This document shows, in pieces, positions 1-32,811 of a DNA stretch of 32,811 nt. The position numbers were made by a program, and so were the translations under genes. The notes beneath the pieces were generated by a model that was not told the origin of the DNA, searched no databases, and saw only the letters and a list, made by a program, of their open reading frames with translations. Position 1 is the stretch's first letter. Each line of letters starts with the position of its first letter. Source of the DNA: a bacterium (GTDB lineage: Bacteria > Arandabacterota > Arandabacteria > Arandabacterales > Arandabacteraceae); assembly GCA_029933125.1 (NCBI GenBank), contig JAOZOU010000014.1, positions 1 through 32,811 of the forward strand, in the 5' to 3' direction.

Positions 1-15
1 CGTCAGCTCCACCAT

Positions 16-1512
16 CTACGCACGTCCGTAGGTTGTTGTGAGGTAAGCTAAGCGCTGAGCCATCTCATCGTTTATCTGGTTGGGTTTGACACGCCAGCGC
101 CAGTTGCCATCAGCTTTTGATGGTGTATTCATCCTTGAATCCGAGCCAAGACCTAGGACGTCCTGCATAGGAAATAGAGCTGTATTTGCTACCGAGGCCA
201 TTGCGAGCTTAATCAATTCATAGCTCACACTCTCAGGCGTGACCTCATGTCCAATGTAGCGCGCAAGCCTCACCTTGGCTTCTGGGGAGGCCTCATCCTC
301 AAACCAGCCGCGACCTGTGTTGTTATCATGAGTCCCAGTGTAGACAACGCAATTCGGATCATAGGTATGCGGCAAGTAGGGATGATCGGGATTATCTTCT
401 CCGAAGGCAAATAGGAGAACCTTCATCCCTGGGAAATCGTAGCGGCGCATTACCTCTCTTACATCGTCAGTTATGACTCCCAGATCTTCAGCTATTATTT
501 CGAGGTGAGGGTAATGGCTCAGAATGGTGTCGAAGAACTCATAAGTCGGAACCCCAACCCATTGCCCTTTTATCGCATTCGGTTCATCGGCTGGAACTTC
601 CCAGTAAGCAACAAGCCCTCTGAAGTGGTCTATTCTCAGAATATCAAAGAGGCTTGTTTGGTGTCCAATCCTCCTCAACCACCATGCGAAGCTTTCGCGC
701 CTGCAGGCTTCCCAATCGTAGACAGGATTGCCCCAGAGTTGTCCAGTTGAGCTGAAGTAGTCCGGGGGCACACCAGCAACAAAGAGGGGATTGCCGAGGG
801 AATCCAATTTGAAGATCTCGCGATTGCTCCAAACCTCTGCGCTGTCATGGCTCACATATATGGGTAGATCACCGATTATCCTTATCCCCCTTGAATTGCA
901 ATAGGCTTTGAGAGTGTGCCATTGCTTGTAGGCAAGGAATTGGATAAACTTCTGCTTCTCAATCTCCTCATGAAGGTGATCTCTTAGGCTCTTGAGCGCT
1001 TCCGGTTTCCTCGCCTTCACTTCAGTGTCCCACTGATTCCATGGAAGTCCATCGAAGTGAATCTTTAGAGCCGCAAAGAGGCTGAAATTCTCAAGCCAGT
1101 GGGAGTTTACCGAAACGAAACCATCAAAGTCCTCATGCGGCTTGTTCTTAAAATAAAAATAGGCCTTCTCGAGCATCTCTATCTTGTATTGCCTCACCTT
1201 ATCAAACTCAACTTGCCTTTCACTGAAGGCTGCCTGAGATCTAAGGTCATCTTCTGAAAGCAGACTATCTCTTACAAGCATCTCTCCACTTATTAGAAGT
1301 GGATTGAGAGCAAAACTCGAAAAGCTGCTGTAGGGCGACTCACCCTGAAGAGGTGTGGTCGGGGTGAGTGGCAATATCTGCCAGTACTTCTGGTGGGATC
1401 TTGACAGGAAATCAGCAAATCTATAAGCCCATGGTCCGAAATCGCCAATTCCGAAGGGTGAAGGCAAAGAGGTTATGTGAATGAGAATACCGCTTCCTCT
1501 TTCCTGAAGCAT
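16..1512 (-). CDS. malQ: 4-alpha-glucanotransferase (amylomaltase, GH77)
   Basis: This cytoplasmic enzyme transfers alpha-1,4-glucan segments between maltodextrins, releasing glucose, in glycogen or maltodextrin turnover. The 498-aa protein is of normal family length. It opens with the GH77 signature GSGILIHITSLPSPFGIGDF, then shows ESPYSSFSSFALNP, the nucleophile block LRIDHFRG, the acid/base block IIAEDLG and the substrate-binding THDNNTGRGW. I start it at the ATG at 1512, whose first base is shared with the last base of the treY stop (TGATG). An in-frame ATG at 1584 would add 24 residues with no family similarity and overlap treY further. The overlap implies translational coupling to treY. 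The gene ends 15 nt from the window edge, so a following trehalose gene such as treZ could lie just outside. Confidence 0.96.
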   Translation of the reverse strand: MLQERGSGILIHITSLPSPFGIGDFGPWAYRFADFLSRSHQKYWQILPLTPTTPLQGESPYSSFSSFALNPLLISGEMLVRDSLLSEDDLRSQAAFSERQVEFDKVRQYKIEMLEKAYFYFKNKPHEDFDGFVSVNSHWLENFSLFAALKIHFDGLPWNQWDTEVKARKPEALKSLRDHLHEEIEKQKFIQFLAYKQWHTLKAYCNSRGIRIIGDLPIYVSHDSAEVWSNREIFKLDSLGNPLFVAGVPPDYFSSTGQLWGNPVYDWEACRRESFAWWLRRIGHQTSLFDILRIDHFRGLVAYWEVPADEPNAIKGQWVGVPTYEFFDTILSHYPHLEIIAEDLGVITDDVREVMRRYDFPGMKVLLFAFGEDNPDHPYLPHTYDPNCVVYTGTHDNNTGRGWFEDEASPEAKVRLARYIGHEVTPESVSYELIKLAMASVANTALFPMQDVLGLGSDSRMNTPSKADGNWRWRVKPNQINDEMAQRLAYLTTTYGRA

Positions 1513-4280
1513 CAGTCTACCTTTCCCATAAGCAAACCCAGGGGGAAGTTTACAAGCAATTTCCCGACCTGAGCCTGTTTGCAAGTATTTAGTGACTCAC
1601 CTGTGAATATGTCAAGCCAATAGTTTGGTGCTCCTTGAGGTAGCTCAATTTTGGTATCTTTCCACACCTCCATTCCCACAGGTAGGCGACCATCCTGGTT
1701 CAATTTCGAAGCAAATCGAGGGACAACGACCAGTAACCAGTCTTGATCGAGTTTTCTTGCAAAAGATATGACGCAATGTTTGAAACGACCGATGGCCTTA
1801 AGACCCACATATTCCCCCTTGAGCAAGAGGTCAGACTGTCTCTTGCGGCATTGGAGGCAGGCTCCTGTCACGAACATCTTTATGCGACCATCATCGAGAC
1901 TTTTGAGGAGATCCCTCAAGAAACCTGTGCCAGAGGTTTGTCTGAGCCTGGAGAGAGCACGCAGTCTAGCCCTGAGGTCATCAAAATCGATGCGACGGCG
2001 GTTATCGGGATCTACCAGACTATAATTCCAGGTCTCACAGCCCTGATAGAAGTCAGGGATGCCAGGGCATGTAACCTTCAACACCACCTGTGCAAGGGAA
2101 TTGAGATAACCATAGAAGGCAACCTTCTTTGTAAAGTCAAATGCATCGCAAAGAAACTCCTGACTTAACTGTGGATTGAGGATATTTTCAACAAACTGCC
2201 CAATGCGCTTCTCGTAGAGCTTGTGTGGCCTAAGCCAAGATGTATGTACCCCAGCCTCTCTTACAGCCTTTATCATGTAAGTCTTTATCCTTTTGACATA
2301 GGCATCATTGAGGTTGCTCCCTGAGGGCAGAGTTCCCAGTAGTGTTTGGTAGAGATGATATTCATCATTAGGATCGATCTTGAGGTGAGATGACCTTGGA
2401 TCTCTTAGATGGCGGTTGAGACTTCGCCATTTTGTCACATGGCTTCGCCACCGGTCTGGAACCTCAGAAAGTACATTGAGACGTGCCCGAACATCTTCGC
2501 TTCGTTTCGTATCATGAGTTGAAGTTGGATTCATCGAGAGTGGCCAAGCGCGAAGACGCAGGGAGTTGAAACGATGAAATTCATCAAGGGTGTATCCGAA
2601 GGTTGCAGGATCGCAGCCTACTTCGTTCAGGGAAAGCAAGCGGTTGAAAATATAAAATGCCTTGTCCTCTATAGCCTTCGCAACAATCCCTGGCGTAAAC
2701 TGCTGGAGCCTCATAAGACAACTGAGTATGATGTTTGGATACCTCTCGGATTGATGCTTATTGAGACTCCGGAGAAAGATCTTCTCGAGAATCCTGAGCT
2801 CCTTTGATTGGCTATGAAGCCGAGCCTCTCGGAAGGCTCTAGATATTTGTTTGCGATCTTCATTTGTGATCTGCTCTGGGCCAACGTATGTTCGATAAGT
2901 CGGAAAGGCAGCCAGAAACCCGAGAAGAGCCTTCTCAATGCCCGAGCGTGTCAGGCTTTCGCGCGGAAGGTTGGCGGCGATCCATTCCTTGATGACTGAT
3001 GCGATGCGCCTGATCTCGAAGATATAGTCCTCGGCAGCTCTATATCTGCATTCATAGGTCAATTTAGCCCAGGTGATTTGCTTCCCTATGAAGTCGCGAT
3101 AGATTTCGTCCATCTTTGATCTGGCAGCCTTGTTGACGAAAATACCATTGACCATGGTGAGGAAGTCATAGCCAGTTGTACCCTCTATTTTCCACGAATG
3201 CGGGAGGCTTTCCCGGCCAGTAAGTATCTTCTCGACCACAATGAAAGTCTCCGGAAACTTTGACTTCAGCCATTTGAGGTATCTATGCGGAGCAAAGAAA
3301 CCGTCGATGTGGTCAATCCGCAATCCAGTGATGAGGTTTTGTTTCAAAAGCATAGAAACAAAGCGATGGGTATAGCAAGGCACGCTTTCATCCTCGTTTC
3401 GGAGTGCAATGAAACCATTGAGATTTGCGAAGCGTCTGTAGTTGATTCTGCTGGGAGCCACTTTTCGGGGTCTGAGACTGAAATTCTGTGAATCAAGAAT
3501 GAGCCGAAGTTGAGCCGATCTGCCTGGTGAGTTAAATCTCTTGAGAGCCAGGCGAAGTGACTTTGAGTTCCTCACCAGCGCAATGGTCCTATCCCTTAAC
3601 TGCTCAACTTGCTTCAGGCTTGTCTTTCTCCAACACTCACTTGCTTCCTTCAAGAGCTTGCACGCGGAAACAAAAGCCCTAATATCCCGCGAAGCCTCTA
3701 ATTTCTCCTCAGACATTGCTATCAATTTTGCGATTTGAGCGTAGGAGGTAACTGCAAGAGGAAAGCGAAGCCCTTCATAGGAGACCTCAAGGCGCTTCTT
3801 ACCCACCTCGAGCCTAAGGTTACCTTTAGCTATCTCAGGCTGGATGTTTTTGCGAAGGACGGGGACAGAGAGGGGTATGAACCTGTGAGAGATCGGTGAA
3901 TACCATGCTATGTCGAAAAAATGCACAAAAGGGGAACACCCACCAAACTCAAGCACGTTCATAAGGAGCGTATTCTCGGGATGAAATGCCATGTGGTTGG
4001 GGACTATGTCCTGTATCCACCCAAGCCCGAGCGACCTGGCTTTGCGGAGAACTGCGACCAGCTCTCGTCCGCTTCCGATCGCTGGATTAAGCTTATTGGG
4101 ATCGACGGTGTCGTAGCCGTGGGAGCTTCCCCTTCGGGCTTTCGCTATTGGAGAAGCATAGATGTGTGTTATGCCAAGATTCTTAAGATAGGTGAGAAGT
4201 TGGGCGACTTTACTGAGCTTCAGGTGGGGGAGAAGCTGCAAGCGATATGTAGCAACCAACTTGGGCCAGCGCCCAGCCAT
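1512..4280 (-). CDS. treY: malto-oligosyltrehalose synthase (GH13)
   Basis: TreY isomerises the reducing-end alpha-1,4 bond of maltodextrins to an alpha,alpha-1,1 bond, making maltooligosyl-trehalose; TreZ then releases trehalose. The 922-aa protein begins VATYRLQLLPHLKL and LGITHIYASPIAKARRGSSH, followed by GYDTVDPNKLNP and QDIVPNHMAF, all typical of TreY. The GH13 catalytic blocks are GLRIDHIDGF (nucleophile), FIVVEKIL (acid/base) and NPTSTHDTKRSEDVRARL. The C-terminal PGIPDFYQGCE is also characteristic. ATG at 4280 has a GGAGAG ribosome site 5 nt upstream. treZ is not in the window, so the pathway is incomplete here. It is divergent from the molybdoenzyme operon and coupled to malQ downstream. 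Confidence 0.95.
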   Translation of the reverse strand: MAGRWPKLVATYRLQLLPHLKLSKVAQLLTYLKNLGITHIYASPIAKARRGSSHGYDTVDPNKLNPAIGSGRELVAVLRKARSLGLGWIQDIVPNHMAFHPENTLLMNVLEFGGCSPFVHFFDIAWYSPISHRFIPLSVPVLRKNIQPEIAKGNLRLEVGKKRLEVSYEGLRFPLAVTSYAQIAKLIAMSEEKLEASRDIRAFVSACKLLKEASECWRKTSLKQVEQLRDRTIALVRNSKSLRLALKRFNSPGRSAQLRLILDSQNFSLRPRKVAPSRINYRRFANLNGFIALRNEDESVPCYTHRFVSMLLKQNLITGLRIDHIDGFFAPHRYLKWLKSKFPETFIVVEKILTGRESLPHSWKIEGTTGYDFLTMVNGIFVNKAARSKMDEIYRDFIGKQITWAKLTYECRYRAAEDYIFEIRRIASVIKEWIAANLPRESLTRSGIEKALLGFLAAFPTYRTYVGPEQITNEDRKQISRAFREARLHSQSKELRILEKIFLRSLNKHQSERYPNIILSCLMRLQQFTPGIVAKAIEDKAFYIFNRLLSLNEVGCDPATFGYTLDEFHRFNSLRLRAWPLSMNPTSTHDTKRSEDVRARLNVLSEVPDRWRSHVTKWRSLNRHLRDPRSSHLKIDPNDEYHLYQTLLGTLPSGSNLNDAYVKRIKTYMIKAVREAGVHTSWLRPHKLYEKRIGQFVENILNPQLSQEFLCDAFDFTKKVAFYGYLNSLAQVVLKVTCPGIPDFYQGCETWNYSLVDPDNRRRIDFDDLRARLRALSRLRQTSGTGFLRDLLKSLDDGRIKMFVTGACLQCRKRQSDLLLKGEYVGLKAIGRFKHCVISFARKLDQDWLLVVVPRFASKLNQDGRLPVGMEVWKDTKIELPQGAPNYWLDIFTGESLNTCKQAQVGKLLVNFPLGLLMGKVD

Positions 4281-4316
4281 TTCTTACTCTCCATAATGAA
4301 CCTTGCCTAAATGCGA

Positions 4317-4346
4317 AGCGTAGCAAAGCCTTTGCAGCAGCGTCAA
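4317..4346 (-). promoter_or_regulatory. candidate sigma-70-type promoter of treY-malQ
   Basis: On the minus strand TTGACG (4346-4341) is followed by an 18-nt spacer and TACGCT (4322-4317). The start point would be near 4310, about 30 nt before the treY ATG. The -35 is good but the -10 is weak (3 of 6). It lies back-to-back with the promoter of the divergent operon. Confidence 0.35.
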
Positions 4347-4356
4347 GGCGATGAGC

Positions 4357-4385
4357 TTGACCTTAAGATGAGACTCGGGGATAAT
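4357..4385 (+). promoter_or_regulatory. sigma-70-type promoter of the molybdoenzyme operon
   Basis: TTGACC (4357-4362), a 17-nt spacer and GATAAT (4380-4385) form a five-of-six plus five-of-six match at ideal spacing. The predicted start near 4392 leaves a 36-nt leader that ends in a GGAGG site (4417-4421) before the GTG at 4428. This placement also argues against any start codon upstream of 4428. Confidence 0.6.
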
Positions 4386-4427
4386 AAGGGTGCAGCTGGC
4401 CAATCTCAGTCCTGCTGGAGGTCATGT

Positions 4428-6395
4428 GTGAGGCAAGTCATCACCTCTTGTACTCAGGATTGTCCCGATACATGCTCCATAGTAGCAGAGGTGAGTGGGG
4501 GTAGGGTCATAAAGATAAGGGGAAATCCTGACTGTGAAATAACACGTGGCTTTCTCTGCCGTAAGTCACGTAATTTCCTTCCTCGCCTGCACAGCAAGGA
4601 GCGAGTTCTCAAGCCGCGCCTTCGCGATGGGGCCTCATGGAGGGAGATCTCGTGGGAGAGAGCACTTGATATTGTGGCAGCAAAGCTCGAAGCCTCCCTC
4701 AAGAGGTACGGGCCTCTGAGCATTTACTATTTTCGGGATGCGGGCTCGATTGCCGCACTAAAAATGGTAAATGAGCGCTTCTTCAATCTTCTTGGTGGTG
4801 GCACATTCGCCTCAGGCACTCTTTGTGGGGGTGCAGGGATTGCAGGGCAAACACGCGATTTTGGATTACGTACTAGTCATGATCCGCATGATCTTCTCAA
4901 TGCCAAGGCAATCCTTGTATGGGGAAGAAATCCCGCCTGGACGAATGTGCATCTTGTACCAATTCTCCGTGAGGCTCGCAAGGGTGGCTGCTATTGTGTT
5001 CTCATAGACCCTCTGCCGACAGCAACCTCAAAACTTGTCGACTGGCACCTAGCTCCCTCGCCAGGTTCAGATGCTTACCTTGCAATAGGGCTTATGAAGG
5101 TTATACTTGATGAGGATCTGGCCGACACCGATTTCGTTGAGAAGCACACACACAACTTCGATGCCCTGAAAAAAGAGCTTGAAGCCTTCGACCTTAAAGT
5201 CATATCTGATGAAACTGGTCTAAGTCTTCGGGAAATAAACAAGTTGGCTCGTATCTATGCTGAATCCAAGCCAGCTGCAATCGTTGGAGGGTGGGGATTC
5301 CAGCGGCGTCGTAATGGAGCTCAGGTCTATCGCCTCCTGGATGCGCTTGCTGCTCTGTGCGGAAATGTGGGCGTGCCGGGTGGTGGGGTCAGCCATGGAA
5401 TGGACGAGACTCGCTGGTTCGAATCCCGTAAGGTCCTTTTGAGGGTGGGTACAGCAAGGCGTGAGATCCCTAAGCCCCAGACGTGGAAGGGAATTATGAC
5501 TTGTGGGGATCCTCCAATAGAAGTGGCTTTCATTACAGCCGCAAATCCCGTTTGCCAGTGTCCCAATTCCAATCTTGCTCCAAGGGCAATCGCTGGCATT
5601 GACTTTGTTATCGTTGCAGAAATGTTTATGACAGATACGGCTATGCTGGCAGATCTTGTTTTGCCCACCACTCACTTCCTCCAGGAGACCGATCTTGTAG
5701 GTAGCTATTGGCACAACTATGTAATGCCTGTAAATGTTGCGCAAGCCAGATTGGGGGAAGAGAAGACCGACCTTGAGATTTTTGCTCTTTTGGCGAAGCG
5801 AATGGGCCTCGAAAAAGAGTTTCCCAACGATGCAATGTTTTTTCTAGAAATTCTTGCCGAACCCCTCAAGCAGTATGGTTTCAAGCTTTCCCAACTTATG
5901 GAGGGGCCTGTAAGGCCACCCACGCATGAAGTTCCCTTTTCGGATAAAAGGTTCCCGACCCCTAGCGGCAGGATTGAGCTTATCTCTGAGATCGTCATAC
6001 CTTCGACAAAGAGATCCAGCGCCTACCCCTATTACCTTCTTTCTCCTCATCCCGCTAGTCAGACGCATTCTCAAGCACGCAGTATCCCGTCGAAGGGGTA
6101 TCCTCAAGCAGAGGTATCACCGAGAGTTGCTCAAACGCTTGGTGTTGACAGGGGGTCTCTAATTAAGGTAAAGACTCCGCAGGGGGAATTGATATGTCAT
6201 GTCGAAGTTGTGCCCGCCCTAAGGGACGACGTTGTGGTCATACATGAGGGAACTTGGGAGATGATGGGTGGGAGTGTGAACAGATTGACATCTGACGAGC
6301 TCAGTGACGAAGGTCTGTGTGCCACATACAACGATTTAGCCTGCAGTCTCTCCAAAGTCGAACCATCCGCTAAATCTGTAAGAGGTTCAAGGTGA
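4428..6395 (+). CDS. molybdopterin oxidoreductase (DMSO reductase superfamily, formate-dehydrogenase-like)
   Basis: This is a 655-aa catalytic subunit of the Mo/W-bis-pterin family. The N terminus carries a 4Fe-4S site C8-x3-C12-x3-C16-x27-C44 (from CTQDCPDTC to GFLCRKS). A likely Mo/W ligand is Cys133 in SGTLCGGAG. Cofactor-binding stretches include ILVWGRNPAW, AIVGGWGFQRRR, FITAANPVCQCPN and DLVLPTTHFLQETD, and residues about 540-650 form the dinucleotide-binding C-terminal domain. I use GTG 4428 because GGAGG ends 6 nt before it and a promoter lies just upstream; the longer frame from ATG 4311 adds 39 residues without family character. There is no twin-arginine signal, so it should be cytoplasmic. 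The substrate is not readable from sequence: formate, thiosulfate/polysulfide or an organic acceptor are all possible. The only partner encoded next to it is the ferredoxin/ASKHA protein, 15 nt downstream. Confidence 0.85.
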   Translation: MRQVITSCTQDCPDTCSIVAEVSGGRVIKIRGNPDCEITRGFLCRKSRNFLPRLHSKERVLKPRLRDGASWREISWERALDIVAAKLEASLKRYGPLSIYYFRDAGSIAALKMVNERFFNLLGGGTFASGTLCGGAGIAGQTRDFGLRTSHDPHDLLNAKAILVWGRNPAWTNVHLVPILREARKGGCYCVLIDPLPTATSKLVDWHLAPSPGSDAYLAIGLMKVILDEDLADTDFVEKHTHNFDALKKELEAFDLKVISDETGLSLREINKLARIYAESKPAAIVGGWGFQRRRNGAQVYRLLDALAALCGNVGVPGGGVSHGMDETRWFESRKVLLRVGTARREIPKPQTWKGIMTCGDPPIEVAFITAANPVCQCPNSNLAPRAIAGIDFVIVAEMFMTDTAMLADLVLPTTHFLQETDLVGSYWHNYVMPVNVAQARLGEEKTDLEIFALLAKRMGLEKEFPNDAMFFLEILAEPLKQYGFKLSQLMEGPVRPPTHEVPFSDKRFPTPSGRIELISEIVIPSTKRSSAYPYYLLSPHPASQTHSQARSIPSKGYPQAEVSPRVAQTLGVDRGSLIKVKTPQGELICHVEVVPALRDDVVVIHEGTWEMMGGSVNRLTSDELSDEGLCATYNDLACSLSKVEPSAKSVRGSR

Positions 6396-6410
6396 TTGAG
6401 GAGGCAAGGT

Positions 6411-8234
6411 TTGGCTAAACAATCCATAAGAGTTGTATTCATGCCTGATTCACGGGAGGTTTGGGTCGTCTCTGGTTCCACAATTCGCGATGCCCTATTA
6501 GCAGCGTCCATCCCCATCTCAATGCCATGTGGCGGCCACGGCCGCTGCGGCAGATGCCTCGTGCAGGTGAGCGGGGGGGTGACTGCACCTAGTGAGGCTG
6601 AGCTTCGATTGCTTGGTACCCATTCGGGCAATATGCGCCTTGCTTGCATGGCGAGACTCGAGGGTGACGCAGAGGTCGTCATACCAAGGGCCACACGCGT
6701 AACCGTTCAGAAGGTGAGCACCTCAGGCAGGTCGAGCGGGAGATATCACTTCGATCCTGGGATCGTGAAGGTGTATCTTGGCAAGTGGCGCTCGCCAAGA
6801 ACGTGGAAGAGACTTGCCACCTATGGAATTGGTGTTGAGGATGTAACAATAGGGATGGTCAACCCGACTCTCGTTGATGCCAAGCTACGTGAGGATCATG
6901 AGTGGCAGCTTGGTCTCCACAGCGATGCCACGGTTGTAGCTTCACCCGAAGGAATTATCGGATTTGAAGCGGGCAACACGACTGATGAGTGTTACGGCAT
7001 CGCAGTGGACATTGGAACTAACACGGTTGTCTGCTCTATGGTAGATCTTCTCAGTGGTTGTGAAATAGGTGTCACATCTGCAATCAACCCTCAGGTAGCT
7101 CATGGTGACGATGTCATCTCGAGAATCAGATTCTCAAAGAAGCCTGGTGGACTCAATCTACTCAGGGATGAGATTGTTCATCTCATTAAAGGACTTACCG
7201 CTGAGCTGGTGAGCAGGCTCAATATCGATCCTAGCCGTGTCTATCTTTGTAGTGCAGTCGGCAATACGGCGATGCAACACATTCTCATCGGAATCTCCCC
7301 CGTGGATCTGGGACGTGCACCTTATAGATCGAAGCTAACTTTGGGTGTTGATATGCCAGCTGAGCAAGCTGGACTTCTTGGGCACCAGCGTTGCAGGCTC
7401 ATCATGCCGCCGCCAATCGGTGGTTTTGTCGGAAGTGATATTGTTGCTATGATTGTCTCTCAGGCGCTGCATAGAAGGCGGGTTCCTGCAGTTGCAATTG
7501 ACATTGGCACAAATGGTGAGATCGTCTTGGTAACCGGTGATAGGATTTTAGCTTGCTCGACAGCTGCCGGACCAGCTTTTGAAGGAGAAAGAATAAGTTC
7601 AGGAGTAAGAGCTGTTGATGGTGCTATTGAGGACGTAAGCATAAAACGCGGTGATGTGGTTCTCAAGACAATCGGTAAAGGTCTGCCCGTTGGAGTCTGT
7701 GGATCGGGGTTGATCGCTGCAATAGCCGAGCTCCTGAGGGTAGGTGTTATTGAACCTAGCGGACGGATCAGGAGACCGGGTGAGATTGCGAATGCCAAGC
7801 TTGCTCAGCGCGTACGCGAGAATGACACAGGCAGAGAGTTTGTGCTCTTGAAAGAACCCATGATAAGCGTGAGGCAGGGGGACGTCAGGGAAGTTCAACT
7901 GGGCAAGGCTGCAATCTGTGCAGGTATAAAGGTGCTTGCATCCATTGCTGGCATAGACGTGGACGAAATAAGGACAGCCCTCGTTGCGGGGAGCTTTGGC
8001 TCGTCTCTCAGGGCTGCATGCTTTAAGCGCCTCGGATTTCTACCCCAAAGCTTCAGTGGCAGGATAAGGTCAATTGGTAATTCCGCTATTGAGGGAGCCA
8101 AGATGTTTCTTGTATCGAGGCAAGCAAGGGATGAAGCATTCTCCCTTGCAGAGAGATGTGAACATGTTGAGCTTTTCTCCCATGCAACTTTCAAAGAAGA
8201 ATTTTACGCAAGCATTGGCTTCCCAGCTCCCTGA
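6411..8234 (+). CDS. [2Fe-2S] ferredoxin / ASKHA-domain protein (RACo-like, DUF4445 family)
   Basis: This 607-aa protein has an N-terminal [2Fe-2S] ferredoxin domain with C40-x5-C46-x2-C49 (PCGGHGRCGRCLV) and a fourth Cys in LACMARL, then a linker and a C-terminal ASKHA ATPase-like domain. The domain shows AVDIGTNTVVCSM, CSAVGNTAMQHI, AIDIGTNGEIVLV, GVCGSGLIA and VAGSFGSSLRA. Family members such as RACo reduce inactive Co(II) corrinoid proteins in an ATP-dependent step; many relatives have no known partner. No corrinoid protein or methyltransferase is in the window. I start at TTG 6411 because GAGGAGG (6398-6404) sits 6 nt upstream; the earlier TTG at 6396 has no site. Co-transcription with the molybdoenzyme suggests an electron-transfer or activation role for it, which is inference. 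Confidence 0.85.
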   Translation: MAKQSIRVVFMPDSREVWVVSGSTIRDALLAASIPISMPCGGHGRCGRCLVQVSGGVTAPSEAELRLLGTHSGNMRLACMARLEGDAEVVIPRATRVTVQKVSTSGRSSGRYHFDPGIVKVYLGKWRSPRTWKRLATYGIGVEDVTIGMVNPTLVDAKLREDHEWQLGLHSDATVVASPEGIIGFEAGNTTDECYGIAVDIGTNTVVCSMVDLLSGCEIGVTSAINPQVAHGDDVISRIRFSKKPGGLNLLRDEIVHLIKGLTAELVSRLNIDPSRVYLCSAVGNTAMQHILIGISPVDLGRAPYRSKLTLGVDMPAEQAGLLGHQRCRLIMPPPIGGFVGSDIVAMIVSQALHRRRVPAVAIDIGTNGEIVLVTGDRILACSTAAGPAFEGERISSGVRAVDGAIEDVSIKRGDVVLKTIGKGLPVGVCGSGLIAAIAELLRVGVIEPSGRIRRPGEIANAKLAQRVRENDTGREFVLLKEPMISVRQGDVREVQLGKAAICAGIKVLASIAGIDVDEIRTALVAGSFGSSLRAACFKRLGFLPQSFSGRIRSIGNSAIEGAKMFLVSRQARDEAFSLAERCEHVELFSHATFKEEFYASIGFPAP

Positions 8235-8407
8235 GGATTTACACCTACCTTTTGTGCATTCTTTCGCAAATTGCAAGCTTCGCAGAATCTGAGACTCAAG
8301 TTGCTATCTTGTTTTTGCATCGCCTTGGATTTTCCATCCGATTGTGGTTAGAGAAGTTAGTAAGAGATGCCCCACTTTGACAAAGCCTCTTCGTGAAGCC
8401 CTTGTAT

Positions 8408-8424
8408 CTGGCACGGTGCTTGCA
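8408..8424 (+). promoter_or_regulatory. sigma-54 (RpoN) -24/-12 promoter
   Basis: The stretch CTGGCACGGTGCTTGCA matches the RpoN consensus YTGGCACGRNNNTTGCW at every fixed position. GG lies at 8410-8411 and GC at 8422-8423, the required 10-nt gap. Transcription would start near 8435, about 240 nt before pduL. An RpoN promoter needs an enhancer-binding AAA+ activator, which is not encoded in the window. I infer that it drives the BMC operon, since all genes from 8676 to 14902 follow on the same strand. Confidence 0.85.
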
Positions 8425-8449
8425 CATAAGAGGTGGTGACAACTGAATA

Positions 8450-8584
8450 GCAAGGCCAAATGGAGTTCCCTGCTATGCTCGTGATTTGCCAGGTCGTGGG
8501 CTGATCTCCAGGAAAACTAAACCTCGAGTTTCACGTTTACCTCGCACACGACATTGCAGTGGGGAACTCCATTTGGCTTTTTGC
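8450..8584 (+). promoter_or_regulatory. long-stem leader RNA structure ending in a T-run
   Basis: A perfect 16-bp inverted repeat pairs 8455-8470 (GCCAAATGGAGTTCCC) with 8562-8577. It is extended outward by GCAAG/TTTTTGC pairing and inward by CTGC/GCAG (8470-8473 with 8556-8559). Inside are two competing partners for CACG 8547-8550 (CGTG 8480-8483, or GTCGTG 8493-8498 using 8547-8552) and an apical hairpin 8512-8532. Five T (8578-8582) follow the stem directly. It lies just downstream of the sigma-54 start point, so it would be in the operon's 5' leader. It could be an attenuator, a ligand- or protein-sensing leader, a separate small RNA or a MITE-like repeat. I recognise no known riboswitch consensus. 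Confidence 0.6.
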
Positions 8585-8608
8585 AATCCCCATCATACCA
8601 TCTTGTAA

Positions 8609-8638
8609 TTGACAGCTGCAATCCGTTTCTGCTAACTT
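8609..8638 (+). promoter_or_regulatory. candidate second (sigma-70-type) promoter of the BMC operon
   Basis: TTGACA (8609-8614) is perfect. With an 18-nt spacer the -10 would be TAACTT (8633-8638), which keeps T1, A2 and T6 only. Transcription would begin near 8645, leaving about 30 nt before the pduL ATG at 8676 and bypassing the leader hairpin. The weak -10 keeps this uncertain. Confidence 0.35.
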
Positions 8639-8675
8639 CATGATTGCCTTTGCTAAAATTGCCCAAGGATGGAAA

Positions 8676-9329
8676 ATGGTTACCCAATATGACATCGCAA
8701 AGCTAAGCCAGGAGGTCGCCAGGCGTGTAATCTCCCGAATGACTCCTGGAATTGGGGATCGTATTCTGGTTCCTATAGGTGTTTCAGCGCGTCATATCCA
8801 CCTGACAAGGGAAGTGCTTGAAGGTCTCTTCGGTAAGGGCTACGAGCTCAAGCCTCTGCGAAAGCTGAGTCAACCCGGGGAATTTGCTTCAAACGAGACG
8901 GTGACCATCGTTGGACCGCGTGGGGCAATAGAGAAAGTCAGACTACTTGGCCCACTTCGCACTTTCACTCAAGTTGAGCTGGCAAGGAGTGATGGCCTCA
9001 AACTCGGACTTGACCTTCCTGTCAAAAGAACAGGTGATCTTGCCGGGACCCCGGGAATAACACTCGTTGGGCCACAGGGAACTGTTGTTCTCTCCGAGGG
9101 TGCGATAAGAGCAACCCGCCACATTCATATGAGTCCGGATGATGCTTCACGTTTCGGACTTCAGGATGGCCAAATCGTAAAAGCTCGAATCGAAGGCGTA
9201 AGAGCTGTTGTGCTTGAGAATGTTCTGGTGCGAGTTAGCCCCCGTTTTGTACTTGACTTTCACATTGACACTGATGATGCTAACGCTGCTGGAGTGGAAA
9301 CGGGTTGCTTTGCTGAGGTGCTTGTGTAG
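8676..9329 (+). CDS. pduL: phosphate propanoyltransferase, PduL type, BMC cargo
   Basis: PduL exchanges CoA for phosphate on acyl-CoA, giving acyl phosphate and regenerating CoA inside the shell. The 217-aa protein has two beta-barrel repeats. Metal-binding histidines are visible as SARHIHL (H40, H42), RHIHM (H149, H151) and DFHIDTDDANA (H196). Residues 3-20 (TQYDIAKLSQEVARRVIS) form an amphipathic helix typical of an encapsulation peptide. I start at ATG 8676, 6 nt after AAGGA (8665-8669). An in-frame ATG at 8640 would add 12 residues but lies before or at the predicted start of the nearer promoter. It is the first gene of the BMC operon, 19 nt before the first shell gene. No acetate/propionate kinase is nearby to use the acyl phosphate. 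Confidence 0.95.
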   Translation: MVTQYDIAKLSQEVARRVISRMTPGIGDRILVPIGVSARHIHLTREVLEGLFGKGYELKPLRKLSQPGEFASNETVTIVGPRGAIEKVRLLGPLRTFTQVELARSDGLKLGLDLPVKRTGDLAGTPGITLVGPQGTVVLSEGAIRATRHIHMSPDDASRFGLQDGQIVKARIEGVRAVVLENVLVRVSPRFVLDFHIDTDDANAAGVETGCFAEVLV

Positions 9330-9348
9330 GCTATGGAGGTGATCGAGT

Positions 9349-9615
9349 TTGCCTGAAGCACTGGGTAAGATAGAGACCAAGGGTTTTGTTGCTGCAGTCG
9401 AGGCAGCTGATGCTATGGTCAAAGCGGCTAAGGTTGCCCTCACAAGGTATGAAAGAACTGGCGGAGGGCTGGTCGCTGTCTTTGTGCGTGGAGATGTTGG
9501 GGCTGTGAGGGCTGCTGTTGACGCTGGAGCAAGAGCTGCACAAAGGGTTGGTGAGCTGGTGAGTGCTCATGTCATACCAAGACCCGATTCGTCGCTTGAG
9601 GACATAATGCTTTAG
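9349..9615 (+). CDS. BMC-H hexameric shell protein, copy 1
   Basis: This 88-aa single-BMC-domain protein of the PduA/EutM/CcmK type tiles the facets of the shell as hexamers. Diagnostic stretches are [31 protein letters not shown], the pore loop TGGGL, then [17 protein letters not shown] and [12 protein letters not shown]. The pore loop is all glycine where PduA has GSG, which may change what passes. It starts at TTG 9349, 4 nt after a full anti-SD match GGAGGTGATC (9335-9344), so strong translation is expected as for an abundant shell protein. It is a tandem paralogue of the next gene. Confidence 0.96.
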
Positions 9616-9664
9616 GTCTATGCTTTAGATCTTGAAAAAGTCATAAAGAAGGAGGTCGAGCAAC

Positions 9665-9982
9665 GTGGCAGAAGGTGTTGAGGGAATCTACAGAGAGGCT
9701 CTGGGATTGATTGAAACTCGGGGCTTTGTTGCCATGGTGGAAGCCTCAGATGCAATGGTGAAGGCAGCCAAGGTGACACTGGTGGGATATGAAAAAATAG
9801 GTGGAGGCTACGTTACAGCCATAGTTCGCGGCGATGTTGCTGCTGTTAAGGCTGCTACAGATGCTGGTGGCGCTGCGGCAAGCAAGGTGGGTGAGCTCGT
9901 CTCAGTTCATGTAATACCGAGACCCCATCCCAACCTTGAGGACGTTCTCCCGATCGGCAGACTCCAGAAGACCAAGAAGTAG
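9665..9982 (+). CDS. BMC-H hexameric shell protein, copy 2
   Basis: This 105-aa BMC-H protein is closely similar to the preceding one ([50 protein letters not shown]). It has an extra eight residues at the N terminus and a basic C-terminal tail ending QKTKK. Its pore loop is IGGGY rather than TGGGL, so mixed hexamers or two pore types are possible. GTG 9665 follows AAGGAGGTC with about 8 nt spacing. A 49-nt gap separates it from copy 1, the second-largest gap inside the operon's shell/cargo section. Confidence 0.96.
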
Positions 9983-10002
9983 ACAATACGGGAGGCTGAA
10001 AA

Positions 10003-10296
10003 TTGATAATTGGTGAAGTAGTCGGCACCGTTGTTGCGACGCGTAAGGAAGAACGTCTAACGGGGCTCAAATTCCAGATCGTAAAGGTCATAAATGTTGA
10101 TCTTGAGCCAACCGGTCAATTCCTGATTGCCGCTGATGCTGTTGGTGCGGGCTATGGAGAAGTGGTTCTCTGCTCACAGGGAAGCTCTGCACGCCTTACA
10201 GCCAAGACAAAGGATTGCCCGGTGGACGCTGTCATAATGGGTATAGTTGATACAATCGAGATCCAAGGTAAGGTCGTTTTCGAGAAATATGCTTGA
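10003..10296 (+). CDS. BMC-P pentameric vertex protein (EutN/CcmL family), copy 1
   Basis: Pentamers of this family cap the vertices of the polyhedral shell. The 97-aa protein starts MIIGEVVGTVVATRKEERLTG and shows VDLEPTGQFLIAADAVGAG, GEVVLCSQGSSAR, PVDAVIMGIVDTIEI. TTG 10003 has GGGAGG 7 nt upstream. Compared with the two other BMC-P copies in the operon it has a longer C-terminal end (EIQGKVVFEKYA), and its last 8 nt overlap the start of the aldehyde dehydrogenase gene, so the two are translationally coupled. Confidence 0.95.
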   Translation: MIIGEVVGTVVATRKEERLTGLKFQIVKVINVDLEPTGQFLIAADAVGAGYGEVVLCSQGSSARLTAKTKDCPVDAVIMGIVDTIEIQGKVVFEKYA

Positions 10297-11704
10297 TGAA
10301 AAGGTTATAAGCGCAATAGTTGAGGAGGTGCTTAGGAAGCTAAAAGTTGATGTATCGCAAGCAGCTCAAGCCACACGTGGCCTTGGCGTTTTCGCAAGTG
10401 TGGATGAGGCTGTTGAGGGAGCACGCAAAGCGCAGCGCGACTTTCAAGATATTTCGATTGAGCGAAGGAAGAAAATTATCGATGCAATGCGCAAGGTCTC
10501 GATCGAGCATGCGAGTGAGCTCTCGCATCTTGCCATTGAGGAAACAGGGCTAGGGCGTTATGAGGATAAGGTCAACAAGAATCTGCTCGCGGCAACTCGC
10601 ACGCCCGGTATTGAGGATCTCCAGCCCGAAGCCGTATCAGGTGATCATGGTCTGACAATTGTTGAGCGAGCACCCTATGGTGTGATCTGCTCTATCACCC
10701 CCTCAACCAATCCATCCGAGACCGTGATCAACAACGGGATTGGTATGATTGCTGGAGGCAATTCTGTGGTTTTCAATCCTCACCCTTCAGCTCGCAAGAT
10801 AACCCAGAGAACGATTGATTTGCTAAACTCTGCAATTGTGAGCCAAGGCGGCCCACCCAACTTGCTAACATGTGTGGCTGAGCCTTCGATCGAGACAGCA
10901 CAACAAGCCATGCGCCATCAAGACACGAGACTGGTTGTTGTGACAGGCGGAGGAGCTGTTGTCAAGGAAGCTCTGAATTCCGGCAAAAAGGTTATTGCGG
11001 CGGGTCCAGGCAACCCACCAGTTGTTGTTGATGAGACTGCTGACCTTCCTACTGCAGCCAAGCACATCGTTGACGGAGCCTCTCTTGATAACAACATCGT
11101 CTGCGTATGCGAAAAGGAGGTTTTGGCTGTCGATAAGATAGTCGACCAGCTCAAGGCAAGGATGCTCGAGCACGGTGCAGTGGAGATAAAAGGTCGGGAC
11201 ATTGACCGCCTTGAAGCTCTTGTCATCAAGGAAAACAGAGGGCCATCGAAGCATGCTGTTACTCAGAGGGCGTATGTGGGGAAAGACGCAGGGATTCTCT
11301 TGAGAGAAATAGGTATCACAGGTCACGATCAGGCAAGACTTATCATTTGTGAAACGCCACTCAGTCATCCATTTGTCTGGACTGAACTCCTCATGCCTAT
11401 TCTTCCAATAGTAAGAATAGGTGATGTTGATCAGGGCATCGAACTTGCCAAGAAGGTTGAGCATGGTTTTGGGCATACTGCTGTTATGCACTCTACCAAC
11501 ATAACCAAGCTGTCGAAGATGGCAAGGTTAATAAATACAACTATCTTCGTAAAGAATGGTCCTGCCTATGCAGGTTTGGGGTTTGGCGGCGAGGGCTATA
11601 CGAGTTTCACAATAGCGAGCCCGACGGGGGAAGGGCTCACATCTGCCCGCACCTTTACAAGAATGCGGCGATGTGTGCTTGTTGACTATTTCAGGATCAT
11701 CTGA
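10289..11704 (+). CDS. CoA-acylating aldehyde dehydrogenase (PduP/EutE type), BMC cargo
   Basis: The enzyme oxidises an aldehyde with NAD+ and CoA to acyl-CoA and NADH. The 471-aa protein has the acylating ALDH landmarks VERAPYGVICSITPSTNP, NSVVFNPHPSA, VVVTGGGAVVKEAL, AAGPGNPPVVVDETAD and the catalytic block SLDNNIVCVCEKE. Cys272 aligns with the nucleophile of DNNxxCxAEKE; Cys274 is an extra nearby cysteine. The N terminus LDEKVISAIVEEVLRKLKV is an amphipathic helix followed by a short linker, a typical encapsulation peptide. ATG 10289 overlaps the preceding BMC-P gene by 8 nt; an in-frame upstream ATG at 10247 would sit deep in that gene. The true aldehyde cannot be read directly; the aldolase in the operon suggests lactaldehyde or a similar C2-C3 aldehyde. 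Confidence 0.95.
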   Translation: MLDEKVISAIVEEVLRKLKVDVSQAAQATRGLGVFASVDEAVEGARKAQRDFQDISIERRKKIIDAMRKVSIEHASELSHLAIEETGLGRYEDKVNKNLLAATRTPGIEDLQPEAVSGDHGLTIVERAPYGVICSITPSTNPSETVINNGIGMIAGGNSVVFNPHPSARKITQRTIDLLNSAIVSQGGPPNLLTCVAEPSIETAQQAMRHQDTRLVVVTGGGAVVKEALNSGKKVIAAGPGNPPVVVDETADLPTAAKHIVDGASLDNNIVCVCEKEVLAVDKIVDQLKARMLEHGAVEIKGRDIDRLEALVIKENRGPSKHAVTQRAYVGKDAGILLREIGITGHDQARLIICETPLSHPFVWTELLMPILPIVRIGDVDQGIELAKKVEHGFGHTAVMHSTNITKLSKMARLINTTIFVKNGPAYAGLGFGGEGYTSFTIASPTGEGLTSARTFTRMRRCVLVDYFRII

Positions 11705-11715
11705 GGTCACTTCAA

Positions 11716-13041
11716 TTGATAGCAACTTTCCCAGCATCGAAAAGTGAAATAGTCAATCGGATATATGAAGCTGGTGTGGTTGGGGCTGGCGGAGCAGGTT
11801 TCCCTACCCACATTAAGGCAGACTCACGAGCTGAGATAGTTATCGCCAACGCCTGTGAATGTGAACCTCTTATTCGATCGGACAGGTTTGTGCTTGAGGC
11901 TTTTCATGAAGAAGTTCTTGAGGGCTTACACCTCATGATGCTCGCCACTGGTTCGAGCAAGGGTTTGGTCGCTCTACGGGAAGGCTCGAGCATTCCAGAT
12001 CTTGAGAAAAGATTGGCTAGCTCGCCGGCGCTTGATATTGTGAGAGTCCCCAATACCTATCCGGCAGGGGATGAACATATCCTGGTCTATGAGGCGACAG
12101 GCCGAATCATCCCTCAGGCAGGAATCCCGCTTGATGTTGGTGTGGTCGTTTCCAATGTAAATACGCTTCTGAATGTTTCAAGAGCTGTGCACGGTAGGCC
12201 TGTGACATCAAGAATTGTCTCGGTTTGTGGCGATATCCCAAAGCCATGTGTCACAGAGGTTCCTATTGGAACCTCTGTGGGCTTTGTCCTCGAGGCTACA
12301 GGGAATCAGGTTGATCTTAAGGAGAAGGCAATCCTTCTTTCGGGTGTGATGATGGGGGAGATCTGTGAGGACCTGACAAGAACCGTTGATAAGAGGATAG
12401 GTGCAATAATAGTTTTGCCCAGAAGCAATCGCGTTGTCATATCTAAGTCACTATCGGTTGAAACAATGGTGAGAAGGGCTGCTTCGGTATGCTGCCAGTG
12501 CCAGCTCTGCACGGAGATATGCCCGCGCCATCTTATGGGCCATGCTATATCTCCACATAAGATAATGCGCGCTGTCGCATGGATGATTACATCGAGTGAA
12601 GATCTTGCTGGTGCTCTCCTATGTTCCGGCTGTGGCCTTTGCGGTAGCTATGTCTGTCCGATGGCTCTATCGCCTGACAGGATAAGCTACATGGTTAGAA
12701 GAATGCTTGCGGAGAGGGGAATAAGAGCTGAGGCAGTTCCGTCAGAGGTGAGACCACTTAGGGCTTGGAGACTTGTTCCTCATGAGCGCATCCTCAATCG
12801 AACAGGTGTTGGAATCTATGAGCGAGATCTCAACTTTGTCCCAATTTCACCTCCAGGTCTTGTCCGCATCCCTTTGCTTCAGCATAGTGGGGTTCCCGCA
12901 AGCCCTAAGGTTGCTATTGGTCGGCATGTCTCAAAAGGAGATTTAATTGGTGAACCTCAAGGTCTTGGTGCAAGAGTTCATGCTTCAATTGATGGGATTG
13001 TGAAGGCAATTGATGACTTTGTCACGATCGAGTCGAAATGA
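11716..13041 (+). CDS. pduS: PduS-like (RnfC-type) flavo/Fe-S oxidoreductase of the BMC
   Basis: PduS is an NADH-oxidising flavin/Fe-S protein; in Pdu compartments it is linked to cobalamin reduction. This 441-aa protein has the N-terminal nucleotide/FMN-binding loop GVVGAGGAGFPTHIKA, the stretch NACECEPL, an SLBB-type middle part, and two 4Fe-4S motifs: C259-x2-C262-x2-C265-x3-C269-P and C303-x2-C306-x2-C309-x4-C314-P. A C-terminal barrel ends VHASIDGIVKAIDDFVTIE. TTG 11716 is preceded by GAGGT about 8 nt upstream. Its stop overlaps the ATG of the BMC-T gene by 4 nt, so the two are probably made in fixed ratio. There is no B12-dependent enzyme in the operon, so I infer NADH re-oxidation rather than corrinoid reduction. 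Confidence 0.9.
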   Translation: MIATFPASKSEIVNRIYEAGVVGAGGAGFPTHIKADSRAEIVIANACECEPLIRSDRFVLEAFHEEVLEGLHLMMLATGSSKGLVALREGSSIPDLEKRLASSPALDIVRVPNTYPAGDEHILVYEATGRIIPQAGIPLDVGVVVSNVNTLLNVSRAVHGRPVTSRIVSVCGDIPKPCVTEVPIGTSVGFVLEATGNQVDLKEKAILLSGVMMGEICEDLTRTVDKRIGAIIVLPRSNRVVISKSLSVETMVRRAASVCCQCQLCTEICPRHLMGHAISPHKIMRAVAWMITSSEDLAGALLCSGCGLCGSYVCPMALSPDRISYMVRRMLAERGIRAEAVPSEVRPLRAWRLVPHERILNRTGVGIYERDLNFVPISPPGLVRIPLLQHSGVPASPKVAIGRHVSKGDLIGEPQGLGARVHASIDGIVKAIDDFVTIESK

Positions 13042-13592
13042 ATAAAGTTGAGGCGATAGGGCTTGTTGAGCTCAACAGCATAGCATCAGGAATACGGACA
13101 GCTGATGAGATGGTGAAGGTGGCGCCCGTGATTCTGATTGCTGCGATGACAATTTGTCCGGGCAAGTATATCTCGCTCGTTGGGGGTGAAGTGAGTGCTG
13201 TGGAATCATCCGTAAAGCGAGGTAAGGAGGTTGGCGGAGAATGGGTTGTTGACAGTCTCTTCATTCCCAATATTCACTCCGATGTCTTTCCTGCAATCAG
13301 AGGAACCGCTACGATAGAGCATGTCAAGGCCGTTGGGGTAATCGAGACATTTTCAGTAGCTGCAGCTATAATAGCAGGAGACGGTGCTGCCAAAGCTGCC
13401 AAGGTACGCCTGATGGAGCTCAGACTTGCTCAGGGTCTTGCTGGCAAGTCGTTTGTTACAATGACAGGTGACGTCAGCGACGTAATAGCTGGTGTCGATG
13501 CCGGGGTGACACTTATTCGCGAGAGTGGTATGCTGGTTAAGTCAGTCGTCATACCGAGACCTCACGATGATTTGAGGGAGAAATTGCTTTAG
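13038..13592 (+). CDS. pduT: PduT-like tandem BMC-T shell protein with Fe-S pore motif
   Basis: This 184-aa protein has two BMC domains in tandem and should form a trimer. The first half is VEAIGLVELNSIASGIRTAD, then MTICPGKYISLVGGEVSAV; the second is VGVIETFSVAAAIIAGDGAAKAA, then MTGDVSDVIAGVDAG and VVIPRPHDDL. Cys40 in TICPGK sits where PduT has the cysteine that binds a 4Fe-4S cluster at the three-fold pore (established for PduT). It is therefore likely a redox port in the shell, not a plain metabolite pore. It overlaps the PduS-like gene by 4 nt and lies one base before the next BMC-P gene. PduS-PduT contact is known in the Pdu system. Confidence 0.93.
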   Translation: MNKVEAIGLVELNSIASGIRTADEMVKVAPVILIAAMTICPGKYISLVGGEVSAVESSVKRGKEVGGEWVVDSLFIPNIHSDVFPAIRGTATIEHVKAVGVIETFSVAAAIIAGDGAAKAAKVRLMELRLAQGLAGKSFVTMTGDVSDVIAGVDAGVTLIRESGMLVKSVVIPRPHDDLREKLL

Positions 13593-13593
13593 A

Positions 13594-13857
13594 ATGCATA
13601 TTGGCAAAGTGATAGGTACTGTTGTCGCAACAAGAAAAATAGCGGAGCTCAGAGGGGCAAAGTTGCTTGTTGTGCAACCGCTTTCACCCGATCTTGAACC
13701 AAGTGGAAAACCCTTAGTCGCAATTGACAATGTCATGGCTGGGCCAGGTGATATCGTCTATTTTATTCGTGGCCGCGAGGCAGCTCATACACGTGATGAG
13801 AAGTTCAACCCAGCGGATGCTGCCATAATGGGCATAGTTGACAGAGTTGATCTCTAA
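13594..13857 (+). CDS. BMC-P pentameric vertex protein, copy 2
   Basis: This 87-aa EutN/CcmL-family protein reads MHIGKVIGTVVATRKIAELR, then LSPDLEPSGKPLVAIDNVMAG and PADAAIMGIVDRVDL. It starts one base after the BMC-T stop and its stop shares a base with the next ATG (TAATG). No obvious ribosome site precedes it apart from GAGGGAGAAA in the end of the BMC-T gene, so it probably relies on coupling. It is the most similar of the three copies to copy 1 in its N-terminal half (IGxVxGTVVATRK). Confidence 0.95.
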   Translation: MHIGKVIGTVVATRKIAELRGAKLLVVQPLSPDLEPSGKPLVAIDNVMAGPGDIVYFIRGREAAHTRDEKFNPADAAIMGIVDRVDL

Positions 13858-14141
13858 TGTACATTGGAAAGGTCATAGGTGATGTGGTCTCGACTATAAA
13901 GTACGAGACCCTGAAGACCCATAAGATTCTCATCGTCCAGCCAATCGATCCCGATATGAAGGAGAGGGGGGAGCCTATACTTGCTCTCGATATGGTTGAT
14001 GCAGGTAAGGGTGATGTCGTTCTCATAGTCGATCAGGGAACAGCTGCAAGAACTGTGCTATCAATGGAATATCCGACCGTGCGTACTTTGATACTTGGCA
14101 TCGTGGATAGAATCGACCTCAGACAGGAGACATCCAGGTGA
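13857..14141 (+). CDS. BMC-P pentameric vertex protein, copy 3
   Basis: This 94-aa vertex protein reads MYIGKVIGDVVSTIKYETLK, IDPDMKERGEPILALDMVDA, GDVVLIVDQGTAARTVL and LILGIVDRIDL. It is the most divergent copy: the usual TVVATRK is DVVSTIK. It overlaps both neighbours, by 1 nt upstream and 4 nt downstream (GTGA). Three BMC-P paralogues in one locus are also seen in the planctomycete/verrucomicrobial fucose-rhamnose compartments. Confidence 0.95.
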   Translation: MYIGKVIGDVVSTIKYETLKTHKILIVQPIDPDMKERGEPILALDMVDAGKGDVVLIVDQGTAARTVLSMEYPTVRTLILGIVDRIDLRQETSR

Positions 14142-14902
14142 AGACCTTCTCCTTTGAGGAAGCTTCAGACGCAATCCTCGAGATAGGAAAACGAATGTAT
14201 GAGAAAGGGCTTGTTGTTGCAACAGATGGAAATATAAGTGTGCGACTTTCTGCGGATAGGTTGCTTGTTACACCGAGCGGAATGAATAAGGGTATGCTTA
14301 CACGGGGTGATCTTGTTGTCACAAATATGAAGGGTGAAAGGATAAGCGGAAGGCGTGAGCCAACTTCAGAGATAAAGATGCACATAAAGGCTTATGAAGT
14401 TAGAGCCGATATTGGGGCAGTTGTACATGCCCATCCACCATATTCCACAGCTTTTGCCGTTGCTGCAATTCCCCTTGAAGAATGCATTCTACCTGAGATT
14501 ATTGTCTCAATAGGTTCTGTACCAATTGCGGAATATGCAACACCTTCCACTGAGGAAATGCCCCGCAGCATAGAAAATGTTGTTAAGGGTTGTGATGGTT
14601 TCCTCCTCAGAAATCACGGTGTTATGACGGTGGGTAAGAATCTCCTTGAAGCCTATCATAAGCTCGAGATGGTTGAGCATCTTGCAAAGATAACACTGCT
14701 CACAAGGCATCTGGGTGGCCCCAAACCATTGAGTTCCGAGGATGTGCGGAAGCTCTACACATTGAGAAAGGAGACTGACGGAGCTCCATATCCTGGATGC
14801 AGGATGCCGAGTAGCCAGCCAGGAAGTCTTGAGGAGCGTGCGGAGCTTATCAAATTGATTGCTGAAGAGGTTAGCAAAATACTCAAGGGTGGACAAAAAT
14901 GA
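14138..14902 (+). CDS. class II aldolase (fuculose/rhamnulose-1-phosphate type) with C-terminal encapsulation peptide
   Basis: Class II aldolases of this family cleave fuculose-1-P or rhamnulose-1-P to L-lactaldehyde and DHAP with a Zn ion. The 254-aa protein shows TDGNISVRL, VTPSGMNKG, PTSEIKMH (catalytic Glu78), the Zn ligands VVHAHPPYS (H97, H99) and LRNHG (H160). It is about 35-40 residues longer than usual: after a linker CRMPSSQPGS comes an amphipathic helix (231-250, LEERAELIKLIAEEVSKILK) that resembles the N-terminal helices of PduL and the aldehyde dehydrogenase. I infer that it is targeted to the shell lumen. GTG 14138 overlaps the BMC-P stop by 4 nt. It overlaps proS by 4 nt downstream. 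It is the signature enzyme candidate of this compartment; the sugar phosphate is unproven. Confidence 0.9.
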   Translation: MKTFSFEEASDAILEIGKRMYEKGLVVATDGNISVRLSADRLLVTPSGMNKGMLTRGDLVVTNMKGERISGRREPTSEIKMHIKAYEVRADIGAVVHAHPPYSTAFAVAAIPLEECILPEIIVSIGSVPIAEYATPSTEEMPRSIENVVKGCDGFLLRNHGVMTVGKNLLEAYHKLEMVEHLAKITLLTRHLGGPKPLSSEDVRKLYTLRKETDGAPYPGCRMPSSQPGSLEERAELIKLIAEEVSKILKGGQK

Positions 14903-16623
14903 GATGGAGTCGCTACTTCCTGCCTACGCTCAAGGAGGATCCAGCCGAAGCTGAAACCGCAAGTCATAGGTTGATGCTGAGAGCGGGGTTGATAAGGAAG
15001 CTTTCCTCAGGAATCTACAATTTACTTCCCCTTGGATTGCGAGCTTCACGCAAGGTGGAGAACATTGTCCGAGAGGAAATGAATCGCATTGGTGGCATTG
15101 AGATCCTTATGCCTGTCCTCAGTCCTGCAGAGCTCTGGATGGAGAGTGGACGATGGCATGTCTATGGGAAGGAGCTCATGCGTGTGCGTGACAGGCATGA
15201 TAGGTTCTTTGCCCTTGGACCAACGCATGAGGAGGTTGTCACTGACATTGTCAGGAAGGAAGTGCGGTCTTACCGCCAGCTTCCCTTGATTCTCTATCAG
15301 ATTCAGACAAAGTTTCGGGATGAACTCAGGCCGAGGTTTGGTGTAGTTCGGGCTCGGGAATTCATAATGAAAGATGCCTATAGTTTCCATAGGGATGAGA
15401 AGTCGCTGGCTGAAACCTATGACAAGATGTATGAGGCTTACACCCGCATATTCACCAGATGTGGTCTGAAATTTGGGCCGGTTGAGGCTGATTCGGGTGC
15501 GATTGGTGGCGATGTTACCCATGAATTCATGGTTTTTGCTGAGACGGGAGAGTCTCAGGTTCTTGCGTGCGAATGTGGTTACGCAGCAACGAGCGACACC
15601 GCTGAGGGTAAGGTCCCTCAATACCGTCCCGATGAGAAGCAGAAGCCCCTTGAGAAGGTAGCGACCCCAGGGATGAAGACCGTTGAGGAGGTTACTTCCT
15701 ATCTCGGGAAACAACCCTGGCAGCTTCTTAAGACGATAATCTACAATGCTGACGGGCAATTCATTGGTGTTCTCATCCGAGGTGATCGCCAGATAAATGA
15801 GATCAAGCTTAAGAGGGTGCTGAATGCTGTGGAGCTCAGAATGGCTGACGCTGCTGAAATTGAGAAGATTACAGGTGGTCCACTTGGCTTCAGTGGACCT
15901 GTTGGCCTTGAGGGTTTACGTCTCCTGGCTGACAGGAGTCTTGAGGGAATGGTCAACATGGTAACTGGTGCCAATGAGGTTGATGCCCACTACGTTAATG
16001 TAAACCTCGGAAGGGATTTCACCGTTAAGGAATTCTATGATCTTTCAATAGCCAGTGAGGGAGATCTTTGCACAAGGTGCGGCAGGCCTCTTAGAGTCTG
16101 GCGTGGAATAGAGGTTGGCCAGATTTTCAAACTTGGGACAAAGTATTCTCAAGCCATGAAGGCAACCTTCCTCGATGAAGATGGAAAGGAAAACCCATTT
16201 GTGATGGGTTGCTATGGTATAGGTATTACCAGAACTGTAGCTGCTGCCATCGAACAGAACAATGACACTGACGGAATATCCTGGCCGATAGGGATTGCAC
16301 CTTTCGAGGTTCTCATCCTTCCAACCAATGTTACCAATCCTGAGTTAAGTCAGACCGCCGAAAACATTTACTCAGAATTGCATGCCAGAGGCTTGGAAGT
16401 GTTGCTTGACGATCGTGATGAGAGGCCAGGCAATAAGTTTAAAGATGCTGATCTCATCGGGATCCCCTTCAGAGTTACAGTTGGTGAAAAGGGTGCAAGA
16501 GAAGGCATAGTTGAGTTGAGAAGAAGAAAGACTGGCGAGATTCAGCGCATACCGAAGCAAGAAGCGGTCGAGACCGTGACCGCTGTGGTTAACAAGGAAA
16601 AATCCGAGGCAACCGTCAGCTAG
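14899..16623 (+). CDS. proS: prolyl-tRNA synthetase (bacterial type, with INS editing domain)
   Basis: ProRS charges tRNA-Pro in the cytoplasm. The 574-aa class II synthetase has motif 1 around SSGIYNLLPLGLRASRKVEN, GPTHEEVVTDIVR, motif 2 FRDELRPRFGVVRAREFIMKD, an inserted editing domain (about 225-385, with HYVNVNLGRDF), and motif 3 near GCYGIGITRTVAAAIEQ, then the anticodon-binding domain with LDDRDERPGNKFKDADLIG. Its ATG overlaps the aldolase stop by 4 nt, so at least part of its translation is coupled to the BMC operon, an odd partner for a housekeeping gene. No T-box leader is possible at this junction. Its 3' end overlaps the convergent rpsT by 8 nt. Confidence 0.97.
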   Translation: MRWSRYFLPTLKEDPAEAETASHRLMLRAGLIRKLSSGIYNLLPLGLRASRKVENIVREEMNRIGGIEILMPVLSPAELWMESGRWHVYGKELMRVRDRHDRFFALGPTHEEVVTDIVRKEVRSYRQLPLILYQIQTKFRDELRPRFGVVRAREFIMKDAYSFHRDEKSLAETYDKMYEAYTRIFTRCGLKFGPVEADSGAIGGDVTHEFMVFAETGESQVLACECGYAATSDTAEGKVPQYRPDEKQKPLEKVATPGMKTVEEVTSYLGKQPWQLLKTIIYNADGQFIGVLIRGDRQINEIKLKRVLNAVELRMADAAEIEKITGGPLGFSGPVGLEGLRLLADRSLEGMVNMVTGANEVDAHYVNVNLGRDFTVKEFYDLSIASEGDLCTRCGRPLRVWRGIEVGQIFKLGTKYSQAMKATFLDEDGKENPFVMGCYGIGITRTVAAAIEQNNDTDGISWPIGIAPFEVLILPTNVTNPELSQTAENIYSELHARGLEVLLDDRDERPGNKFKDADLIGIPFRVTVGEKGAREGIVELRRRKTGEIQRIPKQEAVETVTAVVNKEKSEATVS

Positions 16624-16870
16624 CCTCGACCCTTACCCTTTTGGCTAGCCTTGACTTCTTCCGTGCAGCTGCTCGCCAGTGAAGCACTCCCTTCTTGGCA
16701 GCTCGATCGATCACCGATTGCGCCTGGCGGAGTAAAACAGGTGCTTCTTGAGAATCAGCGCTCAAAACTTTCTTTACAGCGGTCTTAACCTGTGACTTAA
16801 CTGCACGATTACGAGCTCGGCGCTTCCCATCCTGCCTGAGCCTTTTCTTTGCTGACTTGTGGTGTGGCAA
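16616..16870 (-). CDS. rpsT: 30S ribosomal protein S20
   Basis: This is an 84-aa, very basic primary-binding 16S rRNA protein. The N terminus PHHKSAKKRLRQDGKRRARN and the following RAVKSQVKTAVKKV are typical of S20, as is SVIDRAAKKGVLHWRAAARKKSRL near the end. It starts with TTG at 16870, 6 nt after AGGAGGG (minus strand 16883-16877). It has its own promoter in the 73-nt gap. The last 8 nt overlap the 3' end of proS on the other strand. Confidence 0.96.
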   Translation of the reverse strand: MPHHKSAKKRLRQDGKRRARNRAVKSQVKTAVKKVLSADSQEAPVLLRQAQSVIDRAAKKGVLHWRAAARKKSRLAKRVRVEAS

Positions 16871-16894
16871 TTCAATCCCTCCTCGTTTTGCACC

Positions 16895-16923
16895 AATATA
16901 ACACTAGCCACCTGCACTGTCAA
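16895..16923 (-). promoter_or_regulatory. sigma-70-type promoter of rpsT
   Basis: On the minus strand a perfect TTGACA (16923-16918) is followed by a 17-nt spacer and TATATT (16900-16895). The start would be near 16888, giving an 18-nt leader that contains the AGGAGGG site. Confidence 0.75.
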
Positions 16924-16943
16924 CACCGCGCAGCGATCTCGGT

Positions 16944-17882
16944 CTACTGGTCTCCGATGGCTGAGCGATAAGCTCTCAGGTAGGTGTAGACACGCATGTA
17001 ATCTATCAAAGGAAAGAGGAGCTTTCCCAGAAACTCAAACCTATAGATTGTCCTTGCCATCTTGTAGAAACAGGGGCTGAGGGCAAACCAGAGAAGATGA
17101 TGTTTTAGCTTAGTAGAAATTGGAGCCGCGCTCGATGGTGGAACTGCAAGATGAAGCCAGAGATGTTTTGCAAGGTCAGGGTGGCGCTTAGCATGAACAG
17201 GCAGGGTGTACCTACCCCACTCTTCGAGTTTCGAAAGCATGTCATCGATGTCGGGTCTGTAATGATGGATAGACTTTGCCTCTTCCACGAACACAAATTC
17301 AGCACCAGCATAAGACAGCTTCATTGCGATATCGAGATCCTCACCATAGGTTGTTAGTGACTCGTCAAACATTCCGATCTCTAAAAAAAGTCTTCTTGAG
17401 ATTGAGGCATTTCCTGTACGAAATATGCGGGGTGGAAGAGTCTCTTCGCGCAGGTGCCTGCGTGCACCCTGCCTTTCGATATACCTCGCAAGAGGATGTC
17501 TCGCATACTCACGTGGTGAAACAATATCACCCACAGCAGCGATCTTCTCATGCACATGCGCCTTGAGATGAGCTTCTACAAAACCCTCAACAACGGTCAT
17601 GTCATCATCGAGAAATATCAAGATTTCACCTTCGGCAACTTCAACACCTCGATTTCTGGCCACGGGACGGCCGTGCCTTCCGTGCACGTCAACAATTTTT
17701 AGTGGCATATCCCCAAAGGTTTGCTTGAGGTGGGAAAGATCGTCATCTTCGGCATCATTTGCAACGATGACCTCAAAGCTGTTTTTAACTGTTTGTCTGC
17801 CAAGAGATCGAAGAAGATTTTGAAGGTGCTGATAGCGTTTGTACGTCGGTATTATTATGCTGGCTTTCTCAGGTTTATACAT
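16944..17882 (-). CDS. family 2 glycosyltransferase (GT-A fold)
   Basis: This 312-aa protein transfers a sugar from a nucleotide sugar to an unknown acceptor, probably in cell-surface polysaccharide synthesis. The GT2 pattern is clear: ASIIIPTYKRYQHLQNLLRS, EVIVANDAEDDD, ARNRGVEVAEGEILIFLDDD (metal-binding Asp), RTGNASISRRLFLEIGMFDE and YGEDLDIAMKLSYAGAEFVF (catalytic region). The C-terminal 80 residues contain hydrophobic stretches (HHLLWFALSPCFYKMARTIY, FLGKLLFPLIDYMRVYTYL) that may associate with the membrane. ATG 17882 follows its own promoter and is divergent from murJ. No other polysaccharide genes are nearby, so the acceptor is unknown. Confidence 0.9.
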   Translation of the reverse strand: MYKPEKASIIIPTYKRYQHLQNLLRSLGRQTVKNSFEVIVANDAEDDDLSHLKQTFGDMPLKIVDVHGRHGRPVARNRGVEVAEGEILIFLDDDMTVVEGFVEAHLKAHVHEKIAAVGDIVSPREYARHPLARYIERQGARRHLREETLPPRIFRTGNASISRRLFLEIGMFDESLTTYGEDLDIAMKLSYAGAEFVFVEEAKSIHHYRPDIDDMLSKLEEWGRYTLPVHAKRHPDLAKHLWLHLAVPPSSAAPISTKLKHHLLWFALSPCFYKMARTIYRFEFLGKLLFPLIDYMRVYTYLRAYRSAIGDQ

Positions 17883-17903
17883 TTGATTACCGCCTTGTCG
17901 GGC

Positions 17904-17933
17904 AATATATCAGTTGAATACGTGCCGTGTCAA
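17904..17933 (-). promoter_or_regulatory. sigma-70-type promoter of the glycosyltransferase gene
   Basis: On the minus strand TTGACA (17933-17928) is followed by an 18-nt spacer and TATATT (17909-17904). The start would be near 17897, 15 nt before the ATG, with AAGGCGG between them. It has the same -35/-10 hexamers as the rpsT promoter. Confidence 0.6.
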
Positions 17934-17957
17934 TCAAGGTAAGAAAGGCTTTTTGCT

Positions 17958-17987
17958 TTGAAAGGCAGCTCAATCATCTGTTATAGT
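17958..17987 (+). promoter_or_regulatory. candidate sigma-70-type promoter of the murJ operon
   Basis: TTGAAA (17958-17963), an 18-nt spacer and TATAGT (17982-17987) lie just before murJ. The predicted start, near 17994, is only about 5 nt from the ATG at 17999, so the transcript would be nearly leaderless, in keeping with the lack of a good ribosome site. Confidence 0.5.
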
Positions 17988-17998
17988 GCGCTTTCGGA

Positions 17999-19594
17999 AT
18001 GACACAAGCTTACAGCGATTCAAAGGAAAAGATTGCAAAGTCAGCCGGTAGGATAAGCGGCGCAACCATTGTAAGCCGTATCCTCGGACTGGGCAGGGAT
18101 AGCTTGTTTGCAGCCCTTTTTGGAACGAGCTACATGGGTGATGCTTTCAATATCGCTTTCCTCATCCCAAATTTTTTCCGAAGGGTATTCGGTGAAGGAG
18201 CCTTAAATGCTTCTTATGTGCCAGTCTACACCCACTATCTCCATCAATACGGAGAGAGTGAGGCAGTAAGGTTCGCTCGCAAGATTTTCTCCGTGCTGGT
18301 CCTCATCCTCGGTGTACTGGTTGCCCTTGGCATCATCTACGCCGCTCCAATTGTTAGAACCTATGCCTTTGGATGGCGGGATAATCCGGAAATCTACAAG
18401 CTTACTATAAAGCTTACACGAATTCTCTTTCCATATATCTTCTTTGTCTCACTTGCGGCACTGGGAGCAGGAACCCTCAATTCCAGAGGTTATTTCGGTA
18501 TTCCTGCCCTTGCACCTGCGATGCTCAATGTTGCTTTGATCACAACCTCCGTTGCTCTCCTCAAAATCTATGATCATCTCAACGAGACTATGGTTGTGAT
18601 TTTCTCTATCGGAGCTTTGATTGGGGGGCTTCTCCAGATCGCGATACAGATACCACACCTCGTGAAGACGGGGCATGGGATAGGATTCGATCCGGATTTC
18701 AGGGATCCAGGGGTTCGCTGGGTAGGTAAACTCATGCTCCCGGGGCTTCTCACATTCGCGGTAACCCAGGTCAACACTTTCGTCGATACACTTCTTGCAA
18801 CGACCTTACCCGAGGGTAGCGTAACAGCTCTCAGATTGGGCAACAGGATTGCTGTTCAGCCCCTTGGTATTTTTGGTGCAGCCATAACCACCGCTGTGCT
18901 TCCGACCCTTTCACGCCATGCAGCAAAGAAGGATACCGATAAGCTCTTGAGTGACTTTGTCTTCTCTACGCGTCTGATTCTTGCCCTCATCCTTCCATCA
19001 ATGGTGCTGCTGCTCCTACTGGCTCGACCTATCGTCAGGTTGTTGTTCGAACGTGGAGCTTTCACTGCCTCAAGATCAACGCCTATGACATCAAGTGCGC
19101 TCATCTTCTATGCTTTCGGTCTCTTTGCCTATGGTGGCTCAAGAAGTGTTATTCAGGCATTCTATTCTATGAAGGACACACTTACCCCTATGAAGGTCGC
19201 AGTCGTGACTGTTTGCACCAATGTAGCCCTCGACCTCATTCTCATACGCCCTCTCGGGTTGAGGGGCCTTGCTCTGGCAACTTCGATCTCAGGGGCTGTT
19301 GGTTTAAGTCTCCTTGTCTCATGGCTAAGAGTTAAACTTGGAAGGGTCGATGGCCGGCAAATCTGGGAGACCGTGAGCAAGGTCATGTTGGCTTCAGCAA
19401 CAATGGGGATTGTGATTGTACTTGTCTCAAGGCTTACAGAGCCATTTGCTGTCAATCTCTGGGGCAAGCTATTTCAGGTTCTAAGTTGCAGTCTCTTGGC
19501 ACTTCTAACCTATCTTGGATTGGCATTGGCGCTCAGGATCAAAGAGATTATTTTCCTTGTGGAGATAGCTTTGAAGCGGGTGCTCAAACGATGA
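17999..19594 (+). CDS. murJ: lipid II flippase MurJ (MviN family)
   Basis: MurJ moves lipid II across the cytoplasmic membrane for peptidoglycan synthesis. The 531-aa polytopic protein has the family N terminus SAGRISGATIVSRILGLGRD, DAFNIAFLIPNFFRRVFGEGAL and SYVPVYT, then about 14 hydrophobic segments including LARPIVRLLFERGAFTAS and YGGSRSVIQAFYSMKDTLTP. It starts at ATG 17999 with only a poor ribosome site (CGGA directly before). It overlaps uvrC by 4 nt and heads a tightly packed operon running to the CCA enzyme at 24762. Confidence 0.95.
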   Translation: MTQAYSDSKEKIAKSAGRISGATIVSRILGLGRDSLFAALFGTSYMGDAFNIAFLIPNFFRRVFGEGALNASYVPVYTHYLHQYGESEAVRFARKIFSVLVLILGVLVALGIIYAAPIVRTYAFGWRDNPEIYKLTIKLTRILFPYIFFVSLAALGAGTLNSRGYFGIPALAPAMLNVALITTSVALLKIYDHLNETMVVIFSIGALIGGLLQIAIQIPHLVKTGHGIGFDPDFRDPGVRWVGKLMLPGLLTFAVTQVNTFVDTLLATTLPEGSVTALRLGNRIAVQPLGIFGAAITTAVLPTLSRHAAKKDTDKLLSDFVFSTRLILALILPSMVLLLLLARPIVRLLFERGAFTASRSTPMTSSALIFYAFGLFAYGGSRSVIQAFYSMKDTLTPMKVAVVTVCTNVALDLILIRPLGLRGLALATSISGAVGLSLLVSWLRVKLGRVDGRQIWETVSKVMLASATMGIVIVLVSRLTEPFAVNLWGKLFQVLSCSLLALLTYLGLALALRIKEIIFLVEIALKRVLKR

Positions 19595-21411
19595 ATGAAA
19601 GCATAAAGTCCAAACTCAACGAACTTCCCTCATGCCCCGGAGTCTATACTTTCAAGGATCGTCTTGGCAAAATCATCTATGTTGGCAAGGCTAAGTCGCT
19701 CCGGAATCGTGTAAGATCCTACTTCGGAGGTGGGGATCTTCCTTCGCCGAGGACCGCTGCGCTCGTTAAGAAAACTCATGACATAGATTTTATTGCAACC
19801 AAGTCAGAGGTTGAAGCCCTCATTCTGGAATGTAATCTCATCAAGCACTTTAAACCTCGCTACAATGTCAATCTTAAAGATGACAAGAAGTATCCGTATA
19901 TAAAAGTGACAACTCGCGATGTCTTCCCATCCGTGTATCCGACACGAGACCTTACCAATGACGGCTCACGCTATTTTGGTCCCTATACCGATGCCAAAGC
20001 TATGCGCAAGAGTCTAAAGATCCTCACCTCAATTTTTCCAATAAGGACGTGTCGCAAGCGCTTGCCTTTGAAGCAACCTGATCGGGGCTGTCTCAATTAT
20101 CACATTGGCAAGTGTGTAGGACCATGCAGAGGGGATGTTTCAGTCGAAGAATACCGCAGACTTGTTGATACTGTATGTCAGTATCTTTCAGGCAGGATGA
20201 CGCATCTCGTTCGGGCTCTCAGCAAGAAAATGGATGAGGCAGCTCGCAAGTTGAAATTCGAAGAAGCTGCCAAGCTACGAGATATGATCAAGGCACTCGA
20301 GAAGGTAAGTGAAAGACAGACTGTCGTGATGGCGAGCCCCAGGGATAGAGATGTCCTGGTAGTGAGATCAGGAAAGCGTTTTGCAATCGGGTACGTGCTC
20401 AAGATAAGGGAGGGGAAGCTTGTCGGAAAGGAGGTCTACAGGCTCACATTTGATGGGGAACCCGACAATGAAGAGATCCACGCATCCTTCCTTCAGCAAT
20501 ATGTGGCTGGGACATCACCCTTGCCAGATGAGATACTGCTCGAAAAGATTCCCTCTGGCATTGAGGTTATAGGCGAATGGCTTGAGGGCAAGGCGGGCAA
20601 ACCTGTTCGGGTTTTCAGCCCCAAGTCGGGGAAAGGTTACGACCTTGTCAAAATGGCTGTCCGGAACGCTTCACTTATCTTAAGCCAGATCACCGAAGCA
20701 GCAGCACACGAGAAGATGCCTCATTCGCTCAAAGAGCTCATGAGGTGGCTCCGCCTTTCGCATCCTCCCAGGCTCATCGAGGCATTTGATATTTCCACGA
20801 TACAAGGTAGTCAACCAGTTGGGAGTCGGGTTGCTTTCAAGGATGGCAAACCCTTGAAGGCACTTTATCGGCATTTTTCCATTAAGACAGTTGAAGGTCA
20901 GGACGACTTCGCAATGATGCGCGAGGTGACGCAACGGGCATGGTCGCACATCGAGAGGGGAGAAGAGGAAGCACCTGATCTTATTCTCATTGATGGGGGT
21001 AAGGGTCAAGTAAGAAGTGCAATTCAAGGTTTGAAGGATGCTGGGGCGGGGGAGAAGCTGCCTGTTGTCGTTGGGATAGCCAAGAGGCTGGACGAGATAT
21101 GGTTCCCTGAACGATCTGAGCCCTTGCAGATTCCCCACGATTCCTCTGCACTAAGGCTTCTACAGCGAATCAGGGATGAAGCACATCGTTTTGCCATTAG
21201 CTATCACCGCAAACGGAGGCGAAAGGCGGCAGTGAGATCTGAGCTTGAGGTGGTTCGGGGAATTGGATCTAGTTTGGCGAAGCGCTTACTTGAAGAATTC
21301 GGCTCACTTGATAGAATAAGGGATGCAAAACCCGAGGATCTCTGCAACATATCTGGCATAGGTAAGGCGAAAGCGAAGCGCATAATTGAGCATCTGAGGC
21401 AAGCATCATGA
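19591..21411 (+). CDS. uvrC: excinuclease ABC subunit C
   Basis: UvrC makes both incisions in nucleotide excision repair. The 606-aa protein has, in order, a GIY-YIG nuclease (PGVYTFKDRLGKIIYVGKAK), a cysteine-rich block (RTCRKRL, DRGCLNYHIGKCVGPCRG) that matches the Fe-S region known in UvrC, a UVR domain (KLKFEEAAKLRDMIKALE), an RNase H-like second nuclease (IEAFDISTIQGSQPVGSRV, LILIDGGKGQ) and two helix-hairpin-helix motifs (VVRGIGSSLAKRLLEEFGS, ISGIGKAKAKRIIEHL). I start at ATG 19591 (MNESIKSKLNELPSCPG), overlapping the murJ stop by 4 nt; a longer in-frame start would read far into murJ. Confidence 0.97.
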   Translation: MNESIKSKLNELPSCPGVYTFKDRLGKIIYVGKAKSLRNRVRSYFGGGDLPSPRTAALVKKTHDIDFIATKSEVEALILECNLIKHFKPRYNVNLKDDKKYPYIKVTTRDVFPSVYPTRDLTNDGSRYFGPYTDAKAMRKSLKILTSIFPIRTCRKRLPLKQPDRGCLNYHIGKCVGPCRGDVSVEEYRRLVDTVCQYLSGRMTHLVRALSKKMDEAARKLKFEEAAKLRDMIKALEKVSERQTVVMASPRDRDVLVVRSGKRFAIGYVLKIREGKLVGKEVYRLTFDGEPDNEEIHASFLQQYVAGTSPLPDEILLEKIPSGIEVIGEWLEGKAGKPVRVFSPKSGKGYDLVKMAVRNASLILSQITEAAAHEKMPHSLKELMRWLRLSHPPRLIEAFDISTIQGSQPVGSRVAFKDGKPLKALYRHFSIKTVEGQDDFAMMREVTQRAWSHIERGEEEAPDLILIDGGKGQVRSAIQGLKDAGAGEKLPVVVGIAKRLDEIWFPERSEPLQIPHDSSALRLLQRIRDEAHRFAISYHRKRRRKAAVRSELEVVRGIGSSLAKRLLEEFGSLDRIRDAKPEDLCNISGIGKAKAKRIIEHLRQAS

Positions 21412-21962
21412 GAGAAATTGTGGAGCGACCTCTTGTCATAAGCTATCTCGCATTCAAGTCACGCATAGGAAATATCTGGCTTGGAGCCACTCCTTCTGGA
21501 ATCTTCAGATTGTATTTCGGCAATCTTGACACTGAGGCTCTCATTGACTTTTTCAGGGGCAAAGGATCGGTGAGATTTGAAGTTGGTGGTCCTATGGTTG
21601 AGGAAGCAGCACGCCAGGTACTTCACTATCTTGAAGGTAAGCTCACAAAATTCACGCTCAAGGTCGATCTCTCTGCTGAGAGCACTTTTTGTAAGCGTGT
21701 CTGGCGGGCAACATCGAAGATTCCCTATGGAGAGGTTAGAAGCTATGGATGGCTTGCCAACAGGCTTGGCAATCCGGGACTTGCCAGGGCTGTTGGGCTT
21801 GCGCTGAGCAAGAATCCAATCCCTATCATCATCCCGTGTCATAGGGTGATTGGTTCCCATGGTTGGCTTGGTGGATTCAGTGCAGGGTTAAGAATCAAGA
21901 GGTATCTTCTGGCTATCGAGGCTGGTCAGTCGGTGCTGGATTTTGGCGAGCCCGAGGAGTAG
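21408..21962 (+). CDS. ogt: methylated-DNA--protein-cysteine methyltransferase
   Basis: This 184-aa suicide enzyme removes methyl groups from O6-methylguanine. The active site is IIIPCHRVIGSHGWLGGFSAG, and the DNA-binding helix region is KIPYGEVRSYGWLANRLGNP with ARAVGLALSKNP. The N-terminal domain lacks the AdaA zinc site, so it is the stand-alone Ogt/MGMT form. It overlaps uvrC by 4 nt (ATGA), making a DNA-repair pair. Confidence 0.95.
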   Translation: MREIVERPLVISYLAFKSRIGNIWLGATPSGIFRLYFGNLDTEALIDFFRGKGSVRFEVGGPMVEEAARQVLHYLEGKLTKFTLKVDLSAESTFCKRVWRATSKIPYGEVRSYGWLANRLGNPGLARAVGLALSKNPIPIIIPCHRVIGSHGWLGGFSAGLRIKRYLLAIEAGQSVLDFGEPEE

Positions 21963-21967
21963 CAAAC

Positions 21968-22588
21968 TTGACTGAAGAAGTGGCTTGTCTTGTCGTTGGG
22001 GTGCTTGAGACGAATTGCTATCTCATCAAATGTGATATCAGTGGCAGTGGTGTGATCATCGATCCCGGTGATGAAAGCGAGAGAATAATTGAGCAATGCG
22101 AGGTTATGCGAATCAAACCCGAGGTCATCCTTCTAACCCATGGACACATTGACCACACAAATGCTGCCGCAGAATTGAAAAGCCATTTTGGATGCACGGT
22201 GATATGCCATGATCTCGACAAGGAGATGGTAGCCTCAAGAGGACCTGCCATTTGGGGACTCGAACGCCATCCTTGCAAAGTCGACACAACTGTTGAAGAT
22301 GGTGATGTGATTAACATTGGAGGAGTCGGATTTGGTGTCATACACACCCCTGGCCACACAAGAGGCAGTGTTTGCTTCACTCTCGATAGGTTGCTCTTTT
22401 CGGGTGATACCCTTTTCAAAGGTTCGATTGGGCGTACTGACCTGCCAGGAGGCTCTGAGGAGGACATACTCAGCAGCTTAAGAGAGAGAATCGCCTTGCT
22501 CGATCCTGGAGTGGTCGTTTATCCGGGTCATGGTCCACCGACCACCATTGGTTATGAAAGAATCCACAATCCTTTCCTCGCAGACTAA
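21968..22588 (+). CDS. metallo-beta-lactamase-fold hydrolase (glyoxalase II-like)
   Basis: This is a 206-aa cytoplasmic metallohydrolase. The binuclear metal site is visible as LLTHGHIDHTNAA, IHTPGHTRGSVCF, LLFSGDTLF and VVYPGHGPPTTIG. It belongs to the short glyoxalase II-like clade whose substrates are mostly unproven, so glutathione thioester hydrolysis should not be assumed. I start at TTG 21968, 8 nt after GAGGAG at the end of ogt; the longer in-frame reading would begin inside ogt at 21863. It overlaps the recombinase gene by about 35 nt. Confidence 0.9.
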   Translation: MTEEVACLVVGVLETNCYLIKCDISGSGVIIDPGDESERIIEQCEVMRIKPEVILLTHGHIDHTNAAAELKSHFGCTVICHDLDKEMVASRGPAIWGLERHPCKVDTTVEDGDVINIGGVGFGVIHTPGHTRGSVCFTLDRLLFSGDTLFKGSIGRTDLPGGSEEDILSSLRERIALLDPGVVVYPGHGPPTTIGYERIHNPFLAD

Positions 22589-23498
22589 GACAACTGAGCT
22601 GGTTGACAACTTCGGTCAATGGCTCATAACTGAGGCAGGTGTTTGTCAAGCCACGGTTGAGGCTTACGTGCGGGATGCCATGAGATTCCTTGAATTTCTC
22701 CTTACGATAGGCAAACCCCAGCCTGAGGCTGCAGAGCCAAAGGACATATATGCCTACCTTGGTTTTCTGACCAGGTGTGGAATCTCGGCAGGAAGCGCCA
22801 AGCGCAATCTCAGTGCGATTCGCGCTCTTTACCGTTTTCTCGCTTCCGAGAAGGGTACGCCCAGCGATCCAACTGAGAATGTGATCTCACCACGCATGTG
22901 GCGCAAGATTCCTCGCGCTCTGACAGTTCAAGAGATAGAAGCACTCATGGCACAGCCTGACGTCACCTCGGTTTTGGGATTGAGGGACAGGGCAATGCTT
23001 GAGTTTACCTATGCAACAGGGATGCGTGTCTCGGAGGTGATTGGGTTTCGCGTCTCTGACCTCAGTATATCAAAGCACACTGCAAGGTGCTTTGGGAAGG
23101 GATCAAGGGAAAGGATTGTGCCTGTTGGTTCAGTTGCTCTTAGGTGGGTTGTTCGGTATCTCGAGGATGCCCGTCCTACGATGGCCAAGGATAAGCGTGT
23201 GGAGAATCTTTTCCTGAATCGCCGCGGCAGGCCCTTAAGTCGTATGGGATTTTGGAAGATTCTCACCAAGTATGCTAGGCAGGCTGGCATTAGAGGCAAG
23301 GTTACACCTCACATTCTGCGTCATTCATTTGCCACCCATCTGCTTGATGGGGGGGCAAGTCTGCGGGATGTTCAGCAGCTTCTCGGACATAAGGACATAA
23401 GCACTACCCAGATCTACGCTAAAGTTGACCTCGAATACCTTCGTGACATGATACTGACTTTCCACCCCAGGGGAAAAGAGCCAAGACATGAAGGTTAG
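22554..23498 (+). CDS. XerC/XerD-type tyrosine recombinase
   Basis: This 314-aa recombinase most likely resolves chromosome dimers. It has a SAM-like N-terminal core-binding domain (VDNFGQWLITEAGVCQATVE, KRNLSAIRALYRFLASE) and a catalytic domain with all conserved residues: Arg in TYATGMRVSEVI, Lys in CFGKGSRERIVPV, His-x-x-Arg in TPHILRHSFATHLLDGG, and His plus the Tyr nucleophile in LLGHKDISTTQIYAKV. It is embedded in a housekeeping operon with no sign of an integrated element, so a Xer role fits better than an integrase role. The start at ATG 22554 is my choice; an in-frame start at 22530 is possible. Its last 11 nt overlap the next gene. Confidence 0.92.
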   Translation: MKESTILSSQTKTTELVDNFGQWLITEAGVCQATVEAYVRDAMRFLEFLLTIGKPQPEAAEPKDIYAYLGFLTRCGISAGSAKRNLSAIRALYRFLASEKGTPSDPTENVISPRMWRKIPRALTVQEIEALMAQPDVTSVLGLRDRAMLEFTYATGMRVSEVIGFRVSDLSISKHTARCFGKGSRERIVPVGSVALRWVVRYLEDARPTMAKDKRVENLFLNRRGRPLSRMGFWKILTKYARQAGIRGKVTPHILRHSFATHLLDGGASLRDVQQLLGHKDISTTQIYAKVDLEYLRDMILTFHPRGKEPRHEG

Positions 23499-24762
23499 GC
23501 AGTTCAGGAAACTTCCTGTAATAGTCCATGAAGTTCTAAAGGCTATTGGGGTGGTGGCTGGCCAGCTTGGTTACTCTGCTTACCTTGTGGGTGGTATTGT
23601 GAGAGACATAATAATTGGAACCGAAAATCTTGACCTTGACATTGCCATAGAGGGTGACGCCATAAGGTTTGCCAGGATATTTGCTGCAAGGACAGGTTCA
23701 GTGGTTAGGAATCCAACCAGATTTGGTACCTGTAAGATAGAAAGCAAGGCTTTCGGTACGATTGATCTAGCATCAACACGCACTGAGATCTATCCCCACC
23801 CAGGTGCCTTACCCCTTGTTCAGCCGGCAGATATCAAGGCCGATCTCGGCAGGCGCGACTTCACGATTAACGCAATGGCTATATGTCTGAATCCCCACAG
23901 CTATGGTTTGCTTGTTGATCCATTCGGTGGACATGAGGATATCTCAAAGCAACTTCTAAGAGTGCTTCATGAGAAGAGTTTCACCGATGATCCTACGAGG
24001 ATACTTCGAGGTATTCGTTTCGCGGCAAGATATGGTTTCAAGTTTGAAAGGGGGACTGCGAGATACCTCTCCGATTGTCTCAAAGGCGGCTGTTTGAAGA
24101 CTATTTCAGGGGAGAGGATCTTCCACGAGATTGAATTGATATGCCGGGAGAGGCAAGTTGCTAGCGCCCTTGCCATGCTTGCTAGGAAAGGAATCCTTGA
24201 TGCGCTGGATGGGGATGCGAGAAAAGAGAACCTTGCTAAATACTTAAGAAAGGTCTCTATTGGCATCCAAAGGTTGCGACCCTGTCTGGATGAGAGGGAG
24301 GTTGAAGCCTGGGTGATCTGGTTTGGTGCCCTTTTTGCTGGACTGAGCTCCCGGCGCATGCAAAGGGTAATTTCCCACTTAAGACCTCCCGGGCGTGCGA
24401 AGAGATTGCTCCTTTGGCTTGCATCCGATTGTAAGCGTCTGCTCAGGGTGCTGAGGCAAAGTCATAAAGATAGTTACAAAACAACCCGGATTCTCAACAA
24501 GGTCCCTATGGAAGGACTGGTTCATCTCTATTCGCTCTCAGGCACAAGCGAGCGCAAGGCGGTTCTCAAGTATGCATGCTATTGGCGTCATGTTAGGCCC
24601 TCGCTGAGTGGTGAGGATATTGTCCGGCTTGGTGTTTCTCAAGGCCCTATGGTTGGTAAGATTCTTGAGAGACTGACGAAGTTGCGCTTGATGGGCAGGA
24701 TAAGAAGCCGCAAGGATGAAATCGAAACCATCAGGGAGTTGTTGAAGGGACGACGGAATTGA
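23488..24762 (+). CDS. CCA-adding / poly(A) polymerase family nucleotidyltransferase
   Basis: This 424-aa class II nucleotidyltransferase has the active-site loop SAYLVGGIVRDIIIG, the catalytic Asp pair in NLDLDIAIEGDA, RRDFTINAMAICLNP, and the RNA-head motif FTDDPTRILRGIRFAARYGF. It could add CCA to tRNA 3' ends, only CC or A, or make poly(A) tails; sequence alone does not settle this. No C-terminal HD phosphohydrolase or CBS domain is evident, and the C-terminal half is helical. It ends 37 nt before the next promoter and appears to be the last gene of the murJ operon. Confidence 0.88.
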   Translation: MKVRQFRKLPVIVHEVLKAIGVVAGQLGYSAYLVGGIVRDIIIGTENLDLDIAIEGDAIRFARIFAARTGSVVRNPTRFGTCKIESKAFGTIDLASTRTEIYPHPGALPLVQPADIKADLGRRDFTINAMAICLNPHSYGLLVDPFGGHEDISKQLLRVLHEKSFTDDPTRILRGIRFAARYGFKFERGTARYLSDCLKGGCLKTISGERIFHEIELICRERQVASALAMLARKGILDALDGDARKENLAKYLRKVSIGIQRLRPCLDEREVEAWVIWFGALFAGLSSRRMQRVISHLRPPGRAKRLLLWLASDCKRLLRVLRQSHKDSYKTTRILNKVPMEGLVHLYSLSGTSERKAVLKYACYWRHVRPSLSGEDIVRLGVSQGPMVGKILERLTKLRLMGRIRSRKDEIETIRELLKGRRN

Positions 24763-24798
24763 GCTGTCTTGGTTGACTATGACTTTCACGTGTGCGAC

Positions 24799-24827
24799 TT
24801 GACACAGATGGACATGGGTGATATATT
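24799..24827 (+). promoter_or_regulatory. sigma-70-type promoter of the M50-trpS-scpAB operon
   Basis: A perfect TTGACA (24799-24804), a 17-nt spacer and TATATT (24822-24827) give a start near 24834. The hexamers and spacing match the rpsT promoter on the other strand. The leader is about 40 nt and contains a hairpin. Confidence 0.75.
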
Positions 24828-24841
24828 GCCACAAAATTGAG

Positions 24842-24856
24842 GCTCACATAGTGAGC
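24842..24856 (+). other. leader hairpin before the M50 protease gene
   Basis: GCTCAC (24842-24847), loop ATA, GTGAGC (24851-24856) is a perfect 6-bp stem directly followed by AGGGGG, a possible ribosome site. It could tune access to that site. It is too short and lacks a T-run for a terminator. Confidence 0.35.
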
Positions 24857-24873
24857 AAGGGGGCTGACTTTCG

Positions 24874-25491
24874 ATACAGGCTATAATAGCAGGTGTTTTT
24901 GCGTTATTCCTAGGACTGAGCATCCACGAATTTGCGCACGCTTGGGTTGCGCGCCTTCAGGGAGATTACACGGCTGAGGACCTGGGAAGACTCACACTTA
25001 ATCCCATTGCGCATATAGATCCTCTGGGAACCATTATTTTGCCCCTTGTACTTCTCATATCCACCCAGGGCAGGATTGGCTATGGCTGGGCGAAACCCGT
25101 ACCCGTTAACCCTTTCAATTTTCGCAGTCCGAGACGAGGTATTCTGCTTGTCTCGCTTGCAGGTCCGCTTTCCAACATATGCCTGGCTACTATAACTGGT
25201 CTTGTGCTACGTCTGGGTGGATTTTCCTCGGGACCGATTGCTCTCATCTTGGACTCGATAACAATGCTCAATCTTTATGTTGCTTTTTTCAATCTAATAC
25301 CCGTGCCACCTCTCGACGGTTCGGGTATTGTCTCATCCTTGTTGCCAACACATCTGGCCTATCGTTATGAAAGCATTGGGCGATACGGTACCATCCTTGT
25401 TTTCGTATTGATTCTTACAGGCGTGGTAACGTACATTGCTGGTGTACCTGCAATGGTAGTCTATGGCCTTTTGACCGGACAGCCATATTGA
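24874..25491 (+). CDS. site-2 protease family (M50) membrane metalloprotease, non-canonical or disrupted start
   Basis: This is an integral membrane zinc protease of the short M50 family. The catalytic motif is SIHEFAHAWVA (HExxH at 24925-24939), followed by LGRLTLNPIAHIDPLGT and, in the last third, the second metal-binding motif NLIPVPPLDGSG. Three to four membrane segments are visible. The coding frame is open from 24868, just after a TGA, but contains no ATG, GTG or TTG before TTG 25039. A start at 25039 would delete the catalytic motif, so it cannot be right for an active enzyme. I place the start tentatively at ATA 24874, 10 nt after GGGGG, giving 205 aa. The alternative is a one-base deletion near 24869-24871: with one more T, GTG 24851 would read into this frame. 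Confidence 0.75.
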   Translation: MQAIIAGVFALFLGLSIHEFAHAWVARLQGDYTAEDLGRLTLNPIAHIDPLGTIILPLVLLISTQGRIGYGWAKPVPVNPFNFRSPRRGILLVSLAGPLSNICLATITGLVLRLGGFSSGPIALILDSITMLNLYVAFFNLIPVPPLDGSGIVSSLLPTHLAYRYESIGRYGTILVFVLILTGVVTYIAGVPAMVVYGLLTGQPY

Positions 25492-25500
25492 GGAGGTAAA

Positions 25501-26508
25501 ATGGCAGCAAAGCGAATCTTGAGCGGAATGCGGCCAACTGGCAAGCTTCACCTTGGTAACTACGTTGGCGTTCTGGCCAATTGGGTCGAGCTCCAGGATG
25601 AATATGATTGCTTCTTTGAGATTGCTGACTGGCATGCCCTTACAACAGGTTATGAGCATACGGAAACCATTCCCCATGATGCGATCGAGGTTGTTATCGA
25701 TTGGCTTGCAGCAGGTATTGATCCCGAACGCAGCGTTATCTTCATTCAATCTGATGTCAAGGAGCATGCTGAACTTCATCTTCTGCTATCGATGCTTGTT
25801 ACTGCCGCGCGTCTTGAGAGAAACCCAACTCTCAAGGAACAAATAAGAGATCTCCATCTTGGCGAGAACGTCACCTACGGACATCTTGGCTATCCAGTTT
25901 TGCAGGCAGCTGACATTCTCATATATCGAGCCCATGCGGTTCCTGTTGGCGAGGATCAACTTCCCCATCTCGAGATCACACGTGAGATTGCAAGAAGATT
26001 CAATTCGCTTTATGGTGAGGTCTTCCCAATTCCCGAGCCTTTGCTTACTCGATTTGCCCGTCTGCCGGGGCTCGATGGCAAGCGTATGAGTAAATCTGTG
26101 GGCAACGTCATTCTCATGTCGGATTCACCCGAGGAGATAGAGAAGAAGGTGATGACGGCAATCACCGATCCACAGAAGATACGAATGGGTGATCCTGGCC
26201 ATCCAGATATCTGCAATGTATTTGCCTATCACAGAAGGTTTAACGAGGGGGAGGTATCCCAGATCAGGAAGGATTGCGAATCGGGTAGGCTTGGATGCGT
26301 GAGCTGCAAGAAAAAGTGTGCCAGTGTGATTGCATCATATCTTGAGCCATTGAGGGAGCGACGTGCTGATCTCGAGAAGAATCCACAGAGATTGGTGAAT
26401 ATTCTCAAGGATGGTGCCTCGAGGGCTCGCAGGGCAGCAGGCGAGACAATGGAGATTGTGCGCAAGGCGATGAAATTCCAGAGGCTGGAGGATGCAATAT
26501 CAGGTTAA
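25501..26508 (+). CDS. trpS: tryptophanyl-tRNA synthetase with Fe-S-type cysteine motif
   Basis: TrpRS charges tRNA-Trp. The 335-aa class I enzyme has the HIGH-type motif TGKLHLGNYVG, ADWHALTT, AADILIYRAHAVPVGEDQ, and KMSKS in DGKRMSKSVGN. Four cysteines are spaced C-x20-C-x6-C-x2-C (from DICNVF through KDCESGRLGCVSC), close to the C-x22-C-x6-C-x2-C motif that binds a 4Fe-4S cluster near the anticodon site in Thermotoga maritima TrpRS. ATG 25501 follows GAGGAGGT with 5-6 nt spacing and a 9-nt gap after the protease stop, leaving no room for a T-box. It overlaps scpA by 17 nt. Confidence 0.97.
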   Translation: MAAKRILSGMRPTGKLHLGNYVGVLANWVELQDEYDCFFEIADWHALTTGYEHTETIPHDAIEVVIDWLAAGIDPERSVIFIQSDVKEHAELHLLLSMLVTAARLERNPTLKEQIRDLHLGENVTYGHLGYPVLQAADILIYRAHAVPVGEDQLPHLEITREIARRFNSLYGEVFPIPEPLLTRFARLPGLDGKRMSKSVGNVILMSDSPEEIEKKVMTAITDPQKIRMGDPGHPDICNVFAYHRRFNEGEVSQIRKDCESGRLGCVSCKKKCASVIASYLEPLRERRADLEKNPQRLVNILKDGASRARRAAGETMEIVRKAMKFQRLEDAISG

Positions 26509-27193
26509 GCTGGATAAGTTTGAAGGACCACTTGACCTTCTGCTCTATCTTATCAAGAAACAGGAGATAAATATCTACGATATTCCGATTGCCAAAATAA
26601 CCCAGCAATATCTCGAATACCTTAGGCTAATGGAATTCCTCAACCTTGAGCTCGCGGGTGAGTTTCTCCTTATGGCCGCAACTCTTATGAGAATAAAGGC
26701 GCGTATGCTTCTTCCAAGGCAGGAAGATGAGGAAACTGAAGTCGAAGATCCCAGACAGCAACTTGTCCAGCAACTCATCGAATATCAGAGGTTCAAAGCT
26801 GCCGCAAGCAAACTTGAGGCAATGGAGTTTCAGAGAAGGATGGTATTCACCAGACCTAAGCAAAACGGACACGAGGTTAGCGATGAGGAATATACCTACA
26901 ACCTCTTTGATCTTGTGACAGCGTTCAAAAGCGTTCTTGAGAAAAAGAAGGTAGAGCACCTCGAAGTTACGGTCGATGAGAGCTCAATCGAAGAGAAAAT
27001 GGGATTCATTAAGGCGAAGTTGAGTACATGTCGTAGCCTGGCCTTTGAGGAACTTTTCGAAGGCCAGGATAGTGTCATCGAACTCATAGTGACATTTCTT
27101 GCTCTGCTTGAAATTCTTCGCCTCGGTCTTGCAACAGTTAGACAGAACAAGCCTTTTGGTAGAATATGGATAAGGTCAAAAGAGGGGAATTGA
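26492..27193 (+). CDS. scpA: segregation and condensation protein A (kleisin)
   Basis: ScpA links the SMC ATPase heads and, with ScpB, forms the condensin that organises the chromosome. The 233-aa protein starts YQVKLDKFEGPLDLLLYLIK and has the family stretches INIYDIPIAKITQQYLEYL, FLLMAATLMRIKARMLLP and, C-terminally, the winged-helix part FLALLEILRLGLATVRQ. The middle is acidic and charged. The start overlaps trpS by 17 nt. Confidence 0.96.
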   Translation: MQYQVKLDKFEGPLDLLLYLIKKQEINIYDIPIAKITQQYLEYLRLMEFLNLELAGEFLLMAATLMRIKARMLLPRQEDEETEVEDPRQQLVQQLIEYQRFKAAASKLEAMEFQRRMVFTRPKQNGHEVSDEEYTYNLFDLVTAFKSVLEKKKVEHLEVTVDESSIEEKMGFIKAKLSTCRSLAFEELFEGQDSVIELIVTFLALLEILRLGLATVRQNKPFGRIWIRSKEGN

Positions 27194-27194
27194 A

Positions 27195-27842
27195 GTGGAA
27201 GAGCTTGAGAGGATAATTGAGGCACTCCTTTTTGCTTCACCTGAGCCGCTTACAGTTGCGAGGATAAGATCTATCGTTCCGGGTCTTGAGAAGGATCAGG
27301 TGCTAGAAGCGATCGATGCTTTGAGAAAGGAATACAACCGCGAGACAAGATCATTTCAAATCGTTGAAATCGGCGGTGGCTACCAGCTCACAACCAAGCC
27401 CGACTATGGCCTTTGGGTAAGCAAGCTCTTTGAGGAACGATCGCGTCATAGACTTTCCCGCGCAGCTCTTGAGACGCTTGCTATCGTCGCTTACAAGCAG
27501 CCCGTTCTACGTTCAACGATAGAAAGCATACGTGGCGTGAACGTTGACGGTGTACTTCGTACCCTCATGGAGCGGGATCTCGTGCGTATTGTCGGTAGAG
27601 CTGAAGGACCGGGAAGGCCTTTGCTCTTCGGAACGACAAGGCAATTCCTCATTCGTTTTGGTCTAAACAAGCTCAGTGATTTACCCAAGATCGAAGAGAT
27701 AGATGACCTCATAAAGAACTCAGGTCAAGCCCAGAGTTCACTGGACTTAGATCTAAGTGTGCCCGATGAGCTTGGAGATTCTGCGGGGACGGAGGGAAGC
27801 GGCGACACCGTAGAGAATATCCCCCATTCAGATGCCAGCTAA
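27195..27842 (+). CDS. scpB: segregation and condensation protein B
   Basis: ScpB binds the kleisin ScpA as a dimer in the SMC complex. The 215-aa protein has two winged-helix domains: EELERIIEALLFASPEPLTV and RLSRAALETLAIVAYKQPVL with INVDGV-like GVNVDGVLRTLMERDLV. The C-terminal 40 residues are acidic and low in complexity. GTG 27195 starts one base after the scpA stop. It overlaps the pseudouridine synthase gene by 11 nt. Confidence 0.96.
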   Translation: MEELERIIEALLFASPEPLTVARIRSIVPGLEKDQVLEAIDALRKEYNRETRSFQIVEIGGGYQLTTKPDYGLWVSKLFEERSRHRLSRAALETLAIVAYKQPVLRSTIESIRGVNVDGVLRTLMERDLVRIVGRAEGPGRPLLFGTTRQFLIRFGLNKLSDLPKIEEIDDLIKNSGQAQSSLDLDLSVPDELGDSAGTEGSGDTVENIPHSDAS

Positions 27843-28584
27843 GATTAGGCTCAACAAGTTCCTGCGTGACTGTGGATTTGGATCACGGAGGAAGTGTGAG
27901 CAATTGGTGAGAGAGGGTCGGGTTCAGGTAAATGGTGAGGTTGTAAGTGATGTGGGTACGCTCATCGATGAAGAAAATGATGTTGTAAAGGTAGAAGGGG
28001 TGGTTGCCAAGCCACAAAGGCAGAAGATCTATGTTGCAGCTTACAAACCAAGGGATTTCGTGGTGACAAGATCCGATCCCGAAGGTCGGCCAACTGTCTT
28101 CGACGCTCTTAAAGATTTGCCACGAGATATATTTCCCATCGGTAGGCTTGACAAGGATAGCGAGGGCCTCATCCTCCTTACCAATGATGGCAAGCTTGCT
28201 CACCGGCTTGCTCATCCGCGCTATCAGGTTGAACGTGTATATCTTGTTGAGGTCCAAGGCAGGATAACTGATGAAACACTTGAGAGACTAATGGGTGGGA
28301 TCGTGATTGAAACTGGACTAGCCAGAGCAAAATCGGTGAGGCTTATGGAAGCTGATGAGGTAAGTTCGCTCCTCAAGATAACTTTGACTGAAGGCAAGAA
28401 GAGAGAGATCCGTCAAATGCTTGAGACATGCGGGCACAGGGTCAAGAGTCTTAGACGCATACGGTTTGGATCAGTGAGCCTCGGTGACCTTGCACCTGGC
28501 AAATGGAGATATCTCACGAGAGATGAGTTAAGAGGATTGAGACGCATAGTTGAAGAGGCTTATTTAGAGAAGCTCAAGGAGTAG
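27832..28584 (+). CDS. rluB: rRNA pseudouridine synthase, RluB/RsuA family
   Basis: This 250-aa enzyme isomerises uridine in ribosomal RNA. An S4 RNA-binding domain (IRLNKFLRDCGFGSRRKCEQ, VQVNGEVV) precedes the catalytic domain with the Asp-bearing motif FPIGRLDKDSEGLILLTNDG and KKREIRQMLETCGHRVKSLR. The choice of RluB (23S) over RsuA/RluE is based on length and on the scpAB neighbourhood, where RluB is usual. It starts within the end of scpB and has no strong ribosome site, so it is probably coupled. Confidence 0.92.
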   Translation: MPAKIRLNKFLRDCGFGSRRKCEQLVREGRVQVNGEVVSDVGTLIDEENDVVKVEGVVAKPQRQKIYVAAYKPRDFVVTRSDPEGRPTVFDALKDLPRDIFPIGRLDKDSEGLILLTNDGKLAHRLAHPRYQVERVYLVEVQGRITDETLERLMGGIVIETGLARAKSVRLMEADEVSSLLKITLTEGKKREIRQMLETCGHRVKSLRRIRFGSVSLGDLAPGKWRYLTRDELRGLRRIVEEAYLEKLKE

Positions 28585-28589
28585 GACAT

Positions 28590-29270
28590 TTGGCAAAGCT
28601 TGTGATAACAATCGATGGTCCTGCCGGTTCTGGTAAAAGCACAACCGCAAAAATGGTGGCAGAGCATCTTGGCTATCTCTATCTGGACACGGGGGCAATG
28701 TACAGAGCAGTCGCACTCAAAGCAATGCGGATGGGATTGGATCCGGATGATGAGAAAGGGCTTGAGGAGATGGCAAGCCAAACCAATATCGACATTGTAG
28801 CTGATCCCAGAGGATATCGCGTCATCCTCGATGACGAGGATGTTACCGAAAGTATCCGCAGTCGCGAGGTCACTCAGCTTTCTTCACTCGTCTCCGCTGT
28901 ACCTGGCGTTAGGAAGAGACTGGTGGAGATTCAGCGAAGGATTGGCAGAGAAGGTGGGATTGTTGCAGAAGGGCGTGATATGGGTTCGGTGGTTTTCCCC
29001 GATGCTGATCTCAAGATTTATCTTGACGCCGATATTGAAACACGTGCCTTGAGGAGGAAACTCGAACTTGAGGGAAAGGGACATAAGGTTGACATTGAAG
29101 ATGTGAAGGCAGACATCGTGGCTCGCGATAGCTATGACTCCCAGAGGCAACATAGTCCGCTCATAGTTCCGCAAGGAGCCTTCGTTGTTGACACAACTGA
29201 TCTTTCAATTGAGGAGCAGGTTGAAAAAGTATTGGCTCTTGCGGAAAGGATAGCGAGGGAAAAAGCTTGA
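28590..29270 (+). CDS. cmk: cytidylate kinase
   Basis: CMP kinase phosphorylates CMP/dCMP with ATP. The 226-aa protein has the P-loop IDGPAGSGKSTTAKMVAEHL, YLDTGAMYRAVALKAM, VSAVPGVRKRLVEIQR, VAEGRDMGSVVFPDADLKIY and RDSYDSQR. TTG 28590 lies 8 nt after AAGGAG. It overlaps plsC by 4 nt. Confidence 0.96.
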   Translation: MAKLVITIDGPAGSGKSTTAKMVAEHLGYLYLDTGAMYRAVALKAMRMGLDPDDEKGLEEMASQTNIDIVADPRGYRVILDDEDVTESIRSREVTQLSSLVSAVPGVRKRLVEIQRRIGREGGIVAEGRDMGSVVFPDADLKIYLDADIETRALRRKLELEGKGHKVDIEDVKADIVARDSYDSQRQHSPLIVPQGAFVVDTTDLSIEEQVEKVLALAERIAREKA

Positions 29271-29887
29271 GGTTGCACTATAAGCTTTCTTGGATATTCC
29301 TCAATGTTGTCGCCAAACTTCTTTTTGGATTCAGGGTAGTAGGAAGAGAATACGTTCCGCCAGAAGGCCCTGTGATAATAGCATCCAACCACATCTCCTA
29401 CTGTGATCCGCCGCTGGTGGGAAGTGGCGTTCCGAGAGAGGTCTACTTCTTGGCGAAGGAGGAGCTTTTTCGGAATAGATTGTTCGCCTGGCTTATAAGG
29501 AGATACAATGCAATTCCTCTTAAAAGAGCTGTTGGTGATGTTGGGGCTGTCAAGAAAGCTGTTGAACTTCTTCGCCAGGGCAGAGCCGTACTAATGTTTC
29601 CAGAAGGTACGAGAAGCCTATCAGGAAGATTTCTCAGGCCCAAGCCAGGAGTCGGCATGATATCAATACTTACATGCAGTCCAGTTGTTCCAACTTATGT
29701 TCGGGGAACAAACAGACTTTGGAATGCGTTGTTGCGAAGAAGCCGTCTTGAAGTTAGATTTGGCGAGCCAATATATCCCAAAATCATCGATGGTCAGCGA
29801 GATTCGAAAGAACGTTACCAGGCACTGAGCGAGGAGGTGATGCGACGAATTGTCCGGCTTGCAGAAGAGAGCGAGAAAGAATCTTAA
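29267..29887 (+). CDS. plsC: 1-acyl-sn-glycerol-3-phosphate acyltransferase
   Basis: PlsC acylates lysophosphatidate to phosphatidate at the membrane. The 206-aa protein has a hydrophobic N terminus (LSWIFLNVVAKLLFGF), the catalytic ASNHISYCDPP (H-x4-D), and the substrate-binding LMFPEGTRSLSGRF. TTG 29267 (TTGA overlap with cmk) has GAGGG 7 nt upstream; TTG 29273 is a possible alternative. Its end overlaps ispH by 38 nt. Confidence 0.94.
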   Translation: MRLHYKLSWIFLNVVAKLLFGFRVVGREYVPPEGPVIIASNHISYCDPPLVGSGVPREVYFLAKEELFRNRLFAWLIRRYNAIPLKRAVGDVGAVKKAVELLRQGRAVLMFPEGTRSLSGRFLRPKPGVGMISILTCSPVVPTYVRGTNRLWNALLRRSRLEVRFGEPIYPKIIDGQRDSKERYQALSEEVMRRIVRLAEESEKES

Positions 29888-30713
29888 GGTCTCCGTAAGC
29901 GAGGGAATCGGTTTCTGTTCAGGTGTACGACGCGCTATTAAGATTGCTCTTGCCGCAGCTGGGAGGACTAAGGAAACGGTTTTCACACTGGGCCCCTTGA
30001 TTCATAACCCACAGGTTGTCGAGAAACTGAGGCAGGTGGGCGTTGTGCCCATCAGCAGGCTTACTAGGAAAGGTGGAACACTTGTGATTCGCTCACATGG
30101 TGTGAGTCCAGAGGTCTTCGCAAGGGCCGAGAGGAAGGGATATAAAATCATAGACGCAACATGCCCCTTTGTCAGAAAAGCGCAGGAGCGGGCTCGCCGA
30201 CTTCATGAAATGGGATATCAGGTTGTGATCGTAGGTGAGAAAACTCATCCTGAAGTCAAGGGTATAAGGAGTCATGTTGAGGGTCGCAGTTTTGTGGCTG
30301 AGAACGTCGACCAAGTAAAAAGATTGAACTTTGCCAGCAGAGTGGGTATTATAGCTCAAACAACTGTCCCCTTGGACAACTTTTCAGCTATTGTTGCAGA
30401 GGTTGCCAAGAGGGCAAGGGAGGTTTTAGTCTTTAATACGATATGTATTGAGACTGCTCTACGGCAAGAGCGGGCCCGCAGGCTTGCGAGCAAAGTTGAT
30501 GTGCTCCTTGTCGTAGGTGGAAGGAACAGTGCAAATACTTCTCGGCTAGAAAGGTTGTGTCGAACTATCTGTCAGAGAACCCATCATATTGAGACTGCTC
30601 GTGAGATAGATGGGAGATGGTTTAAACAAGGGGAGAAGGTGGGGATTGTTGCAGGGGCTTCTACACCGAGATGGCTGGTGGATGAAGTTGCCCAGAAATT
30701 GACTGAGTTGTAG
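29850..30713 (+). CDS. ispH: 4-hydroxy-3-methylbut-2-enyl diphosphate reductase
   Basis: IspH makes IPP and DMAPP in the last step of the MEP isoprenoid pathway using a 4Fe-4S cluster. The 287-aa protein has the three Cys ligands in GIGFCSGVRRAI, IDATCPFVRKAQ and VFNTICIETALRQ, and the substrate motifs LGPLIHNPQVV, IRSHGVSPEV, THPEVKGI and GGRNSANTSRL. TTG 29850 is supported by an excellent GGAGGTGA (29833-29840) 9 nt upstream, inside plsC. Confidence 0.96.
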   Translation: MSGLQKRARKNLKVSVSEGIGFCSGVRRAIKIALAAAGRTKETVFTLGPLIHNPQVVEKLRQVGVVPISRLTRKGGTLVIRSHGVSPEVFARAERKGYKIIDATCPFVRKAQERARRLHEMGYQVVIVGEKTHPEVKGIRSHVEGRSFVAENVDQVKRLNFASRVGIIAQTTVPLDNFSAIVAEVAKRAREVLVFNTICIETALRQERARRLASKVDVLLVVGGRNSANTSRLERLCRTICQRTHHIETAREIDGRWFKQGEKVGIVAGASTPRWLVDEVAQKLTEL

Positions 30714-30716
30714 GTA

Positions 30717-30744
30717 TCTATAGCCGTATGGCTAAATCCATAGA
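30717..30744 (+). other. hairpin between ispH and rpsA
   Basis: AGCC (30722-30725), loop GTAT, GGCT (30730-30733), with outer pairing TCTAT (30717-30721) to ATAGA (30740-30744) across a bulge. It ends just before the rpsA ribosome site GGAAGGAG (30747-30754). It has no T-run, so it is not a terminator; a translational role is possible. Confidence 0.3.
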
Positions 30745-30764
30745 GAGGAAGGAGTAGAAGTAGA

Positions 30765-32669
30765 ATGACAGAGAAGGAACAAAGACCAATCGAAGAGGCG
30801 TCCGGAGAAAGGACGCAGGCATCTCAAGAAAGGAGGGATCTCAAAGGAGCTTACAGGCACATCAAGCCGGTTCGCAGTGATGAAGAAGACTGGGATGTTT
30901 CCCCCGAGATCCTTGATATGTATGAGCAGGCTTTCAAGGAGATGGAAGAAGGTGAAATAGTCAAGGGTCATGTTGTTAAGGTGACTGAAGGCGAAGTGCT
31001 TGTGGATGTCGGTTTCAAGTCTGAAGGGGTCATACCTCTTTCCGAATTCGGCGAGAATCCAACAGTGCGTGTTGGCGATGAGGTAGAGGTCTTTCTCGAA
31101 AAGATGGAAAATCAAGATGGCTTGATAGTGCTTTCCAAGCAGCGGGCAGATTTCTTAAGAGTTTGGGGAACGATAAAAGATGCCTATGATAACCAGAAGG
31201 TTGTTGAGGGCAAGCTCCTGAGAAGGATTCCAGGTGGTGCTGTTGTTGATCTTTTTGGCGTTGAGGCATTCCTGCCGGGTTCGCAGATAGGTATTCGCCA
31301 TATTCAGGATTTAAGCCAGCTGATTGGGCAGACCATAAGGGTCAAGGTGATAAAGCTCAACAAGCGGCGGCGGAATGTCGTTGTCTCGCGAAGAATAGTT
31401 CTTGAAGAGGAGCGCGAACGTCAAAAGCAAGCTTTGCTGGCTGAGCTTGAGAAAGGCCAGATAAGGGAGGGTGTCGTCAAGAACATCACCGATTTCGGTG
31501 CATTCATAGATCTTGGTGGTATTGATGGCTTGCTTCATATCACTGATATTTCCTGGGGCAGAGTTAGCCATCCCTCTGAGATGCTTGCAATCGGGGACAA
31601 GGTGAAGGTGATGGTTGTTGACTTCGACAAGGAGCGCGACCGCATCTCCCTCAGCATGAAAGACCTTACGCCTAATCCGTGGGAGAATGTTGAAGAAAAG
31701 TATCCTGTTGGCTCGAGGGTAAGGGGAAAGGTGGTTAGCATCACCGACTACGGTGCCTTCGTTGAGCTTGAGAAGGGTGTTGAGGGACTTGTCCACAAGT
31801 CTGAAATGTCCTGGACTAAACACATCAAGCATCCTTCGAAGGTGGTTGCCATTGGTGAGACCATTGAGGCAGTTGTTCTCAAGATCGATAAGGAGAATGA
31901 GAAGATCTCCCTTGGTTTGAAGCAGATCGAACCTGACCCTTGGGAGACGTTAGAACAAAGATACCCTGAGGGAACTCGCGTGACTGGAAGGGTGAGGAAT
32001 CTCACCAATTTTGGTGCCTTTGTCGAAATAGAGGAGGGCATCGAAGGGCTTGTTCACATATCTGATATGTCGTGGACCAAGCGTATCAGGCATCCAAGTG
32101 AGATTCTCAAGAAGGGCGATAGGGTAGACGTTATTGTGCTGAGCATTGACAAGGAGAGTCGCAAGATCTCACTTGGTCTTAAGCAAATTGAGGAAAATCC
32201 GTGGACACGCCTCCTTGAAAAGTATGCCGTTGGCAGTACGACCAAAGGCAAGATAGTCAAGATGCAAGACAGAGGTGTTGTCGTCGAGCTTGAAGAGGAT
32301 GTCGAGGGTTTCGTGCCGCTTTCACATCTTGGTCGTGAGAATATCAAGAAGCCATCTGAGGTCTTCGAGATAGGCGACGATCTTCCGCTTAAGGTCATAA
32401 AGATAGATCCTGATGCCCGCAAGATTTTGCTTAGCGTGAGAGATTACCTTGCCGATCAGGATAGGGAGGAGGTTGAGAGATACCTGCGCAAGTATGGTCC
32501 TAAGACAATGACAGTTGGAGAGGTCGTTGCTGCTAAAGAGCCAAATGGTGAGGCAGGCTCCGAAGCCCCTGGTGAGGAGTCACAGACTCAAGAACCATCT
32601 GAGGGTTCCGAGGAGGGGCCCAGCCAGTCGGAGACACAAGGAGGCGAATCCGGGGAGGTACCTCAATAG
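30765..32669 (+). CDS. rpsA: 30S ribosomal protein S1, six S1 repeats
   Basis: S1 binds mRNA and brings it to the 30S subunit. The 634-aa protein has six S1-type OB folds, roughly at residues 60-125, 140-210, 228-300, 315-385, 400-470 and 485-560. Repeats 3-5 carry the strong RNA-binding signature (TDFGAFIDL, TDYGAFVELEKGVEGLVH, TNFGAFVEIEEGIEGLVHIS). Repeats 1 and 2 are divergent (TEGEVLVDVGFKSEGVIPL, GGAVVDLFGVEAFLPGSQ). Charged linkers lie at both ends; the last 50 residues are low-complexity, rich in Glu, Ser, Gly and Gln. Six repeats match the Gram-negative-type S1 rather than the four-repeat type typical of Firmicutes and Actinobacteria. Confidence 0.95.
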   Translation: MTEKEQRPIEEASGERTQASQERRDLKGAYRHIKPVRSDEEDWDVSPEILDMYEQAFKEMEEGEIVKGHVVKVTEGEVLVDVGFKSEGVIPLSEFGENPTVRVGDEVEVFLEKMENQDGLIVLSKQRADFLRVWGTIKDAYDNQKVVEGKLLRRIPGGAVVDLFGVEAFLPGSQIGIRHIQDLSQLIGQTIRVKVIKLNKRRRNVVVSRRIVLEEERERQKQALLAELEKGQIREGVVKNITDFGAFIDLGGIDGLLHITDISWGRVSHPSEMLAIGDKVKVMVVDFDKERDRISLSMKDLTPNPWENVEEKYPVGSRVRGKVVSITDYGAFVELEKGVEGLVHKSEMSWTKHIKHPSKVVAIGETIEAVVLKIDKENEKISLGLKQIEPDPWETLEQRYPEGTRVTGRVRNLTNFGAFVEIEEGIEGLVHISDMSWTKRIRHPSEILKKGDRVDVIVLSIDKESRKISLGLKQIEENPWTRLLEKYAVGSTTKGKIVKMQDRGVVVELEEDVEGFVPLSHLGRENIKKPSEVFEIGDDLPLKVIKIDPDARKILLSVRDYLADQDREEVERYLRKYGPKTMTVGEVVAAKEPNGEAGSEAPGEESQTQEPSEGSEEGPSQSETQGGESGEVPQ

Positions 32670-32676
32670 AAATTGC

Positions 32677-32724
32677 TTGACACACAATGCAGCTTATCAT
32701 ATTGATTGAAGGAGAAGGTATAAT
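32677..32724 (+). promoter_or_regulatory. promoter-like elements before the tRNA gene
   Basis: A perfect TTGACA (32677-32682) and a perfect TATAAT (32719-32724) are 36 nt apart, too far for one promoter. TTGACA with a 17-nt spacer meets TATTGA (32700-32705), a weak -10; TATAAT has no matching -35. Transcription for the tRNA probably begins at one of these. I see no terminator between rpsA and the tRNA. Confidence 0.3.
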
Positions 32725-32752
32725 TCATTGAAGGTGCACAAGTTAGGGGCGT

Positions 32753-32811
32753 GGGCGATTAGCTCAGTTGGTGAGAGTGCCTGCTCGACAAGCAGGAGGT
32801 CACTGGTTCAA
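32753..32811 (+). tRNA. tRNA-Val(GAC), 5' part, cut by the window end
   Basis: The acceptor 5' strand GGGCGAT (32753-32759), D arm GCTC...GAGT, anticodon stem CCTGC/GCAGG around loop TCGACAA, variable loop AGGTC and the start of the T arm ACTGG-TTCAA are in register. The 7-nt loop puts GAC at positions 34-36, so valine. Position 33 is C, where U is almost universal. The 3' acceptor strand lies outside the window. Confidence 0.88.

Follow-up and report, generated by a model that had tools for sequence, protein, structure and literature searches.

Which compound is consumed by the bacterial microcompartment (BMC) that is encoded at positions 8676 to 14902 of the window (the whole stretch of DNA that was analyzed, a 32.8-kb contig)? 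The operon encodes a shell, an aldehyde dehydrogenase, and a class II aldolase. An earlier note, made from the sequence alone, described a compartment without the usual signature enzyme and likened it to fucose/rhamnose compartments. Because the seemingly missing key enzyme is encoded in a nucleoside-breakdown operon, with a tag that may direct it to the shell, our best reading is that the window encodes a split variant of a known BMC type (SPU) rather than a fucose/rhamnose compartment.

The operon and its genome

The ten genes of the operon lie on a single strand with almost no gaps, and all are above the Pfam cut-off:

8676..9329, + strand: PduL-type phosphotransacylase (PTAC); PF06130, E = 6e-74; NF011652 above cut-off
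9349..9615, + strand: BMC-H shell hexamer 1; PF00936, E = 2e-29
9665..9982, + strand: BMC-H shell hexamer 2, EutM-like; PF00936, E = 7e-30; EutM model NF012018 above cut-off
10003..10296, + strand: BMC-P vertex pentamer 1; PF03319, E = 1e-30
10289..11704, + strand: CoA-acylating aldehyde dehydrogenase (AldDH); NF011927, 679 bits
11716..13041, + strand: PduS/RnfC-like flavoprotein with Nuo51 FMN domain and two 4Fe-4S motifs; PF01512, PF13375, PF13534
13038..13592, + strand: tandem BMC-T, PduT-like; two PF00936 domains
13594..13857, + strand: BMC-P vertex pentamer 2; PF03319, E = 7e-29
13857..14141, + strand: BMC-P vertex pentamer 3; PF03319, E = 5e-24
14138..14902, + strand: class II aldolase with C-terminal encapsulation-peptide-like helix; PF00596, E = 4e-50

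These matches confirm the ten identities proposed earlier (PduL, two BMC-H, three BMC-P, AldDH, a PduS-like protein, a PduT-like BMC-T, and a class II aldolase). PduL has another in-frame ATG at 8640; the better Shine-Dalgarno sequence is at 8676. The closest solved chains to the AldDH are 5jfl and 4c3s. The PduS-like protein has the CxxCxxC...CP motifs, and the PduT-like protein has the pore cysteine of a 4Fe-4S site (TICPGK), which aligns with the cysteine in 3nwg and 3pac. That the gene order recurs both within the family and across several further lineages shows that it is not a chance arrangement. The intergenic RNA of the window had no match in Rfam.

We searched the window's genome (G000; 3.23 Mb, 97% complete) family by family. 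No PF00936 (BMC-domain) genes were found in G000 beyond the operon, and the class II aldolase is the sole PF00596 gene. There was no match to iron alcohol dehydrogenase (PF00465) in G000, and no FGGY sugar kinase (PF00370) was found in any of the 8 genomes from this class, including G000. (The PF00370 model has matches in 11 of 14 control genomes.) The reported lack of an alcohol dehydrogenase and a sugar kinase at the locus therefore holds genome-wide for these two families: a kinase for fucose or rhamnose might have been encoded elsewhere in G000, but no PF00370 member was, and neither was an iron-type alcohol dehydrogenase. B12-dependent or glycyl-radical signature enzymes, which mark the PDU, EUT, and GRM compartments, were not found within the 32.8-kb contig. 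Acetate kinase and MtnA are encoded elsewhere in G000.

DeoC and RpiB in a satellite operon

SPU compartments (Axen 2014; Sutter 2021) are metabolosomes with AldDH, PduL, often PduS and BMC-T, a DeoC-type aldolase, and RpiB, and pfam01791 and pfam02502 occur in every one of the seven SPU subtypes (Sutter 2021). The main BMC locus of G000 lacks both the DeoC-type aldolase (pfam01791) and RpiB (pfam02502), and it has the class II aldolase with its C-terminal tag in DeoC's place. A separate contig (C174) has the operon Alr-Cdd-RpiB-DeoC-DeoA, which encodes a DeoC with a tag that resembles an encapsulation peptide and the only copy of RpiB, which is extended at its N terminus. The deo operon of relatives includes deoB as well. 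So although the compartment had been described as missing its usual enzyme, and as having no other enzyme to generate an aldehyde, neither description survives a search of the genome.

The N-terminal extensions of the satellite DeoC and RpiB are amphipathic and resemble encapsulation peptides. About 67 residues at the N terminus of DeoC fall outside every solved DeoC; this extension opens with an amphipathic helix (p = 0.002, shuffle test) and has counterparts across lineages. By the same test, there are similar helices at the N terminus of AldDH (MLDEKVISAIVEEVLRKLK, p = 0.03), at the C terminus of the class II aldolase (residues 231-251, preceded by a low-confidence linker; p = 0.003), and, more weakly, at the N terminus of PduL (DIAKLSQEVARRVIS, amphipathic, p = 0.09). 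From these helix-like tags (p = 0.002-0.09 across the tagged proteins), we infer that DeoC and RpiB are probably packed inside the shell.

Other genomes link the compartment to the deo genes as well. (We called genes in the comparison loci by codon usage; longest-ORF calls were misleading in high-GC loci.) The order of the shell and core genes matches the colinear SPU loci L265, L274, and L276, which have DeoC and are arranged as PduL-(H)-P-AldDH-PduS-T-RpiB-P-P-(H)-DeoC, and the window's class II aldolase stands at the position of DeoC. In two genomes (L262 and L264), BMC-P genes lie inside a cdd-rpiB-deoC-deoA operon. The deo satellite also occurs in those Eisenbacteria that have this same 10-gene operon.

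In a tree of AldDHs, the window's protein grouped with those from DeoC/RpiB-linked loci, in a group of 26 rows that holds 6/6 of the SPU AldDHs and whose support was moderate (84/93), with the order within the group unresolved. SPU was not monophyletic. AldDHs linked to fucose or rhamnose fell outside of the window's group, in a tree whose rows include no planctomycete or verrucomicrobial PVM reference. Membership of an already well-characterized BMC type with an unchanged gene set would have counted against the earlier note, and the result comes close to this: the window falls with SPU, but the gene set has changed.

Some other BMCs are also similar. The "SPU-like" locus of Latescibacteria (Axen 2014) shares AldDH, PduL, PduS, and the class II aldolase with the window, but it includes RpiB and acetate kinase, which are elsewhere in G000, and G000 also has DeoC. 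In the ACI compartments of Acidobacteria, a class II aldolase with a C-terminal encapsulation peptide adjoins BMC-H and three BMC-P genes, but the AldDH is at a satellite and there is a hydroxyacid dehydrogenase. The HO compartment of Haliangium resembles our system in that a DeoC with an encapsulation peptide is encoded at a remote site; however, HO uses BMC-Tdp, and the text that we read in PMC8217296 does not describe its DeoC as part of a deo operon.

RpiB, the second aldolase, and alternative routes

In the deo/BMC-linked RpiBs, the isomerase cysteine is replaced by aspartate (27 of 28), and the Thr/Ser at +2 is replaced by Ala, Val, or Ile (25 of 28). We did not expect the loss of this cysteine. 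The equivalents of His102 and His138, which open the ring, are each kept in 27 of 28. The satellite RpiB of G000 has the Cys-to-Asp form, like the RpiBs of SPU loci. Since the isomerase cysteine is lost and yet the ring-opening residues are retained, the sequences suggest that these RpiBs have been repurposed. An RpiB-type isomerase cannot act on a 2-deoxy sugar, and the altered active site would account for its association with, and even fusion to, a deoxyribose aldolase.

The class II aldolase has the FucA/DrdA fold, but in our tree, the BMC aldolases form their own branch, apart from both DrdA and FucA. We considered whether it might be an ortholog of DrdA, as it scores higher pairwise against 6btd (92.7 bits) than against any E. 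coli FucA entry (at most 80.0 bits), but the tree joins DrdA with FucA, away from all BMC aldolases. Our best guess, which is a weak one, is that its substrate is 5-deoxyribulose-1-P, supplied by MtnA and cleaved to DHAP and acetaldehyde. No MtnA gene accompanied the aldolase in any of 90 loci. MtnA is common in bacteria.

These observations could be combined into a pentose-phosphate lyase organelle with two aldolases, which is a tentative idea and probably not correct in full. RpiB would open the ring and hand open-chain 2-deoxyribose-5-P to the fused or co-encoded DeoC, and the class II aldolase would add acetaldehyde from 5-deoxyribulose-1-P. RpiB would no longer be an isomerase, because both of the residues needed for isomerization are lost.

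It is unlikely that the class II aldolase acts alone, on another ketose-1-phosphate such as ribulose-1-P (giving glycolaldehyde and DHAP), while DeoC and RpiB are cytosolic and their tags are coincidental or have another role. Of the NCBIfam models, that for an archaeal ribulose-1-P aldolase gives one of the better matches to this protein, although below the cut-off, and five genomes with a colinear BMC (G070, G076, G080, G101, and G108) have no match to DeoC. In those genomes, either the class II aldolase must supply the aldehyde or the satellite is missing. Against this, DeoC or RpiB is encoded within the BMC loci of G007, G110, G277, G234, G253, G115, and L101. L101 has RpiB, DeoC, and the class II aldolase together; in G007, which belongs to the same class as G000, the locus has the class II aldolase as well as an RpiB-DeoC fusion with an EP-like linker, and the satellite form is similarly tagged.

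We consider a fucose/rhamnose route to be quite improbable. As in the PVM compartments of Planctomycetes and Verrucomicrobia, the class II aldolase would cleave L-fuculose-1-P or L-rhamnulose-1-P to DHAP and lactaldehyde, and AldDH and PduL would follow. The same class II aldolase is the PVM signature enzyme (PMC8217296, PMC4207490), and the likeness seen earlier does hold at the family level: the FucA-fold aldolase with its C-terminal tag, AldDH, PduL, and the BMC-P triplet are all present. But besides the missing kinase, in trees of non-planctomycete references, the window's AldDH and aldolase both fall apart from the groups that hold the kinase- or isomerase-linked loci, and the deo satellite co-occurs instead. 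The kinase search and the two trees thus disfavor this route. Also unlike PVM and PVM-like loci, the window's locus has PduS and BMC-T and lacks an LDH-like dehydrogenase and acetate kinase.

Least probable of all is operation in reverse, as proposed for a BMC from Atribacteria (PMC6281690), with AldDH reducing acetyl-CoA to acetaldehyde as a sink for NADH and the aldolases condensing acetaldehyde with triose phosphates for storage: the set of DeoC, RpiB, AldDH, and PduS is present, but the satellite's degradative nucleoside genes (cdd, deoA, and, in relatives, deoB) and the presence of acetate kinase fit catabolism.

A probable split SPU-type metabolosome

Overall, we estimate a probability of about 0.72 that the operon encodes the shell and core of an SPU-family metabolosome that is fed by deoxynucleosides and whose signature enzymes are divided between two loci. 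The organelle's most likely role is to convert sugar phosphates derived from DNA and nucleosides to acetyl-CoA. From the genes and their order, tags, co-occurrence, trees, and presence or absence in the genome, we infer the following substrates, fluxes, and electron route. The first steps would take place in the cytosol: Cdd and DeoA (a pyrimidine nucleoside phosphorylase) would free 2-deoxyribose-1-P from deoxynucleosides, and phosphopentomutase (DeoB, whose gene is known from the operon of relatives) would convert it to 2-deoxyribose-5-P, which would enter the shell. There, the RpiB-like protein would present the substrate to DeoC, which would split it into glyceraldehyde-3-P and acetaldehyde. 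The class II aldolase would be a second signature enzyme and would convert a ketose-1-phosphate to DHAP and a short aldehyde. AldDH would oxidize acetaldehyde to acetyl-CoA, PduL would form acetyl-P, and acetate kinase, from elsewhere in the genome, would yield acetate and ATP. As there is no iron alcohol dehydrogenase in the genome, NADH would be reoxidized by PduS, and electrons would leave through the pore of the PduT-like protein via its Fe-S site. Listeria provides an earlier example of NAD+ recycling through the export of electrons from a BMC (PMC8547011). The presence of PduS and PduT, with no gene for an iron alcohol dehydrogenase, makes plausible the purely oxidative compartment that was first suggested from the locus, with its electrons being exported.

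More broadly, aldolase BMC loci that appear to have no signature enzyme can have one in a satellite, so classification from the locus alone can mislead. SPU compartments are among the commonest types of BMCs. DNA degradation has been guessed as the source of their substrate, and we found no test of this in the literature that we examined. The tagged DeoC and RpiB in cdd-deoA-deoB operons from several lineages, together with the shell genes inside the deo operon in two genomes, make the nucleoside hypothesis specific and testable.

The main operon, its flanks, and its relatives

When we re-derived and annotated the genes, we found all ten genes of the earlier note on a single strand: PduL, two BMC-H, three BMC-P, an aldehyde dehydrogenase (AldDH), a PduS-like protein, a PduT-like BMC-T, and a class II aldolase. 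Neighboring genes overlap or are separated by a few to fifty bases. The start of PduL at 8676 is also most likely correct, with a Shine-Dalgarno sequence (AAGGA) upstream. A BMC-domain search of this genome (G000) found PF00936 genes in this operon only. Upstream, a 400-bp gap separates the operon from a gene for a corrinoid-activator-like protein and one for a molybdopterin oxidoreductase.

4311-8234: formate-dehydrogenase-like molybdopterin oxidoreductase and AcsV/RACo-like corrinoid activator
8439-8583 (+): conserved region of about 145 nt between the RACo-like gene and PduL
8676-14902 (+): the ten-gene BMC operon
Downstream of the operon: ProS, RpsT, a glycosyltransferase-like ORF, and MurJ

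The AcsV/RACo-like activator is kept throughout the order, and the oxidoreductase is present in some genomes only. The region at 8439-8583 is conserved at the DNA level in six relatives (84-90% identity within the family and 79% within the order). Its predicted fold has an energy of -64 kcal/mol (z = -6.1), and 8 pairs are kept with both sides changed. It has no match in Rfam at E ≤ 1. By eye it resembles 6S RNA, which may be a lead.

All seven further genomes of the class contain BMC genes. The colinear order PduL-H-H-P-AldDH-PduS-T-P-P-aldolase is kept in the window's family and order (loci L060, L061, L063+L062, L065+L064, L067+L068, and L069) and also in Candidatus Eisenbacteria and related MAGs (L070, L081, L082, L084, and L088). 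With losses or broken contigs, it is found in Nitrospinales (L121, L130) and at L075, L076, L077, L127, and L139. L076, whose genome (G073) is not assigned to the window's class, has even the ProS-RpsT-MurJ flank in common with the window; despite this, its PduS is just 25% identical and its aldolase is elsewhere in the tree.

Tagged DeoC and RpiB in a satellite deo operon

The compartment had been thought to lack any of the usual signature enzymes. Instead, a search of G000 for DeoC and RpiB found a neighboring pair with tags like encapsulation peptides (EPs), as well as a separate, ordinary RpiB on contig C176.

Contig C174 of G000: satellite operon, Alr-Cdd-RpiB-DeoC-DeoA

In relatives, the deo operon also includes DeoB. 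The satellite DeoC has about 67 additional N-terminal residues, which are outside all solved DeoCs, and the satellite RpiB has about 44. Both extensions start with an amphipathic helix (P = 0.002 for DeoC and P = 0.04 for RpiB, versus shuffles), and similar helices are found in AldDH (P = 0.03), PduL (P = 0.09), and the C-terminus of the class II aldolase (P = 0.003). The predicted model of this aldolase has a catalytic domain, a low-confidence linker (about 220-230), and a C-terminal helix (231-251).

Two unrelated aldolases have Cys-rich CxxCxxC(xxC) motifs beside the encapsulation-like helix: DeoC in its N-terminal extension (L179, residues ~34-43) and class II aldolases in their linkers (L081, L082, L084, L088, L108, L121, L127, L130, and L139). 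The motif in DeoC from L274 and L276 resembles the ferredoxin half-motif CxxCxxCxxxCP. The window's class II aldolase has a single Cys left.

Tagged DeoC is also found in G073, in G110 (as part of a BMC locus), and in the Eisenbacteria-type genomes G098-G100, whose 10-gene operon is identical. Within the window's class, the main BMC locus of G007 encodes a CcmP-like BMC-T, the class II aldolase, and a fusion of RpiB to DeoC through an EP-like linker. Two other loci (L262 and L264, from G139 and G276) have three BMC-P genes within a cdd-rpiB-deoC-deoA operon. In the DeoC-bearing BMC loci of G277, G253, and G115, the genes run PduL-(H/AckA)-P-AldDH-PduS-T-RpiB-P-P-(H)-DeoC; the class II aldolase of the window thus occupies their DeoC position. 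More broadly, DeoC was found at E ≤ 1e-60 in 118 of the 386 genomes sampled. The closest mostly align across part or all of the N-terminal extension, and many alignments begin only at about residue 65-70. There was no DeoC match in G070, G076, G080, G101, or G108, despite their whole or partial colinear BMC, so in these genomes the aldehyde would need to come from the class II aldolase.

Asp replaces the catalytic-base Cys (residue roles from PMC4783025 and PMC3212906) in 27 of 28 deo- or BMC-linked RpiBs (for example, L179:6451-7047), but the 28 are mutually related, so these are not independent cases. The exception is the second copy in L271. The Thr/Ser proton shuttle is missing from 25 of the 28. 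Asp10, His11, and Asp45 are retained in all 28, and the equivalents of the ring-opening residues His102 and His138 in 27 each. Both Cys and Thr/Ser are still there in the ordinary RpiBs of this class (8 rows representing 7 distinct genes). The Cys-to-Asp change may be a single ancestral event that was widely kept. Because a 2-deoxy aldose lacks the C2 hydroxyl on which isomerization acts, an RpiB that retained ring opening and lost isomerization would, judging from these residues, fit as a partner of DeoC.

Which known compartments it resembles

In an AldDH tree of 39 sequences, built with a careful method, the window's class is a group (support 100/98), and it forms a larger group (84/93) with colinear operons of other lineages and all six AldDHs of sugar phosphate utilizing (SPU) BMCs. 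Axen 2014 (PMC4207490) named SPU and described an SPU-like locus with a class II aldolase. Sutter 2021 (PMC8217296) lists 68 BMC types, proposes DNA catabolism for SPU, and notes an EP-bearing DeoC remote from the loci of the Haliangium (HO) type. We class the window locus as an SPU variant, without claiming strict membership: two defining features of SPU are in the satellite only and the main locus lacks them. Relative to these papers, several features appear to be new, although part of them may already be listed in supplementary tables: the split arrangement, the membership in a deo operon and the shell genes within one, a class II aldolase standing in for DeoC at its position, and the altered active site of RpiB.

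One candidate substrate for the class II aldolase belongs to the 5-deoxyribose/DHAP-shunt pathway (PMC6079011), which would call for a class II aldolase together with MtnA but no MtnB. In G000 the BMC aldolase is the sole PF00596 gene, which leaves no MtnB, FucA, RhaD, or AraD from this family.

Contig C161 of G000 (L218:8017-9060): MtnA, over the cut-off

MtnA without an MtnB-type gene allows a possible route for salvage of 5-deoxyribose/MTA that ends in an aldolase. MtnA is a common gene, which weakens this pointer, and we consider a 5-deoxyribose/DHAP-shunt substrate rather doubtful. In a quick tree of class II aldolases, all BMC aldolases are separate from the DrdA and FucA references, and this clade test does not support orthology to DrdA.

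The fucose/rhamnose-like reading of the earlier note did not hold up. None of the 8 genomes of the class, including G000, has an FGGY kinase. Fucose/rhamnose kinase- or isomerase-linked loci and their close relatives are outside the window/SPU group of AldDHs, and all 13 kinase- or isomerase-linked aldolases are in one 68-row group (SH-aLRT 87) that leaves out the window's family and 11 of the 12 colinear aldolases; this comparison with the fucose/rhamnose (PVM) type uses the linked genes in place of a planctomycete reference.

Redox balance

The absence of an alcohol dehydrogenase holds genome-wide for iron alcohol dehydrogenases in G000, and acetate kinase is present. In the PduS-like protein we find dicluster Fe-S motifs along with Nuo51/RnfC domains. 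The BMC-T retains a Cys aligned with that of PduT (TICPGK), at the 4Fe-4S site that has been considered in PduT and in a Listeria shell protein; in Listeria, BMCs have been shown to be linked to extracellular electron transfer (PMC8547011). Since there is no iron alcohol dehydrogenase, this organism would probably regenerate NAD+ by exporting electrons from the compartment.

Follow-up and report, generated by a model that had tools for sequence, protein, structure and literature searches.

PduS and PduT as a candidate electron exit from the aldolase-type metabolosome of a small bacterial phylum

How is NADH that arises inside a bacterial microcompartment (BMC) reoxidised when the operon encodes an acylating aldehyde dehydrogenase and no alcohol dehydrogenase (ADH)? 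This question is raised by a locus of an uncultured anaerobic bacterium in the window, by which we mean the whole stretch of 32,811 nucleotides that was analysed, a single contig of a 3.23 Mb assembly that is 97% complete. The small phylum is represented in the collection by the genomes of eight species, among which the source genome is labelled G000. An earlier note on this DNA proposed that a PduS-like protein and a BMC-T shell protein together pass electrons from lumenal NADH to an acceptor in the cytosol. Taken as a whole, electron export from lumenal NADH through PduS and PduT is the best explanation we have for the locus, and we regard it as reasonably, though by no means strongly, probable.

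The BMC operon consists of ten genes on the forward strand (8640-14902). They encode, in this order, a PduL phosphotransacylase (8676-9329, with an ORF that also opens at 8640; PF06130, 5.8e-74), two BMC-H shell proteins (9349-9615 and 9665-9982; PF00936, 2e-29 and 7e-30), a BMC-P vertex protein (10003-10296; PF03319, 1e-30), a CoA-acylating aldehyde dehydrogenase (10289-11704; NF011927, 678.9 bits against a cut-off of 403), the PduS-like protein (11716-13041), the BMC-T protein (13038-13592), two further BMC-P vertex proteins (13594-13857 and 13857-14141; PF03319, 7e-29 and 5e-24) and a class II aldolase of the fuculose/rhamnulose-phosphate type (14138-14902; PF00596, 4e-50). All ten genes are found in unchanged order in two other genera of the family (L036 and L037), and the partial operon copies in four further genomes agree with this order. 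Upstream of the operon, at 4311-8234, lie genes for a molybdopterin oxidoreductase and for a corrinoid activator that resembles RACo/AcsV and has a 2Fe-2S domain. The association of the RACo-like gene with the BMC operon is conserved in L036, L037, L038 and L116, and in L037 the oxidoreductase gene is also found nearby.

Three of the enzymes carry helices that resemble encapsulation peptides. In PduL the helix is N-terminal (DIAKLSQEVARRVISRM) and its pattern is conserved in relatives; the aldehyde dehydrogenase, which is the source of NADH, has a putative N-terminal encapsulation peptide (MLDEKVISAIVEEVLRKLK) whose helix is conserved in the phylum; and the aldolase has a C-terminal helix (LIKLIAEEVSKILKGG) with a pattern conserved in L036 and L037. 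These helices suggest that the NADH should arise inside the compartment. The operon holds no gene for an alternative lumenal NADH oxidase, as neither an Fe-ADH nor a Zn-ADH nor a lactate dehydrogenase (LDH) is found among the ten genes. The iron-type ADH (PF00465) is also not found anywhere in the 97% complete G000 genome and is absent from 5 of the 7 relatives, while 48 of the 50 other pair-bearing genomes have it. The earlier statement that there is no ADH is thus correct for the locus but not for the cell, which has a single gene of the Zn-ADH family, far from the operon and without an encapsulation peptide. There are four BMC domains in the whole genome and no BMC-T other than the PduT type, so that no gated pore for the passage of NAD(H) is available. 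These facts on missing NADH sinks favour an electron exit, short of proving it.

The first partner of this exit would be the PduS-like protein (TTG start, 441 aa), a predicted flavoprotein with NADH, FMN and two [4Fe-4S] sites. Its Pfam domains are Complex1_51K (PF01512, 1e-39), Fer4_17 (6.5e-12) and a C-terminal RnfC_N (3e-13). We can confirm the two complete 4Fe-4S motifs claimed for it: both tetracysteine motifs are intact, the first being C259-x2-C262-x2-C265-x3-C269 and the second C303-x2-C306-x2-C309-x4-C314, which has the same spacing as the cysteines mutated in Citrobacter PduS (C309/312/315/320; PMC2982820). The glycine-rich flavin loop, an FMN/NADH motif, is represented by G23, G25, G26, G28, P30 and K34. 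All but one of the 80 aligned PduS rows keep the eight cysteines and the residues of this GxGGxGxPxxxK motif, and the exception is a truncated fragment. The AlphaFold model of the protein (pLDDT 92.4) has Foldseek matches to RnfC. Its barrel-sandwich RnfC_N domain lies at residues 376-437, and this C-terminal position sets PduS apart from true RnfC, in whose solved structure RnfC_N is N-terminal. The RnfC family model gives 572 bits for a true RnfC encoded elsewhere in the genome and a score under the cut-off for the PduS-like protein. No recognisable encapsulation peptide was seen on the PduS-like protein. Within its coding sequence there is a terminator-like inverted repeat of 13 bp with a 4-nt loop (12251-12280; TCACAGAGGTTCC/GGAACCTCTGTGG).

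The second partner is a PduT-type BMC-T of 184 aa with two BMC domains (PF00936), in which the codon of Cys40 lies at 13155-13157. As the earlier note had stated, Cys40 lies within TICPGK(Y), and the motif is identical in C. freundii PduT (3pac). The motif TICPGKY matches the pore motif class C-P/S/A-G-K/R/S-Y/F. In the AlphaFold single-chain model (pLDDT 95.8) Cys40 is found in a loop between strands 32-38 and 44-50, and the best Foldseek matches include 3nwg (TM 0.94), 3n79 and 3pac (TM 0.85). BMC-T is a tandem-BMC-domain protein, predicted from these fold matches to be of the trimer-forming type. Its score against the NCBIfam eut_PduT equivalog is 129 bits, below the cut-off of 250.3, and we therefore describe it as a PduT-type relative and not as an equivalog of the protein defined by that model. 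Variation of Cys40 in orthologous loci had been named beforehand as an observation that would refute the proposal, and it was not seen. The column is cysteine in all 96 aligned BMC-T homologues, taken from Bacillota, Desulfobacterota, Acidobacteriota, Calditrichota, Ignavibacteria, Latescibacterota and others, in loci that were partly chosen by a pattern spanning the cysteine motif, alongside five other patterns. A pore cysteine on its own is no proof of a PduS partner, since the second BMC-T of Desulfoluna-type loci keeps the cysteine and has no PduS. A second BMC-T with the pore cysteine, mostly in TICSGRY or TICSGRF, and without an adjoining PduS of its own was observed in L042 (5700-6242) and in the similar loci L043, L049, L051, L060, L064, L071, L073, L075, L077-L079 and L081.

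The two genes are closely tied to each other. Their 4-nt overlap is real (ATGA) and occurs in all five members of the phylum with both genes assembled, and the pair is found in each BMC operon of the phylum whose pair region is assembled. Across the wider set, sequence upstream of PduT is available for 79 loci; PduS lies 5' of PduT in every one of them, and in 64 the gap is at most 30 nt. The PduS and PduT distances correlate with r = 0.93, the highest value of all the gene pairs tested (0.73-0.82 for the others). Stand-alone satellites consisting of the two genes PduS and PduT are found in 13 genomes of Ignavibacteria, Acidobacteria, Latescibacterota, Verrucomicrobiota and Bacteroidetes (L045, L056, L059, L063, L065, L069, L072, L074, L107, L108, L110, L111 and L112). 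We rejected the idea that satellites are a sign of a role outside BMCs, because all 13 genomes have vertex-protein (EutN/BMC-P) genes elsewhere. The main loci of these genomes encode BMC-P proteins and, in most cases, a class II aldolase, and no ADH was seen in them except for an LDH-like gene in L121. The conserved order, the co-divergence and the satellites together indicate that PduS-PduT behaves as a module.

Does this module simply take the place of an ADH? Among the 35 full-context core loci with the pair, 18 have neither an Fe/Zn-ADH nor an LDH within about 10 kb, but 17 have one. Mutual exclusion of pair and ADH is thus not upheld, and the pair is not simply a substitute for ADH but has value beyond replacing it. 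That about half of the pair-bearing loci also have an ADH fits the strongest of the other explanations, in which the pair does conduct electrons but most NAD+ is regenerated by another route, by exchange of NAD(H) through the shell or through leaky shells, with Rnf or other cytosolic NADH oxidoreductases carrying out the reoxidation. The genome does encode a complete RnfCDGEAB cluster (L117, 8297-18001, followed by HdrC/HdrB/HdrA-like genes) and several NuoF/HydB-like proteins. However, the absence of a gated BMC-T besides the PduT type and the presence of the pair in every assembled operon region of the phylum speak against this route, and we consider it unlikely, although worth keeping in mind.

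Another possibility is that PduS is a cobalamin reductase retained from an ancestral Pdu-type operon and that PduT is a mere anchor. Citrobacter PduS reduces cobalamin (PMC2982820), and the gene for the corrinoid activator lies just upstream of the operon. The SLBB match of the PduS-like protein, however, reaches 16.2 bits where the cut-off is 27, so that the domain appears degenerate, and no B12-dependent enzyme is encoded in the operon, which together weaken a role in corrin reduction. The invariant FeS ligands and pore cysteine are also unexpected for a remnant, so that we judge this explanation to be quite improbable.

In the electron export that we favour, the class II aldolase would cleave a sugar phosphate in the metabolosome to yield a short aldehyde, the acylating aldehyde dehydrogenase would oxidise it to acyl-CoA and thereby produce lumenal NADH, and PduL would convert the acyl-CoA to acyl-phosphate. 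PduT would hold PduS against the inner face of the shell. PduS would oxidise the NADH via FMN and its two [4Fe-4S] clusters and hand single electrons to a [4Fe-4S] cluster bound by three Cys40 residues in the pore of the PduT trimer, from which a cytosolic acceptor would draw them. NADH oxidation by PduS, PduS-PduT binding and the PduT cluster have been published for the Citrobacter/Salmonella proteins (PMC2982820, PMC6325248). For this organism we infer the transfer itself, its outward direction and a cytosolic acceptor, and export may be the main route of NAD+ recycling here. The proposal of the earlier note gains from the conserved ligands, the obligate pairing and co-divergence, the lack of an Fe-ADH and of another BMC-T pore, and the peptide-like helices, and is qualified by the loci that combine the pair with an ADH.

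The direction and the acceptor can be considered in the light of reported potentials, which are -320 mV for NADH, -150 mV for the PduS flavin and +99 mV for the Citrobacter PduT cluster (PMC6325248, PMC2982820). The weakest explanation, an inward flow by which the pair supplies the lumen with reducing power for a reductive step or to keep enzymes reduced, follows a proposal of electron supply to encapsulated activases in glycyl-radical compartments (PMC6325248), but it is very improbable, as the operon encodes no radical enzyme or reductase and these potentials run outward. If the BMC-T cluster of the window has a potential near +99 mV, the exit of electrons from NADH would be downhill, but ferredoxin, Rnf and H2/protons would drop out as acceptors. 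Rnf is thus disfavoured as an acceptor by the value reported for PduT. We also rejected O2 respiration as the outlet, because searches of the eight phylum genomes gave neither a haem-copper oxidase (COX1) nor a cytochrome bd. The genome has a weak [FeFe]-hydrogenase-domain match (98 bits). No high-potential acceptor is obvious in the genome, and this counts against the export reading.

The idea of an electron exit is prior art. Parsons 2010 proposed that electrons leave the compartment through PduS-PduT (PMC2982820), Axen 2014 described ADH-less loci with PduS, and also a class II aldolase locus of Latescibacteria that has PduS (PMC4207490), Ferlez 2019 set out the PduS-PduT complex and its potentials (PMC6325248), and Burrichter 2021 proposed export of NADH electrons via PduS and PduT as the NAD+ route of an ADH-less locus (PMC8667426). 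Physiological evidence was provided by Zeng 2021, whose work on Listeria linked BMCs for ethanolamine to extracellular electron transfer. The locus of the window adds an unusually clean case to a known type of system.

Several known systems share features with it. The PduS-PduT of the Pdu metabolosome (Citrobacter, Salmonella) has the same domains, cysteine spacings and TICPGK pore motif, and 3pac is the structure matched with TM 0.85. The window operon differs in having no diol dehydratase, PduO or PduQ alcohol dehydrogenase, in its weak SLBB match and in a BMC-T that scores under the eut_PduT cut-off. With the SPU-like BMC of Latescibacteria (PMC4207490) it shares the class II aldolase, aldehyde dehydrogenase, PduL and PduS, no alcohol dehydrogenase being among the genes given there, but the window operon lacks acetate kinase and, by Pfam, has no RpiB-like protein among its ten genes. 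The PVM metabolosome of Planctomycetes/Verrucomicrobia likewise has the aldehyde dehydrogenase and a class II aldolase as signature enzyme. In PVM loci a lactate/malate dehydrogenase-like gene is thought to regenerate NAD+, whereas no such gene is found in L036, L037 or the window operon, which has PduS and PduT. Among the SPU metabolosomes (DeoC and RpiB) with PduS, for example L039 and those of Atribacteria, L039 has no ADH in the locus, as is the case here, and the identities to L039 are the highest or nearly so outside the phylum (aldehyde dehydrogenase 58%, PduL 53%, BMC-T 58%). The SPU aldolase is of a different class, and the aldehyde is therefore probably different too. Finally, the isethionate BMC of Bilophila wadsworthia (PMC8667426) has no ADH gene in its cluster according to the authors, who proposed PduS/PduT electron export and found that PduS co-fractionates with BMCs, but its signature enzyme is a glycyl-radical isethionate lyase.

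Between the RACo-like gene and pduL lie two further elements on the forward strand. The first is a putative sigma-54-type promoter with -24/-12 elements (8409-8424, TGGCACGGTGCTTGCA), an exact match to the consensus, in which TGGCA and TGCA are invariant in all seven aligned phylum genomes while the flanks diverge. The second is a conserved structured RNA of 149 nt (8436-8584), a candidate sRNA or leader, which 7 of the 8 phylum genomes carry once each, ahead of pduL, with 78-93% DNA identity. Its fold has z = -6.84 against shuffles, compensatory changes occur in 8 of 43 pairs (0 of 500 shuffles were as high) and the core GCCAGGTCGTGGGCTGATCTCC is invariant. It has no match in Rfam 15, and a search with the RNA model gave no copy in the other BMC loci, the satellite loci or the Rnf region (about 1.07 Mb in all), the sole matches being in the window itself. 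In L037 an ORF lies between the RNA element and pduL, so that the RNA may be a small RNA in its own right rather than a leader. From its conservation, we suggest that this undescribed element is a candidate novel small RNA or cis-regulator.

Many candidate loci for electron export across the metabolosome shell also have, or may have, another sink for NADH. The locus described here is notable for being nearly minimal and common to most of the phylum. Its ten genes include a single BMC-T and a single PduS, three enzymes with peptide-like tags and no ADH, in a genome that lacks the iron-type ADH, and could offer a near-minimal system for settling the question of export by reconstitution. We tentatively suggest, with rather more doubt than confidence, that the phylum has an organelle without an internal alcohol branch, in which all lumenal NADH leaves as electrons via a PduS-PduT gate to a cytosolic acceptor. 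If true, the redox logic of this metabolosome would be respiratory and not fermentative, with the oxidation of a sugar-phosphate-derived aldehyde coupled to an acceptor in the cytosol.
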